From Sulfurimonas gotlandica GD1 (GTDB taxonomy: Bacteria > Campylobacterota > Campylobacteria > Campylobacterales > Sulfurimonadaceae), in the NCBI RefSeq assembly GCF_000242915.1, contig NZ_AFRZ01000001.1, positions 434,001 to 498,000 on the forward strand: a stretch of 64,000 nucleotides of DNA, read 5' to 3'. Below, in pieces: positions 1 through 64,000 of this stretch. Each line of letters starts with the position of its first letter. Within the stretch, counting starts at the first letter, position 1. Below the pieces are notes generated by a model that ran no database searches, was not told where the DNA came from, and saw nothing but the letters and a program-made list of their open reading frames with translations. The translations under genes were made by a program, and so were the position numbers.

Positions 1-105
1 GAATTGCTTAAAGTTAATAAATGGACTGTAAAAACTGAACAACCAAACTATGTATGTCCTTATGGTCCAGCTGGATGTGCTGATCCAAAGTATGTAACTA
101 AATAG
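1..105 (+). CDS. C-terminal end of a probable nitrate ABC transporter substrate-binding protein (partial)
   Basis: The first 34 codons of the window form an open frame ending in TAG at 103-105; the start lies outside. The tail contains a short Cys-containing segment (VCPYGPAGCADPKY). It lies directly upstream of NrtB-type permease and NrtC/D-type ATPase genes on the same strand, where an NrtA-type periplasmic binding protein is usually encoded. The identity is therefore inferred from position; the fragment itself is too short to recognise. A stem-loop follows at once, as is common after the binding-protein gene of ABC operons. Confidence 0.55.
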   Translation, partial: ELLKVNKWTVKTEQPNYVCPYGPAGCADPKYVTK

Positions 106-115
106 TTTTAAGTAT

Positions 116-140
116 ACAAAGGCTTTGCCTTTGTGTATTT
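116..140 (+). terminator. Intercistronic stem-loop after the binding-protein gene
   Basis: ACAAAGGC (116-123), a TTT loop and GCCTTTGT (127-134) form a perfect 8-bp hairpin followed by GTATTTTG. It starts 11 bases after the stop codon of the upstream gene. The T-run is poor, so this may be a leaky terminator or an mRNA-stabilising structure that leaves the binding-protein message in excess over permease and ATPase. Confidence 0.6.
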
Positions 141-153
141 TGTAGTAGTTGAT

Positions 154-242
154 ATCTTTAAGTGCCTAGAGCTAGATGCAAGAATCTTCCTTCATGTGGT
201 CTCCTGATTTCTCTAGGTACTTTGCCAAAGGCACTTAAAGAT
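154..242. repeat. 89-bp element with 14-bp perfect terminal inverted repeats (MITE-like or structured leader)
   Basis: ATCTTTAAGTGCCT (154-167) is repeated in exact inverted form at 229-242. A second inverted pair lies inside, CCTAGAG (165-171) with CTCTAGG (211-217), and overlaps the outer stem, so the two pairings compete. The interior motif TAGAGCTAGATGCAAG recurs with one change on the minus strand near 22.64 kb. It lies between the stem-loop at 116-140 and the nrtB ribosome-binding site, so it could be a non-autonomous repeat or a leader RNA structure. I found no target-site duplication. Confidence 0.6.
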
Positions 243-275
243 GTAAATTACATTACAAACATTGAAGGAAGAATA

Positions 276-1091
276 ATGAATAAAGAAACAGTTAAAAAAA
301 TTGTACTGCCTCTATTGGTCTTACTATTTGTAATCCAATTCTGGTCTGGGTTAGCACATGTTGTAGCAGATTTTCCAACACCAAGTGATACTTATGTAGC
401 AGCTTTTGGTGGAGTGAATGCAGACGGAGATGAAATAACTGGTGTTTTAGCAGATCCATTTTATGTAAACAATCAAGATGACAAAGGTATATTTTGGCAG
501 ATAATAGCATCACTTAAGAGAGTTTTTGCAGGATTTGTTTTAGCGATTCTCGTCGGTGTTCCTATCGGTCTGTTTGTAGGGATGAGTAAGAGTGCTCAGT
601 ATGCACTAAACCCTTTCATACAGATATTTAAACCTGTTTCACCCCTAGCATGGCTACCACTGCTTCTATTTATATTTCAAGATATAAATATGACAGCTAT
701 TTCGACTATTTTTATAACATCTATTTGGCCTATTATCATAAATACGGCTCTTGGTGTTAAGAGTGTAAGTGAAGACTATATGAATGTTGCAAAAGTTCTT
801 AGGTTCTCTCCATTAGAGAAGATCGTTCAAATTATACTGCCTGTTTCGGTTCCATATATCTTTACGGGGATGAGACTATCTCTTGGTATCGCATGGTTAG
901 TTATTGTAGCAGCTGAGATGTTAACAGGTGGTATAGGTATCGGTTTTTGGATTTGGGATGAATATAACAACCTCAACTATCACAACATCATCATCGGTAT
1001 TATCGTAGTCGGTCTTATTGGTTACTTTTTAGACTTGATTATGGGAAGACTTGCAGATTATTTTGATTATACAAAGAAAGGTAGAGCGTAA
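276..1091 (+). CDS. nrtB: Nitrate ABC transporter permease (NrtB type)
   Basis: This is the integral membrane subunit of an NrtABC-type uptake system, moving nitrate (or a related anion) from the periplasmic binding protein into the cytoplasm. The 271-residue product has an N-terminal anchor helix, about five further membrane segments and the binding-protein-dependent permease core. The segment EMLTGGIGIGFWIWDEYNN is characteristic of the NtrB family. I chose the ATG at 276 because GAAGGAAG lies 5-12 bases upstream; a GTG at 162 in the same frame would put the start inside an inverted repeat and adds an unrelated N-terminus. The stop overlaps the next start (TAATG). Nitrate rather than cyanate or bicarbonate as substrate is inferred from family resemblance. 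Confidence 0.85.
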   Translation: MNKETVKKIVLPLLVLLFVIQFWSGLAHVVADFPTPSDTYVAAFGGVNADGDEITGVLADPFYVNNQDDKGIFWQIIASLKRVFAGFVLAILVGVPIGLFVGMSKSAQYALNPFIQIFKPVSPLAWLPLLLFIFQDINMTAISTIFITSIWPIIINTALGVKSVSEDYMNVAKVLRFSPLEKIVQIILPVSVPYIFTGMRLSLGIAWLVIVAAEMLTGGIGIGFWIWDEYNNLNYHNIIIGIIVVGLIGYFLDLIMGRLADYFDYTKKGRA

Positions 1092-1882
1092 TGAGTAAAT
1101 TTTTAAGCCTAGAAAATATTGAAAAAAGATTTCCGATTCCGGGAAAAGATGACTACGTAGCTGTAACAGATGTAAATCTTGAAATTAAAGAGAATGAAAT
1201 CATCTCTATCATCGGACATAGTGGATGTGGTAAGAGTACTCTTTTAAACATGATCTCAGGTCTGGATGCACAGACTGAAGGACATATTCTTTTAGAAAAC
1301 AAACATGTAGATGGTCCGGGACCAGAGCGTGCAGTTGTTTTTCAAAACCACTCACTTCTACCTTGGCTTAGTGTTTATCAGAACATTGAGATGGCTGTAA
1401 AAAAGGTTATGCCTGAGCTGAGTTCGGCAGAGCTTAGAGAGAGAGTTGAAAAGTTTGTATCTATGGTAAATCTAGACCATGCAAAAGACAAACTGCCAAA
1501 CGAGATAAGTGGTGGTATGAAACAGCGTGTCGGTATTGCCAGAGCACTCTCTATAAAGCCTAAAGTTCTTCTGATGGATGAACCTTTTGGAGCGCTAGAC
1601 TCTCTTACTCGTGCAAATCTGCAAGAGCATCTGATGAGAATCCAGCAAAATGTTAAAAACACTGTAATCATAATTACACACGATATTGATGAAGCTGTAC
1701 TTCTTAGTGACAGAGTTATTATGATGACAAATGGTCCGGATGCAACTATCGGAGAGATATTAGAAGTAAATCTTAAACGTCCAAGAAACAGAGTTGAACT
1801 ACAGAGTGATCCGGAGTATATCAGATGCCGTGAAGCGATACTAAGCTTCTTGTATGAAAAATTTGCAAAAGATGATGAATAA
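1091..1882 (+). CDS. nrtD: Nitrate ABC transporter ATP-binding protein (NrtC/NrtD type)
   Basis: This is the ATPase that powers the adjacent permease. The 263-residue product shows Walker A (GHSGCGKST, residues 42-50), a Q-loop (VFQNHSLLPW), the signature ISGGMKQR, Walker B (VLLMDEPFGALD) and the H-loop (ITHDID). Its length fits a single ATPase domain like NrtD; there is no C-terminal binding-protein-like domain as in cyanobacterial NrtC. The one-base TAATG overlap with nrtB implies translational coupling. NrtC and NrtD cannot be separated by sequence alone, so the symbol reflects domain layout only. Confidence 0.85.
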   Translation: MSKFLSLENIEKRFPIPGKDDYVAVTDVNLEIKENEIISIIGHSGCGKSTLLNMISGLDAQTEGHILLENKHVDGPGPERAVVFQNHSLLPWLSVYQNIEMAVKKVMPELSSAELRERVEKFVSMVNLDHAKDKLPNEISGGMKQRVGIARALSIKPKVLLMDEPFGALDSLTRANLQEHLMRIQQNVKNTVIIITHDIDEAVLLSDRVIMMTNGPDATIGEILEVNLKRPRNRVELQSDPEYIRCREAILSFLYEKFAKDDE

Positions 1883-1907
1883 AAAATTATAAAAAAGGAA
1901 AATACCA

Positions 1908-2768
1908 ATGCAAGAATTCATGACAACTTATAAAGAGAATGTTCTTGATATTGAAAACTTTCTCATTGAGACAGTTTTCAATCTTGGTAACGTAGAATAT
2001 AGAGAGAGTGACGACTATAAAAAAGTTTTCAAAGTCTTTCCCTCTCTAGAGTTAATCTACACATGCGATGAAGAGTCGATGCTTCAAACATCTCCAAATA
2101 TTTACAGGAACAAATCAAGTGATACACCAATAGGCAGAAACAGAGAATATTTGCTAAACAAAATTGATTTTGATGATAGTGATATTGCAATCACTAAGCC
2201 ATACATAAGTAGTGCAACAAGTGAGACATGTATAACTGTAGCAAAAAAAGAAAACGGAAAAATCTACTTTCTTGACTTTAATATCTCTGTTTTACTACAA
2301 AGATTGGGTCTCGTAGAGGTACATAACGGTTTTAACTTTGTTAGTAAAAGCTTTTATTTTTTAACTGCAAATATCATGATGATATTAGCACTATTTACAA
2401 TTGGATACTCGGTATATGAGTTTATTCATTCATTACTATTTAAAGATGGACTCTCAATAGAGGCAATTTTTAAACCGGTTATTGCTCTTACACTTGGACT
2501 TGCAATATTTGACCTTGCAAAAACTGTTTTTGCTCAAGAAGTAGTATTTAAAAGTTATTCCAAAAACTCTCATGAAGAGTATAAAGTTTTAACAAAATTC
2601 TCTATTACTATACTTATTGCTTTACTAATAGAGTCCCTTATGGTAGTATTTAAAATTGCTATAGATGATTATTCTCAGATGATTCACGCTTTTTATCTCA
2701 TAGGCGGTGTATCTATCTTGATGATAGCACTGGGACTGTTTATATATTTTACAAAAAAGAAAGTTTAA
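1908..2768 (+). CDS. Membrane protein of unknown family with Cache-like N-terminus (paralogue at 35.5 kb)
   Basis: I cannot assign a function. The 286-residue protein has a soluble N-terminal half (about 1-150) that resembles a single PDC/Cache-like fold, with a FLDFNISVLLQRLGL strand-helix end, followed by about four hydrophobic helices (roughly 155-180, 190-205, 228-250, 262-282). There is no signal peptide, so the sensor-like half may be cytoplasmic. The C-terminal half closely matches a second protein at 35536-36402, sharing TLGLAI-DLAK, YKVL-KF, LMVVFKIA-DD and SQM--AFYL. Ribosome-binding site AAAAAGG precedes the ATG. It lies between the nitrate transporter and a phosphatase-kinase fusion, which points to a sensory or regulatory role (inference). 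Confidence 0.75.
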   Translation: MQEFMTTYKENVLDIENFLIETVFNLGNVEYRESDDYKKVFKVFPSLELIYTCDEESMLQTSPNIYRNKSSDTPIGRNREYLLNKIDFDDSDIAITKPYISSATSETCITVAKKENGKIYFLDFNISVLLQRLGLVEVHNGFNFVSKSFYFLTANIMMILALFTIGYSVYEFIHSLLFKDGLSIEAIFKPVIALTLGLAIFDLAKTVFAQEVVFKSYSKNSHEEYKVLTKFSITILIALLIESLMVVFKIAIDDYSQMIHAFYLIGGVSILMIALGLFIYFTKKKV

Positions 2769-2769
2769 C

Positions 2770-4407
2770 ATGCAAAACAACAACATCAAAACATCAGGTT
2801 TTTCACTTGCAAAAGGTAAAGACTTAACGGGTGATGATTTTTACGACATTAAAAGTATCGGCAACTTGACTGTAGGTATAGTCTGTGATGGTGTTGGAAG
2901 TGCAGATGCAGGTGCAGAGGCTGCACAAAGAGTTACGACTTATCTAATGAACAACTTTAAAATTCGCCCAAAAACATGGAGTATCGAGAAGTCTATAAAC
3001 ACTTTTATAAAATCCATAAATGCTATTCTTTATGAAGAATCAATTCTAAACTATGAGAGAACTGAGCTTGTTACGACTCTTACTATTGTAGTCATAGAAG
3101 GCAACAAACTCTACGGTGCAAATGTTGGAGACTCCAGAGTTTATCTCTATAGAGACAAAAGCATTAACCAACTATCTATTGATCATGCTATGGAAGAATC
3201 AGGATATGAAAATGTCCTAACACAGGCCATTGGAATTGACAAAGAGGTAGAGCCTTACTACTTTGAAAATATCATCCAAAAAGATGACAAAATACTTCTA
3301 TGCAGTGATGGGCTATACACTCTTATGAGTGAGAACCGTCTTGAGACTGGCATCTCTAACGGAGCTTCCTATCTAGTAAAAAAAGCTTCTAAACTAGTAG
3401 AAAACAATCTACCAGATGACACAACTGCCGTAGTTATTGAAATATCAGAAGCTAATGAGGTAGAAAAACTAAAACATCAAAAGGTAGAGATTCCCAAGAG
3501 TCTAAAAAAAGCTCAAGTGATTGACGGTTACACTCTTCTAAAGTCACTTATACAAAATGAGAGGACTTGGCTTTGTACCAAAAAAACCAAACAATATGTA
3601 GTTAAGTTTGCTCCAACTGAGGCGATTGATGATGAGATTATCCTAGACCTCTTCGTAAAAGAGGCATGGAACGCAAAAAGACTAAAAGCCAACTTCTTTC
3701 CAAAAGCTGTTATACCTAAAAACAGAACTGCCCGTTACTATGTAATGCAACTCTTTCATGGTGAAGATTTAGACTCATATCTCTCTCATAAACAGATAAC
3801 TATCGATGATGCAGTTGAGTTGGCATCTACACTTCTAGACATGTCACAGTTTTTACTAAAGTATGACCTAGTTCACGGAGACATCAAACCTCCAAATGTT
3901 ATGATAGCAAAAGATAACGATGAGAACTTAGAGTTTAAAATCATTGACTTTGGAAGTATTACAGAGATTTTTTCTAAAAACACAAGAGCGGGGACTCCTA
4001 GTTTTCTTTCCCCCGAGAGATTTAAAGGAGAGGCAATAAGTGAGTCTAGTGAGATATTTTCTATCGGCGTTACACTATATCTAGCTTTAACTGGAAAATA
4101 TCCTTATGGAGAGATAGAACCTTTTCAGACACCAGCTTTTAAGCAGGCAAAAAAACCAAGCTTCTATAACAACAACATTCCTGATTGGCTAGACAGTGTC
4201 ATACTTCGCTCAATCACTATAGATAAAGAGCTTAGATACGAGCACTATTCTGAGATGAACTATGAGCTTAAACGTCCAAAAAAAGTCAAACCTTTCTTCC
4301 CTAAAGATGCCACTCTAATAGAACGTTCACCTCTTACTTTTTACAAGAGCGGATTTATCATAATGTTACTCATAAACTTCGCTTTACTCATTTGGATGAA
4401 CTCTTAA
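2770..4407 (+). CDS. PP2C-type phosphatase / Ser-Thr protein kinase fusion with C-terminal membrane anchor
   Basis: This is a bifunctional phosphorylation enzyme of 545 residues. Residues 1-230 form a PP2C phosphatase with metal ligands D22-D23, D40-G41, D180-G181 and D217-D218. Residues 250-510 form a Hanks-type kinase with lysine K279 (VVKF), catalytic loop HGDIKPPN (D371, N376), DFG D393 and activation segment GTPSFLSPERF; the glycine-rich loop is weak. Residues 521-541 are one membrane helix, so both domains face the cytoplasm. Similar fusions are known beside assimilatory nitrate transport and reductase genes, for example in Pseudomonas. It begins two bases after the upstream stop and closes the nitrate transport operon. 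Its targets are unknown. Confidence 0.88.
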   Translation: MQNNNIKTSGFSLAKGKDLTGDDFYDIKSIGNLTVGIVCDGVGSADAGAEAAQRVTTYLMNNFKIRPKTWSIEKSINTFIKSINAILYEESILNYERTELVTTLTIVVIEGNKLYGANVGDSRVYLYRDKSINQLSIDHAMEESGYENVLTQAIGIDKEVEPYYFENIIQKDDKILLCSDGLYTLMSENRLETGISNGASYLVKKASKLVENNLPDDTTAVVIEISEANEVEKLKHQKVEIPKSLKKAQVIDGYTLLKSLIQNERTWLCTKKTKQYVVKFAPTEAIDDEIILDLFVKEAWNAKRLKANFFPKAVIPKNRTARYYVMQLFHGEDLDSYLSHKQITIDDAVELASTLLDMSQFLLKYDLVHGDIKPPNVMIAKDNDENLEFKIIDFGSITEIFSKNTRAGTPSFLSPERFKGEAISESSEIFSIGVTLYLALTGKYPYGEIEPFQTPAFKQAKKPSFYNNNIPDWLDSVILRSITIDKELRYEHYSEMNYELKRPKKVKPFFPKDATLIERSPLTFYKSGFIIMLLINFALLIWMNS

Positions 4408-4429
4408 AAACTAAAAAAAATTAACATTG

Positions 4430-4438
4430 TGCTACAAT
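4430..4438 (+). promoter_or_regulatory. Extended -10 promoter candidate for glutamate dehydrogenase
   Basis: TGCTACAAT fits an extended -10 (TGnTAnAAT) and lies about 31 bases before the glutamate dehydrogenase ATG. It is embedded in a small inverted repeat, ACATTGT/ACAATGT. Campylobacterota sigma-70 promoters often lack a clear -35 box, and none is obvious here. Confidence 0.45.
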
Positions 4439-4468
4439 GTAAATAAGTTAATTTTCAAGGGAGTGTCC

Positions 4469-7400
4469 ATGCAATCATCTTCTATGAACGCAGTTTTTTC
4501 AAGTCTTTTATCTAAAAAAGATCTAACTATCAGTGATGAGCTTCTAAAAAGTATTATGGAAAAAGGAATCATCACTCAGATAATGGATGATGATAAACAG
4601 CCTTCTATAAATATATTTGCCAACAAACAATTATATCTCTCGTCAGTTGTACCTGTCTTGCATGATTTTGGTTTTATTATAATCGATGAAGTCGCTTATA
4701 AGATAAATAAAGATGAACATGAAGTCTATATCAACAGATTTAACCTTAAAATGGATGATACTAAAAATCTTAGAGAGTCAAAATATAATATTGAAAATGT
4801 AATATCTGACTCTCTAAGTGGTAGTATTCTTCCAAGATGCAGACTCTTCTCACTAGTTTATAATCAAAATCTATCAATCAGAAAAGTACTTCTTCTTCGT
4901 GCTATGATTGAGTATATAGACCAAGCTGTAATAGCTCTAAATCAAGAAGCTATTTTACACACTATAGCCATCTATCCTAATATTTCTAAACTATTTGTAG
5001 AATATTTCATAGCTAAGTTTGACCCGCTGTTGGACAAACGCGAAAAAATTATGAAAGATTTTGAACTAAAGATTGAAGAAAAAATAAAAGACGTTCCAAA
5101 TATTATGGACGATAAGATTTTAAAACTCACTTATGCTTTGATTAAAAACCTTCTAAGAACAAACTACTTTTTAAACAATCCGGCTATCTCATTTAAGATA
5201 GACACTGCGTCCTATTCTGAAAATCTAAAAGGTCTACAACCAAAGATAGAAGCCTTTGTATACCATCCTGACTTTAGCGGTCTGCATCTTAGAATGAGCA
5301 AAATTAGTCGTGGTGGACTTAGATGGAGTGAGAGACATGAAGACTACCGTCAAGAGATAAAATCACTTATGATTACCCAAGAAGGGAAGAACTCTATCAT
5401 CATCCCTGATGGAGCCAAAGGCGGATTTGTTATAAAAAAAGAAGCATCTACTATCACTAAAGATGTGTTTAAAACCATCTATAGCGCTTTTATAAACAAC
5501 ATGCTGGATTTAGTTGATAACATGGTAGATGGAAAAATTGTAAGACATGAAAACATCATAGCTTATGACGGTGATGATTCATACTTTGTTGTAGCTGCAG
5601 ACAAAGGAACCGCTGCTATGAGTGATGTAGCAAATGAGATAGCAGTGAGTCGTGGTTACTGGCTCGGAGATGCATTTGCCAGCGGTGGTAGTAACGGCTT
5701 TGGACATAAAGAGCTAGGCATCACAGCTCGTGGTTCTCTTATGTCATCTGAGAGATTTTTTATCCAACGTGGAATAGATATTCAAAAAGAGTCTATTACT
5801 ATGGTAGGTATCGGAAGTATGAATGGTGATGTTTTTGGAAATGGACTGCTCTATTCTAAAAAATTTAAACTTTTGGCTGCCGTATCTCACAAAGAGATAT
5901 TTATAGATCCAGACCCTGATATAGAGAGAAGTTTTGAGGAGCGTTCACGACTATTTACTGCAAAAAACGGTAGCTGGAGTGCGTACAACAAAGAACTTAT
6001 TTCACAAGGCGGAGGAGTCTTTCTACGTTCACAAAAAAGTATAGAACTCTCTGCTGAGATAAAAAAGATGATAGGAACAACAAAAAAAGCTCTCAGTGGT
6101 GAAGAGTTAGCCAAAAAAGTCTTGATGATGAAAGTAGATATGCTCTTTAACGGTGGCGTCGGAACTTATGTCAAAAGCTCAGATGAATCAAACCTAGACT
6201 TAGGTGATAAACAAAATGAAGCGGTTAGACTAGATGCAAGTGAACTAAAAGCAAAAGTTGTATGTGAAGGTGGAAATCTTGGTTTTACTCAAAAAGCACG
6301 TATTGAGTATGCAAAAAACGGTGGAGAGATAAATATAGACGGTATTGATAATGCTGCCGGTGTAAACACTTCAGACCATGAAGTAAATCTCAAAATCCTT
6401 CTAAACATCATAAAATCAAAAGACCTTTTAGATGAGAAAGAAGCTAATCAGACTTTGCAAAACTTAACAGAGCAAGTAGTAAATCTGGTTCTTTGGAGTA
6501 ACTACCATCAAGCTCTTGCAATCTCTCGAGATTCTAGCCTAAGCAAACGATATCTTGATGATTTTTTATCTAGCATCGAAGTCTTGGAGACTAATTTATC
6601 TAGTTTTTCAAGAGCGGAGTATTACATTCCAAAAAATGAGAATATGCATGAGATTTTATGTGCTGAAGGTTCTATAGTTAGACCTATTCTAAGTTCAATT
6701 ATCTCCTACTCAAAAATATTTATAAAAACTGTCTTACTTGATTCTAAGCTTATAGATGAGACATTTGCAAATCAGTTTCTCTTTAAGTACTTTCCAAAAT
6801 CTTTTCTTGCTGCTTATGAGCATGAAATAATACACCATCCCCTGCGCCGTGAGATAATTGCTACAATGATGGCAGACACTATTGTAAATCTTCAAGGTGC
6901 TACTTTTATTGCTGACTACAACAGAAGAGGAAAAGAGAGTTTCTTGCTAAAAATAAAATCTTACCTCATCACAAACCAGCTCTTTGATGCTAATGACATT
7001 AGATTTGAGATATATAGAAACGATTTTAAAATGGACATTAAACTACAGTACAAGCTTCTCGATGATATAGAGCGTACGCTTGGATTTAGTACAAGATGGA
7101 TGCTAAAATACCTCAGCAAACACAAAGTAGATGTAAATCATATACTAGATTATAAAGCAGACCTCTTTAAAATTCTTGGTAACATGAATGAAGACAACAT
7201 TGTAAAAATCCTAGATGACAATCATCAGTTCAACCTCTTCTTCAGCGCAATTGATTATTTGAAATTTGCTGTTGCTGCAATAATGGTCAAAGAGAACTCT
7301 TTTCATACATTTAACAACGTTGCCATACTCTTTTATCTAGTAGTTAATGAGTTTAAAATACTAGAGATGATTACATCGCTAAACACTATAGAGATAACAT

Positions 7401-7654
7401 CTGGTTCTCAGAAAGTTCTAAGACATCAAATACTTCAATACATAGAGTATATAGTCGTTCACTATACAGAGCAGGTTTTAGAGTTTCAAAGAGTAAACGA
7501 GACACCTCAAGATGCTTTTAAGAACTACATGGAAAATGAGAAAGATGATTTTGAAGATATACAAAACAACATCAAGTTTTTTATGTCAAAAGAGGTAAAA
7601 AGCATAGAAGAAGTAAGTATAACTGTTAATCAGATTATGACCTCTTTGATTTAG
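4469..7654 (+). CDS. NAD-specific glutamate dehydrogenase, large (about 115-kDa) type
   Basis: It interconverts glutamate and 2-oxoglutarate plus ammonium with NAD, linking nitrogen and carbon metabolism in the cytoplasm. The 1061-residue product carries the hallmark blocks of the Bac_GDH family: RGGLRWSERHEDYRQEIKSL, the catalytic-lysine region GAKGGFV, GGSNGFGHKELGITARG and the dinucleotide-binding stretch GIGSMNGDVFGNG. It is shorter than the 180-kDa class and fits the 115-kDa class. I chose the ATG at 4469 because GGGAG lies just upstream; an in-frame ATG at 4427 lies inside the promoter region. It follows the nitrate-uptake genes, consistent with a nitrogen-assimilation neighbourhood, but has its own likely promoter. 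Confidence 0.9.
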   Translation: MQSSSMNAVFSSLLSKKDLTISDELLKSIMEKGIITQIMDDDKQPSINIFANKQLYLSSVVPVLHDFGFIIIDEVAYKINKDEHEVYINRFNLKMDDTKNLRESKYNIENVISDSLSGSILPRCRLFSLVYNQNLSIRKVLLLRAMIEYIDQAVIALNQEAILHTIAIYPNISKLFVEYFIAKFDPLLDKREKIMKDFELKIEEKIKDVPNIMDDKILKLTYALIKNLLRTNYFLNNPAISFKIDTASYSENLKGLQPKIEAFVYHPDFSGLHLRMSKISRGGLRWSERHEDYRQEIKSLMITQEGKNSIIIPDGAKGGFVIKKEASTITKDVFKTIYSAFINNMLDLVDNMVDGKIVRHENIIAYDGDDSYFVVAADKGTAAMSDVANEIAVSRGYWLGDAFASGGSNGFGHKELGITARGSLMSSERFFIQRGIDIQKESITMVGIGSMNGDVFGNGLLYSKKFKLLAAVSHKEIFIDPDPDIERSFEERSRLFTAKNGSWSAYNKELISQGGGVFLRSQKSIELSAEIKKMIGTTKKALSGEELAKKVLMMKVDMLFNGGVGTYVKSSDESNLDLGDKQNEAVRLDASELKAKVVCEGGNLGFTQKARIEYAKNGGEINIDGIDNAAGVNTSDHEVNLKILLNIIKSKDLLDEKEANQTLQNLTEQVVNLVLWSNYHQALAISRDSSLSKRYLDDFLSSIEVLETNLSSFSRAEYYIPKNENMHEILCAEGSIVRPILSSIISYSKIFIKTVLLDSKLIDETFANQFLFKYFPKSFLAAYEHEIIHHPLRREIIATMMADTIVNLQGATFIADYNRRGKESFLLKIKSYLITNQLFDANDIRFEIYRNDFKMDIKLQYKLLDDIERTLGFSTRWMLKYLSKHKVDVNHILDYKADLFKILGNMNEDNIVKILDDNHQFNLFFSAIDYLKFAVAAIMVKENSFHTFNNVAILFYLVVNEFKILEMITSLNTIEITSGSQKVLRHQILQYIEYIVVHYTEQVLEFQRVNETPQDAFKNYMENEKDDFEDIQNNIKFFMSKEVKSIEEVSITVNQIMTSLI

Positions 7655-7734
7655 GAATCAAAACATTGCTAGTTATAAGTCTCTATTGAATATAATCATA
7701 AAAATAAATTTTAGATTACTTAGATGGATATCAA

Positions 7735-9051
7735 TTGAACTGGCTTAACTTTTTTGACACTAAACCAACACAACTACGTCATCCATTTGGTAGAGGTATA
7801 AATGCTACTATCTCTCCTGATGAAGAGGAACTTTTCAATAAGTCTTACGTGGCATTTGAGAAACAAGACACCCTGCAGGCTTATGAGTATTTTTTTAAAT
7901 CATTGGAAAACTTTTCCGGTGATATTTCAAATAACAATATAACTTACAATAAAGAAGATGACAAACTAAACTTTGTAATTTACCAAGGCAGTGCAAGGAT
8001 TGTTGGAGTAGTTACACCTGAGCATCTATATGCTGAAGTAATTATGATTAAAAAAGCAGATGCAGAAGTTGCGCTTAAACGCTACATACTAGAGCGTAAC
8101 TATCAGCTTACTTATGCTTACTACTTCAGCGATGATGAGCATATAAAACTAAAGTTATACCACGATAACATTACAGCTTCTCCACAAAAGATATTTTTTC
8201 CTCTAAGAGAAATAGCGCTGAATGCAGACTTTGACAAAGAGTATCTTAAAACTGAATTTCCAAACATAACACTTCAAGACACTGAGCATCTGGTAAAACT
8301 AGATGAGAGCGAGTTAAAGATCAAATATGATTTTTTACATATATGGATAGATGAGCTCGAAGCCAAAATACTTACGCTTCCAACAAATGACAATGCAGGC
8401 ATGCAAGCATTTTTATACCTGCATATACTTTTAAAAATAGACTATCTTCTAGTTCCTAAGTGTGAAATCTATCAAAAGATAAATAAAAAAATACAGAGAT
8501 ATTTTAGTGATGAAGGTCTCCCAACAGAGGCTAAAAATGAAAAGCTTAATAAGTATATTACTAAACTAAAAGAGATGAGTTTTAAGGATTTTAGTACAAA
8601 GTTCTACAATGCAAAATACACTTTTAATCCTATGGAGAAAACTTCACTTGAAGAGATAAGCAACTTTATCAGTGAGTCACTGATTAAAATACGTTGGTAC
8701 AAAAACAATCGCTACACTCAGATAATACCTACCATATACAAATATATATCTTTTTACATTTTGTTTAATTATGGTTTAAATCCAGTTATAAAATCACTTA
8801 TGCATACATTGGTGGAGATTCAAAATCCAGCCTTTTTCGAAGCTATGGATTATTCGCCTCTCTACGATGAAGAGAAAAATATTTTTGCTAAAAAAACTAT
8901 TATTTCAAAAATTGATGATGCTATTACTCCACACCTTGGTCAATATAAATCACTAGAATCTTTTGGAGATGAACTCAACTTCTCATCTCTAAATGAGTTT
9001 AATAACAGCTATCTTTTAGAGCTAAAACATCTAAATTTTGAGGAGATATAG
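7735..9051 (+). CDS. Unknown protein with a domain resembling the C-terminus of the adjacent protease
   Basis: I do not recognise a named family. It has 438 residues, no signal peptide and no clear membrane helix. Residues 80-175 (beginning NFVIYQGSARI, later LTYAYYFSDDEHIKL) parallel residues 253-350 of the next gene product (WRVDHGSARIEI, LTYLQFSINENSIYL). Both look like the YbjN/type-III-chaperone-like alpha/beta fold. The rest is largely helical. The start is TTG at 7735, since the nearby ATG at 7724 is out of frame and stops after four codons; the ribosome-binding site is weak (TGGA). The stop overlaps the next GTG by one base, so the two are co-translated. Confidence 0.75.
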   Translation: MNWLNFFDTKPTQLRHPFGRGINATISPDEEELFNKSYVAFEKQDTLQAYEYFFKSLENFSGDISNNNITYNKEDDKLNFVIYQGSARIVGVVTPEHLYAEVIMIKKADAEVALKRYILERNYQLTYAYYFSDDEHIKLKLYHDNITASPQKIFFPLREIALNADFDKEYLKTEFPNITLQDTEHLVKLDESELKIKYDFLHIWIDELEAKILTLPTNDNAGMQAFLYLHILLKIDYLLVPKCEIYQKINKKIQRYFSDEGLPTEAKNEKLNKYITKLKEMSFKDFSTKFYNAKYTFNPMEKTSLEEISNFISESLIKIRWYKNNRYTQIIPTIYKYISFYILFNYGLNPVIKSLMHTLVEIQNPAFFEAMDYSPLYDEEKNIFAKKTIISKIDDAITPHLGQYKSLESFGDELNFSSLNEFNNSYLLELKHLNFEEI

Positions 9052-10142
9052 TGAATACTCAAGCACTTTTAGAGACTTACATTGATAACATCATTCAGAT
9101 AATGACGCCCTACGGCACTGGCACAGGTTTTATTATTGATGATTTGATTATTACAAACTCGCATGTTGTCAGCGGACTAAAAGAAGTCGTAATCAGCTCT
9201 AAACAGGTTAAAAGAGTTATTGCTCAAGTTGTCTATGACGATCCTGATTATGATTTGGCATTTATAAAAACAGTGTTTAAAGCACCGAAGAATCCGCTAA
9301 AACTATCCACAACACCGGTGAACAACGGTGATATTACTGTTGCAATAGGACATCCTTACGGATTAAACTACACAGCAACAGAAGGTATTGTCTCAAAGGC
9401 TTCAAGACTTTATGAAGATTTGGAATACATTCAAATAGATGCAGCCATCAACCCTGGAAACAGTGGTGGACCACTTCTAAATATTCATGGAGAAGTTACA
9501 GGAGTAAATACCTTCATCATACAAAATGCAAACAACTTAGGCTTTGCTCTTCCCTACTTCTATGTCCAAGAGAGCCTTAAAAACTTCAAAGATGTAGATG
9601 CCGCAAACATCATCAAATGCCCTTCATGTAAAAATCTAATTCATGAAAAAGATATAAAAAATGACTACTGTTCAGAGTGTGGAACTAAACTAGAAGTCGC
9701 CTACCAAAGAAGAACTGGTTACAACCCAACTGGATCCACAAAACTTCTAGAAGAGATACTTACTTCTCTTGATGTAAACGTCACTCTTGCAAGACGCTCA
9801 CAAGCTTCTTGGAGAGTAGACCATGGCAGCGCAAGAATAGAGATTAACTATTATGAAAATGGAATTATAATAGGTGATTCAAAACTATGCAGAATCCCAA
9901 AAGAAAATATAGGTGCCATTTATGACTATATGCTAAGTGAAAATGAAAAGCTCACTTACCTGCAGTTTTCCATAAATGAAAACAGCATCTATCTCTCTTA
10001 TCTGATTGTTGATTCTTCATTGACACTAAAAGAGGGTAAGATAGCGCTAGAGAGACTCTTTAAACTATCAGACAAATACGATGAAATCCTAATTAACAAA
10101 TTTAAAGCCATAAAACTAAAACGAGACGAGGAAGATGAATAA
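9051..10142 (+). CDS. Cytosolic trypsin-like serine protease with zinc ribbon and YbjN-like C-terminal domain
   Basis: This is an HtrA-fold serine protease with catalytic triad H38 (TNSHVV), D68 (DYDLAFI) and S138 (NPGNSGGP) in residues 10-180. A CPSC/CSEC zinc ribbon (C190, C193, C207, C210) follows instead of a PDZ domain, then a YbjN-like domain (about 230-350). No signal peptide is visible, so unlike DegP/HtrA it should act in the cytoplasm. The GTG start at 9051 follows AGGAG and overlaps the upstream stop; its own stop overlaps the next ATG (TAATG). Co-expression with an oligopeptidase suggests a proteolysis or peptide-turnover unit, which is inference. Confidence 0.85.
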   Translation: MNTQALLETYIDNIIQIMTPYGTGTGFIIDDLIITNSHVVSGLKEVVISSKQVKRVIAQVVYDDPDYDLAFIKTVFKAPKNPLKLSTTPVNNGDITVAIGHPYGLNYTATEGIVSKASRLYEDLEYIQIDAAINPGNSGGPLLNIHGEVTGVNTFIIQNANNLGFALPYFYVQESLKNFKDVDAANIIKCPSCKNLIHEKDIKNDYCSECGTKLEVAYQRRTGYNPTGSTKLLEEILTSLDVNVTLARRSQASWRVDHGSARIEINYYENGIIIGDSKLCRIPKENIGAIYDYMLSENEKLTYLQFSINENSIYLSYLIVDSSLTLKEGKIALERLFKLSDKYDEILINKFKAIKLKRDEEDE

Positions 10143-12091
10143 TGCGTAAATTTTTAGAGTTCAGTGTTGATCTGGACAACTTTATAAATGATTTAAATGA
10201 AAAGCTAAAATCAAACAATGAAAAAATAGAAGAGCTTTTAAAAACAGAAAATAAGACTTATGCCAATTTTGTAAAACCACTACAGATGCTAGAGGAATAT
10301 TTGGAGCAGTTCTTTACTCCACTATCGCATCTTAACTCTGTGATGAATTCTGATGAGACGCAAAAGATATACGCAGATTCTTTGCCTCTTATAACAGAGT
10401 ACTCTACAAAAATATCCCAAAATATAGATATTTACAATGCTTATAAAGAGATACAACAAAAAGAAAAAGAGTCTCTAAATTTCGAACAAGAAAGAGTTGT
10501 AGAGCTAAATATACTGCACTTTGAACTTAGCGGTGCTCACCTAGATGCTGCATCAAAAGAGAGACTTCAGGAAATAAACATAAAAAAGAGTGAACTTTCA
10601 AACAACTTCTCTCAAAATATCCTGGATGCAACAAATGCTTATGAGTATGTAACTGATAATGAAGATGATGTTGATGGCTTACCAAAGAGTGATATTGAGA
10701 CTGCGAAGTTCGAGCAAGACGGAGTGACAAAGTACAAGTTTACTCTACAGATGCCATCATATATCGCATATATGACATACGGCAAAAATGCACAAATCAG
10801 AGAAGAGCTTTATAAGGCTTATGTGACAAGAGCACCTGAGAATGCACAAATCATAGATGAACTATTAGCACTTAAAAATGAGATGAGTAAGATACTTGGA
10901 TTTAACTCTTATGCTGAGTACTCACTTGCATCTAAAATGGCAAAAGATACACAAAGTGTAGAAGAGTTTTTACAAACTCTAGTTACAAAAGCTAAACACC
11001 AAGCCCAAGAAGAGTTAAAAGAGGTTCAAGAGATGGCTCCAGAGCCTCTACAAAGCTTCGATAGTGCATACTACAGTGAGATACTCAAAAAAGCAAAATA
11101 TGATATTGATGAAGAGTTATACCGTCCATACTTTGAGCAAACAAGTGTAGTAAAGGGTATGTTTGAATTTTTAAACAAACTTGTTGGCATCAACTTCAAA
11201 AAAGTAGATGAAAAACTTTGGGATGAAAAAGCGACTTCCTATGATGTTTTTATAGGTGATGATTTAAAAGCAAGAATCTACTTTGATCTTGAAGCTAGAA
11301 AAAGTAAAAGCGGTGGAGCGTGGATGCATAACTGGCAAGCTCACTGCAAAGATGAAAATGGCAATACACAACTTGCATCTGCATTTGTAGTTTGTAACTT
11401 TCCAGCATCTAGTGAGACGCAAAAATCTCTTCTTCGTCATGATGATGTTGTAACACTATTTCATGAGATGGGTCATACAATCCACCACATTTTAAGCAGT
11501 GTAGATGAAAATGAAGTTAGTGGTGTAAATGGTGTTGAGTGGGATGCTGTTGAGTTTCCTTCTCAGTTTTTAGAAAACTTTGCCTATGAGCCAAGTGTTT
11601 TAAAACTCTTTGCATCTCATCATGAAACTGGCGAAATTATTCCAGATGAGATGATAGAAAAACTTGTTCGTGCCAAAAACTTCCTCTCAGCTTCTGGGAT
11701 GCTTAGACAGTTAGAGTTTTCTATCTTTGACTTTAAACTTCACACTAAGCTTTACCAAGGTGAAGAAGTTCAAGAGCTTTTAAATGATATAAGAAAAGAG
11801 ACTGCTCTTATTAAGACTCCAGAGTATAACAAGTTTCAAAATGGTTTCTCACACATTTTTGCAGGCGGTTATGCAGCTGGTTACTACAGCTACAAATGGG
11901 CTGAAGTACTTAGTGCAGATGCATTCTTTAGCGTAGTAGATGAAGGAATCTTCGGCTCACAGACTGCTAAAAAATATCTTAGCATAGTTCTTAACGGCGG
12001 TGGAGCGAAAAGTATGGATGACTACTTTAAAGAACTGATGGGAAGAAAGCCTAACCCTGAGAACCTGCTAAGGTTAAACGGCATTAAGTAG
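10142..12091 (+). CDS. M3-family oligopeptidase (oligopeptidase A / thimet-like)
   Basis: This is a zinc metallopeptidase that degrades short peptides in the cytoplasm. The 649-residue protein has the M3 zinc motif HEMGH (about residues 441-445, with IHH following), a downstream glutamate-bearing segment (VEFPSQFLENF) and the C-terminal substrate-binding region GGYAAGYYSYKWAEVLSAD. Length fits the family (about 650-680). There is no signal peptide. It overlaps the upstream protease gene by one base and the downstream gene start by one base (TAGTG), so four genes appear to be one transcript. It might be named prlC by similarity, but the symbol is not certain. Confidence 0.9.
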   Translation: MRKFLEFSVDLDNFINDLNEKLKSNNEKIEELLKTENKTYANFVKPLQMLEEYLEQFFTPLSHLNSVMNSDETQKIYADSLPLITEYSTKISQNIDIYNAYKEIQQKEKESLNFEQERVVELNILHFELSGAHLDAASKERLQEINIKKSELSNNFSQNILDATNAYEYVTDNEDDVDGLPKSDIETAKFEQDGVTKYKFTLQMPSYIAYMTYGKNAQIREELYKAYVTRAPENAQIIDELLALKNEMSKILGFNSYAEYSLASKMAKDTQSVEEFLQTLVTKAKHQAQEELKEVQEMAPEPLQSFDSAYYSEILKKAKYDIDEELYRPYFEQTSVVKGMFEFLNKLVGINFKKVDEKLWDEKATSYDVFIGDDLKARIYFDLEARKSKSGGAWMHNWQAHCKDENGNTQLASAFVVCNFPASSETQKSLLRHDDVVTLFHEMGHTIHHILSSVDENEVSGVNGVEWDAVEFPSQFLENFAYEPSVLKLFASHHETGEIIPDEMIEKLVRAKNFLSASGMLRQLEFSIFDFKLHTKLYQGEEVQELLNDIRKETALIKTPEYNKFQNGFSHIFAGGYAAGYYSYKWAEVLSADAFFSVVDEGIFGSQTAKKYLSIVLNGGGAKSMDDYFKELMGRKPNPENLLRLNGIK

Positions 12092-13101
12092 TGAAGTCTC
12101 TTCTACTACTCTTTGTTTTTTTAACTTCACTCTTTGGAGATAAGATTTTGACAATAGCAACTTACAATGTAGAAAACCTCTTTGACTTAGAAAAAAAAGG
12201 CTATAAGTACAAAGAGTACGAGCCAAACACAAAGTCAAACTGGAATCAAAAGACATATAAAATCAAACTTCAAAACATTGCCAGAGTCATTAAAGACATA
12301 GATGCTGACATCATTGCTCTTCAAGAGATTCACTCACTTCAAGCATTGAAAGATTTGAGATTTACTCTAAAGCAAAATGGTCTTTACTATCAATACTACT
12401 CAATAGCAGATAAAAAACATACAGCCATAAAAGTAGCTATATTAAGCAAACTGCCATTTACATACTCAAAAGAACTATCTGTTACCTCAACATATAAATA
12501 TAGAAATATTTTAGAGACAAAGTTAAAAATATATGGAAACGACTTGTATATGTTTGTAAACCACTGGAAAGCTAAATCTGGTCCTGAGAGTATGAGAATA
12601 ACATCTGCAAAGAGTCTCAGAAATAGAATATCTGAAATAGGCTATGACGAGAATATAGTGCTGCTTGGAGATTTTAACTCTGACTATGAAGAGCATATAA
12701 AGTTCAAAAAGAACAGAAAACTTAACGACACTAATGGAAAAACTGGAATCAACCATGTTTTAAGAACTATAAAACAGAATCAGAAAGCTTCAAATACAAA
12801 GTATGAAAAAGAAAACTTATATAATCTCTGGTATGACACAGATGCACCTAATAGATACTCATATATCTTTAGAGGTGAAAAAGAAGCTCTTGATAACATC
12901 ATAGTCTCTCAGCCACTTCTAGATAAAAAAGGCATCTCTTACATAAATGACTCTATAACTAATCTGGATAAAGAATATCTATTTAAAAAGAAGCAGATTT
13001 ACAGATGGCAAGTCTCAAAGGAAAGAGTCCCTAAACACAAAGGAGCAGGCTATTCTGACCATCTTCCAGTTATTGCCAAGTTTATGCTAAACACCAATTA
13101 A
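12091..13101 (+). CDS. Exported endonuclease/exonuclease/phosphatase-family protein
   Basis: The 336-residue product begins with a signal peptide (LLLLFVFLTSLFG), then the EEP fold: TYNVENLFD, the metal-binding glutamate in IIALQEIHS, VNHWKAKSGP, LGDFNSDY and the catalytic-histidine end YSDHLPV. The family includes DNases, sphingomyelinases and phosphatases, so the substrate cannot be named; export suggests periplasmic or extracellular DNA/phosphoester hydrolysis. The GTG at 12091 overlaps the stop of the oligopeptidase gene. The 3' end overlaps the convergent ung gene by 20 bases. Confidence 0.85.
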   Translation: MKSLLLLFVFLTSLFGDKILTIATYNVENLFDLEKKGYKYKEYEPNTKSNWNQKTYKIKLQNIARVIKDIDADIIALQEIHSLQALKDLRFTLKQNGLYYQYYSIADKKHTAIKVAILSKLPFTYSKELSVTSTYKYRNILETKLKIYGNDLYMFVNHWKAKSGPESMRITSAKSLRNRISEIGYDENIVLLGDFNSDYEEHIKFKKNRKLNDTNGKTGINHVLRTIKQNQKASNTKYEKENLYNLWYDTDAPNRYSYIFRGEKEALDNIIVSQPLLDKKGISYINDSITNLDKEYLFKKKQIYRWQVSKERVPKHKGAGYSDHLPVIAKFMLNTN

Positions 13102-13747
13102 TCTCTTTTTTACCGTGAGCTTTTAAGTACTCATTTGATTTTGAGAATGGTTTTGAACCGAAAAAACCTCTGTATGAAGACAGAGGTGAAGGGTGTGGAG
13201 CCTTTAAAACAAGATGAGTAGATGCATCTATCAGGTTCTCTTTTTTCTGAGACGGTCCACCCCAAAGAATAAAAACAATATTTTCATATTCAGATGAGAG
13301 TTTTTTTATAACGAAATCACTAAATTTTTCCCAACCTCTGCCCTTATGAGAGTTTGCCTTTGCCTGCTCTACCGTTAAAACACTGTTTATAAGTAAAACA
13401 CCCTGCTCTGCCCAGGAAGTCAAGTTCCCAGATGCAGGTTTTTTGCAGCCCTCATCATCAACTAACTCTTTAAATATATTTATAAGTGAAGGCGGTATCT
13501 TACACTCGTCACAAACAGAAAAAGCCAGGCCATTTGCCTGTCTCTCTCCATGATATGGATCTTGACCAAGAATTACAACTTTCACTTGCTCTGGGGTAAC
13601 TAAGTTAAAAGCCCTAAAGATGTTTTCATATTCAGGAAAGATTGTTACTGCTTTGTACTCTGCTTCTACAAACTCTTGAAGTTTTATAAAATACTCTTTT
13701 TGCATTTCAGATGCAAAAAGAGCTGACCACTCATTGTTTAAAATCAT
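13082..13747 (-). CDS. ung: Uracil-DNA glycosylase
   Basis: It removes uracil from DNA as the first step of base excision repair. The 221-residue family 1 enzyme shows the water-activating motif GQDPYHG, the uracil-binding stretch LLINSVLTVE, and the HPSPLS minor-groove loop with catalytic histidine. Length is normal for bacterial Ung. It converges on, and slightly overlaps, the exported nuclease-like gene. It begins next to the long AT-rich region at 13.75-14.07 kb and so is divergent from the chemoreceptor gene. Confidence 0.95.
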   Translation of the reverse strand: MILNNEWSALFASEMQKEYFIKLQEFVEAEYKAVTIFPEYENIFRAFNLVTPEQVKVVILGQDPYHGERQANGLAFSVCDECKIPPSLINIFKELVDDEGCKKPASGNLTSWAEQGVLLINSVLTVEQAKANSHKGRGWEKFSDFVIKKLSSEYENIVFILWGGPSQKKENLIDASTHLVLKAPHPSPLSSYRGFFGSKPFSKSNEYLKAHGKKEINWCLA

Positions 13748-13911
13748 TATGACCCCCTACCTTTTACAGTATATCAAGCTTTTGAGATACTAATGTGATG
13801 TTTTTTTATATTATATTAACTTATCTTCTATATTTTTATAATAATAGCAATTTCTTATATTAAATTTATATAAAATATTATCTTTTAATAAAATATTAAT
13901 TTTACTTTAAT

Positions 13912-13917
13912 TATACT
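13912..13917 (+). promoter_or_regulatory. -10 box candidate in front of the riboswitch
   Basis: TATACT lies about 10 bases upstream of the predicted first paired base of the aptamer, so transcription would start near 13924. The rest of the 325-base gap (13748-13910) is extremely AT-rich and shows no gene or clear structure. Confidence 0.4.
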
Positions 13918-13920
13918 CTC

Positions 13921-14011
13921 TGTTATTGTATTTAGCCAAACTTATTGCGAAATAAGGACGGAAAGCTGTGAGTCTTAAATTTTGTGTAAAATTGAAGATT
14001 GTCTAGTTGCA
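13921..14011 (+). promoter_or_regulatory. Candidate c-di-GMP-I (GEMM-I) riboswitch upstream of the NIT chemoreceptor
   Basis: The core matches the GEMM-I aptamer by eye. CC (13936-13937), an AAA internal loop and CTTATT (13941-13946) lead to a GCGA tetraloop, then AATAAG, the conserved GAC (13957-13959), GG (13960-13961), AAA and GC. The flanking pair is CC/GG where the Vibrio Vc2 aptamer has GC/GC, a compensatory change. G13935 aligns with ligand-contacting G20 and A13962 with intercalating A47. A second hairpin (13973-13976 with 13995-13998, and AATTTT/AAAATT) fits the receptor arm. P1 (13921-13928 with 14004-14011) is weak and rich in GU pairs. A T8 run at 14031-14038 follows, but I see no strong terminator stem. 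Confidence 0.65.
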
Positions 14012-14072
14012 CTTCTTTCATCTGCGCTCCTTTTTTTTAATCAGAATATGGCTCTAAACTAAAGGATGTAAA

Positions 14073-16307
14073 ATGTTAAACAACATGACAATAAGAGGAA
14101 AACTAATTTTCCTGAGTATTGTAGTTCTCTCCGTAATCATAGCTTTTTCCGTAAGATCTTCTTATTCTACTTGGAATGATCACAAAAATATTAAAGATAC
14201 AGCTTCATTAATAGAACTATCTGTAAAGATGAGTGCCGTTTTACATGAACTACAAAAAGAACGGGGTGCGAGTGCCGGTTTTTTAGGTTCTAAAGGAACT
14301 AAGTTTGTAGATATACTTCCAAAGCAGCATAGCTCCACAGATGTTAAAATAAAAGAACTTAGAGCTTATATTAGTGAAAACGCTTCAAATTATACTAATA
14401 TAGTAACTAAAGAGATAGATTTAGACTCTGTACCTGCAATAAGAACAAAGGTAAAATCTCAAACTACTGAGGTTAAAGACGCAGTTAAATTCTATACATC
14501 TTTAAATAAAAAAATCATAGATACTATCTCTGAGTTTTCTACAGTTCCAGAAAATGCCGAGCTAAGAACAAACTTCAACAGTTTTGTAGTTTTTATCAGT
14601 TCAAAAGAGCGTGCCGGAATTGAGCGTGCAGTTTTATCTGGTGTATTTGCGAAAAATGCCTTTACAAGAGCTACAGCTGCAAAATTTGCTTCTCTTGTAT
14701 CTGAACAAAATGCATTTACAAACCTCTTTATGCATACAGCAAACAGTGCTATGCAAGAAGCATATAAAAAAACAAAATCAGATAGCTCATTTGCAGAGGT
14801 TGAGAAGTTTAGAGAAATTGCCTCTTCAAATGAGAACTCTTTTGGTGTAGATGCCACTGTATGGTTCCAAACAATAACTAAAAAAATCAACAAATTAAAA
14901 GAGTTTGAAGACACATTAGCCAAGCATACTTTGGATACGACCGCTTCAATGGTTTCTTCATCATTTATGCTACTTCTTTTTGTATCTATAACTTCAACAC
15001 TAGTTGTATTATTTGTTATGTACCTTACAAGAGATGTATCAAACGGTATATCAAACTCCATAAACAGAGTTAAAAAAATCATTGGGCAGATAACAACAGA
15101 AGGTGACTTGTCTATTGATGTAGACAGAAGAGAAATTGTTCGCAATGAAATGGATGAAATTACGCATCTGCTTGCTACACTAGTGGACCTCATTAGAGAT
15201 TTAACACAAAGAATAAATACATCTGTTCATAGAGCTTCACAAGGAGATTTTACTTTTGATCTTAATACTGATGGATTACATGGAGATTTTGCTGAAGCAA
15301 TTCGCAATGTAAAAGATGGAATTTGTGCAATGAAAGAAGCACATGAAAAACAAAAAACTATCAACTTTAACTCAAATGTCAGATCGGTTGGAAGTATAGG
15401 TGACGGACTTGGTCTTATTCAAGGTGAGATGTCAAATGTGATAAGTGAGCTCGGTGAAGTTCAAATCACAACAAAACATACAGCTCAAACTTCAAATGAC
15501 TCAATGAGTGCAGTAGAAAATATTTTACAAAAATTACAAATACTTATTGAGCAGATAAGCGATAGTAACACTTCTATCGAAGGTCTTAATGATAAAACAA
15601 ATGAGATTACTTCTGTTGTTGACCTTATTAAAGATATTGCTGAACAGACAAATCTGCTTGCTTTAAATGCAGCTATTGAAGCAGCAAGAGCCGGTGAGCA
15701 TGGACGAGGATTCGCTGTTGTTGCAGATGAAGTTCGTAAACTTGCAGAGAGAACTCAAAAAGCAACTAGTGAAATAACGATATCGATTAACTCTATGAAA
15801 CAAGAAGCTAGTGTTATCTTAGATAAATCAGAGACTATGACTTCTTTAGCAGATGAAGCTTCTACTTCAGTAGACAATTTTAACACTGTGATGAGTGAGT
15901 TAAATACAGAAGCAACTGGAATGGCTAAAATTATAAATGATATGGAAAACAAAGTATTTATAGTTTTAGCTAAAATTGACCATATTATATATAAAGCAAA
16001 TGCTTATGACGCTATTGTAGCGGCTGACAAAAGCAGATCATTTGGCTCACATACAGCGTGTAGACTAGGTAAATGGTATGAAGGCTCTGGTAAAGAGCGT
16101 TTTGGAGATACAGAAGCTTACAGGTTAGCTCTCTCGCCACATAAAACAGTTCACGATAGTGTTCATAACTGTATTGTTTATTTTGAGAATGAAGACAAAA
16201 GAATAGAAAATGAAGGGCATATTGTACAAAACTTAAAAACGATGGAAGAAAATAGTGACAAACTATTTGTTCTTTTAAATGAGATGCTTGTTCAGTATCA
16301 TAACTAA
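14073..16307 (+). CDS. Methyl-accepting chemotaxis protein with NIT sensor and C-terminal CZB domain
   Basis: This 744-residue chemoreceptor runs: membrane helix (about 10-27); periplasmic NIT (nitrate/nitrite-sensing) domain with its [18 protein letters not shown] motif (58-75); second helix near 295-320; HAMP; signalling domain with hairpin [20 protein letters not shown]; and a C-terminal CZB zinc-binding domain with CRLGKWYEG and the PHKTVH histidines. It likely biases swimming toward or away from nitrate/nitrite, with zinc or redox input at the CheA-facing end. It lies behind a candidate c-di-GMP riboswitch, so second messenger level may set receptor amount. RBS AAAGGA precedes the ATG. 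A perfect palindrome terminates it. Confidence 0.92.
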
Positions 16308-16315
16308 GACTCCAG

Positions 16316-16350
16316 AGAACTTCTTTATGACTAAGTCATAAAGAAGTTCT
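16316..16350. terminator. Bidirectional intrinsic terminator
   Basis: AGAACTTCTTTATGACT (16316-16332) is repeated as a perfect 17-bp inverted arm at 16334-16350 with a one-base centre. It lies exactly between two convergent genes. T-rich flanks are weak on the plus side, but the stem is unusually long for this genome. Confidence 0.7.
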
Positions 16351-16356
16351 GAGATA

Positions 16357-16656
16357 TTACTCTTGAGAGAGTTCTAAGATTATCTCTCTTAGTTCATCTT
16401 TGTCAAAAAAGATATTTAAAGACAACTCACCATTAAACCTCTGTAACATCTCACTCTTTTTAGCAAGTCTTGAATCAGTATCATTTTTAAGAGGTTCCAG
16501 AGCGTCTTGGAGCTCTTTTTTATAGCCATTAACGATGTCTGCTCTCTTTTCTTCTTTACTCTGAACTATCTCAACGACATTACTACGCATAGTCATTATC
16601 ACTATAATTATAAAAATCACTATACCGACTGCAGAATAAATTATTTCACTATCCAC
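16357..16656 (-). CDS. Small membrane-anchored protein, unknown
   Basis: This is a 99-residue protein of no family I recognise. An N-terminal membrane helix (about 7-23, rich in I and V) is followed by a charged, helical cytoplasmic or periplasmic tail containing KKELQDALEPLKNDTDSRLAKKSEML, probably a coiled coil. It is convergent with the NIT chemoreceptor and separated from it by a palindromic terminator. The open frame, clean N-terminal helix and terminator placement support a real gene; the role is unknown. Confidence 0.65.
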   Translation of the reverse strand: MDSEIIYSAVGIVIFIIIVIMTMRSNVVEIVQSKEEKRADIVNGYKKELQDALEPLKNDTDSRLAKKSEMLQRFNGELSLNIFFDKDELREIILELSQE

Positions 16657-16828
16657 TACAAACCTTTAACACAAATATTAATCTAAATTTATCACAAGTA
16701 TATCAAAGTTTAACACTATTATGATGGCTTTTTGGGTATCATCTAAAATATTTTTTGACAAAATGAAATATATTTTAAAATACTAAAAAAAATATGTAAC
16801 AATATAACAAATTTAAAAGGAATAATAT

Positions 16829-16993
16829 ATGTCTCATTTAAACCACTCTGAAACAGATACGTACACATATAACGATGCTCAAGTAAAAATCATCACTGTA
16901 TTCACAGAAGATGGAAAATCAACTGCCTTGGTTGAAGATGAAAACGGTGAACTATTTGAAGTTGCAAAAGATTCTCTAAGAGAAAGTGTTTAG
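16829..16993 (+). CDS. Small 54-residue protein, unknown
   Basis: ATG at 16829 follows AAAAGG with normal spacing, and the frame stops at TAG 16991-16993. The product (beginning MSHLNHSETDTY) is acidic, with a predicted strand-rich middle KIITVFTEDGKSTALVEDE. There is no membrane helix or known motif. The ribosome-binding site and the bias toward ordinary codons support translation, but no homologue could be checked. It stands alone between a divergent small membrane protein gene and the HD-GYP gene. Confidence 0.55.
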   Translation: MSHLNHSETDTYTYNDAQVKIITVFTEDGKSTALVEDENGELFEVAKDSLRESV

Positions 16994-17112
16994 TTAAATA
17001 TAAAAATCTTTTAAAAACTCTATATAAATGCTGCCGCTAAACACGGCATCAGAGACATAAAACTCACTACTTACTCACTAGTCTATACTATAATCATCAA
17101 ATATCTATATAA

Positions 17113-18060
17113 GTGAATATAATAATGAAATCAACAAAATATCTTGCTATTGATAAAAACATTATTACCAAAGGTATTAGTTTAGATTTTAGTATATTCA
17201 CACTCTCTTCAGATAAACAGATGAACTGTTTTAAAGAGAATGGTGTCTGCTTCACAAGTAACGATAAAGTTATTATTGATTCTATAAATGTTTTATATGT
17301 AGAAGAGCAACAACATGAAGAGTATAAAAAGTTTTACCAGACTTTTTTAAATACTCAAGATGAGCTAAAAAACATTAAACTGGATAATAAGCCATCTGTT
17401 ATATATGAACACGCTTCAAACGTTCTTAACGACCTTTTTAGTAATCCTGAAACACTAAGTAATTATGACTCCTCAAAGGAAGTTGTAAATGAGATGATAG
17501 AGACTATTTTAAGTGATAATTTTACTATCAAATCTCTAATGGATATTGCGACACATGATTACTACACACATACTCACTCCATAAACGTCTCCATTTACGC
17601 ACTAAGCTTAGGCTCATATATGGGGATGCAACCTGAGACACTATCAGAACTTGGAGAATCAGCTCTCTTACATGATTTGGGTAAAAGTAAAATAGACTCT
17701 GCGATAATAACTAAAAATGGGGCACTTACAGACAGAGAGTTTCATGAGATTAAAAAACACCCTGAATTAGGTTATAGATTAGGACTAAAATTAGGTATTA
17801 AAAACAATAATGTACTAGACGGTATAAGACATCACCATGAAAAAATGGATGGCACTGGCTACCCATCTAAACTCAAAGGTACACAAATACCACTATTTGC
17901 ACGTATTATTGGCGTCTGTGATATCTTTGACGCACTAACAAGCAGAAGAACCTACAAAGAAGCTATGACAACATTTGACGCTATAAAACTTATGAAGTTA
18001 AAAATGAATAATCATGTTGATGTTAAACTTCTAGATAAGATGATAAGGATGTTTCAGTAA
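17113..18060 (+). CDS. HD-GYP domain protein (probable c-di-GMP phosphodiesterase)
   Basis: The 315-residue protein has an unrecognised N-terminal region (about 1-120) and a C-terminal HD-GYP domain: HTHSINVS, the HD pair in LLHDLGKSK, KKHPELGYRL, HHEKMDGTGYP and the end motif DIFDALTSRRTYK. HD-GYP enzymes hydrolyse c-di-GMP to pGpG or GMP. No membrane helix is seen. The start is uncertain: GTG at 17113 or ATG at 17125, neither with a clear ribosome-binding site. It is followed by a terminator and converges with another HD-GYP gene, in a region crowded with c-di-GMP genes. Confidence 0.88.
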   Translation: MNIIMKSTKYLAIDKNIITKGISLDFSIFTLSSDKQMNCFKENGVCFTSNDKVIIDSINVLYVEEQQHEEYKKFYQTFLNTQDELKNIKLDNKPSVIYEHASNVLNDLFSNPETLSNYDSSKEVVNEMIETILSDNFTIKSLMDIATHDYYTHTHSINVSIYALSLGSYMGMQPETLSELGESALLHDLGKSKIDSAIITKNGALTDREFHEIKKHPELGYRLGLKLGIKNNNVLDGIRHHHEKMDGTGYPSKLKGTQIPLFARIIGVCDIFDALTSRRTYKEAMTTFDAIKLMKLKMNNHVDVKLLDKMIRMFQ

Positions 18061-18069
18061 CATCCTTTT
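18045..18069 (+). terminator. Intrinsic terminator overlapping the HD-GYP stop codon
   Basis: AAGGATGTT (18045-18053), loop TCAGT and AACATCCTT (18059-18067) run into a TTTT tract. The stop codon TAA (18058-18060) spans the loop and the start of the second arm. On the minus strand it could also slow read-through from the convergent gene. Confidence 0.65.
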
Positions 18070-20449
18070 AATCTCTAAGCTTATCCCTTATCTCTAAAAA
18101 GTCATCTAAATTCTCAAAAAACAGATCTACCAACTTCGGATCAAAATGAGTTCCTTTTCCATTTCTAAATAGTTCAAAAATCTCTTCATCACTCCAAGCT
18201 TTTTTGTATGCTCTATCACTACCCAAGGCGTCAAAGACATCCGCGACAGCTGTAATACGGCCGTATATATGAATATTCTCACCTTTAAGACCATTAGGAT
18301 ATCCACTGCCGTCATACTTTTCATGATGCTCATAGGCTACGGTTGCGGCAGCTTTTAATATATCTCTATTTGAGCCTTTTAATACATTGTAGCCTATCTC
18401 ACTATGAGTTCGCATGATCTCCCACTCATCAGCATCTAGCTTACCAGGCTTTTTCAAAACATTATCAGGAATCCCAACTTTACCTATATCGTGCATTGGT
18501 GAGGCGTCATAAAGCAGTTCTGACTCTTCTTTAGGCAGTCCATATTTACAAGCTAATAGTTTAGAGTACTCTGCGACGCGTTTTACATGGTTTCCTGTCT
18601 CTTTGGAACGTGATTCACCTATCTCACCCATCTTGTATATAACTTCACGTTGTGTCTCTTCTATCTCTTTGTGGACATTAATAACATCACTAATATCATA
18701 TTGAATACTCATGTACTCAACAATATCACCATTTAAGTCTAAAATCGGAACTATCAGTGTGTCAAGATATATTGTTCTTCCATCTTTTGCCACATTACTA
18801 ATAACACCATTAAAATTCTTTTTAGATTTTACAGTGTCCCACAAGTTTTTATAAAACTCATCTGTAACACTTTTATCTCTAAGAAGAGGAGTGTGTCTTT
18901 TACCTAGTAGTTCTTCTTTTTTAAAACCTGTGATTTTTTCATGTGTTTCATTTATATATGTAATTACACCATTTTCATCTGTTCTTGTAAAAGAAGCTGC
19001 GCTCTCTATTGCTTTTTCATACTGAGCAAGTAAATTCATCTTATCTTGTAAGCTTTGATTTGAAGTGCTTAACTCTTTAGTTAAAAGTTCTTTTAGCTCT
19101 TCTAATTCTGTAATGTCATGTCTGATAGCTATATATTCTACTATGACATTTTTATCATTTTTAATAGGAAATATATTTACATCTACAATATAATAACCCC
19201 CATCTTTTTTTCGATTTTTTATTTTTCCATGCCATATTTGCCCTATTTGGATAGTAGTCCACATCTCTTTAAAGACTTCAGGTGGAGTATCACTATGTCT
19301 AACTATGGAATGAGGCTTACCTAAAAGATCTTCTTTAGAGTATCCTGAGAGTTTTACAAAAGCATCATTGACATAGGTTATTTTTCCTCTTAAATCAGTT
19401 TTAGATACCAATGTTGTCTTATCAATGGCATTTTGTAATTGTTCGATTGTATTTGTCTTTTGTCTACTTTGTCTGTAAAAATAAAATATAATCATCAGAG
19501 CAAATAGAGCTATAAGATATTTAATAAGCTCCACAATTAACATATTATATATTGCATTGTCATCTCTACTTGATATCACGTATCCAGCTGTATTTCCTGC
19601 CACATCTTCAATAGGGACAAAAATAAATATTTTATTTTTTCCTAAATTAAAGCTATCTTGCGCAAAAGCTTTATTCTTTCCTATATTATCAGTTATATAG
19701 CCCATAATACTTTTCATTGAACCTGTTGAGATGATATTGTTTGCATGTATATTGTTTGACATATAGTATTTGTCACTAGCACAAAACTCATGATAGTATT
19801 TTTTCAAATGATCTTTAACAACTCTTGATTCCATAATACTTTTTTTTATAATTATAGAATAATCAGCATCTAAAGACTCTTTCATCTGCTCTATTACAGA
19901 TAATACACTAATAGACAACTCTACACTGCCAACGTACTCTTCATTATGAAAAATTGGATAAACATATCTAAAACCATCAAAATATTTTCCAACTTCAAAG
20001 CCATATACAGGCTGTTTAGTTTCTATGACTTTTTTGATGCTCTCTCTAAATAAAAGAGTGTCGCCAAATTTACCTTGTTTGTGAAATCTAAAAAAGCTCT
20101 CTCCATCTGCTAAATGAAAGTGCAGTTGAAGAATACCTGACTTCTCCATTCTTTTATATCTTTCATTTAATAAAATATATAGTTTTTCTCTATTGCTGTC
20201 TCTATTTAAACCGGCATTAGACTCATTTATAATACTAGCTATCTCATGATTTTCTAAAAGCTCATGAAATAGTGTCTCAACAACTCTTTTATTTGAAATC
20301 ACTTTTTCACTGTATTGCAACTGCAAGTCATAGATTTTTTCTGCTAAATATAGATTTTTCTTGTATGTAAACTCAAAATACAAGATCAATCCAATACTTA
20401 AAATAGTTAGTATCAGAATGATTCTTTCTTTATTTATTATTTTTCCCAA
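18068..20449 (-). CDS. Membrane sensor HD-GYP phosphodiesterase: dCache-PAS-PAS-HD-GYP
   Basis: The 793-residue product has a membrane helix (11-28), a periplasmic double-Cache-type sensor (about 30-305; LHFHLADGESFFRFHKQG and YVYPIFHNEEYVGSVE resemble dCache_3), a second helix (308-326), two PAS domains (about 345-455 and 475-590) and an HD-GYP domain (600-793; SPMHDIGKVG, HHEKYDGSGYP, DVFDALGSDRAYK). It should lower c-di-GMP in response to an extracellular signal. The only in-frame start near the N-terminus is TTG at 20449, and eight bases upstream of it, in the Shine-Dalgarno position, is a run of nine Gs. Such G-tracts mediate phase variation in this phylum. Confidence 0.88.
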   Translation of the reverse strand: MGKIINKERIILILTILSIGLILYFEFTYKKNLYLAEKIYDLQLQYSEKVISNKRVVETLFHELLENHEIASIINESNAGLNRDSNREKLYILLNERYKRMEKSGILQLHFHLADGESFFRFHKQGKFGDTLLFRESIKKVIETKQPVYGFEVGKYFDGFRYVYPIFHNEEYVGSVELSISVLSVIEQMKESLDADYSIIIKKSIMESRVVKDHLKKYYHEFCASDKYYMSNNIHANNIISTGSMKSIMGYITDNIGKNKAFAQDSFNLGKNKIFIFVPIEDVAGNTAGYVISSRDDNAIYNMLIVELIKYLIALFALMIIFYFYRQSRQKTNTIEQLQNAIDKTTLVSKTDLRGKITYVNDAFVKLSGYSKEDLLGKPHSIVRHSDTPPEVFKEMWTTIQIGQIWHGKIKNRKKDGGYYIVDVNIFPIKNDKNVIVEYIAIRHDITELEELKELLTKELSTSNQSLQDKMNLLAQYEKAIESAASFTRTDENGVITYINETHEKITGFKKEELLGKRHTPLLRDKSVTDEFYKNLWDTVKSKKNFNGVISNVAKDGRTIYLDTLIVPILDLNGDIVEYMSIQYDISDVINVHKEIEETQREVIYKMGEIGESRSKETGNHVKRVAEYSKLLACKYGLPKEESELLYDASPMHDIGKVGIPDNVLKKPGKLDADEWEIMRTHSEIGYNVLKGSNRDILKAAATVAYEHHEKYDGSGYPNGLKGENIHIYGRITAVADVFDALGSDRAYKKAWSDEEIFELFRNGKGTHFDPKLVDLFFENLDDFLEIRDKLRD

Positions 20450-20457
20450 AATACAAG

Positions 20458-20466
20458 CCCCCCCCC
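20458..20466 (-). repeat. G9 homopolymer tract in the translation-initiation region of the sensor gene
   Basis: Nine Cs on the plus strand (nine Gs on the sensor-gene strand) lie 8 bases before its TTG start. The upstream ATG (ATGTAG) stops at once in any tract length, so the tract is not inside a readable frame. Length change would instead alter ribosome binding. The tract also borders the -35 region of the divergent regulator. Confidence 0.7.
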
Positions 20467-20487
20467 TACATTTACTTTAAATGTAAT

Positions 20488-20493
20488 TATAAT
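20488..20493 (+). promoter_or_regulatory. -10 box candidate for the atypical response regulator
   Basis: TATAAT lies 53 bases before the ATG at 20547. Its expected -35 region falls on or next to the poly-C tract, so tract length could alter this promoter as well. Confidence 0.45.
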
Positions 20494-20546
20494 AGGGATA
20501 AGTGAAGAAATAGTGAATATTTAAATAATATAGGATACAATTTCAT

Positions 20547-21215
20547 ATGAAATTATTAATAATAAACTCTGATAAGGTCTTTAGCAAAAATTTTAAAGAG
20601 TATTTTTCAAAAAAAAGCTTTAGTGTAGACAGTTATGAAAACTGCGATACTTTGCTAAACTATAAAAATATCAACCACATAATCGCTCAATATGATGTTA
20701 TTTTTTTATCAATAGAAAAAGACAAGCTATTTGCGCTTGATGTGCTTGATCATATAAATGTACTTGGTATTCATGCTGCAGTTATATTTTTGAGTTATGT
20801 AGACTCCATAGATCTTATGTCAAAAGCCTTTGCCAGAAACTGCGAAGACTATATGCTTCATCCATTTTCTCTTAAAGAGATAGAACTACGTGCTATGAAA
20901 GCAGTTAGAAAAAAAATGAAATCTGATGAGATATATCTTGTTGGAAACTACACCTATACACTATCTCAACATGCTGTTTTCAATGACCATCAATATATAA
21001 AACTAACAAAGATAGAACTGAGTATTTTATACCTTTTGATTATTCATAAAAATCAAATTGTTTCGCATGAAAAAATTGTAAACTTTGTATGGAAGGGAAA
21101 AGATATTTTACAAAACACTCTATCTGTTCATATAAAAAATCTAAAGAAAAAGATAATAGGTCTACCTATAGACTCAGTAAAAGGTGTTGGATATTCTATT
21201 AGACTAGATCATTAA
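20547..21215 (+). CDS. Atypical OmpR-family response regulator lacking the phospho-acceptor aspartate
   Basis: It has 222 residues: a receiver-like domain (1-115) and a winged-helix DNA-binding domain (130-220; TKIELSILYLL, NTLSVHIKNLKKKI, VKGVGYSI). In the receiver, the residue after strand 3 is Ser55 (VIFLSIE) instead of Asp, the acidic pair is reduced to SD (8-9), and the conserved lysine is His105 (MLHPF). Phosphorylation-independent regulators of this kind are known in the phylum (HP1043/HsrA). It is divergent from the Cache-PAS-HD-GYP sensor and lies upstream of the CZB-GGDEF gene. Its targets are unknown. Confidence 0.85.
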   Translation: MKLLIINSDKVFSKNFKEYFSKKSFSVDSYENCDTLLNYKNINHIIAQYDVIFLSIEKDKLFALDVLDHINVLGIHAAVIFLSYVDSIDLMSKAFARNCEDYMLHPFSLKEIELRAMKAVRKKMKSDEIYLVGNYTYTLSQHAVFNDHQYIKLTKIELSILYLLIIHKNQIVSHEKIVNFVWKGKDILQNTLSVHIKNLKKKIIGLPIDSVKGVGYSIRLDH

Positions 21216-21299
21216 CTAATGACAAAACAAAAAATAACCGCTATAATATTTAACAAAATTTTTTATGGTTAAGTCTTTTCATTAAAACTGGAGAACTAG

Positions 21300-22583
21300 A
21301 TGCAAATAATCAAACAATACTCTCAAGAAATCCAAGAATGTGTACAAGACTTTAATATAAGTCTTCAAAGTCTACAAGGCGATCATACAAAAGACCTTCT
21401 CTATACACACGCATTAATCGAATATAAAAAACTATTTCTGAACTTGCTTTTATCTATTTCAGATGAAGAGATAGAACACAACACAAAAGTTCTTGTCAAC
21501 TTCACTATAGAACATGAGATATCATACCTATTTTTATATAGTGAACTTATAACTGTTGTTCGCAAGCTTCTTGGAATACTTTTGGAAAAAAATGACTTAG
21601 AGCACATACATGAGATTAACAACTTTTTTACAGAACATGAGAATAGAATCACATCTTTGTATTTACATAGGTTTCTTAAAAAACTAAAGCTAAAGAGTGA
21701 ACTTCGTCTTTCTCATATATCCATAATGCAGGATAAGAAGTTTATGGTGCACTATGAGAGTCATATCAAATGGATTCTAAATCTTATTCTCTACATAGAA
21801 CGAAGTGTCTATGATAACGACTATCCTGAACTAAATCCCAACCTGTGTGAGTTTGGAAAATGGATGCACAGTGCTACTACTTCTTACCTTATATCTACCA
21901 CTCACTTTAAAGTCATAGAAAAACTTCATATGAATCTTCATGACTTGGCGGCTAATGTCGTAAACCACTGTCAAAATAACAATGATCCACGTCCATCAAC
22001 ACTAATACATCTTATGCAGCGTATAGATTATTATTCGCTTGAGATAGGAAATGAAATAGCATTTCTAAATGAGATAGAAGAGAGTGCAAAAGATCCGCTT
22101 ACGCATCTTCTAACAAGAAGACTGTTTAATAAGATCATGCTAAATAAGCTAGATATTGCAAAGGCGACTGGTAGAGAATTTGCTCTTATGATGTGCGACC
22201 TAGATCACTTTAAAAGAGTAAATGACAGCTATGGTCATGCAGTTGGAGATGTTGTACTAAAACACTTCTCAAGCATTTTAGAAGAGATACTTCGCAAATC
22301 AGATTATATATTTAGATTTGGTGGTGAAGAGTTTATGGTTTTACTGCCTATGACTGACAAAAAAGAAGCTCTAATACTAGCTCAAAAAGTTTGTGATGCA
22401 ATAGTCGCTTCTGAAGTAATAGTGGAAGATATAACTATAAAATATACGGTAAGTATTGGGACTATATCAATTATTATTGACAACAGTGTAGTAATAGGAC
22501 AAGAAGCAATAGATAAGTACATTACACAAGTTGATGAAAGACTGTATCTTGCAAAAGAGCGAGGAAGAAATCGCGTAGAATAG
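21300..22583 (+). CDS. CZB-GGDEF diguanylate cyclase with DgcZ-like domains
   Basis: The 427-residue cytoplasmic protein makes c-di-GMP. Residues 150-225 form a CZB zinc-binding domain: H155, C183 in LCEFGKWM, H210 and H214 in LHMNLHDLA, the same ligand pattern as Escherichia coli DgcZ, where zinc inhibits activity. Residues 262-427 form the GGDEF domain with GGEEF (341-345) and an inhibitory RxxD site (R332, D335) five residues before it, so product inhibition is expected. The N-terminal 140 residues are helical and unassigned. The CZB domain matches the one on the NIT chemoreceptor 5 kb upstream. RBS GGAG is present. Confidence 0.9.
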   Translation: MQIIKQYSQEIQECVQDFNISLQSLQGDHTKDLLYTHALIEYKKLFLNLLLSISDEEIEHNTKVLVNFTIEHEISYLFLYSELITVVRKLLGILLEKNDLEHIHEINNFFTEHENRITSLYLHRFLKKLKLKSELRLSHISIMQDKKFMVHYESHIKWILNLILYIERSVYDNDYPELNPNLCEFGKWMHSATTSYLISTTHFKVIEKLHMNLHDLAANVVNHCQNNNDPRPSTLIHLMQRIDYYSLEIGNEIAFLNEIEESAKDPLTHLLTRRLFNKIMLNKLDIAKATGREFALMMCDLDHFKRVNDSYGHAVGDVVLKHFSSILEEILRKSDYIFRFGGEEFMVLLPMTDKKEALILAQKVCDAIVASEVIVEDITIKYTVSIGTISIIIDNSVVIGQEAIDKYITQVDERLYLAKERGRNRVE

Positions 22584-22587
22584 TTAT

Positions 22588-22626
22588 GTGTTTGGAAGTT
22601 TTTAAAGGTCTTCAGTGGTGGACGAG
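22588..22626. repeat. 39-bp direct repeat, distal copy (att-like)
   Basis: This is an exact copy of 23594-23632. On the minus strand it contains CTCGTCCACCA, the last 11 bases of the tRNA-Ser gene, plus 28 bases of its 3' flank. Similarity stops sharply at both ends. With the other copy it brackets the HepT/MntA pair, as attachment sites bracket an integrated element. Confidence 0.85.
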
Positions 22627-22690
22627 ACCACTTGCATATAGCTCTACGGCACCTTAAAATAGGCACTTTAAAGAAGTGGTTTCAAAAAAA
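22627..22690 (-). repeat. Structured motif related to the 154-242 element
   Basis: Read on the minus strand this has TCTTTAAAGTGCC, a spacer, TAGAGCTATATGCAAG and GTGGTCTC. The element at 154-242 has TCTTTAAGTGCC, TAGAGCTAGATGCAAG and, further on, GTGGTCTC in the same order. Locally ACCACTT and AAGTGGT (22627-22633 and 22674-22680) form a stem. It directly abuts the att-like repeat. No coding function is seen in 22584-22711. Confidence 0.5.
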
Positions 22691-22711
22691 GTTAACACAT
22701 ATGTAACACCA

Positions 22712-23065
22712 CTATGTATTTATTAGCGTTTTACACTGCTCTTTGAACTTTGGAAGACCATTTCTAATAATCCATTCTACTATGGCTAGATTAACACCTT
22801 CGTAGTCATGAGCTATGTAAGTTCTAACATCATACATACCTTTGACATCATTATCATCAAAGGCACTTAAAATATCATCTGCATGTTCTTTTTTTAGTTT
22901 GTTGAATTGTTCAGCTATTGCAGTAAGATGCATTAATATTGCTGGTCTATCTGTCACATAATCTTCGAGTGCTTTTGTGATGCTTCCAGAGTTATCTACT
23001 ATTTGTTCTATATAGTCAATTTTCTCCAGAATGAGATAAACTTTACTAATAGACTCTTTAGACAT
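22712..23065 (-). CDS. hepT: HepT-like HEPN ribonuclease toxin
   Basis: This 117-residue all-helical HEPN-family (DUF86) protein is the toxin of an MNT-HEPN module. It carries the diagnostic Rx4HxY motif RTYIAHDY: R81 and H86 are the RNase residues, and Y88 is the tyrosine that the partner nucleotidyltransferase modifies by AMPylation in studied systems. It overlaps the 3' end of the antitoxin gene by eight bases and is transcribed after it. The pair lies between two copies of the tRNA-Ser 3' repeat, suggesting acquisition as a small mobile unit. Confidence 0.85.
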   Translation of the reverse strand: MSKESISKVYLILEKIDYIEQIVDNSGSITKALEDYVTDRPAILMHLTAIAEQFNKLKKEHADDILSAFDDNDVKGMYDVRTYIAHDYEGVNLAIVEWIIRNGLPKFKEQCKTLINT

Positions 23066-23366
23066 ATATTGCTCTGTCTATAATAAACTTCTTACCTGTT
23101 TTTCCCATACCAGTACTATCTGCTAAATCAACAGGCAAGCCTAGCGCTAAGCTTAGCTCTGCTTGTATTTCATGGATACGCTTGATAGAACCAAAACCGT
23201 ATTTACTTGCAAAGGCTGGTGTTGCTTCTACAAGAATATCTACATCGCTATCTGCATCTGCTTCGTCACGAGAGTAAGAGCCAAAAAGTGCTTGAATTAA
23301 AAAGCCTTCTTCTTGGTATTTAGCTTTAACATTTTTAAGATAATTAAGTATTGATTCTTTATTCAT
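23058..23366 (-). CDS. mntA: MntA-like nucleotidyltransferase antitoxin
   Basis: This minimal nucleotidyltransferase (102 residues) has the motif GSYSRDEADADSDVDILV: GS at 29-30 and the catalytic aspartates D41 and D43. In MntA-HepT systems it transfers AMP to the HEPN tyrosine to silence the toxin. I chose the ATG at 23366; an in-frame ATG at 23414 adds 16 residues with no counterpart in the family. No strong ribosome-binding site is visible at either. Position between the 39-bp repeats, next to the tRNA, is as for hepT. Confidence 0.83.
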   Translation of the reverse strand: MNKESILNYLKNVKAKYQEEGFLIQALFGSYSRDEADADSDVDILVEATPAFASKYGFGSIKRIHEIQAELSLALGLPVDLADSTGMGKTGKKFIIDRAIYV

Positions 23367-23593
23367 AATTAGGATTATAGCATTTTTTACACCATTTAAA
23401 AACTGCAATGTCAAGCATTTGCGTTATCTGTGTAGTTTCTGTGTGACTTGTGTAACTATGCAGACATGAGTTTGTGAAAGCGTGCAAATACTCAAATATT
23501 TTTTGATGTTTATGTAAAATATTTGGATAGAAGTATAAATATTTATAAATAGATAGTTTGGTGTGTGCAAGAAAATTTATAATTTTTAAAAAA

Positions 23594-23632
23594 GTGTTTG
23601 GAAGTTTTTAAAGGTCTTCAGTGGTGGACGAG
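23594..23632. repeat. 39-bp direct repeat, tRNA-proximal copy (att-like)
   Basis: This is the second exact copy of the 39-bp repeat and overlaps the last 11 bases of tRNA-Ser (23622-23632). Integrases of mobile elements commonly use tRNA 3' ends in this way and restore the tRNA with their own copy. Between here and the MntA start (23367-23593) I see only AT-rich sequence. Confidence 0.85.
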
Positions 23633-23711
23633 GAGAGGTTCGAACTCTCGGTAGGATTACTCCTACGCATCCTTAGCAGGGATGTGGTTTCAGCCGCTCA
23701 CCCACTCGTCC
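23622..23711 (-). tRNA. tRNA-Ser (anticodon GCU)
   Basis: The minus strand folds as a type II tRNA. It has acceptor stem GGACGAG/CTCGTCC with encoded CCA, anticodon arm CATCC-CTGCTAA-GGATG with anticodon GCT, a long variable arm (GTAGGA-GTAA-TCCTAC) and T arm GAGAG-TTCGAAC-CTCTC. It decodes AGC/AGU. Its 3' end is duplicated about 1 kb away as an att-like repeat. Confidence 0.95.
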
Positions 23712-23808
23712 ATTTGAAGACGGGAATTATAATGGTTTTTGTATAACAGTTAGCTTAAATCAAACAAGTTTATATTATAATTTTTAAAAGCGATAAAAGG
23801 AATAAATT

Positions 23809-24432
23809 ATGAGGCTCTTCATATACTTTTTATTTACTGGTATGCTACTCGCAAACACCTACCCTAACTTTACAGAAAAAGATTTTATACACATTCAAAA
23901 CACTGCAGGTAGGATTGCTAAAAATAGAGCTGATGACTATCAAAAGACTATAGATTCATATAAAAAACTTCCAAAAAGCAAGCAGCTTTTAAAAGTCAAC
24001 TTCTACTTAAACCAGCTTCTACCTCAGTATGATGATATTATGCAAAAACAAGAAGACTATTGGGCATCTCCAAAAGAGTTTTTAATTGCAGGCTTTGGAG
24101 ACTGTGAAGATTATGTAATCATCAAATACTTCACTTTGTTAAAACTTGGTTTCGATAAAAAGAAATTGTTTTTAACTACTGTAAATGAGAAGTATATAGG
24201 CGGCTATCATATGGTGCTTAGTTATTTTGAAAAAGAAGGTGAATCACCACTGATTTTGGACAATCTTAGTTTTAGAATTTTGAAACTTGAAACTAGGAAA
24301 GATTTGGAAGTAGACACTTTCATAAATACTCTCGGAGTCTATAAAATAGACAAGAACAACAGACTTATAAAAGTACAAAGTAGCTCTCCTAAATTTCAAG
24401 AGCTACTTCAAAAAGTAAAAAAAGAAAACTAG
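23809..24432 (+). CDS. LapG-type transglutaminase-like periplasmic cysteine protease
   Basis: The 207-residue protein has an N-terminal signal peptide (IYFLFTGMLLAN) and the bacterial transglutaminase-like cysteine protease fold with triad C99 (FGDCEDY), H134 (GGYHMVL) and D151 (LDNLS). LapG relatives cut large adhesins off the cell surface when c-di-GMP is low, under control of a LapD-type receptor. No LapD-like gene or giant adhesin lies in this window, but c-di-GMP enzymes are all around. RBS AAAGGAAT precedes the ATG. It overlaps convergent pyrF by four bases. Confidence 0.85.
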   Translation: MRLFIYFLFTGMLLANTYPNFTEKDFIHIQNTAGRIAKNRADDYQKTIDSYKKLPKSKQLLKVNFYLNQLLPQYDDIMQKQEDYWASPKEFLIAGFGDCEDYVIIKYFTLLKLGFDKKKLFLTTVNEKYIGGYHMVLSYFEKEGESPLILDNLSFRILKLETRKDLEVDTFINTLGVYKIDKNNRLIKVQSSSPKFQELLQKVKKEN

Positions 24433-25112
24433 AGCTTTTCTAAAATCTTAGCTACTACTTCTGCCGGATTAGCGGATTGATAGATTGGACGACCTACAAC
24501 TATAAAGTCCACCATTGCACTCTTGGCAAATGCTACATCTGCAACTCTTTGCTGGTCTCCTGCATCTTCACCAAAAGGACGAATACCTGGAGTCAGTGTC
24601 ATAAAATCATTTGAAGTGATTCCTTTAATAGACTCACTCTCAAAAGCTGAACATACTACACCGTCAAGTCCACTATCGTATGCATCTTTTGCAAATTGAT
24701 CAGCTTTAGATGCTATACCTTTTTCATAAACTTCTGAAAACTCATCTTCACTAAAGGATGTAAGAGCCGTTACGGCTAAAACTATTGGTCTTGAAGGGTA
24801 AGACTTAAGTCTATCCATTACGCCACTCATAGCACGTTTACCTGCAGATGCATGAATGTTAAACATATCCACACCAAGTCCCATGATAGACTCAGCAGCA
24901 TCTGCCATAGTATTTGGAATATCATATAGTTTTAAGTCTAAAAATATTTTAAAATCTGGATTTATTTTTTTAATGTCTTTAAGAAATTCTTCACCATCTC
25001 TGATGTAAGTACGAAGTCCGACTTTCAGCCAAACATCATACTCCTTTATTTTTTCGATTAAGTCTAAGTTTTCTTCTCTTGTAGATAAGTCAAGCGCTAC
25101 ACATAATTGCAT
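24429..25112 (-). CDS. pyrF: Orotidine 5'-phosphate decarboxylase
   Basis: It catalyses the final step of UMP synthesis, decarboxylation of orotidine 5'-phosphate. The 227-residue protein has the family signature FLDLKLYDIPNT with the catalytic Asp/Lys set, an N-terminal ALDLS strand and the C-terminal phosphate-binding TPGIRPFGEDAGDQQR and VVGRPIYQS. Length is typical. It is probably transcribed alone: the upstream Cache chemoreceptor gene is on the same strand but has its own context, and the 3' end meets the LapG-type gene. Confidence 0.95.
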   Translation of the reverse strand: MQLCVALDLSTREENLDLIEKIKEYDVWLKVGLRTYIRDGEEFLKDIKKINPDFKIFLDLKLYDIPNTMADAAESIMGLGVDMFNIHASAGKRAMSGVMDRLKSYPSRPIVLAVTALTSFSEDEFSEVYEKGIASKADQFAKDAYDSGLDGVVCSAFESESIKGITSNDFMTLTPGIRPFGEDAGDQQRVADVAFAKSAMVDFIVVGRPIYQSANPAEVVAKILEKL

Positions 25113-25152
25113 TAATACTCTTTTTGTTTTATTTATGAAAGTATAGCAAATA

Positions 25153-27294
25153 TTAAGTTCTAAACTGCTCTAATTGATGAGTTAATTTATGCGTCATATT
25201 AGTTAGATGCGCAACGGCATCTGTAATCTCATGAACACTCTCACCATTTGAAATTGATATATCATTAATATTATTAATCTTGATAGAGATATGTTCCATA
25301 TGTTTTCCGGCTTTTTCAAAGTCTTCTACACTTTTGTCACTTGCAAGAGTAGCTTTATTTACAATATCCGTAGTAGTATTGATTTTCTTCTCAACATTTG
25401 TAGAAACAACTGCAAGCTCTTCCATCTGTTTTGAGTTTAGACTCATACTGTCACTGGCCGAGTGAGTAGCTTGAACTATTAGGTTGATTGTAGCATTTAT
25501 CTCTGCTAATGAGTTCTGCGTTCTCTCTGCTAGCTTTCTGACTTCATCTGCTACAACTGCAAAACCACGTCCATGTTCACCTGCACGGGCGGCCTCAATA
25601 GCAGCATTCAGTGCAAGTAGATTTGTCTGGTCTGCTATATCTGAGATAACACTTAATACATTTTTCACCTGTTCACTGTCATGAGAAAGTGATTCTATTT
25701 TATGTGCCAAATCAACTTCAGATTCTGCACTTCTTTGTACTTTGTCTGTTAAGTCTATTATCTCTTTTCTTGCATCATTTAGCATATTACTTGCTTCTAA
25801 AATCTCTTGTTTACTAGCTTTAGAATCTTCTATTGCTCTTAAAATCTCAGCTATCATCTCAGCTGTACTTTGTGTCGCATCTTTAATGATTTCAACTGAA
25901 GTGTGTACATTTTTGCTAACTACATGAGATGTCGTAGAAAGCTCTTGAGATACAGATGCATTCTCAATAGCGCCACTTCTAGCTTCATATATAAGAGAGT
26001 TTAAAGAGCTCATCAAACTGTTAAAAGCTAAACCTATCTGAGATATCTCTTTTGGAGTATTTGTATCAATCTTTATGGTTAAATCTCTGTCGTTAGAAAT
26101 CTTACTCATCATCTCTTCTAAGTTGATAATGTGTTTCGTAATACCATTTTTAACTAAGAAATAAACACTACCCATAAAAACAATCAAAATAATGATTGCT
26201 GAACTTACTACATTAAAAACTATAGTTTGAATGTTATGTAAAGCTTCCTCTTCTATCTTTTGAATTTTTGGTTTAATACTATCAAGTAAATCTTGTCTGT
26301 AAGCACCTGTCCCAATTACCCAACCCCAAGGCTTAAAAAGTTCAACATAAGAAATCTTGTCTTCTACTTTATCTGAACCTGGTTTCGGCCAGACGTAATC
26401 AACATAGCCACTGCCTTTTTCTTTAGCAATTTTAGCAAACTCGGCAAATACAAATACACCATTTTCATCTTTTAAACTTGATAAATCTTTTCCATTTAAC
26501 TCCGGCTTAACAGGATGCTCAACTATGACAGCATTTAAATCATTTACCCAGAAATATCCGTTGTCTCCATATCGCATCTGAGATATGACTTTTAATGCAT
26601 CTTTTTTTATCAACTCTGCTCTATCAGACGTATATTCACCTGTTCCGACAACCCAGTTAAAAGGCTTAAATAGTTTTACAAATGAGATCTTTTCTTCAGG
26701 GGTTTTCGAACCCGGTTTTGGCCACACATAGTTTACAAAACCACTACCATCATTTTTAGCAACTTTTGCAAACTCACTAAAAAGTTCCACTCCATTTATA
26801 TCTTTTAGTTTAGATAAATCTTTACCGTTTAACTCTGGTTTAATAGGGTGATCAATAATAACTGCATCTAAGTCATTTATCCAAAAATATCCATCGTTTG
26901 AGTATCTGGTTGTGCTGATAATATTTTTAATATGATTTTTAAGTTCACTATTAGAGAGTCTATTTTTATTTTTTTCATACTCACTCTCTACAGTAAAATA
27001 CAGAAGATTCATCTGCTGTGTCAAACCACCTGCAACTTCTTTTTTCACATTTTCAATAGATGTTTTTTCATAAAAAGAGTTCAATGTTTTTACAACAATA
27101 GATGTAAACATTTTTAGCTCATTTTTTTTTACATCATATGTTTCTTTTGTATAGTTCTCTATACTTTTTTCTGTTGAGTTATTTACTTCATTTACGAACT
27201 GCGCAGCAAGTGCAATTGACATAAAAAGCATTGCAGTAAATATAAGAATCTGTAATCTCAATTGTATGGACATTTTTATAAGATATTCTTGCAT
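25153..27294 (-). CDS. Methyl-accepting chemotaxis protein with tandem duplicated Cache domains
   Basis: This 713-residue chemoreceptor has a membrane helix (about 10-30), a periplasmic region with two closely similar sCache_2-type modules (about 110-225 and 225-345), a second helix (about 352-375), HAMP and a signalling domain with the same hairpin sequence as the NIT receptor. Each Cache copy contains [14 protein letters not shown] or [14 protein letters not shown] and YVWPKPGS, so the pair is a fairly recent internal duplication. Related Cache domains bind small organic acids, but the ligand is unknown. AAGGG lies before the ATG at 27294. There is no C-terminal CZB domain. Confidence 0.92.
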
Positions 27295-27418
27295 AATATA
27301 CCCTTGTTATATAATAAAAAGTAGTATAACTATATTATTCTTAATCATAATTGAATGACTATTCATTTATTTTATATCTGGGTATTGCTAAAGAGTAAGA
27401 GAGGAGAGTAAATGGTGG

Positions 27419-27440
27419 AAAAGTAGGAGAACCTACTTTA
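27419..27440 (-). terminator. Stem-loop at the end of acs
   Basis: AAAGTAGG and CCTACTTT (8 bp) with an AGAA loop overlap the acs stop region and run into a short T stretch on the minus strand. This is a plausible weak terminator for the acetate operon. Confidence 0.5.
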
Positions 27441-29382
27441 CCATTGCTGCTATTTTTTCAACTATACTTGGATCTTCAAGTGTTGAAATATCTTGAGTAA
27501 TCTCTTCGCCTTTAGCAATAGCACGAAGAATACGACGCATGATTTTACCTGAACGTGTTTTTGGAAGTCCTGGAGCAAATACCATATCATCACAAAGAGC
27601 GATATTACCAATCTCGTGCTTAATGATATTGTTAATAGCTTTAACTTCTTCAACTTCATCAGCAACACCGTCATCTGATTTAAGAACGATATATGCGAAG
27701 ATGCCCTCACCTTTTAGTGGGTGTGGCTTACCAACAACTGCAACTTCTGCTACATTTGGATGTTTCTTGATTGCTGCTTCAACTTCAGCTGTTCCCATTC
27801 TGTGTCCAGAAACATTTATAACATCATCTGTACGACCGGTAATAGTAATATAACCATCCTCATCATAAACAGCACCGTCACCTGTAAAGTATACTGGTTT
27901 ACCATCTTTTTTAACATCGCCGAAATATGATTTTACATATCTCTCTTCATCACCCCACACACCACGGATTTGCGAAGGCCATGGACGAGTTACACACATA
28001 TAACCTTTTTCACCAGCTTCAACTTTCTCACCTGTTTCAGGATCTAATATCTCAGCCATGATTCCAGGTAATGGGAATGTAGCACAGGCAGGCTTAATAG
28101 GAGTAGCACCAGGAAGTGGAGAAACTATATGCCCACCAGTCTCAGTTTGCCAATATGTATCAACGATTGCACATTTACTTTGACCTACTTCTTCATAATA
28201 CCATTTCCATGCTGGAGGATCAATCGGCTCACCAACTGTTCCAAGTACTTTTAATGAACTCATATCATACTTAGCCGGTTCGTGTTCACCCATTTTATGT
28301 AAAACACGGATGGCAGTTGGAGCTGTATAGAATTGGTTGATTCTATGGTTTTCAACCATTGACCATGGACGACCAGCATCTGGGAAAGTAATAACACCTT
28401 CAAACATTACAGTAGTTGCACCCATAGCAAGCGGGCCGTAAACTATGTAAGTATGACCTGTAATCCAACCAACATCAGCTGTACACCAGTAAGTGTCATT
28501 TTCTTTAACATCAAATACCCATTCCATAGTCATTTGAGCCCAAAGAATATAACCTGCAGAGTTATGTTGAACACCTTTTGGTTTACCAGTTGAACCTGAA
28601 GTATAAAGTAGGAAAAGAGGATCTTCTGAATCCATTACTTCTGGTTCACATATAGAACTTTTTTGCTCTATCATCTCATTATAAGAATAATCTCTACCAG
28701 CTACCCATTCAACATCTTCAAAATTTCTCTGAACAACAATAACTTTCTTAACTGGTGTATTACCTTCTAAAGCAGCATCAACAACTGGTTTTAGCATATA
28801 TGGTTTTTCTTTTCTAAAAGCGCCATCTGCTGTAATTACTACTTTTGCCTCAGCATCTTCAATTCTATCTTTTAGAGCTTCAGAAGAGAATCCACCAAAA
28901 ACAATAGAGTGAATAGCACCGATTCTAGCACATGCAAGCATTGCGTATGCAGCTTCAGGGATCATTGGCATATAGATAATAACTCTATCACCTTTTTTAA
29001 CACCAAAATCCTCTTTTAAAAGGTTTGCAAATCTATTTACATGCTTATATAGGTCTAAATAAGTAATAGTCTGTACATCACCTCTATCACCTTCAAAAAT
29101 AATTGCAGCTTTATTTTTGCGAGTATCTAAATGACGGTCAATACACTGAGATGCTACATTTAATTTACCACCATCAAACCATTTTACGAATGGAGCTTTA
29201 CTCTCATCTAAAACATTAGTAAATGGTTCAATCCAATCAATTTTTTCTTTTGCAAAATCACCCCAGAAACCTTCATAATCTTCCATCGCCTTATCTTGAA
29301 GCTCATGGTACTCACACATATTTTTAATACGCGCATCTTTAGCAAACGCTCTGTTTGGTTTAAAAACTTGTTTTTCTGACAT
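27433..29382 (-). CDS. acs: Acetyl-CoA synthetase (AMP-forming)
   Basis: It activates acetate to acetyl-CoA through acetyl-AMP. The 649-residue protein has full family length, the AMP-binding P-loop [11 protein letters not shown], the adenylate motif [22 protein letters not shown] and the regulatory C-terminal lysine motif [11 protein letters not shown], which is acetylated in studied enzymes. It is the last gene of a set that also encodes a DnaQ-like exonuclease and a CBS-nucleotidyltransferase, downstream of the acetate permease, a common acetate-use arrangement in Proteobacteria. Confidence 0.96.
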
Positions 29383-30000
29383 TTATTTTTCCTTTGTTAA
29401 TTTTAAATATATCATTGCTGTCATAATTGCATCATTTACAGCATTGTGTGCTCCCATATCAGGAACATCACACTTTTTTAAGATTGTATCGAATCGTAAA
29501 TCAATATTTCCTTGTGGAATTAAAGAAATTGTTTTATCAAAGTAAATTTCAGATACTTCTATCTTTTTGTTTGGAAGAGTTACTCCCAACATTGGCTTTA
29601 TATACTTGTTAATCATGTTTACATCGAACTCTAGATAATACCCTATTAACGGGCGTGAACCTATAAAATTTAAGAACTCTCGTATAGCTATCTCTGTTGT
29701 TTTAGCATTTTCTAAATCTATAGGACGAATTCTATGAATTTCAATACTTTTTGAGCTGATTTCACCAGAATTTTTTATAAAAACTTCAAAAGTTTGTGAA
29801 GTAAGAATTTTATTATCTTTTATCTTTACGGCTCCAATAGAAAGTATCTCATCTTTCTTTGGATTTAGACCTGTTGTCTCTGTATCAAAAACAACATATT
29901 CACCACTCGTATCTTCTTCGAACAAGAACTCATACTCTTTATCATTGAGCTTTGAACGATTTGCTTTTGCTTTTAAATCGTTAATAAAAGAAAAAAACAT
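29383..30000 (-). CDS. DnaQ-like 3'-5' exonuclease
   Basis: This is a DEDDh exonuclease of 205 residues: VVFDTETTGLNP (Exo I), a middle segment with GYYLEFDVNM (Exo II) and HNAVNDAIMTA (Exo III). It resembles DNA polymerase III epsilon but probably is not the replicative proofreading subunit. It sits between the CBS-nucleotidyltransferase gene (ATG/TAA-type junction at 30000) and acs (one-base gap), an order seen repeatedly in acetate loci. Why an exonuclease travels with acetate genes is not established. Confidence 0.85.
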   Translation of the reverse strand: MFFSFINDLKAKANRSKLNDKEYEFLFEEDTSGEYVVFDTETTGLNPKKDEILSIGAVKIKDNKILTSQTFEVFIKNSGEISSKSIEIHRIRPIDLENAKTTEIAIREFLNFIGSRPLIGYYLEFDVNMINKYIKPMLGVTLPNKKIEVSEIYFDKTISLIPQGNIDLRFDTILKKCDVPDMGAHNAVNDAIMTAMIYLKLTKEK

Positions 30001-31814
30001 TATGCAACCATATTTAAATGAAAGTGAAAAACCATAAACTTTTTAAACTTATTTATAATTTTAAAACTGTCTTTTAATAAATCTCTCTGAATCTTTTCAA
30101 GATTTTTTGGATTTATATAGTTGCTGTCTTCAATAGATTTTGCTTCTAACATCGCTTTTAAACGAATAGAACTTATAGTATCAAAACTCTCTATAAGCTC
30201 TGTTGCAAAATTCTTATCAATGACCCCTTTATTGTTTAGTTCTTTAATTCTTTCTATTGTGTTTGTTTGAGTAATTTCATATTGCAAACATAGAGTTCTA
30301 ACTCCATGAACAAGTGCAAATGCCCCTCCTTTTTTTAAGTCTAATTTATTCTGATGCTCTTTTTCTAGAACAAATCCTGAAAATAGTGAAAGCGGAGTGT
30401 CAAAATAGAGTACAGCTTTCGCTATGTGAGCCAGTACATCATCTCTTTGATGAAAATGCTGGTGAAGATATCTAGTCAACTCATTCAGAAGTTCTATATC
30501 TCCTGCCACACATTTTGCATCTACAAATATACTGAGATTTTGAACATCTGAATCACTCATACTGGTAGACCATTCATTTATTAAACTTTTATAGCCAGTT
30601 ACGTTTCTTCTCCAAAACTCATTGCTAACCATCACATTTCCAAGACATTTAGGAAAACCTAATTCTAGCAAGTAAGAGTTTAATTTCATCATTGGTTCAC
30701 GATAAAGTTCTACATCAATTCCATCTCTTACAACAAGCGCATTGTCTTGATCAGATTTTACTGTCTGCTCATCACGACCCTCGCTTCCCATAACCAGAAG
30801 AGCACAATCTGTTTGTAGTTCTTTATCAACACACATATCAAAAACTTTTTTATAAACTTTAAGGTTTAGTGTTGATACCAGTTTTGTAATATATCTTACT
30901 TTTACACCCTTAACTCTGAGTGTAGTAATAAGATTTTTTAAATCTTCTTGAAGAGCTTTTAAATCATCGATAGTTTTAGCCTTATCGATTTGAACTGCTA
31001 CAAGATGGGAGTGGTTGGCGAAGTAACTAAGTAGATCCAACTGTTCAAGAACGCCTAGTATTTCATTATTTTTCATTACAACAACTCTTTTTATCTCACT
31101 ATGAGTCATTATCAAAAGAGCATTAAATAAAAAATCTTCTATATCAATACTTATAAGTCCTTTAGTAGCTATCTTGCTAATGTCTTCTTGAATATCAATC
31201 CCACCTAGAAGTACGTGAGTTCTAAGATCACTGTCTGTAACAATGCAGTAGTCATCATCATGTTTGACAATAATCACATGAGCTTTTAAATCTTCTTGTT
31301 TTTTTAAAGCACTGTATATGCTTTCATTATGCTCAACAACACAAGCTTTATGTAAAAACATATCTGATACTTTTGCTATTAAAAATCCAGATAGATCACT
31401 TTGCATATCGTAGTTTTTAAGATGCTGATGGCGAGTAACAAAATCTTGTAAGAAATAGCTTTGTACTTTTTTGTTCTGCATTAGTTCTAAAAAATCATCT
31501 TTTTTTATCTCATAACAGATAAGATCTTCATCTACAAAAAACTTTCCTTCACATTTACCATAGATTAAAGCATCTGCATCAAATGTATCTCCATGCGAAT
31601 ATACATTATGAATTTCGTCATCAATTGACTCTGTAACAGAACCTTTAATAATAATATAAAAAGCGATTGAAGGGAGGTTTTTAGAAATAAGAAGTGTATC
31701 TTTCGGGTAGTAGGCTATATCTATTTTTTTCATAAGATTATCGAGCGTGGTTGTACTTAATAGTTCAAATGGATGTATAGACTCAATAAGTTTTCGCTGA
31801 TCTAAAATACTCAA
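30000..31814 (-). CDS. cNMP-binding/CBS/DUF294 nucleotidyltransferase-like protein
   Basis: The 604-residue signalling protein has, in order: a cyclic-nucleotide-binding-like domain (about 10-125), a CBS pair (about 150-265), a DUF294 nucleotidyltransferase domain with MGSEGRDEQTVKSDQDNAL (about 345-370), and a C-terminal substrate-binding helical domain. CBS domains usually sense adenine nucleotides, which fits a neighbour of AMP-forming Acs. Its substrate is unknown. It shares one base with the exonuclease gene. A strong stem-loop separates it from actP upstream. Confidence 0.87.
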   Translation of the reverse strand: MSILDQRKLIESIHPFELLSTTTLDNLMKKIDIAYYPKDTLLISKNLPSIAFYIIIKGSVTESIDDEIHNVYSHGDTFDADALIYGKCEGKFFVDEDLICYEIKKDDFLELMQNKKVQSYFLQDFVTRHQHLKNYDMQSDLSGFLIAKVSDMFLHKACVVEHNESIYSALKKQEDLKAHVIIVKHDDDYCIVTDSDLRTHVLLGGIDIQEDISKIATKGLISIDIEDFLFNALLIMTHSEIKRVVVMKNNEILGVLEQLDLLSYFANHSHLVAVQIDKAKTIDDLKALQEDLKNLITTLRVKGVKVRYITKLVSTLNLKVYKKVFDMCVDKELQTDCALLVMGSEGRDEQTVKSDQDNALVVRDGIDVELYREPMMKLNSYLLELGFPKCLGNVMVSNEFWRRNVTGYKSLINEWSTSMSDSDVQNLSIFVDAKCVAGDIELLNELTRYLHQHFHQRDDVLAHIAKAVLYFDTPLSLFSGFVLEKEHQNKLDLKKGGAFALVHGVRTLCLQYEITQTNTIERIKELNNKGVIDKNFATELIESFDTISSIRLKAMLEAKSIEDSNYINPKNLEKIQRDLLKDSFKIINKFKKFMVFHFHLNMVA

Positions 31815-31844
31815 CTTTTTATTCCTTTATTTACTTTATAAAAT

Positions 31845-31886
31845 GAAGAAAACCTATTTGTTCGTCTCAAACAATAGGTTTTCTTC
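31845..31886. terminator. Strong stem-loop between actP and the CBS-nucleotidyltransferase gene
   Basis: GAAGAAAACCTAT and ATAGGTTTTCTTC form a 13-bp arm, extended by TGTT/AACA across a bulge, on the minus-strand transcript. It would end the porin-DUF485-actP message and uncouple it from the acs set, or protect mRNA ends. Confidence 0.7.
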
Positions 31887-31956
31887 AACAGGAAGAACTA
31901 CGCAATGATGCCTATTTTAATTGCTATATGAAAATCTAATTTCACATAGCAAAAGA

Positions 31957-33627
31957 TTAATGCTCAGATGCACCCTCAGCGCCTATACCAGTTTGACTTC
32001 TTATATATTGAGCTTCAAATGCTTCGATTTCTGCCGCAGCATTATGACTCTTATCAGTAATAGAGAAGAACCAAATACTTACAAATGCAGCAGTTACAGA
32101 GAACAATGCTGGATATTTATAAGGGAAAATTGCTTCTGCATTTCCTAAAATTTGTACCCATACAATTGGACCAAGTATTACAAGTAAAACAGCAGTTGCC
32201 AGTCCTATAGAACCACCAATTACAGCACCACGAGTTGTAAGTTTTTTCCAGTACATAGAAAGGAATAAAATTGGGAAGTTAGCAGATGCAGCAATAGCAA
32301 AAGCAAGACCAACAACGAACGCGATATTTTGTTTTTCAAACATAATACCCATGATAATAGCAACAATACCTAAAATGATAGTAGCAATTTTAGAAACTTT
32401 CATTTCAGCTAAGCCATCTGCTTTACCTTTTTTGATTACTGAAGCATAAAGGTCATGCGAAATTGCAGATGCACCAGCTAGAGTAAGACCAGACACAACA
32501 GCTAAGATAGTTGCAAATGCAACAGCTGAAATAAAGCCTAGGAAGAAATCTCCACCAACAGCGTGTGATAAGTGAATTGCAGCCATGTTATTTCCACCAA
32601 GAATTGGTGAACCACCGCTAACAGCTTCTTTAGCCATATCTAAGTATTGTGGATTTTTAAATACCATAACTATTGCACCAAAACCGATGATAAAAGTTAA
32701 AATATAGAAATAACCAATAAAACCTGTTGCATAAAAAACTGATTTACGAGCTTCTTTAGCATCAGCAACTGTGAAAAATCTCATAAGAATATGAGGTAGA
32801 CCAGCTGTACCAAACATAAGAGCTACCGCAAGCGAAATAGCTGAAACAGGATCGCTTACAAGTCCACCAGGGCTCATAATATCAATACCTTTCATCTCAA
32901 CAGCTTGAGCAAAAAGTGAACCAAAACTAAAGTCATAGTGTGCCATAACAGCTAATGCCATAAATGTTGCACCTGAAAGTAGTAAGAATGCTTTAATGAT
33001 TTGTACCCATGTAGTAGCAAGCATACCACCAAATGTTACATAAAGAATCATAAGAACACCAACAAGAATTACCGCGACTTCATACTGAAGACCAAATAAA
33101 AGTTGAATAAGTTTACCAGAACCAACCATTTGAGCGATTAGGTAAAGAATAACTGTTGCGATTGAACCAGATGCCGCTAAAGAACGGATTGGAGTTTGAC
33201 GAAGTCTATAAGAAGCAACATCAGCAAAAGTATATTTACCTAAGTTTCTTAGAGGCTCAGCAATCATAAAAAGAATAATCGGCCAACCAACTAAAAAACC
33301 AATAGAATAGATAAGACCATCATATCCTTTTGCGTAAACAAGACCAGAAATTCCTAAGAACGACGCAGCTGACATATAATCACCAGCGATAGCCATACCA
33401 TTTTGAAAACCTGTGATTCCACCACCAGCAGTGTAGAAATCTTTTGCAGATTTTGTTCTTTTAGCTGCCCAGTAAGTAATACCTAAAGTACCACCGACAA
33501 ATAGCAAGAACATAACGATAGCAGACATATTAAGTGATTGTTTTTCAACTGCACCTTCAATTGCTCCAGATGCAAATACAGCGATTGTTCCCAGTATTAA
33601 AAATAAAAATATTCTATTCATATTCAT
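31957..33627 (-). CDS. actP: Cation/acetate symporter
   Basis: This 556-residue sodium:solute symporter family member imports acetate (and possibly pyruvate or propionate) with a cation. It has about 13-14 membrane helices and the ActP-like blocks [29 protein letters not shown] and [22 protein letters not shown]. The N-terminus includes a helix before the core. It starts at the base following the end of the DUF485 gene, so the two are coupled. Acs lies downstream. Acetate as substrate is inferred from family plus context. Confidence 0.92.
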
Positions 33628-33942
33628 TTAGTCTTCCTTTATGCTTTGTTTGATTTTATTATTTAAGTCATCAAACTCACCGTTTGCACGTTTAGTATAT
33701 ATACCAGTTAAGATAAATGCGAAAACGATAATTGCCATCCCTAAAGGAATACCAACAGTTGTTACTGAATCAGAAGATAGAGGAGTCCCTAGTGCTGATG
33801 GGTTGAATGCTATTGTTAGAATAAATGTAAAATACACCACTAACATAGCAATTGATAGTTTTATCGCGAAACCAGATCTTTTAGATACTAGTTCCTGATA
33901 ATCCGGATTTGCCTTGATTTTATCAACAAGTTCTTTGTTCAT
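33628..33942 (-). CDS. DUF485 membrane protein (YjcH-like)
   Basis: The 104-residue protein has two membrane helices (about 26-48 and 62-84) and the DUF485 start pattern NPDYQELVSKRSGFAIKLS. Members are nearly always encoded directly before ActP, as in Escherichia coli yjcH-actP, and are thought to assist or modulate the symporter; the mechanism is not established. Its stop touches the actP start. Confidence 0.9.
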   Translation of the reverse strand: MNKELVDKIKANPDYQELVSKRSGFAIKLSIAMLVVYFTFILTIAFNPSALGTPLSSDSVTTVGIPLGMAIIVFAFILTGIYTKRANGEFDDLNNKIKQSIKED

Positions 33943-33963
33943 ATTGTTTCCTTATTTTTCTAA

Positions 33964-35292
33964 CTAGAAATTATAGTTAGCTATAAATCTATACTCTGAC
34001 CAGTCTCTGTTATCACCAAAATCTGTTGGAAAGTTTCCACGAACACGTAACTGAAGTTTTTTAACAACATCTGGATAATATATAACATCAAAACCAGGTT
34101 CTTTAGCTGTTCTAGCAGTACCATATCCACTATTTGCATCCATATCAAATGAAGCATAGTAACCAGTAGCAGATAAATTAACTCCGTGTTCTTTGAAACT
34201 ATAAGTTGCAGCAACTTTAGTAGCTTTAGTTCCAGCTAAGAACATGTGGCGTGTAACCATACCTTGAGTAAATGCCGGCATACCACCCCATGGAGTAATA
34301 GTTGAGTTTTCTAATGACTTTCCTGCTTCTGCATCACTCTGCTGAGAATATGCAACATATGCTTTAAATCCACCGATTCCAGCACCAACTTTAGCGCCCC
34401 AATACATACTATCTATATCTTTAACAGATGCAACTGAACCCATTCCGTCTTCTTTAATGAACTGAACAGATGCAAACGGTTTAACTGAATCACTTAATAA
34501 ACATTTCCATTTAGCATCTACTTGTGCATATACTGCATTCAAAATATCGTAAGCGTAGTAATCCCATAGTTGAACTTTAAAGTTGTCATTTTTAAAAATT
34601 GCACCAACAGTAGATACACCAGCTGTCTCTTTTCCAACTGCCCATGTACCCATGTTAGTAAATTCACCTTGATACTTTGCTGTATTACCTGCAACTGAAG
34701 TATAACCACCTGTAGCACCTACAATACCACCATTATAAGCATTGGCAAATGTACCTGCAGCAAATTTAGTAACATGAGCTGCTACTACAGTTGTATTAGA
34801 TATATCACTATTAGTTAAAACATATGCTTCAAACATATTTGGAATCATTCTAGCGTCATCTGCACCAGCTAATGGTGTATTTAACATTTGACGACCCATT
34901 TTAAATGTAGTCTTCGTTCCTAAATCTTTAGCGTTGTATTGAATAAATGCTTCACCTAAAATTGAATAAGATGAACCGTCATTTTTTAATAACGTAGTAT
35001 TTGGTCCCATTACATCGTCTTCTAAACCTTGCAGAATACGGTTAGTTGTATGGAATGCTGCTCCAAGGCTTAAACCTTTGTATGCTGCTGTTTCATACTT
35101 TAAATGTCCACCGACAGCTGTAGCTATTTGATTACCAGCTTTAGTATTATCATCACGATTAATGTAAAAAGTACGGATTTGACCGCTTGTTTTACCTTCA
35201 CTAAACATTGTACTCAAGTCTTCAGCCGCTTGAACATTAACAGAACCTAAAAGTCCTACTACAATTGCACTTAATGCTATATGTTTTTTCAT
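33964..35292 (-). CDS. Outer-membrane porin (OprD/Campylobacter-type)
   Basis: The 442-residue protein begins with a signal peptide (MKKHIALSAIVVGLLGSVNVQA) and ends in an aromatic strand (RFIANYNF) typical of beta-barrels. The repeated amphipathic strands and DLSTMFSEGKTSGQIRTFY near the N-terminus resemble OprD-family porins of Campylobacterota. It lies 21 bases before the DUF485-actP pair, so it may be the outer-membrane entry route for acetate. A tandem operator-like repeat and -10 box lie in front of it. Confidence 0.85.
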   Translation of the reverse strand: MKKHIALSAIVVGLLGSVNVQAAEDLSTMFSEGKTSGQIRTFYINRDDNTKAGNQIATAVGGHLKYETAAYKGLSLGAAFHTTNRILQGLEDDVMGPNTTLLKNDGSSYSILGEAFIQYNAKDLGTKTTFKMGRQMLNTPLAGADDARMIPNMFEAYVLTNSDISNTTVVAAHVTKFAAGTFANAYNGGIVGATGGYTSVAGNTAKYQGEFTNMGTWAVGKETAGVSTVGAIFKNDNFKVQLWDYYAYDILNAVYAQVDAKWKCLLSDSVKPFASVQFIKEDGMGSVASVKDIDSMYWGAKVGAGIGGFKAYVAYSQQSDAEAGKSLENSTITPWGGMPAFTQGMVTRHMFLAGTKATKVAATYSFKEHGVNLSATGYYASFDMDANSGYGTARTAKEPGFDVIYYPDVVKKLQLRVRGNFPTDFGDNRDWSEYRFIANYNF

Positions 35293-35321
35293 ATATCTTC
35301 CTTCTGAATGTATTTAACACC

Positions 35322-35359
35322 TCTATACTAAAATATAAATATAGCATGAACATAGCATG
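35322..35359 (-). promoter_or_regulatory. Tandem 11-bp-phased direct repeat and -10 box upstream of the porin
   Basis: On the minus strand, TCATGCTAT occurs twice with an 11-bp period (plus strand ATAGCATG at 35341-35348 and 35352-35359). TATAGA (35322-35327) follows 13 bases further downstream. OmpR/PhoB-type regulators bind such one-helical-turn tandem repeats in place of a -35 box. An OmpR-family regulator is encoded 1 kb away; a link is inference. Confidence 0.5.
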
Positions 35360-35535
35360 ACAAATATTTTAGATAAATATGGACAAATTTTTATTTTTTG
35401 AGTAGATTTGTAACTTTTTTCAACATTTAATCTAACTTAAGTAAATAAGCACTCCATAATTTTTTCTAATAATATAAATATACTAGACTATAATTTTAAT
35501 CTGCATAGACAAAATCTATATCATGGATAAAAGTT

Positions 35536-36402
35536 ATGAAAGAAGTTATAAACGCTTATAGAACACAAAAAATAAATGTTGATTATTTTTTAAAAACATT
35601 TATAAATAGTCTTCCTAAAAATTATATTGACAACCCTTTGGAGATTGTAAAAAAAAATAGATTCATACAGTTGATGTACGGAGTTGATTCAAACTTTAAG
35701 CAAGCAACGCCAATTTTCTCAAAAAAAGATTCTGATTCTTCTCAAATTGGGAATGACAAGAGTCACTACTTTATGAAACTTCAACTCGATGATGATAGCA
35801 TCTACATATCAAACCCATATATACACCACAAAACAGGAAAAGCAAGTCTTAGTATTGTTCAGTTAATTGGTTCTGATTATTATGTTTTTGATATCAACCT
35901 TATACATCTTTTGGAAGATTTAAAGCTTATACAATACAACAGTATTCATGATAAAGTAAAAAGAACAGTCTACTTCTTTGGTTCAACAATGCTTGCTATT
36001 GTTGCTATTGCACTTATAGCTTATGGTGGATATATTTTTTTTGCATTACTGTTTTCACTCTCAACTTCAGATTTTTTACATGACATATTTACTTCCATCA
36101 TATCTATGACACTTGGTCTTGCCATTTATGACCTTGCAAAACAGATTTTTGAGCATGAGGTTATGTATCAGTCTTTTCATCAGACAGAAGACAAACAGTA
36201 TAAAGTTCTTGGAAAGTTTCTAATCTCAATCATCATCGCTCTTTCAATAGAAACATTGATGGTGGTATTTAAAATAGCTTTGGATGATACTTCACAGATG
36301 CTAAATGCGTTTTATCTGCTCATTGGAACAACTATTATGCTCATAGGGCTTGGTTATTTTTATAAAACTATTCAGGAATCAACACCAAAAGATGATTGCT
36401 AG
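35536..36402 (+). CDS. Membrane protein of unknown family, paralogue of the 1.9-kb protein
   Basis: The 288-residue protein has the same architecture as the product of 1908-2768: a soluble Cache-like N-terminal half (ELQ-type strands, DYYVFDINLIHLLEDLKLI) and about four C-terminal helices. Shared blocks include MTLGLAIYDLAKQIF, YKVLGKFLISIIIALSIETLMVVFKIALDD and SQMLNAFYLL. No function is known to me. It is transcribed away from the porin and converges, with a four-base overlap, on a two-component pair. Both paralogues sit next to signalling genes plus an uptake system. Confidence 0.75.
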   Translation: MKEVINAYRTQKINVDYFLKTFINSLPKNYIDNPLEIVKKNRFIQLMYGVDSNFKQATPIFSKKDSDSSQIGNDKSHYFMKLQLDDDSIYISNPYIHHKTGKASLSIVQLIGSDYYVFDINLIHLLEDLKLIQYNSIHDKVKRTVYFFGSTMLAIVAIALIAYGGYIFFALLFSLSTSDFLHDIFTSIISMTLGLAIYDLAKQIFEHEVMYQSFHQTEDKQYKVLGKFLISIIIALSIETLMVVFKIALDDTSQMLNAFYLLIGTTIMLIGLGYFYKTIQESTPKDDC

Positions 36403-37055
36403 GGCTTATCTATCATGTAGCCCATACCTCTTACATTTATGACTACATCTTCTTGTAAAAATTTCTTTAGCCTGTTTATTTCAGTTCTGATTGTGGCGTT
36501 ATCTATGATCTGCTCATCCCAAACATATATTCTAAACTGCTCAAAATCAACTACCATTCCTCTATTTCTTGAAAGTAAATCAATAATTTGTGACTGCTTT
36601 TTTGTGAGTACTTGAGGTTCATTATTAAAAAGAAGAAGGCTGTGTTCCTGATCGTAACTATAATTTTTAGAGAGTCTTAGATGCACTCTTGGTGTTTCTT
36701 TGTCTAGTTTCACTCTATCGATGCGAAGAGCCAGCTCTTTTAAATGAAATGGTTTTTTTAGATAATCATAGCATCCTAGATTATAAGCACGTGAAATATC
36801 TTCTATATCTACTAATGCACTAATATATATAGCAGGAACATGAATTTTAAGTGAGTGAATCTTTTCTAAAAAACTAAGTCCATCAATACCTGGAACATTT
36901 ATGTCTAATAGTAACAGATCATAAGAATTATTTTTAATAGCTTCGTAAGCTTGCGAACCATCAAAAAAAGTTTCTACCTTATGTCCATCAGATTCTAAAT
37001 ACTCACATATTGATTCATTTAACATTACCTCATCTTCAAGCAGCAAAATTTTCAT
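36399..37055 (-). CDS. OmpR-family response regulator
   Basis: The 218-residue protein has a canonical receiver (acidic pair at 7-9, phospho-acceptor D51 in LLLLDINVPG, lysine K101 in LKKPF) and a C-terminal winged helix (VLTKKQSQIIDLL, NATIRTEINRLKKFL, VRGMGYMI). It shares one base with the histidine kinase gene upstream, so the two are an operonic pair. Candidate target: the tandem repeats in front of the porin 1 kb away. This is a guess from proximity and site shape. Confidence 0.93.
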   Translation of the reverse strand: MKILLLEDEVMLNESICEYLESDGHKVETFFDGSQAYEAIKNNSYDLLLLDINVPGIDGLSFLEKIHSLKIHVPAIYISALVDIEDISRAYNLGCYDYLKKPFHLKELALRIDRVKLDKETPRVHLRLSKNYSYDQEHSLLLFNNEPQVLTKKQSQIIDLLSRNRGMVVDFEQFRIYVWDEQIIDNATIRTEINRLKKFLQEDVVINVRGMGYMIDKP

Positions 37056-38272
37056 TATTCACCCATCAATTTAAATCTATATTTAAATACTGTCTGATCA
37101 TCATCAGAAGATACAGAAATCATAACATCTTCTTCATCACATATTGTTCTTACTAGTCTAAGTCCAATACCAAAACCGTCTATATTTTCTTCTTCTCTAT
37201 AATACTCATCAAAAACTCTATTGGTATCTTTAATAATCTTTGATTTTGATCCCATTGAAAATTCTATATATGCACCGATTTGTTCTATTTTTACATTAAC
37301 TACTTCATTAGGCAGTGTGTATTTTATTGCATTTGTAATTGTGTTATCTACTATACGTTGAAGTTTTGTCTCATTAAAATATATATGTAGCCCTTTAGCA
37401 TCTGGCATATAATTAAATGTAATTCTTGAATGCTGAGCGACTTCTGTAAAAAAATCTATTCTGCTGTTTGTATAGTTTTCGATATTTATTACTATTTTTG
37501 GATATTCAATCTGATCTTTTTTAACCAAATAACTCAAATCATCGTAGATACTAAATATATTTTTAACAGCTGCTTCTATTTTAGATAGCTGTCTATCTTT
37601 TGGATGATTCATTACATATAGCTCTATTGAAGTCAGTATTACACTAAGTGGAGTATTTGTCTCATGAACTGTATATCTCAAAAACTCTTTTTGTGATTTT
37701 AGTAAATCTTGGGAAAACTTTTTCTCTTCTTCTAAGTTTTTGTTTATAAGTTGAAGTGTGGCAGTTTTGTTTTTAACTCTATCTTCTAGACCTAGGTTAA
37801 GTTCTTGTAGTGAGTTTTTTTGTGCATTAATTTTTCCAACCATCTCGTTCGCATACCCAACCATAATCTTAAAATCTTTAAAAAACATAGTTTTTGGATT
37901 TATAACCTGATCTTTATGTGCAGCTTGTTCAAAAAAATCTAAAAAACTCTGTGTATCTCTATGAAGAAGTTTGTTAAAAAGATTGTGTAATCCAAGAAAA
38001 AGTGCAAAAAGTATAAAAGAGAGAGTAACAATAACTAGAACAGTCTTTATCATAAGCGCTTTTAATCTTTTTTGTTTTTGCGCTAATATTTCATTTTGAG
38101 AATTCAATTCACCATTTGTTACATAACTCTGTTCTAATGCTCTTTCATAGTCTTCATACATCTCTTCAACTAGAAGACCGACAAAAACCATAGTAAAGAA
38201 AAAGATAACCAATATTGTAAAAATATTAGCTTGTTTGATAGTTACATTTCTATAGAGTGAACTTATTTTCAT
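37055..38272 (-). CDS. Membrane sensor histidine kinase
   Basis: The 405-residue kinase has two membrane helices (about 17-36 and 74-96) enclosing a short 37-residue periplasmic loop, then a coiled coil (about 150-195), an H-box with H203 (YTVHETNTPLS), an N-box (IVDNTITNAIKYT) and a G-box (GFGIGLRLVRTIC). The tiny loop suggests sensing within the membrane or by a partner. It is divergent from ppiB, and the regulator gene follows with a one-base overlap. The signal is unknown; acetate or organic acid is possible given the neighbourhood. Confidence 0.9.
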   Translation of the reverse strand: MKISSLYRNVTIKQANIFTILVIFFFTMVFVGLLVEEMYEDYERALEQSYVTNGELNSQNEILAQKQKRLKALMIKTVLVIVTLSFILFALFLGLHNLFNKLLHRDTQSFLDFFEQAAHKDQVINPKTMFFKDFKIMVGYANEMVGKINAQKNSLQELNLGLEDRVKNKTATLQLINKNLEEEKKFSQDLLKSQKEFLRYTVHETNTPLSVILTSIELYVMNHPKDRQLSKIEAAVKNIFSIYDDLSYLVKKDQIEYPKIVINIENYTNSRIDFFTEVAQHSRITFNYMPDAKGLHIYFNETKLQRIVDNTITNAIKYTLPNEVVNVKIEQIGAYIEFSMGSKSKIIKDTNRVFDEYYREEENIDGFGIGLRLVRTICDEEDVMISVSSDDDQTVFKYRFKLMGE

Positions 38273-38383
38273 GAGTGCAATTATACAGTAAATACCATGC
38301 TTCTATAAATTAAAGTGATATTTTTCTAATACTCTAAGATTAAATCATTATAATTTCAAAAATACATATATATAAGGATTCAA

Positions 38384-38887
38384 ATGTTTGGAAGAACTGA
38401 ATTAAAAAATTACGACTTAAGTGCTGATGAATTAAGTAAATTACAGTGGGCTAAAGTATCTACAAGCAAGGGTGATATCTGGATTAAACTATTTCCTGAG
38501 GAGACTCCAAATACAGTTGCGAACTTTGCACACTTAGCAAATACTGGTTTTTACAATAATCTTAACTTTCACCGTGTAATCCCTGGTTTCATGGCTCAAG
38601 GTGGTTGTCCGACTGGAAGTGGAACTGGTGGACCAAACTGGGCTATCCCATGTGAGACTGCTCTTAACACTTCTCGTCACACAAGAGGAACTCTTTCAAT
38701 GGCTCACGCAGGACCAAACACAGGTGGAAGCCAATTTTTCATTACTTTTGTTCCTACTCCTCACTTAGATGGTGTTCACACTGTTTTTGGCGCGATTGAA
38801 AAAGACGATGCAGAAAGTTTTTCAGTTCTTGATTCTATCCAAGGTCAAGATGCTATCAACTCTATAGAAGTTTTAGAAACTAAATAA
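38384..38887 (+). CDS. ppiB: Peptidyl-prolyl cis-trans isomerase, cyclophilin type
   Basis: It accelerates proline isomerisation during folding. The 167-residue protein has no signal peptide, so it is the cytosolic form. Cyclophilin core motifs are FHRVIPGFMAQGG, the active-site SMAHAGPNTGGSQFFIT and HLDGVHTVFG. Ribosome-binding site AAGGA precedes the ATG. It heads a plus-strand run of housekeeping genes. Confidence 0.93.
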   Translation: MFGRTELKNYDLSADELSKLQWAKVSTSKGDIWIKLFPEETPNTVANFAHLANTGFYNNLNFHRVIPGFMAQGGCPTGSGTGGPNWAIPCETALNTSRHTRGTLSMAHAGPNTGGSQFFITFVPTPHLDGVHTVFGAIEKDDAESFSVLDSIQGQDAINSIEVLETK

Positions 38888-38893
38888 TACAAA

Positions 38894-39976
38894 ATGTTGG
38901 TACATATCTGTTGTAGCGTTGACTCTCACTTTTTTTTAGAAAAGCTACAACATGACTATCCACAGGAGAAGCTAACAGGCTTCTTCTACGACCCCAATAT
39001 TCACCCCTACTCTGAATATCAACTTAGACTCCTTGACGTACAACGATCTTGCAAAAAACTTGGAATTGAAGTACTTGAAGGTGAATATGATTTTGAAGCT
39101 TGGATGCAAGCTGTACGTGGCTTAGAAAAAGAGCCTGAAAAAGGTGCCAGATGCGAAGTATGTTTCGATAAGCGCTTTGAAGTAAGTGCTAAAAAAGCTT
39201 TAGAACTTGGCGAAAATAAAATCACAACTACCCTACTCGTAAGCCCTCTAAAATCTCAAGAACAACTAAAAAAAAGCGGTGACGCATTTTATGAAAAGTA
39301 TGGTGTTGAGTTTATAGCAGTCGATTACCGTGCTGATGGCGGGACACAAGATCAAAGCAGAGTAACAAAAGAAGAACAACTCTACAGACAAGATTATTGT
39401 GGATGCATCTACGGTCTTACTATGCAAAGAGAACAGCAAGAGCGTCTTATGGATGAGATGTTTTCCCCAATATCAAAACAAATACTTCCAGCATCTATAG
39501 AAGAACGTCTAGCGATGTACAAGAAGAGAATGCTTCTTGAAGATGAAGGTATTGAATACAAGATAATTAAAGAGAAATTTTTAAACTACAGACAATTTAA
39601 CTTTAAACTTATCAAGGGCAAAAAAGAAGTTATTCCTGCCTATGCACTAACTTATTCTACACTTCCACGAAAACGTGCACAAGGACAAATAGAATTTGAA
39701 GATAAAAACATTCACTATTTTAACCGTGAAGAGATTAAATTTATAACATTAGATTATTTTAATTCCTTATGCAACTCTGAATATAAAAATATAAAAGAAT
39801 TGATTTTCAATCCTCCAAATTTTGACGAAGAACTAAAGATAAGAGCTTCCATAGAGTCCAATAACTATGCCCTATCCCCAATCATAGTAGTAGAATATTT
39901 GATAGATGCTAAGCTAACTGTAGCAATAGATGCAAAAACTTACGAAGACACCAAAGAAAAACTAATCATTTTATAA
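38894..39976 (+). CDS. queH: Epoxyqueuosine reductase QueH with C-terminal extension
   Basis: It performs the last step of queuosine tRNA modification, reducing epoxyqueuosine. The family's conserved cysteines are present: the N-terminal CC pair (HICCSVDS), RCEVC, and YCGC near residue 175, which hold an iron-sulfur cluster and disulfide. The catalytic domain ends near residue 190; about 165 further residues form an extension whose role I cannot state. It begins six bases after ppiB. Confidence 0.9.
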   Translation: MLVHICCSVDSHFFLEKLQHDYPQEKLTGFFYDPNIHPYSEYQLRLLDVQRSCKKLGIEVLEGEYDFEAWMQAVRGLEKEPEKGARCEVCFDKRFEVSAKKALELGENKITTTLLVSPLKSQEQLKKSGDAFYEKYGVEFIAVDYRADGGTQDQSRVTKEEQLYRQDYCGCIYGLTMQREQQERLMDEMFSPISKQILPASIEERLAMYKKRMLLEDEGIEYKIIKEKFLNYRQFNFKLIKGKKEVIPAYALTYSTLPRKRAQGQIEFEDKNIHYFNREEIKFITLDYFNSLCNSEYKNIKELIFNPPNFDEELKIRASIESNNYALSPIIVVEYLIDAKLTVAIDAKTYEDTKEKLIIL

Positions 39977-40023
39977 TCTTTTTTTAGCTAAAATATCCAA
40001 AATTATTTACAAGGCTTCTACTT

Positions 40024-40473
40024 ATGACTATGGATGTTATGGAAATTCAAAAAATTATACCTCACCGCTACCCTTTTTTACTTTTAGATCGTGTTACTGA
40101 TCTTGTAAAGAATGAAACTCTAGTCGGTTTTAAAAATGTAACTATTGGCGATAATATTTTTCAAGGCCACTTTCCAGGTCATCCAATCTACCCAGGTGTT
40201 ATGATTTTAGAAGGAATGGCTCAAGCTGGTGGAATCTTAGCATTCAAAAGTATGGATGGAATGACTGAAGAAGAAGTTGCAAATAAAGTTGTTTATTTTA
40301 TGAGTATAGATAAAGCAAAATTTCGCGCTCCTGTAAGACCAGGGGATAGACTAGAGTATAGAATCAGCGTTATCAAGCAAAAAGGATCTATCTGGATGCT
40401 AGATGGCAAAGCTTATGTTGATGATACTTTAGTTTCTCAAGCTGAATTAAAAGCTATGATTGTTGATAAGTAG
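40024..40473 (+). CDS. fabZ: 3-hydroxyacyl-ACP dehydratase FabZ
   Basis: It dehydrates 3-hydroxyacyl-ACP in fatty-acid elongation. The 149-residue hot-dog protein has [11 protein letters not shown] and [20 protein letters not shown] with the catalytic His and Glu. It is followed 11 bases later by lpxA, the usual lipid A neighbour, because both use 3-hydroxyacyl-ACP. In-frame ATGs at 40024 and 40033 leave the exact start open by three codons. Confidence 0.96.
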
Positions 40474-40484
40474 GCACATAGATT

Positions 40485-41273
40485 ATGAGTTGTAAAATTT
40501 CCCCACAAGCTATTATAGAAGATGGCGCAGTTATAGGTGAAAATGTTGAGATTGGAGCTTTTTGTTTTATTTCAGCCCAAGCCACTATAGGTGATGGTAC
40601 CAAAATTGCACAAAATTCTTGCATCTATGGCAAAACAACTATAGGGAAAAATAACACTATCTTTTCTCATGCTGTAATTGGTTCCATTCCTCAAGATTTG
40701 AAATTTGCCGGTGAAGAAGTTGAGCTAATCATTGGTGATAATAATAAAATCAGAGAGTTCACGCTCTTTAACCCAGGAACAAAAGGTGGTGGTGGAAAAA
40801 CTATCATCGGTAATCATAATCTTTTTATGGGTTACGTTCACTTAGGTCATGATGTTATCATCGGAAACCACTGTATTTTAGCAAATGCAGCAACTTTGGC
40901 TGGACATGTTGAAGTTGGAGACTATGCTGTTATTGGCGGTATGACACCTATTCATCAGTTTGTTCACATCGGTGACTATGCTATGATTGGAGGAGCTTCA
41001 GCACTAGCTCAAGACGTACCTCCATTTTGTATGGCTGAGGGTAATCGTGCATCTCTTAGAGGTTTAAACCTAACAGGACTGAGAAGAAATCTAAATAGAG
41101 ACGATATAAATGAACTTAAATCTGCTTATAGAGAGCTTTTCGAATCTGGAAGACCTCTAAAAGATAGTGCAAGTGAACTTTTAGAAAGTAATAAAAATCA
41201 TTATGTAAATGATTTATGTAACTTTGTTCTAAAAACAAAAAGAGGAATACCATTTGAAAGGAAAAGCATATGA
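40485..41273 (+). CDS. lpxA: UDP-N-acetylglucosamine acyltransferase
   Basis: It makes the first lipid A intermediate by moving a 3-hydroxyacyl chain from ACP to UDP-GlcNAc. The 262-residue protein has the left-handed beta-helix hexapeptide pattern ([13 protein letters not shown] and similar), catalytic H in [12 protein letters not shown], and a helical C-terminus. It overlaps clpX by four bases (ATGA). Confidence 0.96.
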
Positions 41274-42514
41274 TTCATAGACACTGTAGTTTTTGTGATG
41301 CAAGCGAGAGTGAAGAAAATCCACTAATAGCCGGAAATGGTGTATATATCTGTAAGAACTGTGTTATTTCTGCATATAAGATCATGTTCGGTGATGAAAA
41401 AGAGAGTGAAATCTCAAATTCAGATGAACTTCTTGAAGCAGTAAATAACCTTATGACTCCAAAAGAGTTAAATAACTTCTTAGGTGATTATATCATTGGT
41501 CAAGAACGTGCCAGAAAACTTCTAAGCGTAGCAGTATATAACCACTACAAAAGAATTTTTAAAACAAAAAATATAACTGATGATGATACAGAGATTGCAA
41601 AATCAAATGTTTTACTTATAGGCCCAACTGGAAGTGGTAAAACACTTATGGCTCAGACTATTGCAAGAGTTTTAAATGTTCCTATCGCTATCGCAGATGC
41701 AACTAGTCTTACTGAAGCTGGTTATGTTGGTGAAGATGTTGAAAACATCCTTACAAAACTTATACAAGCTGCTGATGGTGATGTAGAAAGGGCTCAACAA
41801 GGAATCGTATTTATTGATGAAGTAGACAAAGTTTCACGTATGAGTGAGAACCGTTCTATAACAAGAGACGTTTCAGGAGAAGGTGTTCAACAAGCACTTC
41901 TTAAAATCGTTGAAGGTGCAGAAGTAAATATTCCACCAAAAGGCGGAAGAAAACATCCAAACCAAGAGTTCACTTCTATTGATACTACAAATATACTATT
42001 TATCTGTGGTGGAGCATTTGATGGTCTAGATGAGATTCTAAAAAGAAAACAGGGCAATAATGTTTTAGGCTTCGGTCATGACAAGAAAAGTAAAGATGAG
42101 CAAAAAATAACTTATGATATGGTAGAACCTGATGACTTGGTTTCTTATGGTCTTATTCCTGAGTTAGTTGGAAGATTACCTATTATCGCTTCACTTAACG
42201 AGATTAGCGAAGAAGATATGGTTCGCATCTTAACTGAGCCGAAAAACTCTCTTATCAAACAGTATAAAAAACTATTTTCTATTGATGATGTTGAGCTTAA
42301 CTTTGAAGAAGACGCACTTAAAGCTATTGCGGCTAAAGCAATCAAAAGAAAAACAGGTGCACGTGGACTTCGCGCAATTTTAGAAGAGAATATGATAGAT
42401 ATTATGTATGAGCTTCCTGAATATGCTGGTTATGAGGTATTAATTACTCCAGAAGTTATTAATGGCAATGAAGAACCTGTATATATTAAAAAATCAACAA
42501 AAAAAATAGCATAA
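41270..42514 (+). CDS. clpX: ATP-dependent Clp protease ATP-binding subunit ClpX
   Basis: This unfoldase feeds substrates to ClpP. It has 414 residues: an N-terminal zinc-binding domain ([14 protein letters not shown]), AAA+ core with Walker A GPTGSGKT, Walker [11 protein letters not shown], the pore loop GYVGEDVE, the ClpP-contacting IGF-type loop region, and arginine finger ELVGRLP. No clpP is next to it. It is coupled to lpxA by overlap and followed by mreB 11 bases later. Confidence 0.97.
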
Positions 42515-42525
42515 GGTAATTAAAG

Positions 42526-43563
42526 ATGATATTTAACAAACTAATTGGACTTTTTTCAAATGATCTCTCAATCGATTTAGGAACAGCAAATACAATTGTA
42601 ATTGCAAAAGGTCGTGGAATTATTATTAATGAGCCATCTGTTGTTGCAGTTAAAACTGAGAAGTTTGGTCACCAAAGAGTTCTTGCGGTTGGTAAAGAAG
42701 CTAAAGAGATGGTTGGTAAAACTCCAGGAAACATAAAAGCTATTCGTCCAATGAGAGACGGTGTTATTGCTGACTTTGATATGACAGAGAAGATGATTAG
42801 AAAGTTCATTGAAAAAGCTCATGGAAGAAGCACTTTAATTAGTCCAAGAATTATTATCTGTGTTCCTTATGGGTTAACTCAAGTTGAGAGAAAAGCAGTT
42901 CGTGAGTCAGCTTTAAGTGCCGGAGCTAGAGAAGTTTTTCTTATTGAAGAGCCGATGGCAGCAGCTATAGGTGCAGGAATCGATATTCGTCAGCCTCAAG
43001 GGAATTTGGTTGTTGATATTGGTGGAGGTACTACTGAGATAGGTGTTGTTTCACTTGGTGGATTAGTGCTTTCAAAATCAATTAGAACAGCCGGTGATAA
43101 ACTTGACAAAGCTATAGTTGACTATGTAAAGAAAAAATACAATCTTTTAATCGGAGAAAGAACAGCCGAAGAGATTAAAATCAACATTGGAACTGCTGTT
43201 GCATTGACTACAGAAATCACTATGGTTGTAAATGGAAGAGATCAGGTGGAAGGTCTTTTAAGTTCTGTTGAGTTAACAAGTGAAGATGCAAGAGAAGCTA
43301 TGAAAGAGCCATTAAAAGAAATTGCAGAAGCGCTTCGTGATGTATTAGAGAGAATGCCGCCGGATCTAGCTGGTGACATAGTAAACCACGGTATTATTCT
43401 CACCGGAGGTGGAGCTTTAATTCGTCAACTTGACAAGTACTTATCAGATATAGTAAAGGTACCTGTATTTGTTGCTGATGAACCGCTACTTGCAGTAGCA
43501 CGTGGAACAGGTCGTGCACTAGAAGAGATAGACCTATTACAAGAACTTTTCGAAAATGAATAA
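42526..43563 (+). CDS. mreB: Rod-shape determining actin homologue MreB
   Basis: It forms membrane-bound filaments that direct cell-wall synthesis and rod shape. The 345-residue actin-fold protein has phosphate 1 motif SIDLGTANT, phosphate 2 DIGGGTTEIGV, the adenosine motif ILTGGGALIRQLD and an N-terminal amphipathic helix (IFNKLIGLF). It overlaps mreC by eight bases. Confidence 0.97.
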   Translation: MIFNKLIGLFSNDLSIDLGTANTIVIAKGRGIIINEPSVVAVKTEKFGHQRVLAVGKEAKEMVGKTPGNIKAIRPMRDGVIADFDMTEKMIRKFIEKAHGRSTLISPRIIICVPYGLTQVERKAVRESALSAGAREVFLIEEPMAAAIGAGIDIRQPQGNLVVDIGGGTTEIGVVSLGGLVLSKSIRTAGDKLDKAIVDYVKKKYNLLIGERTAEEIKINIGTAVALTTEITMVVNGRDQVEGLLSSVELTSEDAREAMKEPLKEIAEALRDVLERMPPDLAGDIVNHGIILTGGGALIRQLDKYLSDIVKVPVFVADEPLLAVARGTGRALEEIDLLQELFENE

Positions 43564-44317
43564 AGAGCTACTTAGCTTTTTTTCACTTTTCACTGCACTC
43601 TTTGTGGGTGCACTTTATTATACAAACAATATTCAAGGGCCATTAATTTCAGCTCTTAACTACCTAAAATCAAACTATCACTATACAACAGAATTTATCC
43701 AAGACTCCATAGACAAACACACTTTTCAAGCTGACAATATTACTTCACTAAAAGAAAAACTGCAAAAATATGAAAATAATCACCTTGTAATGCAACAGAT
43801 GGCTTCTGAGGTAGATGATCTTTATAAAGCGAATAAATCTGAGTTAACAACAGATCCAAAAGTAGAGTTGGTGCGAGCTATCTCTTACCAAAAATTTGGA
43901 GACTTGAACAGAGTCTGGATAGACGCTAGAGATTATAATTCATCTAAAATCTATGGCCTTACATATAATGAAATGGTAGCTGGAATAGTTGTTCCACAAA
44001 ATAATAAGCCATTAGGACTTTTAAATAGAGACATACAGAGTTCATATGCAGTATATGTTGGTAAAAAAAGAGCTCCAGGAATTGCTCATGGAAATAATGC
44101 AAAAAACTTAGTAGTTAAATTTATACCTGCTTGGTTTAAAATCGAAGAGGGTGATGAAGTAATTACATCCGGGCTTGATAAGATATTTTTTAAAGGCTTA
44201 AAAGTTGGACGTGTTTTATCTGTAAAGAAGTCTCAAGGGTATCAAAATGCAATTATTGAACCTTATTATGAATCAAATGATCCAAGCTATTTTTATATGA
44301 TAAAGAGAATTAGATGA
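43556..44317 (+). CDS. mreC: Rod-shape determining protein MreC
   Basis: This is a bitopic inner-membrane protein that links MreB to periplasmic wall enzymes. It has 253 residues: one N-terminal helix (about 5-22), a coiled coil (about 60-95), then a beta-barrel domain with GDLNRVWIDARDYN and GDEVITSGLDKIFFKGLKVGRV. It overlaps mreB and the next gene (four bases, ATGA). No mreD is adjacent here, which is usual in the phylum. Confidence 0.93.
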   Translation: MNKELLSFFSLFTALFVGALYYTNNIQGPLISALNYLKSNYHYTTEFIQDSIDKHTFQADNITSLKEKLQKYENNHLVMQQMASEVDDLYKANKSELTTDPKVELVRAISYQKFGDLNRVWIDARDYNSSKIYGLTYNEMVAGIVVPQNNKPLGLLNRDIQSSYAVYVGKKRAPGIAHGNNAKNLVVKFIPAWFKIEEGDEVITSGLDKIFFKGLKVGRVLSVKKSQGYQNAIIEPYYESNDPSYFYMIKRIR

Positions 44318-45051
44318 AATATATATTAATTTTACTCTTAGTTTTTTTAACTTTAGAGGCCCAAGATAAAAAACAAAAAATAACTATTGGTGCTGGTCCG
44401 TTTATCCAAACACAACCATATAAAAATGTTGACAATATAGTACTTCCATCCCCTGTTATATTCTTTGATAATGGCATCGCTTATGTAAGATGGAGTAGAG
44501 CTGGCATATACTTTTTTGGAGACAAACAAGAAGATTATGCTTGGGGATTTTCTCTAACTGTTCAACCTAGAGTTTATGGATATAAATCATCCGATATAAA
44601 TGGTATGGATGAAAGAAAAAATACATGGGAAGGCGGACTGGCATTTAGTGCAAAAACTGACAGCTCATACTTAGAAGTAATGCTTTTAACAGATATGCTA
44701 GATAGATATGAATCTTGGATCCTTAAAACAGAAATCGGTTACGATTTTGAATTTTCAAATTTTTCGCTCTACCCTAGTCTAATTTTCATCTACCAATCTA
44801 GTGATTTTTTAAACTACTATTACGGTGTCAAAAAGAGCGAAGAACTTGGTTCAAGAAAAGAGTATATTCCTAATGATGGTCTTCAAATTGGAGCACAGAC
44901 TTATATAAAATACCCTTTTACTGAAAATTTCTCTGCACTTATAAATCTTAGAGTGGACAGAATTTCTAAAGAAGCTACAAAAAGTCCTATAGTAGATGAA
45001 GATTATATCTATTCTGGATTACTATCTCTTATATATACTTTCGAATATTAA
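44314..45051 (+). CDS. MipA/OmpV-family outer-membrane protein
   Basis: The 245-residue protein has a signal peptide (LILLLVFLTLEA) and a beta-barrel body with the MipA/OmpV opening (ITIGAGPFIQTQPYK, VLPSPVIFFDNGIAYVRWSRAGIYFFG), ending in an aromatic residue pattern (LIYTFEY). Family members scaffold murein enzymes or act as porins; coupling to mreBC by overlap favours a cell-envelope role, which is inference. A terminator follows. Confidence 0.8.
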   Translation: MKYILILLLVFLTLEAQDKKQKITIGAGPFIQTQPYKNVDNIVLPSPVIFFDNGIAYVRWSRAGIYFFGDKQEDYAWGFSLTVQPRVYGYKSSDINGMDERKNTWEGGLAFSAKTDSSYLEVMLLTDMLDRYESWILKTEIGYDFEFSNFSLYPSLIFIYQSSDFLNYYYGVKKSEELGSRKEYIPNDGLQIGAQTYIKYPFTENFSALINLRVDRISKEATKSPIVDEDYIYSGLLSLIYTFEY

Positions 45052-45052
45052 A

Positions 45053-45090
45053 AAAAAGCACTAAAACTCATCAAATATTAAGTGCTTTTT
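45053..45090 (+). terminator. Intrinsic terminator after the mre operon
   Basis: AAAAAGCACT (45053-45062) and AGTGCTTTTT (45081-45090) form a 10-bp stem ending in a T tract, directly after the OmpV-like stop. A TATAAT (45094-45099) just beyond is a likely -10 box for carB. Confidence 0.85.
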
Positions 45091-45137
45091 ACCTATAATA
45101 AAAAAATTTTTATGTATAGATTATTAGAAGGTAAAAA

Positions 45138-48100
45138 ATGCCAAAACGCACCGACATCAAAACTATTTTACTTATAGGTTCAGGTCCAATTATAATTGGT
45201 CAAGCTTGTGAATTTGACTATTCAGGAACTCAAGCTGTTAAAACTCTAAAAGAGCAAGGCTATCGCGTAGTTCTTATCAACTCTAACCCTGCAACAATTA
45301 TGACAGACCCTGAGTTTGCAGATAGAACTTATATAGAACCTATCAAAGAAGATGTAATCGCAGAGATTATAAAAAAAGAGAATGTAGATGCTATCCTTCC
45401 AACTATGGGTGGACAGACTGCATTAAATGTAGCTACTAGCATGTATGAAAAAGGTATGCTAGAAGGAATAGAATTCTTAGGTGCGACTCCAGAAGCTATT
45501 CATAAAGGTGAAGATCGTTTAGCTTTTAAAGAGGCAATGATAAAAATTGGTATGGATTTACCATTTTCAATGTACGCATACAACATGGATGATGCACTTA
45601 AAGCTGCAGAAACAATTGGTTTTCCAATCATTATTCGTGCTTCATTTACACTTGCCGGCGGCGGTTCTGGTGTGGCTTATAACATGGATGAGTTCAAAAA
45701 ACTTGCTGCTCGTGGTTTAGATGAATCTCCGGTTACTGAAATCCTAATAGAAGAGTCACTTCTAGGTTGGAAAGAGTATGAGATGGAAGTTATTCGTGAC
45801 AAAGCTGATAACTGTATCATAGTTTGTTCAATTGAAAACTTTGACCCAATGGGCGTTCATACTGGTGATAGTATCACTGTAGCTCCTGCACTTACTCTAA
45901 CAGATAAAGAGTACCAAAGAATGCGTAATGCTTCTTTTGATATTCTAAGAGAAGTTGGTGTTGATACCGGTGGGTCTAATGTTCAATTTTCAATTGACCC
46001 TAAAACTGGTAGAATGATTGTAATTGAGATGAATCCTCGTGTATCTCGTTCTTCTGCTTTAGCATCTAAGGCTACAGGTTATCCAATTGCTAAAGTTGCA
46101 ACTCTTTTAGCTATCGGTTATACACTAGATGAGATTACAAATGACATTACAGGAACTCCTGCAGCTTTTGAACCTGTAATAGATTACGTTGTTACAAAAA
46201 TCCCTCGTTTTACATTTGAAAAATTCCCTGAAGCTGAAAATACACTAAGTACTAGCATGAAATCTGTTGGTGAAGTAATGGCGATAGGTAGAACATTTAA
46301 AGAATCTATTCAAAAAGCTCTATGTTCATTAGAGACTGGGCTTTGTGGTTTTGATCCAATAGATGCTGATTTTGAATTTATTAAACATGAAATCCGTCGT
46401 CCAAATGCTGATCGTATTCTATACGTAGCTGAAGGTTTCCGTAGAGGCATGAGTGTTGAAGAGATGTTTGACACTTGTCAAATTGACCCTTGGTTCCTTT
46501 ACCAACTAGAAGAAATGCTTCAAGCAGAAACTACTATCACAGATAAAATTCTTTTTGATGCAAACTTTATGAGAAGTATCAAAGTTGATGGTTTTTCAGA
46601 TAAAAGAATCTCTCAACTAATAGCTAAAAATTCAAACCAAAACGTTAGTGAAAATGAAGTTTATGAGAAAAGAAAAGCATTAGGTGTATCTTTAGAGTTT
46701 AATGAAGTTGACACTTGTGCAGCTGAGTTTGAAGCTCTTACTCCATACTTATACTCTACTACAAATGTTACAGCATCTCCAACTGCTAAGAATAGAGTTA
46801 GTGATAAGAAAAAAGTACTTATCCTAGGTGGTGGTCCAAACAGAATCGGGCAAGGTATTGAGTTTGATTACTGTTGTGTTCACGCTGCCTTTGCTCTTCA
46901 AGAAATGGATATTGAGTGTATCATGTATAACTGTAATCCTGAGACAGTTTCTACTGACTATGATACTTCTGATGTACTTTACTTTGAGCCGATTGACTTT
47001 GAACATGTTAGAGCAGTTATAGAAAATGAGGAGCCAGATGGAATCATTGTTCACTTTGGTGGACAGACTCCTCTAAAACTTGCAGATGGACTTACTAAAA
47101 TAGGTGCTAATATTATAGGAACTACTTCTGCTGTAATCGATCTTGCTGAAGATAGAGAACAGTTTTCTAACTTTGTAAATAAACATGGACTTAAGCAACC
47201 AGCAAATGGACTAGCTCGTAAAAAAGAAGAGGCAGGCCCTATAGCTGAGAAATTAGGTTTTCCAGTTCTTGTCCGTCCATCTTTTGTACTTGGTGGACGT
47301 GGTATGAGAATCGTTTATAGCCATGCAGAGCTAGATGAGTATATGGCACTTGCAATCTCAGTTTCAAATGAAGCTCCTGTTTTAATTGATAAATTCTTAG
47401 ATCAAGCAATAGAGCTTGATGTAGATGCTATATGTGATGGTACAGATGTTTATATCGGCTCAGTAATGCAACACATAGAAGAGGCTGGAATCCACTCTGG
47501 AGACAGTGCTTGCTCACTTCCTCCTGTAAACCTATCTGATGAGATGATTGAAAAGGTAGAACAGCAAACTAAAACTATAGCACTTGGTCTTGGTGTTGTT
47601 GGTCTTATGAATGTTCAATATGCAATCTTTAAAGATGAAATCTACCTAATAGAAGTTAATCCAAGAGCTTCAAGAACTGTTCCGTTTGTATCAAAAGCTA
47701 CTGGTATGCCACTAGCAAAAGTTGCTACTCGTGTAATGGTTGGAGAAACTCTTAGAAGTTCTCTAGAGTACTACGATAAATATGACATCGTTCAAGAAGT
47801 AAACGGTCTGCTAAAACCTAAGCTAAAAGGTCATGTTTCTGTTAAAGAAGCGGTTTTTCCTTTTCATAAACTTTATGGTGCAGACTTAGTACTTTCTCCA
47901 GAGATGAAATCAACTGGTGAAGTAATGGGAATCAGTTCAAACTTCGGTGTAAGTTTTGCAAAAGCTCAGCTCTCAGCTGGAAACAAAATTCCAACAGAAG
48001 GAACTTGTTTCTTATCTTTTGTAGACACAGACAAAATTCATGCAGCAGAAATTGCAAGCGGTCTTCACAGACACGGGTTTAAACTTGTAGCTACTAAGGG

Positions 48101-48395
48101 AACTCAAATTATTCTCGAAGAAGCTGGAATCCCGTGTGAGCGTGTTCTTAAAATATCTGAAGGTCGTCCAAATATTGAAGACAGCATGAAAAATGATGAA
48201 ATTTCAATGGCAATAAACACTTCTGATAACAACACTTCTAAAAAAGATGCTGTAGTTATCCGCCAAGAAGTTCTAAAGAGAAACATTCCATATTTCACAA
48301 CTCTTAGTGCAGCAAGAGCTCTTATCTTAGCACTTGATGAAATGGGTGATGGCTCATGGTCAGCATCTCAAGCTTTACAAGACTTTCTCGCATAA
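45138..48395 (+). CDS. carB: Carbamoyl-phosphate synthase large subunit
   Basis: It makes carbamoyl phosphate for arginine and pyrimidine synthesis using ammonia from CarA. The 1085-residue protein has two tandem ATP-grasp halves, each opening with a glycine-rich loop ([36 protein letters not shown]), and a C-terminal MGS-like allosteric domain. It carries RBS AGAAGG. carA is not in the window. Confidence 0.97.
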
Positions 48396-48398
48396 GAA

Positions 48399-48830
48399 AT
48401 GAAAGTCATTCTAACTCAAACCGACACTACTGTCGGTTTTTTATCTCAAGATGCTTCAAAGCTCCAAGAGATAAAGAGTAGAAACTCTTCCAAACCATTT
48501 ATTAAAGTCTATAAAAACTTCAAATCACTTCTTGCATCTGGGCATAGAATTCCAGATAGATATAAAAACACTATTCGAAGATCAGATAAAACAACTTTTA
48601 TAGTAAAGAACAGGGCTTTTAGGGTAGCTGAGACTTCTCTTTATTCTCAAATATTAAGAAATTCCACTTGGCACTACTCTACTTCTGCCAATGAATCAGG
48701 TAAAAATTTTGATAGAGAGTTTTGCACAAAAAAAGCTGATATAATAGTAGAGAATAAAGATGGACTTAGTCAAAACAATTCATCTTCTCTTTATATAGTA
48801 AATCATAAAAAAAGGAAAAAAATAAGATGA
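48399..48830 (+). CDS. Short Sua5/YciO/YrdC-family protein
   Basis: The 143-residue protein has YrdC-type segments (TQTDTTVGFLSQD at the start, HYSTSANESGKNFD near residue 100). Full TsaC/Sua5 proteins, which make threonylcarbamoyl-AMP for the t6A tRNA modification, have about 180-200 residues, so this is a shortened form with a divergent KRKKIR tail. It begins three bases after carB and is probably co-transcribed. Whether it is the cell's only TsaC or a side paralogue cannot be told here. Confidence 0.75.
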   Translation: MKVILTQTDTTVGFLSQDASKLQEIKSRNSSKPFIKVYKNFKSLLASGHRIPDRYKNTIRRSDKTTFIVKNRAFRVAETSLYSQILRNSTWHYSTSANESGKNFDREFCTKKADIIVENKDGLSQNNSSSLYIVNHKKRKKIR

Positions 48831-49270
48831 CAAAATTATTTCAAGCTCTCTTAAGCGGTATTTTTTTTACATTTATTTTAGATTTTTTTATCTTCTTAGG
48901 TATAAAAAACAACTATATAGATTTTTATAAAATTGATCTATATTATAATATTCTCTTTGCTGATCATCAAAATATTTATGTATATATGATTGTTAGCGCT
49001 CTGTTGGGGTTTATAATCACTTATATTAATAATATTAAGCTTAGTCTCATTGTTGTAGGTTTTTTATCCATACTATCCCTATCTACACTTATAGCACCAA
49101 TTGGTCATAGTCTTGGAGAGATGCTACTTATGAATAAAAATGTTACATACAAGGATAGTAAATATACTTATACTGGTGATGTTTATTATAATGGAAGAAC
49201 TAAAATAACATTTTATGACTATGAGCTTAAAAAAACAATACTTCTAAATAAAAAGGATTTGATGAAATGA
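48827..49270 (+). CDS. Small integral membrane protein, unknown
   Basis: The 147-residue protein has about three membrane helices (about 7-27, 49-66, 73-95) and a C-terminal soluble tail rich in tyrosine and threonine (YTYTGDVYYNGRTKITFYD). I recognise no family. It overlaps the YrdC-like gene (ATGA) and the next gene (ATGA), so it is translationally coupled in a run from carB to the GSP-synthase-like gene. Confidence 0.75.
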   Translation: MTKLFQALLSGIFFTFILDFFIFLGIKNNYIDFYKIDLYYNILFADHQNIYVYMIVSALLGFIITYINNIKLSLIVVGFLSILSLSTLIAPIGHSLGEMLLMNKNVTYKDSKYTYTGDVYYNGRTKITFYDYELKKTILLNKKDLMK

Positions 49271-49830
49271 GAAATTTTTCGAGTATAGCAGGCGGCGTCG
49301 CACTGGGTAGTGCCGGTGTAATTATGATGAGTGTACTTAGTGGCTGTGAAGCTCCACAAGAGAAGCAGCAAAATAAATTTTTAGTAATAGAGCAACAAAG
49401 TAACGGGAAATACACTGTAGTTGAAGAAATGCCAACCGAAGGGCCAAGTAGAGCTATTATTCGTGAGAAAGACGCTAACGGTAATACAACAGAGCGTTTT
49501 ATGAATGAAGATGAGATGAAGGCTTTAGCAGCACAAGAATATCAAAAAGTTCAGGATGGAACATCTGAGACTGTTCAAAGTGGAGACAGTAGTGCTGGTA
49601 TGGGATTGGCTGGCACAATTTTAGCAGTAGCTGCTGGTTCACTTCTTGGGAATATGATTGGTAATGCACTGATGAACAACAAAAACTTTTCTCAACGTTC
49701 TAGTAGCGTGAATAAAAGTGCATATAGTCGCTCTGCTGCATCTAGAGCATCTAGTAGTTCTTCTAAAAAAAGTTTTTTTGGTGGAAGTAGCACTACATCT
49801 TCAACTGGAAGTAGAAGTTACGCAGGATGA
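49267..49830 (+). CDS. UPF0323 family lipoprotein
   Basis: The 187-residue protein has a lipobox ending at C27 (SVLSGC), a central segment matching UPF0323/DUF1190-type lipoproteins (YTVVEEMPTEGPSRAIIREKDANGNTTERFM), a glycine-rich hydrophobic stretch (about 111-135) and a Ser-rich tail. The Campylobacter homologue (Cj0371) is described as a lipoprotein linked to motility and virulence. It overlaps the next gene by four bases, the same pairing as Cj0371-Cj0372. Confidence 0.87.
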   Translation: MRNFSSIAGGVALGSAGVIMMSVLSGCEAPQEKQQNKFLVIEQQSNGKYTVVEEMPTEGPSRAIIREKDANGNTTERFMNEDEMKALAAQEYQKVQDGTSETVQSGDSSAGMGLAGTILAVAAGSLLGNMIGNALMNNKNFSQRSSSVNKSAYSRSAASRASSSSSKKSFFGGSSTTSSTGSRSYAG

Positions 49831-51005
49831 TAACACTTAAAAAATTAAACCCATTAGAAGATGCAACACTAGAAGAGCTAGGTTTTACTTGGCACACAGA
49901 CAGTGATGGGAGTAAATATATAAATAATGAATTAGTTGAAGTTACACAAGAAGAAGCTGAGGCTTATTACGAAGCTGGCAATGAAATATATGATATGTAT
50001 GTTGAGGCTGCTGAGTATGTGATAGAAAATGATTTGTTCTTTGAACTTGGGATTCCTTTTAATCTCATTGAAACTATAAAGAAGAGTTGGGAAAGTAATG
50101 TTCACTGGCATATATATGGTCGCTTTGACTTAGCTGGTGGTGTTGATGGCAAAGAGATTAAACTTATAGAGTTTAATGCAGACACTCCAACTTCCCTTTT
50201 TGAGACTGCCCTACTTCAATGGGCACTTCTAAAGCAAAACAATATGAACGAAGAGAAGCAATTCAATAATGTCTATGAAGCGATAAGCCAAAACTTTAAA
50301 AGACTTATAACTCTTGAAGATGATATAGAGCTGTTTGAAGAGCGCTACGATGGCTGGAAGATTCTTTTCTCCTCAGTAGCAGGTAATGAGGAAGAAGAAG
50401 CTACAACTAGGCTTATACAGCAAATGGCAACGGATGCTGGATTTAATACAAGCTTTGAATATCTACAAAATGTGAAATTTGATGAAGATGGAATATTTGA
50501 CGCTCATGACAATCAATATGAATACTGGTTTAAACTATTTCCTTGGGAAGATATAGGAACTGATGAACCGGAGCTAGCAACAACACTAACAACTATCATG
50601 CAAAACCAAGAGGCAATAATACTAAACCCTGCATATACCCTACTCTTTCAATCAAAAGGTATTATGAAAATCATGTCTGATCTTTTTCCGGATTCTAAAT
50701 ACTTACTAAAAACATCATTTGAGCCATTAGAAGAAATGAAACAAGTAGAAAAAACTGTTTTCGGCAGAGAAGGTGCTAATACTAAAATCATAGATGTTAA
50801 CGGTGATATTATAGAGCAGATAGATGGACCTTATAATAACTACAAAAAAGTTTATCAAGAATATACTGAGTTCAATAAAGATGCAAAAGGAGCTAAATAT
50901 CAAGCTGGTGTTTTCTTCGCCTATGAAGCTTGTGGACTTAGTTTTAGAAAAGGTTCAGAGATTATGGACAATATGAGTAAATTTGTGGGACATGTCTTAG
51001 TATAG
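49827..51005 (+). CDS. Glutathionylspermidine synthase-like ATP-grasp protein
   Basis: The 392-residue protein matches the GSP_synth family (pre-ATP-grasp): GRFDLAGGVDGKEIKLIEFNADTPTSLFET, HDNQYEYWFKLFPWED, and a C-terminal GVFFAYEACGLSFRKG. It lacks the amidase half of bifunctional Gsp, and actual glutathionylspermidine synthesis is unproven in this family branch. It is coupled to the UPF0323 gene; a palindromic terminator covers its 3' end. Confidence 0.85.
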   Translation: MITLKKLNPLEDATLEELGFTWHTDSDGSKYINNELVEVTQEEAEAYYEAGNEIYDMYVEAAEYVIENDLFFELGIPFNLIETIKKSWESNVHWHIYGRFDLAGGVDGKEIKLIEFNADTPTSLFETALLQWALLKQNNMNEEKQFNNVYEAISQNFKRLITLEDDIELFEERYDGWKILFSSVAGNEEEEATTRLIQQMATDAGFNTSFEYLQNVKFDEDGIFDAHDNQYEYWFKLFPWEDIGTDEPELATTLTTIMQNQEAIILNPAYTLLFQSKGIMKIMSDLFPDSKYLLKTSFEPLEEMKQVEKTVFGREGANTKIIDVNGDIIEQIDGPYNNYKKVYQEYTEFNKDAKGAKYQAGVFFAYEACGLSFRKGSEIMDNMSKFVGHVLV

Positions 51006-51031
51006 CTTAGAAAAACTCTAAGCTATACTAA
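50997..51031. terminator. Bidirectional terminator between convergent genes
   Basis: TTAGTATAGCTTAGA and TCTAAGCTATACTAA form a perfect 15-bp stem with loop AAAAC, overlapping the stop codon of the GSP-synthase-like gene. The convergent ComEA-like gene ends four bases further on. Confidence 0.75.
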
Positions 51032-51034
51032 CAA

Positions 51035-51286
51035 TTATTTAGTCTTACACTCACTTGCAATTAAATTATCTCTGTTTTTTTCAATAAATTTTTTGCCAAT
51101 ACCTTTTACTTTTGTAATACCTTCAACACTCTCAAAACAATCTTTAGCTCTATACTCAATAACAGCAGCCGCTTTCTTATCCCCTAAACCTTTTAGAGAC
51201 ATTAACTCTTCTTTATCTGCGGTATTAATATCTACTGCACCAAACAATATACTAAACCCTAAAATAACCATTGCTAAAATTTTCAT
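51035..51286 (-). CDS. ComEA-like helix-hairpin-helix protein
   Basis: The 83-residue protein has a signal peptide (MVILGFSILFGA) and two helix-hairpin-helix turns (LMSLKGLGDKKAAAVIEY and GITKVKGIGKKFIEK). Such small exported HhH proteins are like the DNA-binding part of ComEA, which takes up DNA in competence. RBS AAGGAG precedes the ATG. It stands alone, with no com genes nearby. Confidence 0.85.
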   Translation of the reverse strand: MKILAMVILGFSILFGAVDINTADKEELMSLKGLGDKKAAAVIEYRAKDCFESVEGITKVKGIGKKFIEKNRDNLIASECKTK

Positions 51287-51355
51287 TTCAACTCCTTTTT
51301 AATTTAAAGCAGTATATAATAAAAATAAATATTTTTCAATTATTATGGCAAATTG

Positions 51356-53089
51356 TCATATATTTGTTTGATGATTAAACTCTGGAACAATTTCTTTTAG
51401 TTTTCCTATTTTATTATCACTGTTTAAAAGTTCTTCAATATCTCTATTTAACTTTTCTATATCATATTTTGTAGGATGAGCAACAGTAATAGACTCATAC
51501 TCTGTTTTACAGTCTGTACCATCTATTAGTAGCTCTTCATAAAGCTTTTCACCAGGACGAAGACCACTAAACTCTATCTCTATGTTCTCACTGCCACTTA
51601 ACTCTATCATTTTTTTAGCCAAATCAACTATTTTAATAGGTTCACCCATATCTAGTATAAAGATCTCTCCACCTGTTCCAATGGCACCTGCTTGAAGAAC
51701 AAGTTCACAAGCTTCAGGAATAAGCATAAAGTATCTTGTAATATCTGGATGTGTTACAGTTATGTTTTGTCCATTTTCTATTTGAGATTTAAACTTTGGA
51801 ATTACACTTCCACTACTTCCTAAAACATTTCCAAATCTAACCGCAACTATATCAGTTCCATTTCCATTAGAGTTTTGTGCATAAAGCTCACATATACGCT
51901 TTGTTGTTCCCATTACATTTGTAGGTCGAACAGCTTTATCGGTAGATATCATTACAAATTTTTTAACACCATATTTTATAGAAGCGTCTATGACATTTTT
52001 GGTGCCAACAATATTATTTACTATAGCTTCTTGAATATTAGATTCAACAAGTGGTACGTGTTTATAAGCAGCTGCATGAATGACTATGTCTGGTTTATGA
52101 GTTCTAAATGTAATATCTAAATAGTTTGCATCTACTACGCTTTGCATAACACAAACAGTTTCTACATCTTTAATCTCTTCAGATATAGCATATAGATTAT
52201 ATTCACTGTGATCAAGTAATATAAGTTTTTTAGCACCAAATTTTTCACACTGTCTACAGATCTCACTACCAATACTACCACCTGCACCTGTCACTAAAAT
52301 TGTTTTATCTTTAATAAAACTATTAATTTTTTCTTTATCTAAATCTTTTGGATGACGAGCAAGCAGATCTTCAACTGAAATATCTTTAAGTTGAGTGGAC
52401 AAATCTTTACTATCTAGTATCTCATCCATTGAAGGCAGAATTTTTATCTCTTTAAAATATTTGCTTAAATCATTATATATTTCTTTAGTAATATCTTTTG
52501 CGACTGATGGCATAGCGATGACTAATAAATCTAGTTTTACATCTGATATATTTTCTATTAGTTTCTTCTTTGAAATAACCTTAATTGCATCTATAGATCT
52601 ATTTTGAATAACTCTGTCATCATCAACAAAGTACTTCACTCTATATTCGCTGTGGACAAATTCAGATTCTAGTTTAATCCCTGCACGACCTGCACCATAA
52701 ATAACTACTGATTTTGTTTTTTCTGTACGACTCTTATTTACTAAATAGTAGTACATATACATAGTGAAATTTATAGTAAAAAGATATAGAAATAACTCAG
52801 ATACCATGAATGAAAATCTAATCTCACCGTAAAATATAGGCAAATAGATAAAAAATGCTGCAATATAAACAATACTTTTTATTATAAATGATTTTTGAGA
52901 GGCTTTGGACCAAGAGAGTGAATAGTCATCAAAAATAAATCTAGACGCAATCATGCGAATTATAATAACGCTTACAACTATATATATTTCAAATGGTTGA
53001 TGAAAGATAAAAAATGTCCACCAAAATGTAATAAAAGTGAAAATAATTATTACTAAAAAATTTAATATTCTTTTATCTATATTCATCAT
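51356..53089 (-). CDS. pglF: Membrane UDP-sugar 4,6-dehydratase (PglF/FlaA1/WbpM type)
   Basis: It makes the 4-keto-6-deoxy intermediate of bacterial diNAc-bacillosamine, QuiNAc or FucNAc-type sugars from UDP-GlcNAc. The 577-residue long form has four membrane helices (about 10-120), a CoA-binding-like domain (about 125-240) and a catalytic SDR domain (VTGAGGSIGSEICRQ at about 265, STDKAV and the RFGNVLGSSGSVIPKF block). It is the last gene of the polysaccharide run. PglF and WbpM share this architecture, so the symbol is provisional. Confidence 0.87.
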   Translation of the reverse strand: MMNIDKRILNFLVIIIFTFITFWWTFFIFHQPFEIYIVVSVIIIRMIASRFIFDDYSLSWSKASQKSFIIKSIVYIAAFFIYLPIFYGEIRFSFMVSELFLYLFTINFTMYMYYYLVNKSRTEKTKSVVIYGAGRAGIKLESEFVHSEYRVKYFVDDDRVIQNRSIDAIKVISKKKLIENISDVKLDLLVIAMPSVAKDITKEIYNDLSKYFKEIKILPSMDEILDSKDLSTQLKDISVEDLLARHPKDLDKEKINSFIKDKTILVTGAGGSIGSEICRQCEKFGAKKLILLDHSEYNLYAISEEIKDVETVCVMQSVVDANYLDITFRTHKPDIVIHAAAYKHVPLVESNIQEAIVNNIVGTKNVIDASIKYGVKKFVMISTDKAVRPTNVMGTTKRICELYAQNSNGNGTDIVAVRFGNVLGSSGSVIPKFKSQIENGQNITVTHPDITRYFMLIPEACELVLQAGAIGTGGEIFILDMGEPIKIVDLAKKMIELSGSENIEIEFSGLRPGEKLYEELLIDGTDCKTEYESITVAHPTKYDIEKLNRDIEELLNSDNKIGKLKEIVPEFNHQTNI

Positions 53090-53138
53090 TTTCCAACTGT
53101 TTTATTTGTTGCAAATGATACAATAAAGAGACTTGATG

Positions 53139-54101
53139 TTAATTAAAAGACTTTTTATTATCTATATATCTCATTACAGCATATAAGACAAGCAAAGAGA
53201 TAAAAAATGCAATCAGTATATTAGAAATAAAATAGACTAAACAAAAAAGTGAAAAATTTACTAAGATAGAAAATATCACAACTTTATCATGAGCCCATCC
53301 ACTTTGAACAAGTCTTTGATATCCATGTTTTCTATGCGCTTGTCCTAGCTTTTCACCGTTTTTATATCTTCTTACTAGTGTCAGTGTTGCATCAAACCAA
53401 AATAGTCCAAACATAGTAATCCACATCCATAGATTACTTTGTTCTTGATTTGCATAATATATTGTAAATATTGCCACATTATATCCAAGTAGTGTACTAC
53501 CAACATCTCCCATAAATATCTTTGCTTTATGCCAATTCCAAACTAAAAAACCTAAAACTGCAAAAACTAAAACTAAAAAATGACTTCCACCAAAAAGCAA
53601 AAAACCAGCTATTCCTAAAAAGACAGCTTCACTCCCAGCATATCCATCTATACCATCTAAAAAGTTATAAAGATTTATAAACCAAATTACAGTTAAAAAA
53701 GCAAATATATTTGTAACTACCTGATCTTCAATAGAAAAAGACATCAAGTCTATTGTTTGTAAACCACCTAAAAAATATAAACCTACAAGCGCCACAGAAG
53801 CTTGTGTAAGTAACCTAACCTTTGCACTAAGTTCATATAAATCATCTATGTATGAAACAGCAGAAATAACTACACCTGTTAACAATGCAAAAAACAAAGA
53901 GCTATTAATATCATTTATATAATACAAATATGATATTCCAATGAACCAAGAAACAGCTATAGCAATTCCACCGCCATGAGGAGTTGGTGTGGTATGAGAG
54001 CTTCTATCGTTTGGTATATCTACTAATGATTTTCTAATGGCTATTTTTTTTATATAATAAGTAAGAATAAATGAGAGCAAAATTAAAATAATATATATCA
54101 T
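53139..54101 (-). CDS. Undecaprenyl-phosphate sugar-1-phosphate transferase (WbpL/WecA family)
   Basis: It starts the lipid-linked polysaccharide by placing a HexNAc/FucNAc-1-phosphate on undecaprenyl phosphate. The 320-residue protein has about 10-11 membrane helices, DDLYELS (Mg-binding DD), FLDGIDGYAGSE, GDVGSTLLGYN and the cytoplasmic HRKHGYQRLVQSGWAHDKV, which resembles WbpL and WecA. It lies between the GT4 gene and the long dehydratase gene. Initiating sugar not determinable. Confidence 0.88.
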   Translation of the reverse strand: MIYIILILLSFILTYYIKKIAIRKSLVDIPNDRSSHTTPTPHGGGIAIAVSWFIGISYLYYINDINSSLFFALLTGVVISAVSYIDDLYELSAKVRLLTQASVALVGLYFLGGLQTIDLMSFSIEDQVVTNIFAFLTVIWFINLYNFLDGIDGYAGSEAVFLGIAGFLLFGGSHFLVLVFAVLGFLVWNWHKAKIFMGDVGSTLLGYNVAIFTIYYANQEQSNLWMWITMFGLFWFDATLTLVRRYKNGEKLGQAHRKHGYQRLVQSGWAHDKVVIFSILVNFSLFCLVYFISNILIAFFISLLVLYAVMRYIDNKKSFN

Positions 54102-54113
54102 AATAAATACATC

Positions 54114-55319
54114 CTAACTCTCTTTTACTAACAACTCTTCTAAAGAGTCTATAATTTTTGTTTTATTAAAAATATTTTCAGTTAAATACTCGCAGTTTTT
54201 TGTAAAAGCCAACTTCTCTTCTTCACCTAAGTTAATACTTTTTATAAAAATATTTTTAATCTCATTGACATCATTTGGATGAGCACAATAGCCTAAATTA
54301 TTTTCTTTTATAATATCCGCTGTTTCTCCATTGATAATAGCAAGTATTGGTTTTTTAGCAGAGATATATGTTTGCGTTTTAGCTGGAACAGTTACAGAAA
54401 AAATTGGCTTATCCACAAGTGAAACAATTAAAAAATCACTTGCCTTATAATACATAGCCATTTCTTCTCTAGGTTTTTTACCATGAAAAACAATATTATG
54501 TTTACTAGAACTTATTTGCTTTAATTCTTCTAGATTTGATCCGTCACCAATTATATTTAACTGTGTCCTTTCTTGATACTCAATCGGAAGTAGAGAAAAA
54601 GCTTTTATTATATTTTCTAGATTTTGTACTTTTCCAATATTCCCAGCAAAAGTAAAATGTACTTTATTGTCTTTACAAAATTCAAATGACTCTAAACTCA
54701 TATCTAAGTCATCTGCCCAGTTTGGTAAATAGTGAAATTCTAAATCATCTTTTACATAGGGCTTTAATTTAAATTCAAAACCTTTTCCTGAAATAGCAAT
54801 TGACGTAATATTGTGATACATAAATTTCACGAACTTATCTAAAAAAAATGAAAGTAACTTTGTTTTTTTAAAGCCATAAGCATAAACACTATCAGGCCAA
54901 ATATCTTGAGCCCAAAATGTCAATGGTTTACCATATAGTTTTTTAATCGTAACTGCTGGGACCATACCAGTTAGAGTACTCATGTTAAAACCAAAAATGT
55001 AATCATATTTCCTACCAATAAAGATGGCAACAATAGTTCCAAAAAACATAAAAGAAAAATATTTTAATAATTTTTTTATTAAACTTTCTCTATATCCAGT
55101 TACAGATTTAACTCTGTATATATTTATGTCTTGATATTCATCTTTCTGATAAAATTTATTTTCATAACCTTCAAAAACTACACCAAGAGGATATGTTGGA
55201 ACCAATGTTAAGACATCAACTTCATAGCCTTTATTTTTCCAAGCCAAAGCGATATCGTTAATCTTAAATTCCTCAGGATAAAAACATTCTGTCACAATTA
55301 AAATTTTATTATTTTTCAA
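54114..55319 (-). CDS. Glycosyltransferase, GT4 family (WbuB/WcaI-like)
   Basis: The 401-residue GT-B fold enzyme has an N-terminal acceptor domain (VTECFYPEEFKINDIALAWKNKGYEVDVLT), a hydrophobic patch, and the donor-binding C-terminal domain (FAGNIGKVQNLENII, HGKKPREEMAMYYKASDFLIVSL). It resembles WbuB, which transfers L-FucNAc in other O-antigen loci. That fits the WbjB/CapE-type dehydratase upstream. The gene overlaps the flippase remnant by four bases. Confidence 0.83.
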   Translation of the reverse strand: MKNNKILIVTECFYPEEFKINDIALAWKNKGYEVDVLTLVPTYPLGVVFEGYENKFYQKDEYQDINIYRVKSVTGYRESLIKKLLKYFSFMFFGTIVAIFIGRKYDYIFGFNMSTLTGMVPAVTIKKLYGKPLTFWAQDIWPDSVYAYGFKKTKLLSFFLDKFVKFMYHNITSIAISGKGFEFKLKPYVKDDLEFHYLPNWADDLDMSLESFEFCKDNKVHFTFAGNIGKVQNLENIIKAFSLLPIEYQERTQLNIIGDGSNLEELKQISSSKHNIVFHGKKPREEMAMYYKASDFLIVSLVDKPIFSVTVPAKTQTYISAKKPILAIINGETADIIKENNLGYCAHPNDVNEIKNIFIKSINLGEEEKLAFTKNCEYLTENIFNKTKIIDSLEELLVKES

Positions 55320-56608
55320 TTATGCCCTTTTTTATAATTTAAAAAAGATATTATATAATTTTTATCTTCAGAAGCAAGAATATACCATGAAAACAAAATA
55401 TATAATACTGACATAAAAATAAAGATAAATAATTTAACAGATAGCACATCCACAAACGTTGTAACAATGAAAGCTATAATAATATTTGGTAATAGCACCA
55501 ATATAAAATGTTTTTTTTGTATTGTAAAATTTAAAACAATTTCACCTTTACTTTTCTTTTCTAAATACATTGGTAGATACTTAGCGGAGATCAAAGCAAT
55601 AGCCAAGGACATTCCAATAGCTATCCCTGTTAGACCTATAAAGTAAGTCATTATTATTGATATCAACAAATTAGCCATAACTTCCTTCCATCGAATATTT
55701 ATAATACTTTTTACTTCTCCAATGCTATATAGAAGAGTTATGTAAGAATTAATATATCCTGTAAAGTAGAAGAATACCCCCATAAATAAAATAAATAAGG
55801 AACCTACATAAAACTCTGAGGAACCTGTCCATATAGCTATAATATCAGACATAAAGTACAGTGTTCCAATCCAGATAAATCCACCTAAAAATGGAAGTAA
55901 TAAAATTGATAAATTAAAAATTTTTCTTATCTCCACCCAAGCATTCTCAGAATAATACCGTCCATATAATGGTGCGATTACGGTGTTAATAATAATAAAA
56001 GCATAAAATATATAGACATATATTTTCATTGTTAAGCTATATACTGTTACATCTTGCAATAAGAGCATATGACTTACTAATAGTATTCCTGTTCCCCATA
56101 TAATAGTTTGAGTAATAGATAACTGAAAAAACAGTACACCCCCTCTCAGAAGTTCCATGCTACTTATATTTTCATCTATATATTTATTTTTGAAAATATT
56201 ATATCTTATTGACATATGAATAAAAGACACTACACTTACAAGTAAATCTAAAAGACCTGCCCATAAAGCAAAAAAGACTATACTCTCATTATTATAAACA
56301 ACAAAGAGGACTAATAAAAAATTAGCAAAAAGATTCAAAATTTTATATATTTTTTCTATATAAACTTCATGAAGCCCTATAAATACAGATAAAGATAGCT
56401 CGAATGGAATTTTTAATAATGCAAAAACAACTAATATATAGAATACACTTATTACATCTTTTTCATTTAATGCATATACATCACCTAAAAATAAGCGCCA
56501 ATCACCTATATAATAGTCTAAGATAAAAAAAGAAAATAAAACAAATAGAATTATTAAAATTAAAAGTAGAAAATTCTTTTTAACAATAGTAATATTAAAA
56601 GCGATATC
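55316..56608 (-). pseudogene. Wzx-type polysaccharide flippase, 5'-truncated at the IS3 junction
   Basis: An open frame of 430 residues runs from the IS boundary to the stop at 55316. It shows about ten membrane helices and fits the middle and C-terminal parts of O-antigen flippases (SELSLSVFIGLHEVY-like region, later YLEKKSKGEI). The usual first helices, about 80-100 residues, and any normal start are missing; a TTG at 56338 gives only 340 residues. The frame reads straight into the IS left end (PDIAF at the edge), so the gene was cut. Expression could still come from an IS-borne or internal start, but function is doubtful. Confidence 0.8.
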
Positions 56609-56634
56609 TGGAATGTCCCCTATAAACTAGACAA
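56609..56634. repeat. IS3 left inverted repeat
   Basis: TGGAATGTCCCCTATAAACT with six more bases (26 in all) is the exact reverse complement of 57875-57900. A further C/G pair outside (56608/57901) also matches by chance or as part of the end. Confidence 0.92.
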
Positions 56635-56698
56635 CATTTAATTCAGTAATTTAGATAAAATAATACGAATGTATTATAAGATTTAATAGGATTAAAAA

Positions 56699-56983
56699 AT
56701 GGCAAGAGTAGTTTATAGTGAAGAGTTCAGAATAGAGGCAGTCAAACAAGTTACTAAAAATGGTTATAGCATTAACGATACTGCTGATAGACTAGGTGTC
56801 CATCCAGATTCACTCAGAAACTGGATTAAAAGATTAGAGTCTCCACAAGCAATCCAAAAACATAAAATATTAGATGAATCACAAGCAGAGATAAAGAAAC
56901 TCCAAAAAGAGCTAAAAAGAGTTACAGAAGAGAGGGACATTCTAAAAAAGGCCGCGGTGTACTTTGCAAGCCACACAAACTAA
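56699..56983 (+). CDS. IS3-family transposase OrfA
   Basis: This 94-residue protein has an N-terminal helix-turn-helix (YSEEFRIEAVKQV, NDTADRLGVHPDSLRNWIKR) and a leucine-zipper-like coiled coil (about 55-85). The slippery heptamer A AAA AAG (56944-56950) near the end allows -1 frameshifting into OrfB, giving the OrfAB transposase. Confidence 0.93.
   Translation: MARVVYSEEFRIEAVKQVTKNGYSINDTADRLGVHPDSLRNWIKRLESPQAIQKHKILDESQAEIKKLQKELKRVTEERDILKKAAVYFASHTN
56944..56950 (+). other. Programmed -1 frameshift site (A AAA AAG)
   Basis: The heptamer is in the right phase (codons AAA at 56945 and AAG at 56948). After slipping back one base, codon GGC at 56950 leads in frame to the OrfB start at 57022. 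This is the standard IS3 arrangement. Confidence 0.8.
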
Positions 56984-57021
56984 AATATGCTTTTATCAAA
57001 GAGTATAGTGAAGTTTATGCA

Positions 57022-57855
57022 GTGCATAGACTTTGCAAAGTTATGCAAGTGCACCGCAGTGGATATTATCAGTGGCTAAATCAACCTATTTCTGATAGAG
57101 AACTTGAAAATCAAGAATTACTCATACAGATTAAAGATGCATTTAAAGAATCCAAAGGCGTTTATGGTCACAGAAATATTCATAAAGATCTAAAAGAGCT
57201 AGGTATTCATGTAAATAAAAAAAGAGTCGCTAGACTTATGAGTGAGGCTAAACTCTATGGTGTAGGTACCTACAAACGCAAGCCGTACAGTAAACCTGGT
57301 TCAGTCCATAAAGCACATCCTAATCATCTGCACCAGTGCTTTATAGCAGGTCAGCCAAATGATACGTGGGTAAGTGATATAACTTACATTAGAACTAAAG
57401 AGGGATGGATATTCTTAGCTACAGTTATAGATTTATATAGTCGCAAAATTATTGGATGGGCAACTGGACATCGTCAAACTACACCGTTAATTATCGAAGC
57501 ATTAAAAATGGCAACAACAAGACTAAGTAAAAACAATAAAGTTATTCTCCATTCAGATCAGGGGAGTCAATACAGCTCTTATGAGTATAAAACATTTGCA
57601 AAAAAGCATAATATTACTCTTAGCATGAGTAGACGAGGTAACTGTTATGATAATGCTGTTGCAGAAAGCTTTTTCAAAACTCTTAAAAAAGAGCTTGTCA
57701 GAAAACAAATATTTTTAACTCGAGACATTGCGGCATCTAAAATATTTGAATATATAGAGATGTTCTACAACTCTAAAAGAAGACATAGTTATTTGGATTA
57801 TATTTCACCAAATGAGTTTGAAAAAAGGTATAATTTAGAGTCTTCAAAAAAGTAG
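57022..57855 (+). CDS. IS3-family transposase OrfB (DDE catalytic domain)
   Basis: The 277-residue catalytic protein has the rve-type integrase core: first Asp in WVSDITYIRT, second Asp in HSDQGSQYSS, and Glu in NAVAESFFKTLKKE. It is intact, with no internal stop. The frame is also open upstream of the GTG at 57022 back to the slippery site, so it is normally made as an OrfAB fusion. Confidence 0.94.
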   Translation: MHRLCKVMQVHRSGYYQWLNQPISDRELENQELLIQIKDAFKESKGVYGHRNIHKDLKELGIHVNKKRVARLMSEAKLYGVGTYKRKPYSKPGSVHKAHPNHLHQCFIAGQPNDTWVSDITYIRTKEGWIFLATVIDLYSRKIIGWATGHRQTTPLIIEALKMATTRLSKNNKVILHSDQGSQYSSYEYKTFAKKHNITLSMSRRGNCYDNAVAESFFKTLKKELVRKQIFLTRDIAASKIFEYIEMFYNSKRRHSYLDYISPNEFEKRYNLESSKK

Positions 57856-57874
57856 GTTTTTACTGGGTTAGTAA

Positions 57875-57900
57875 TTGTCTAGTTTATAGGGGACATTCCA
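57875..57900. repeat. IS3 right inverted repeat
   Basis: This is the exact 26-bp reverse complement of the left end, finishing in CA at 57900. The chromosome resumes with GTCATTACC, only 11 bases before the stop codon of the dehydratase gene. Confidence 0.92.
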
Positions 57901-57914
57901 GTCATTACCTTCAT
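57901..57914 (-). pseudogene. First codons of a deleted gene, probably a WbjD/WecB-type epimerase
   Basis: On the minus strand an ATG at 57914 overlaps the dehydratase TGA (ATGA coupling) and reads MKVM, then T at the IS edge. MKVMT followed by GTRPE-type sequence is the usual opening of UDP-GlcNAc 2-epimerase relatives such as WbjD/CapG, which follow WbjB in L-FucNAc pathways. Only four or five codons remain, so the identity is a guess from position and these residues. Confidence 0.4.
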
Positions 57915-58945
57915 TGCTTTTCCCCTCTAATTGCAAACTTCTTTAAATCTTCTTCTATCTCTTTCAAGCTAAACAACATTTCTTTCATCTCATCTTCGCT
58001 TAGTCTTTTGGTATTATGAGAGTTATAATCTTCCACTTCTCTTATATCTTCACCCTCTTCATAAAATTTATGATAATTTAGATCTCTTGTATCAGCTGGT
58101 ATTCTATAATACTCATCCATATCTACTGCATGAACCATTTCCTCTCTTGTTAAAAGAGTTTCATAAAGTTTTTCACCATGTCTGGTACCAATAACTTTTA
58201 TAATTTGCTCACTTTTATTAAAAATATTTTTTAATGTATTGACCAAAAGTTCAATAGTTACTGCCGGAGATTTTTGTACAAAAACATCTCCATTTTTTCC
58301 ATTTTTAAAGGCGAACATAACCAAATCAACAGCTTCATCTAAGCTCATCATAAATCTAGTCATATTAGGATCTGTAATAGTTATTTCCTTGTTATTTTTA
58401 ATTTGTTCTATAAAAAGAGGTATAACGGAACCCCTACTTGCCATAACATTTCCGTATCTAGTACAACAGATTATAGTTTCATCGTCATTAATATTTCTTG
58501 ATTTAGCAATCATAACTTTTTCCATCATAGCCTTACTAATACCCATAGCATTTATTGGGTAAACTGCTTTATCGGTACTAAGAACTATAACTTTTTCAAC
58601 TTTATATCTAATAGAAGTGTTTAACACATTTTCAGTACCTATAATATTAGTTGCGACTGCTTGCATTGGATAAAACTCACAAGAAGGCACCTGCTTAAGA
58701 GCAGCAGCATGGAATATATAATCTACGCCCTTGATTGCGTCTTCTAAAGAATTAACATCCCTAACATCTCCAATATAAAATTTTAATTTATCATTATTAT
58801 ATTTTTTTCTCATATTGTCTTGTTTTAATTCATCTCTGGAAAAAATTCTAATTTCTTTTATATCAGTATTTAAAAAACTACGTAAAACTGCATTTCCAAA
58901 AGAACCTGTTCCCCCTGTAATTAACAGTATTTTATTATTAAACAT
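57911..58945 (-). CDS. UDP-GlcNAc 4,6-dehydratase/5-epimerase (WbjB/CapE type)
   Basis: This 344-residue short SDR enzyme matches the WbjB/CapE family: ITGGTGSFGNAVL (nucleotide-binding), FHAAALKQVPSCEFYPMQAV, STDKAVYPINAMGISKAMMEKVM and CCTRYGNVMASRGSVIPLF. The family converts UDP-GlcNAc to the first intermediate of UDP-L-FucNAc. Its 3' end is intact but the next genes are lost at the IS, so the pathway may be incomplete here. It overlaps the upstream glycosyltransferase gene by eight bases. Confidence 0.88.
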   Translation of the reverse strand: MFNNKILLITGGTGSFGNAVLRSFLNTDIKEIRIFSRDELKQDNMRKKYNNDKLKFYIGDVRDVNSLEDAIKGVDYIFHAAALKQVPSCEFYPMQAVATNIIGTENVLNTSIRYKVEKVIVLSTDKAVYPINAMGISKAMMEKVMIAKSRNINDDETIICCTRYGNVMASRGSVIPLFIEQIKNNKEITITDPNMTRFMMSLDEAVDLVMFAFKNGKNGDVFVQKSPAVTIELLVNTLKNIFNKSEQIIKVIGTRHGEKLYETLLTREEMVHAVDMDEYYRIPADTRDLNYHKFYEEGEDIREVEDYNSHNTKRLSEDEMKEMLFSLKEIEEDLKKFAIRGEKQ

Positions 58946-60062
58946 CTGTATCCTTTAAAATAATTTCATTTATGCTTTCTAAATATCTCTTAAGAACAAT
59001 TTTTTCATCAAACTCTCGAACTATTTTCTCTCTACCAGCTTTACCCATCTCTTCTCTCTGTTCATCTGATAAGTTTATTATCATTTCAATTTTATCAGCT
59101 AGGTTTTTACTATCTTTAACTTCACACAAATATCCATTTACTCCATCATCCACAACTTCTTTGCATCCAACGACATTTGTAGCTATAATCGGCTTTTCCA
59201 TAGCACAAGCTTCGAGTAAACTTCTAGGTGTACCTTCTCTATATGATGGTAATACGATACAATCAGCTTCTGAAATGACGTCTTGCACATTATCAGTAAC
59301 ACCCAAGTAATTAATAAGTTTATTATCAATCCAAACCTGCAGCTCTTCTTCCGTTATCGCTGTATTATTCTCAACACCTACAGCCCCTAATATTTGAAAC
59401 TCTATATTCTCATATTTATTCTTAATTATTTTTATAGCTTCAATATACTCTAAAATACCTTTATCTTTCAAAAGTCTCGCTATTAATAAGAACTTAAGTT
59501 TATCATCGCTTTTTTTCACAATCGGGATAAATTTATTTAAATCAACTCCACTACCTGGTAGTAAATCTGTTTTTTCTTTTTTTATTAAACTATTATCAAT
59601 AAATAAGTTCATATCATCACTATTTTGAAAAAATACTTTATTATTAAATCCAAGTGCTATCTTGTATAATAACTTTGCCACCTTGGTTACAAGAGTTTGT
59701 TTGATAAATATAGTGCCTAATCCAGTAATATTACTTATAACTTTAATATCTAATACTCCAGTAACTATAGAACTGTATATATTCGGTTTGATTGTAAAAT
59801 TCAACACAATATCAGGTTTTATGCGTTTGTATAATTTATACAAAGAAACCATAGTTTTTAAATCACTAACAGGGTTTATTCCTTTAGCATCTATCTTTAT
59901 ATGGTGAAAGTTAAATTCTTCTTCTATCAATTTACTGTACTTTTCATCATATGGGGCTATGAAACAAACTTCATAATTAGCGTTTTTTAGGCTTCTTGCT
60001 AGATTAAATCTAAAATTATAAGCTTGCCAAGCTGAGTTCAATACAATAGCTACTTTTTTCAT
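58938..60062 (-). CDS. Glycosyltransferase, GT4 family (PglA-like)
   Basis: The 374-residue GT-B enzyme has N-terminal VLNSAWQAYNFRFNLARSLK and ITGLGTIF, and donor-domain LLIARLLKDKGILEYIEA and PSYREGTPRSLLEACAMEKPIIATNVVGCKEVV (E-x7-E motif). It resembles PglA and related O-antigen enzymes that transfer GalNAc-type sugars; the actual donor is unknown. One-base overlap with the asparagine synthase gene. Confidence 0.85.
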   Translation of the reverse strand: MKKVAIVLNSAWQAYNFRFNLARSLKNANYEVCFIAPYDEKYSKLIEEEFNFHHIKIDAKGINPVSDLKTMVSLYKLYKRIKPDIVLNFTIKPNIYSSIVTGVLDIKVISNITGLGTIFIKQTLVTKVAKLLYKIALGFNNKVFFQNSDDMNLFIDNSLIKKEKTDLLPGSGVDLNKFIPIVKKSDDKLKFLLIARLLKDKGILEYIEAIKIIKNKYENIEFQILGAVGVENNTAITEEELQVWIDNKLINYLGVTDNVQDVISEADCIVLPSYREGTPRSLLEACAMEKPIIATNVVGCKEVVDDGVNGYLCEVKDSKNLADKIEMIINLSDEQREEMGKAGREKIVREFDEKIVLKRYLESINEIILKDTDV

Positions 60063-61873
60063 TACTGATTTGCCTTGAAAATTTCTAAAGTATAGAGTGT
60101 CCAGAGCATTTTAGCTCTTTTCTCATCCGAAACATCCAACGCTCTACTTAGTAGTTTATCAATAAAATTCCTATCAATAAAATTTTGACTATAACAGCTA
60201 CTTCCTAAAGTATCAAATATATTATCTTTTAAATCATTTTCTACCCAATTCTTTAATGGTACTTCAAACCCTCTTTTTGGCTGCGTTATAAGCTCTTTTG
60301 GTAGATATTGTTTAGCTAAATCCCTCAAGATATATTTTGTAGTTTTTCCATTAATCTTATACTTATCAGATAATGTTGGTACAAACTCCAGCATATACTT
60401 ACTTAAAAATGGGCTTCTACCTTCTAATGAATGAGCCATAGTGGCAATATCCATCTTTTTCAAGAGATCACTTTGTAAAATAAGATTAAAATCCATATAT
60501 AACATTTTAGATAAACTTGAAATATTCTCATTTTCTACACTGTTTATAAAACTATTCATTTCAGAAAATGTATGATTATTTTCAAAGCTGTATATATCTT
60601 CAAATATATCATTAGTAGCACTATTATAAAAGTCCAAGCCTTTTTTACCAGACATTGCTAGCAATCTATAAGCATAATTATAAATAGACTTCTTATTGTG
60701 AGGTTTTGGTAGCAACTTTGTTAGTGATGAAAAATATGAAGCCACACTAAGTAAATTGTTTGCACTTGGTACATATCTACGATAACCTCCAAAGAGCTCA
60801 TCTGCACCATCACCGTTTAGTATAACTGTAACATATTTTTTGGCCTCTTGGCTTACATAGTAGCTAGGTATAGCACTACTGTCCATAAAAGGCTCACCAT
60901 AGTTCAATAATATTTTCTCTATGTCATCTTTTAAGTTCATGCTTATACTCAACTCATAATGTTGAGTATTGTATTTCTTAGCTGTAAGTTTTGCTAGATG
61001 CGATTCATCAAAAGCACCATCAAATTTCACTGTAAATGTTTTAAGATTTTGTATATATTCACTTGCTACTGCAACTATCAAGGAACTGTCAATACCACCA
61101 CTTAGAAATGCTCCAACTTCCAGGTCAGATGATAGTAATCTATCTTTTACACTTTTATGTAGGATCTCATCAAGAGTTTCTTTAGCATGCTCATAATCAT
61201 TAACTTTATCTTTTTTGTAAAAATCCAATATATCAAAATAGTTTTCTTTTTTTATATCTAAACTTTGGCAATCAATCTCGTAAACTAATCCAGCTTCTAC
61301 TTCAAAAACATTTTTATATGGAGTCTTACTTTTAAAGAAAAACCCATTTCTTATATATGAATATATTTCATCTTCATCTATATTAAGATTTGTAATTCCA
61401 GCTTTGATAGTATTCAGCTCACTAGCGAACATTAAACTATCGGAATCTTTATAAACATATAATGGTTTCTTCCCCGCTCTATCTCTACTAAAAATTATTT
61501 TATTAGAACTCTTATTAAGTATCGCAAAAGCAAACATACCATCAAGCATATCAAACATCTTATTTTGATATTTGATATAAAGATAAAGCAATGTTTCTGT
61601 ATCAGAGTTTGTAGTAAATGAAAAATCTCTTAAATATTCTTGTCGTAAATCCAAATGATTATATATCTCACCATTAAAGACTATGACATATTCTTTGTAC
61701 TCAAATGGTTGGTGACCATTTGATATATCTTGAATTGAAAGTCGTGTATGAATTAAGTTAATATTTTTATGTTTATGAATAGCTTGCTCATCTGGTCCTC
61801 GATGAAGTAATGAGTTTTTAATCAGTTCAAGGTTTGGATTGTTTAAGTTTATTGTTCCTGCTATTCCGCACAT
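60062..61873 (-). CDS. asnB: Asparagine synthase-like glutamine amidotransferase
   Basis: This 603-residue enzyme has a class II glutaminase domain with Cys2 nucleophile (MCGIAG) and a synthetase domain with the ATP-pyrophosphatase loop GAFLSGGIDSS. In polysaccharide loci such proteins often amidate uronic acids or other sugar acids rather than making free asparagine. Its place between a GtrA gene and glycosyltransferase genes supports that, but free Asn synthesis cannot be excluded. Confidence 0.88.
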   Translation of the reverse strand: MCGIAGTINLNNPNLELIKNSLLHRGPDEQAIHKHKNINLIHTRLSIQDISNGHQPFEYKEYVIVFNGEIYNHLDLRQEYLRDFSFTTNSDTETLLYLYIKYQNKMFDMLDGMFAFAILNKSSNKIIFSRDRAGKKPLYVYKDSDSLMFASELNTIKAGITNLNIDEDEIYSYIRNGFFFKSKTPYKNVFEVEAGLVYEIDCQSLDIKKENYFDILDFYKKDKVNDYEHAKETLDEILHKSVKDRLLSSDLEVGAFLSGGIDSSLIVAVASEYIQNLKTFTVKFDGAFDESHLAKLTAKKYNTQHYELSISMNLKDDIEKILLNYGEPFMDSSAIPSYYVSQEAKKYVTVILNGDGADELFGGYRRYVPSANNLLSVASYFSSLTKLLPKPHNKKSIYNYAYRLLAMSGKKGLDFYNSATNDIFEDIYSFENNHTFSEMNSFINSVENENISSLSKMLYMDFNLILQSDLLKKMDIATMAHSLEGRSPFLSKYMLEFVPTLSDKYKINGKTTKYILRDLAKQYLPKELITQPKRGFEVPLKNWVENDLKDNIFDTLGSSCYSQNFIDRNFIDKLLSRALDVSDEKRAKMLWTLYTLEIFKANQ

Positions 61874-61875
61874 AT

Positions 61876-62238
61876 TTAATTCACTTTCTTAAAAACGTAA
61901 TACTTATTTAATACAAATGAATTGCAAGCCACTATTATGGTAGCGAATAATCCAGCTAGATAACTGTTATATCCAAACTTTTTAAAGAAGAAAATTATTA
62001 TTATATTTAGTAAATAATTGATTAGCGTGACTAAGATAAATTTTGTTATTAACTTGTTGTCATTACTTTTAAATACAAACTTACCGAATGTTTTAAAACT
62101 AAAGAACATTGCTATAACTGCTGCAATTGTCACTGCAACAGTATAATGAAAGCCTATAAAGATGAATAGAGCATACGTCAAATAAAAAAATACCGTATTT
62201 ATTCCACCTATAAATAAAAATTTAAATAAATGTTTCAA
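61876..62238 (-). CDS. GtrA-family membrane protein
   Basis: The 120-residue protein has four membrane helices filling its length (FLFIGGINTVFFYLTYALFIF and three more) and the GtrA pattern ending in NSFVLNKYYVFK. The family is thought to flip lipid-linked sugars used in polysaccharide or teichoic-acid modification. Three bases separate it from the asparagine synthase gene. Confidence 0.87.
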   Translation of the reverse strand: MKHLFKFLFIGGINTVFFYLTYALFIFIGFHYTVAVTIAAVIAMFFSFKTFGKFVFKSNDNKLITKFILVTLINYLLNIIIIFFFKKFGYNSYLAGLFATIIVACNSFVLNKYYVFKKVN

Positions 62239-62256
62239 ATCTACTTATCCATGGGC

Positions 62257-62907
62257 TTACAATTCTTCAAACGTAAATATTGCTACTTCAAATAATGGTA
62301 TTGGCACAATATACTTTGGTATAAATCTTTTTTCTATTTCTTTAAAATTACTTTTCTTCAAAAAGTTTATTACATGATTTGAACTATGGTAATGGTCTTC
62401 AGGTTTTTGTTTATTTACTATTTTTCTTCCTAGCTCATAAACCCAATTTTCAGTAGGAAGAGTAACCAATAAAATACCATCTTTTTTTAAAAATTTATTA
62501 AAAAAGTTTATAGGTGCTTCTAAATCATAAAAATGTTCTAATACATCTGTAGCGATAATAACATCATACTTTCCATCCATTTTATATTTGTTTATATCTT
62601 CATTTATCAAAGTTACATTATTAATATCGTAATGAGAAATAATATTTTTTGCTTCATCTACATCTAAATCTATTATTGACACATCATCATAATAAGATGC
62701 TAATGTTTTACAGAACACTCCACTTCCTCCACCAAAATCTAAAATTTTATCAGTAGGTTTGGTATATTTTTTTAAATACTTAAATGCATATTCTAATCTT
62801 TGCCAAAAGATATCTCTCGCTAAAAATAGTGGATGCGTGTATATATTTCTCTCTTTTGTTGCATCTGTTAATTCCAATAAAGTATCTCTGTCAATTCTTA
62901 CTTCCAT
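62257..62907 (-). CDS. Class I SAM-dependent methyltransferase
   Basis: The 216-residue protein has the Rossmann-type motif I ILDFGGGSGVFCK (about 51-63), an acidic strand-2 end SIIDLD and motif IV-like YDVIIATDVLEHF. The target is probably a sugar or lipid carrier given the surrounding cluster. RBS AGGAGG lies seven bases before the ATG. Its start overlaps the end of the upstream membrane glycosyltransferase gene by 17 bases. Confidence 0.85.
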   Translation of the reverse strand: MEVRIDRDTLLELTDATKERNIYTHPLFLARDIFWQRLEYAFKYLKKYTKPTDKILDFGGGSGVFCKTLASYYDDVSIIDLDVDEAKNIISHYDINNVTLINEDINKYKMDGKYDVIIATDVLEHFYDLEAPINFFNKFLKKDGILLVTLPTENWVYELGRKIVNKQKPEDHYHSSNHVINFLKKSNFKEIEKRFIPKYIVPIPLFEVAIFTFEEL

Positions 62908-64000
62908 AAATCCTCCTATATATAATTGCTATAACGTTACTTGATAGTAATATCATAAATGGCTCAAGTGGTAATCTATATCTCAATGAGGCTATAAATA
63001 CCATATGTAAAAGAGTAAAATATATGAATAAAATATATATTGCAGTAAGTCTTTTATAATATTTAGCATGAATAACAATAGAGACTAAAAATAGCGTAAA
63101 TATGCTACCATAACTAACAAGTGTAATCCATTTAAAGTACCCTTGTTTGTATTTATCCGCATTAGGGATTATATTATAAAACCTTTTAAACTTTAGTAGC
63201 ATTAATTCAAAAAACCGATCTGGGTTATTTTTGATAAATTCTATTGCTTTATACTTAAATAATTTATTCCTTTCTAATTCATCATCAATAGTACCAATAG
63301 ATGTAAACTCCTTTCTATCCACATCTACTGCCATATCACATCCTCCATACTTGTTAGCTGGATTATTACCCAAATATAATACCTTTCCACTACTTGTAGT
63401 GAATGGAACAAATTGATCAAAAATCATATAGTTTCTTATCCACCAAGGAGTCATTAAAAAAATATATATTAGTGTAGAATATAAAAAAACTTTTATAGCA
63501 GATTTTAATTCTAATTTATTAACTACAAAAAATACAGTCAATAACAGTGGAGGGAGTATTGACAATGTTCCTTTAATATATATTGATAGTAGTAAAAATA
63601 TATTTGCAAGTAAAAAACTCGTATCTATTTTAAAATCATCTTCATACCATCTATAGATAAAATAAAATGATACGATCAAAACTGTATTAAAAAATGTTTC
63701 ACTTAGTAAAAGACCTTGGTAAAATATAAAAAATGGATAGAATAATGTTATTGTGAAAGCTATTAATGCACTTAACTTATTATCAAATATTTTTAAAGAT
63801 ATTTTATATAATAAAAAAGCTTGTAGTACAAGTAATAATGGCTGAAATAGCCTTACAAAAATTATTAAATTTCTTTCATTTTCAAATAATGAATAGAATA
63901 TAGAATATATTACCGCTGTAAGAGGCATCTCCCATGCTCTATCTTTGTAATTCCAAAATTCACCACTCTCACTTAAAGTAATTGCTTCAGCAATGAATCT
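62891..64000 (-). CDS. Membrane glycosyltransferase, GT39/ArnT-like (partial, runs off the window)
   Basis: The frame is open to the last base of the window, giving at least 370 residues; an internal ATG at 63928 is not the true start. About ten membrane helices alternate with a periplasmic stretch (DMAVDVDRKEFTSIGT). The pattern RFIAEAI near the edge and GEFWNYKDRAWEMPL resemble the acceptor-site loop of GT-C dolichyl/undecaprenyl-phosphate sugar transferases. Together with GtrA it may decorate the lipid-linked polysaccharide. Family assignment is by overall look. Confidence 0.7.
   Translation of the reverse strand, partial: RFIAEAITLSESGEFWNYKDRAWEMPLTAVIYSIFYSLFENERNLIIFVRLFQPLLLVLQAFLLYKISLKIFDNKLSALIAFTITLFYPFFIFYQGLLLSETFFNTVLIVSFYFIYRWYEDDFKIDTSFLLANIFLLLSIYIKGTLSILPPLLLTVFFVVNKLELKSAIKVFLYSTLIYIFLMTPWWIRNYMIFDQFVPFTTSSGKVLYLGNNPANKYGGCDMAVDVDRKEFTSIGTIDDELERNKLFKYKAIEFIKNNPDRFFELMLLKFKRFYNIIPNADKYKQGYFKWITLVSYGSIFTLFLVSIVIHAKYYKRLTAIYILFIYFTLLHMVFIASLRYRLPLEPFMILLSSNVIAIIYRRIYGSKN

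Follow-up and report, generated by a model that had tools for sequence, protein, structure and literature searches.

The 5′ leader of a chemoreceptor gene in Sulfurimonas gotlandica GD1 is, judging from its sequence, almost certainly a c-di-GMP-I riboswitch with this receptor, a NIT-MCP-CZB protein, as its target, and its aptamer very probably binds c-di-GMP. It is the sole riboswitch that Rfam detected in the window (the whole 64-kb stretch of DNA that was analysed), and the 2.95-Mb genome has just one match to the c-di-GMP-I model, RF01051, above the cut-off, the runner-up reaching 22 bits. The arrangement as such, in which a chemoreceptor gene carries a c-di-GMP-I riboswitch, is already known from Bacillus thuringiensis, where Bc1 precedes mcpE (PMC11218506); this precedent also bears out the initial annotation, which had named chemoreceptor genes as GEMM targets in other phyla. 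What is new is the type-2, likely translational form of the switch on a NIT receptor in Campylobacterota. The open-access papers that were searched yielded no c-di-GMP riboswitch for Sulfurimonas or the epsilonproteobacteria, a weak negative given that automatic annotation may already list the element. If the assignment is true, one electron-acceptor receptor of a Sulfurimonas would be tied to the messenger that governs the choice between motile and sessile life.

The aptamer and its ligand contacts

A GEMM-I element had been proposed for positions 13912-14072, and a scan with RF01051 both upheld this class and narrowed the element to the aptamer listed in Table 1, at 54.0 bits (E 9.1e-8) against a gathering score of 35 bits. 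The alignment spans model positions 1-87 of 87 and is thus full length. The 3′ end of the aptamer lies 58 nt ahead of the ATG of the receptor gene.

Table 1. Features of the riboswitch, the receptor gene and neighbouring genes, in window coordinates
Feature	Position	Strand	Basis
Putative -10 box TATACT	13912..13917	+	Read from sequence; position kept in L034
c-di-GMP-I (GEMM-I) aptamer, type-2 form	13925..14014	+	RF01051; kept in four orthologous leaders
G20 equivalent: ligand contact, c-di-GMP vs cGAMP position	13935	+	RF01051 model position 11
P2 stem-loop CUUAUU-GCGA-AAUAAG	13941..13956	+	RF01051 alignment
A47 equivalent	13962	+	RF01051 alignment; PMC9049102
C92 equivalent, ligand contact	14010	+	Alignment; C here in nearly all phylum matches
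UCCUUU, candidate anti-Shine-Dalgarno; extended stem from 14023	14028..14033	+	Pairs AAAGGA in fold
AAAGGA Shine-Dalgarno sequence	14061..14066	+	Read from sequence
NIT-MCPsignal-CZB membrane chemoreceptor, 744 aa, regulated gene	14073..16307	+	Pfam, NasR match
HD-GYP protein with HHExxDGxGYP	17113-18060		Domain and motif reading
HD-GYP protein (dCache-PAS-PAS-HD-GYP), HHExxDGxGYP	18068-20449		Domain and motif reading
CZB-GGDEF cyclase with GGEEF and RxxD I-site	21300-22583		Domain and motif reading

The contacts G20, A47 and C92, located through the RF01051 alignment in the Vc2 numbering of PMC4744006, are all present, as had been reported for the first two, and the inter-helix pair C44/G83 is found at 13959 and 14001. 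A47 is the residue that stacks between the ligand guanines (PMC9049102). The hairpin with a GCGA loop picked out earlier is P2, whose loop is of the GNRA type. The compensatory CC/GG pair claimed for the core is also real, with C13936-G13961 and C13937-G13960 occupying the places of G21-C46 and C22-G45 in the Rfam consensus, yet this swap is the clade norm of the type-2 form and no peculiarity of the site: C21-G46 occurs in 118 of 129 phylum aptamers. By a simple pattern search, the aptamer has no canonical 11-nt tetraloop receptor in P3 and is therefore filed under type 2 (GYRA loop) rather than type 1; a closing P1 helix is likewise not evident in it. Compared with Vc2 and Vc1 of Vibrio cholerae, the aptamer shares the core, the contact positions and C44-G83, but differs in carrying C21-G46 instead of G21-C46, in lacking both the 11-nt tetraloop receptor and an evident P1, and in its target (PMC4744006).

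Orthologous leaders and a natural deletion

The same aptamer lies 50-61 nt ahead of the ATG of orthologous receptor genes in four other Sulfurimonadaceae (L125/L034, L141/L035, L145/L037 and L115/G129), and its resemblance to RF01051 is therefore not ascribed to chance. The L125/L034 receptor shows 82% identity over the NIT part. In all five orthologous leaders the element keeps its 5′ position before a gene of the environment, membrane or motility kind, with the 5′ half of the aptamer almost invariant and the flanks differing. It is absent ahead of several close receptor orthologs (L036/L043, L046, L038 and L047), and it also occurs, at 41 bits, ahead of a different receptor in G403 (L169), which by its sequence alone has two NIT stretches.

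Ahead of the G509 receptor, which is 75% identical over the NIT part, the promoter region is kept, as is the first stem (P2), but the remaining aptamer and the platform are gone. The deleted stretch lies between AAGGAY repeats; what is left reads AAGGACACAAAATG, with the aptamer's AAGGAC now standing where the ribosome-binding site should be. In the receptor tree, G509 is joined with the GEMM-bearing L035 at a support of 100/99, and the absence in G509 is therefore a secondary loss. A single gain is not demonstrable on the same tree, where the GEMM-bearing receptors fall into three pairs, each supported, inside a group whose branching is not resolved. Through its natural deletion, G509 allows receptor control in the presence of the switch to be compared with control in its absence.

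Expression platform and direction of control

Transcription is expected to start at about 13923-13926, downstream of a putative -10 box that the promoter consensus scan did not list (13912-13917) and that has a counterpart, TACAAT, at the same place in L035. The 58 nt from 14015 to 14072 constitute the expression platform. The AAAGG of the Shine-Dalgarno sequence is invariant in all five leaders, each of which has a pyrimidine tract able to pair with it, although the position of the tract shifts from leader to leader. Pairing is kept despite changes in the letters, being AAAGGA/UCCUUU in the window, AAAGGGG/CCCCUUU in L115 and AAAGGAAA/UUUCCUUU in L145. A shuffle test of this pairing gave 98/1000 for the window alone and 16/1000 for L115, the only leader significant by itself because the tracts are pyrimidine-rich; pooled over the five leaders, which are related and not independent, p was 0.014. 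Whole-leader stability was tried as a signal and discarded, the leader not being unusually stable (z 0.65).

In folds that took in 15 nt of the coding sequence, Shine-Dalgarno accessibility dropped in all five leaders once the aptamer was enforced, from 0.11-0.13 to 0.00-0.01 in the window and negligibly in L115. With the coding part extended to 40 nt, the effect was reversed in L145 (about 0.00 to 0.6-0.7 with the aptamer enforced) and all but absent in L125. Because the outcome depends on the coding length included, folding was not relied on for the ON or OFF sense.

Control is probably translational, and we lean narrowly towards c-di-GMP turning the receptor off, partly because low c-di-GMP usually accompanies motility. 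Bound c-di-GMP would lock the aptamer core, the pyrimidine tract would pair with AAAGGA, and receptor synthesis would fall. The tract can alternatively pair with the aptamer core, GGAAAG, and at low c-di-GMP it may be held there and the receptor gene translated, such that the receptor would be made mainly when the cell is motile. The full chain, from riboswitch through translational OFF control to a receptor of the motile state, is put forward tentatively, as something short of probable.

It is also conceivable, if rather unlikely, that the same riboswitch is an ON switch, in which the free GGAAAG core pairs with the tract, the resulting stem before a U-run stops transcription, and the ligand prevents this. 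Such a course is suggested by the free fold of L125/L034, where GGAAAG/CUUUCC stands directly ahead of nine U, by the reversal in L145 and by Bc1 itself, which is an ON switch that turns on reporter genes (PMC11218506). The core/tract stem, however, abuts a U-run clearly in L125 only; it does not do so in the window and is weak in L141, and no intrinsic terminator was called within 13700-14200. Bc1 and the element described here both supply a chemoreceptor gene with a c-di-GMP-I aptamer in its 5′ UTR, and both have the G20/A47/C92 equivalents. Bc1 combines a GAAA loop with a receptor for it, and its platform, up to 220 bp long, contains two terminators (PMC11218506); in the present element the loop is GYRA, a canonical receptor is absent, and the platform spans 58 nt in which no terminator was called. 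The present element also belongs to another phylum and serves a receptor of the NIT type.

Taken to its furthest extent, the translational OFF reading would have the switch dose one nitrate-type receptor as the sole above-threshold c-di-GMP-I reader among more than 100 cyclase-type domains, with the aptamer core mimicking a Shine-Dalgarno sequence and competing for the anti-Shine-Dalgarno tract, such that one recombination event of the kind seen in G509 could convert the switch into a constitutive ribosome-binding site. This extended picture is speculative and doubtful as a whole.

Ligand specificity

A preference for another cyclic dinucleotide, such as 3′,3′-cGAMP, is very improbable. Geobacter does possess GEMM-I variants that bind cGAMP (PMC8835794). 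Here, the aptamer in the window and those of the other four orthologs with the riboswitch all have G at position 20, and the genome holds 113 GGDEF and 47 EAL matches, both of which argue against such a preference. The cGAMP class (GEMM-Ib) is reportedly marked by A20, a distinction attributed to Kellenberger in 2015, and the G at 13935 departs from it. Least credible of all is a chance or decayed, functionless resemblance, for although 54 bits is rather low among RF01051 scores across the phylum and G509 has lost the element, the E-value, the intact contacts and a nearly constant 5′ half beside differing flanks speak against it.

The receptor and its neighbours

The regulated gene product had been described as a NIT-HAMP-MCP-CZB receptor, and Pfam supports three of these domains (NIT, 1.3e-52 and 180 bits; MCPsignal, 1.1e-34 and 120 bits; CZB, 1.7e-12 and 48 bits) without calling a HAMP domain in the 14073-16307 product. 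With both NIT and MCP signalling domains, the protein is a NIT-domain chemoreceptor. Its NIT part matches NasR (PDB 4akk) with an E-value of 2.3e-6, and in our reading of that alignment, for which the chain offset was inferred, receptor E184/R185 fall on NasR E175/R176, the predicted nitrate-pocket residues (PMC7496416). All 23 homologs compared keep the arginine, R185. NasR itself binds RNA as an antiterminator and carries an ANTAR domain, whereas here the NIT domain is the sensor of a membrane chemoreceptor that has a CZB domain. From its NIT family membership and homology to NasR, the receptor is predicted to be of the nitrate type. Most of its named relatives are Sulfurimonas records.

The c-di-GMP enzymes said to flank the receptor gene proved to be as described, comprising the cyclase and the two HD-GYP proteins of Table 1. 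Within this one species, 5 kb separate the CZB chemoreceptor from the CZB-GGDEF cyclase; according to a 2021 survey, a species usually has just one of the two, though the survey lists S. gotlandica as having the cyclase form (PMC8262984). By eye, the 18068-20449 protein resembles at its N-terminus the protein encoded downstream of a GEMM aptamer at L105; L025 and L085 cluster with L105. Genome-wide, the GGDEF and EAL matches are accompanied by 27 MCP matches and contrast with the single above-threshold c-di-GMP-I riboswitch.

c-di-GMP-I aptamers across the phylum

RF01051 was found in 43 of 397 sampled phylum genomes and in 73 of 228 family genomes. Four loci (L073, L074, L077 and L089) were excluded, as their matches lay near contig ends and the coordinates missed the aptamer. 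Among the 129 phylum aptamers, G20 is present in 126 and a GUGA or GCGA loop in 117, and by simple pattern a canonical-looking tetraloop receptor occurs in four. Chemoreceptors account for six of the 115 matches that have a downstream frame, and many of the other frames appear to encode secreted proteins, lipoproteins among them. In three Sulfurimonas aptamers (L148, L149 and L151) position 20 is A, which marks the cGAMP type of GEMM; two of them, L148 and L151, are followed about 360-425 nt downstream by the start of an rpsB-like frame. Finally, L097 (G413) has tandem GEMM matches, in pairs at G413:C1:1936859/1937022 and 1939380/1939533, that precede related lipoprotein-like genes.
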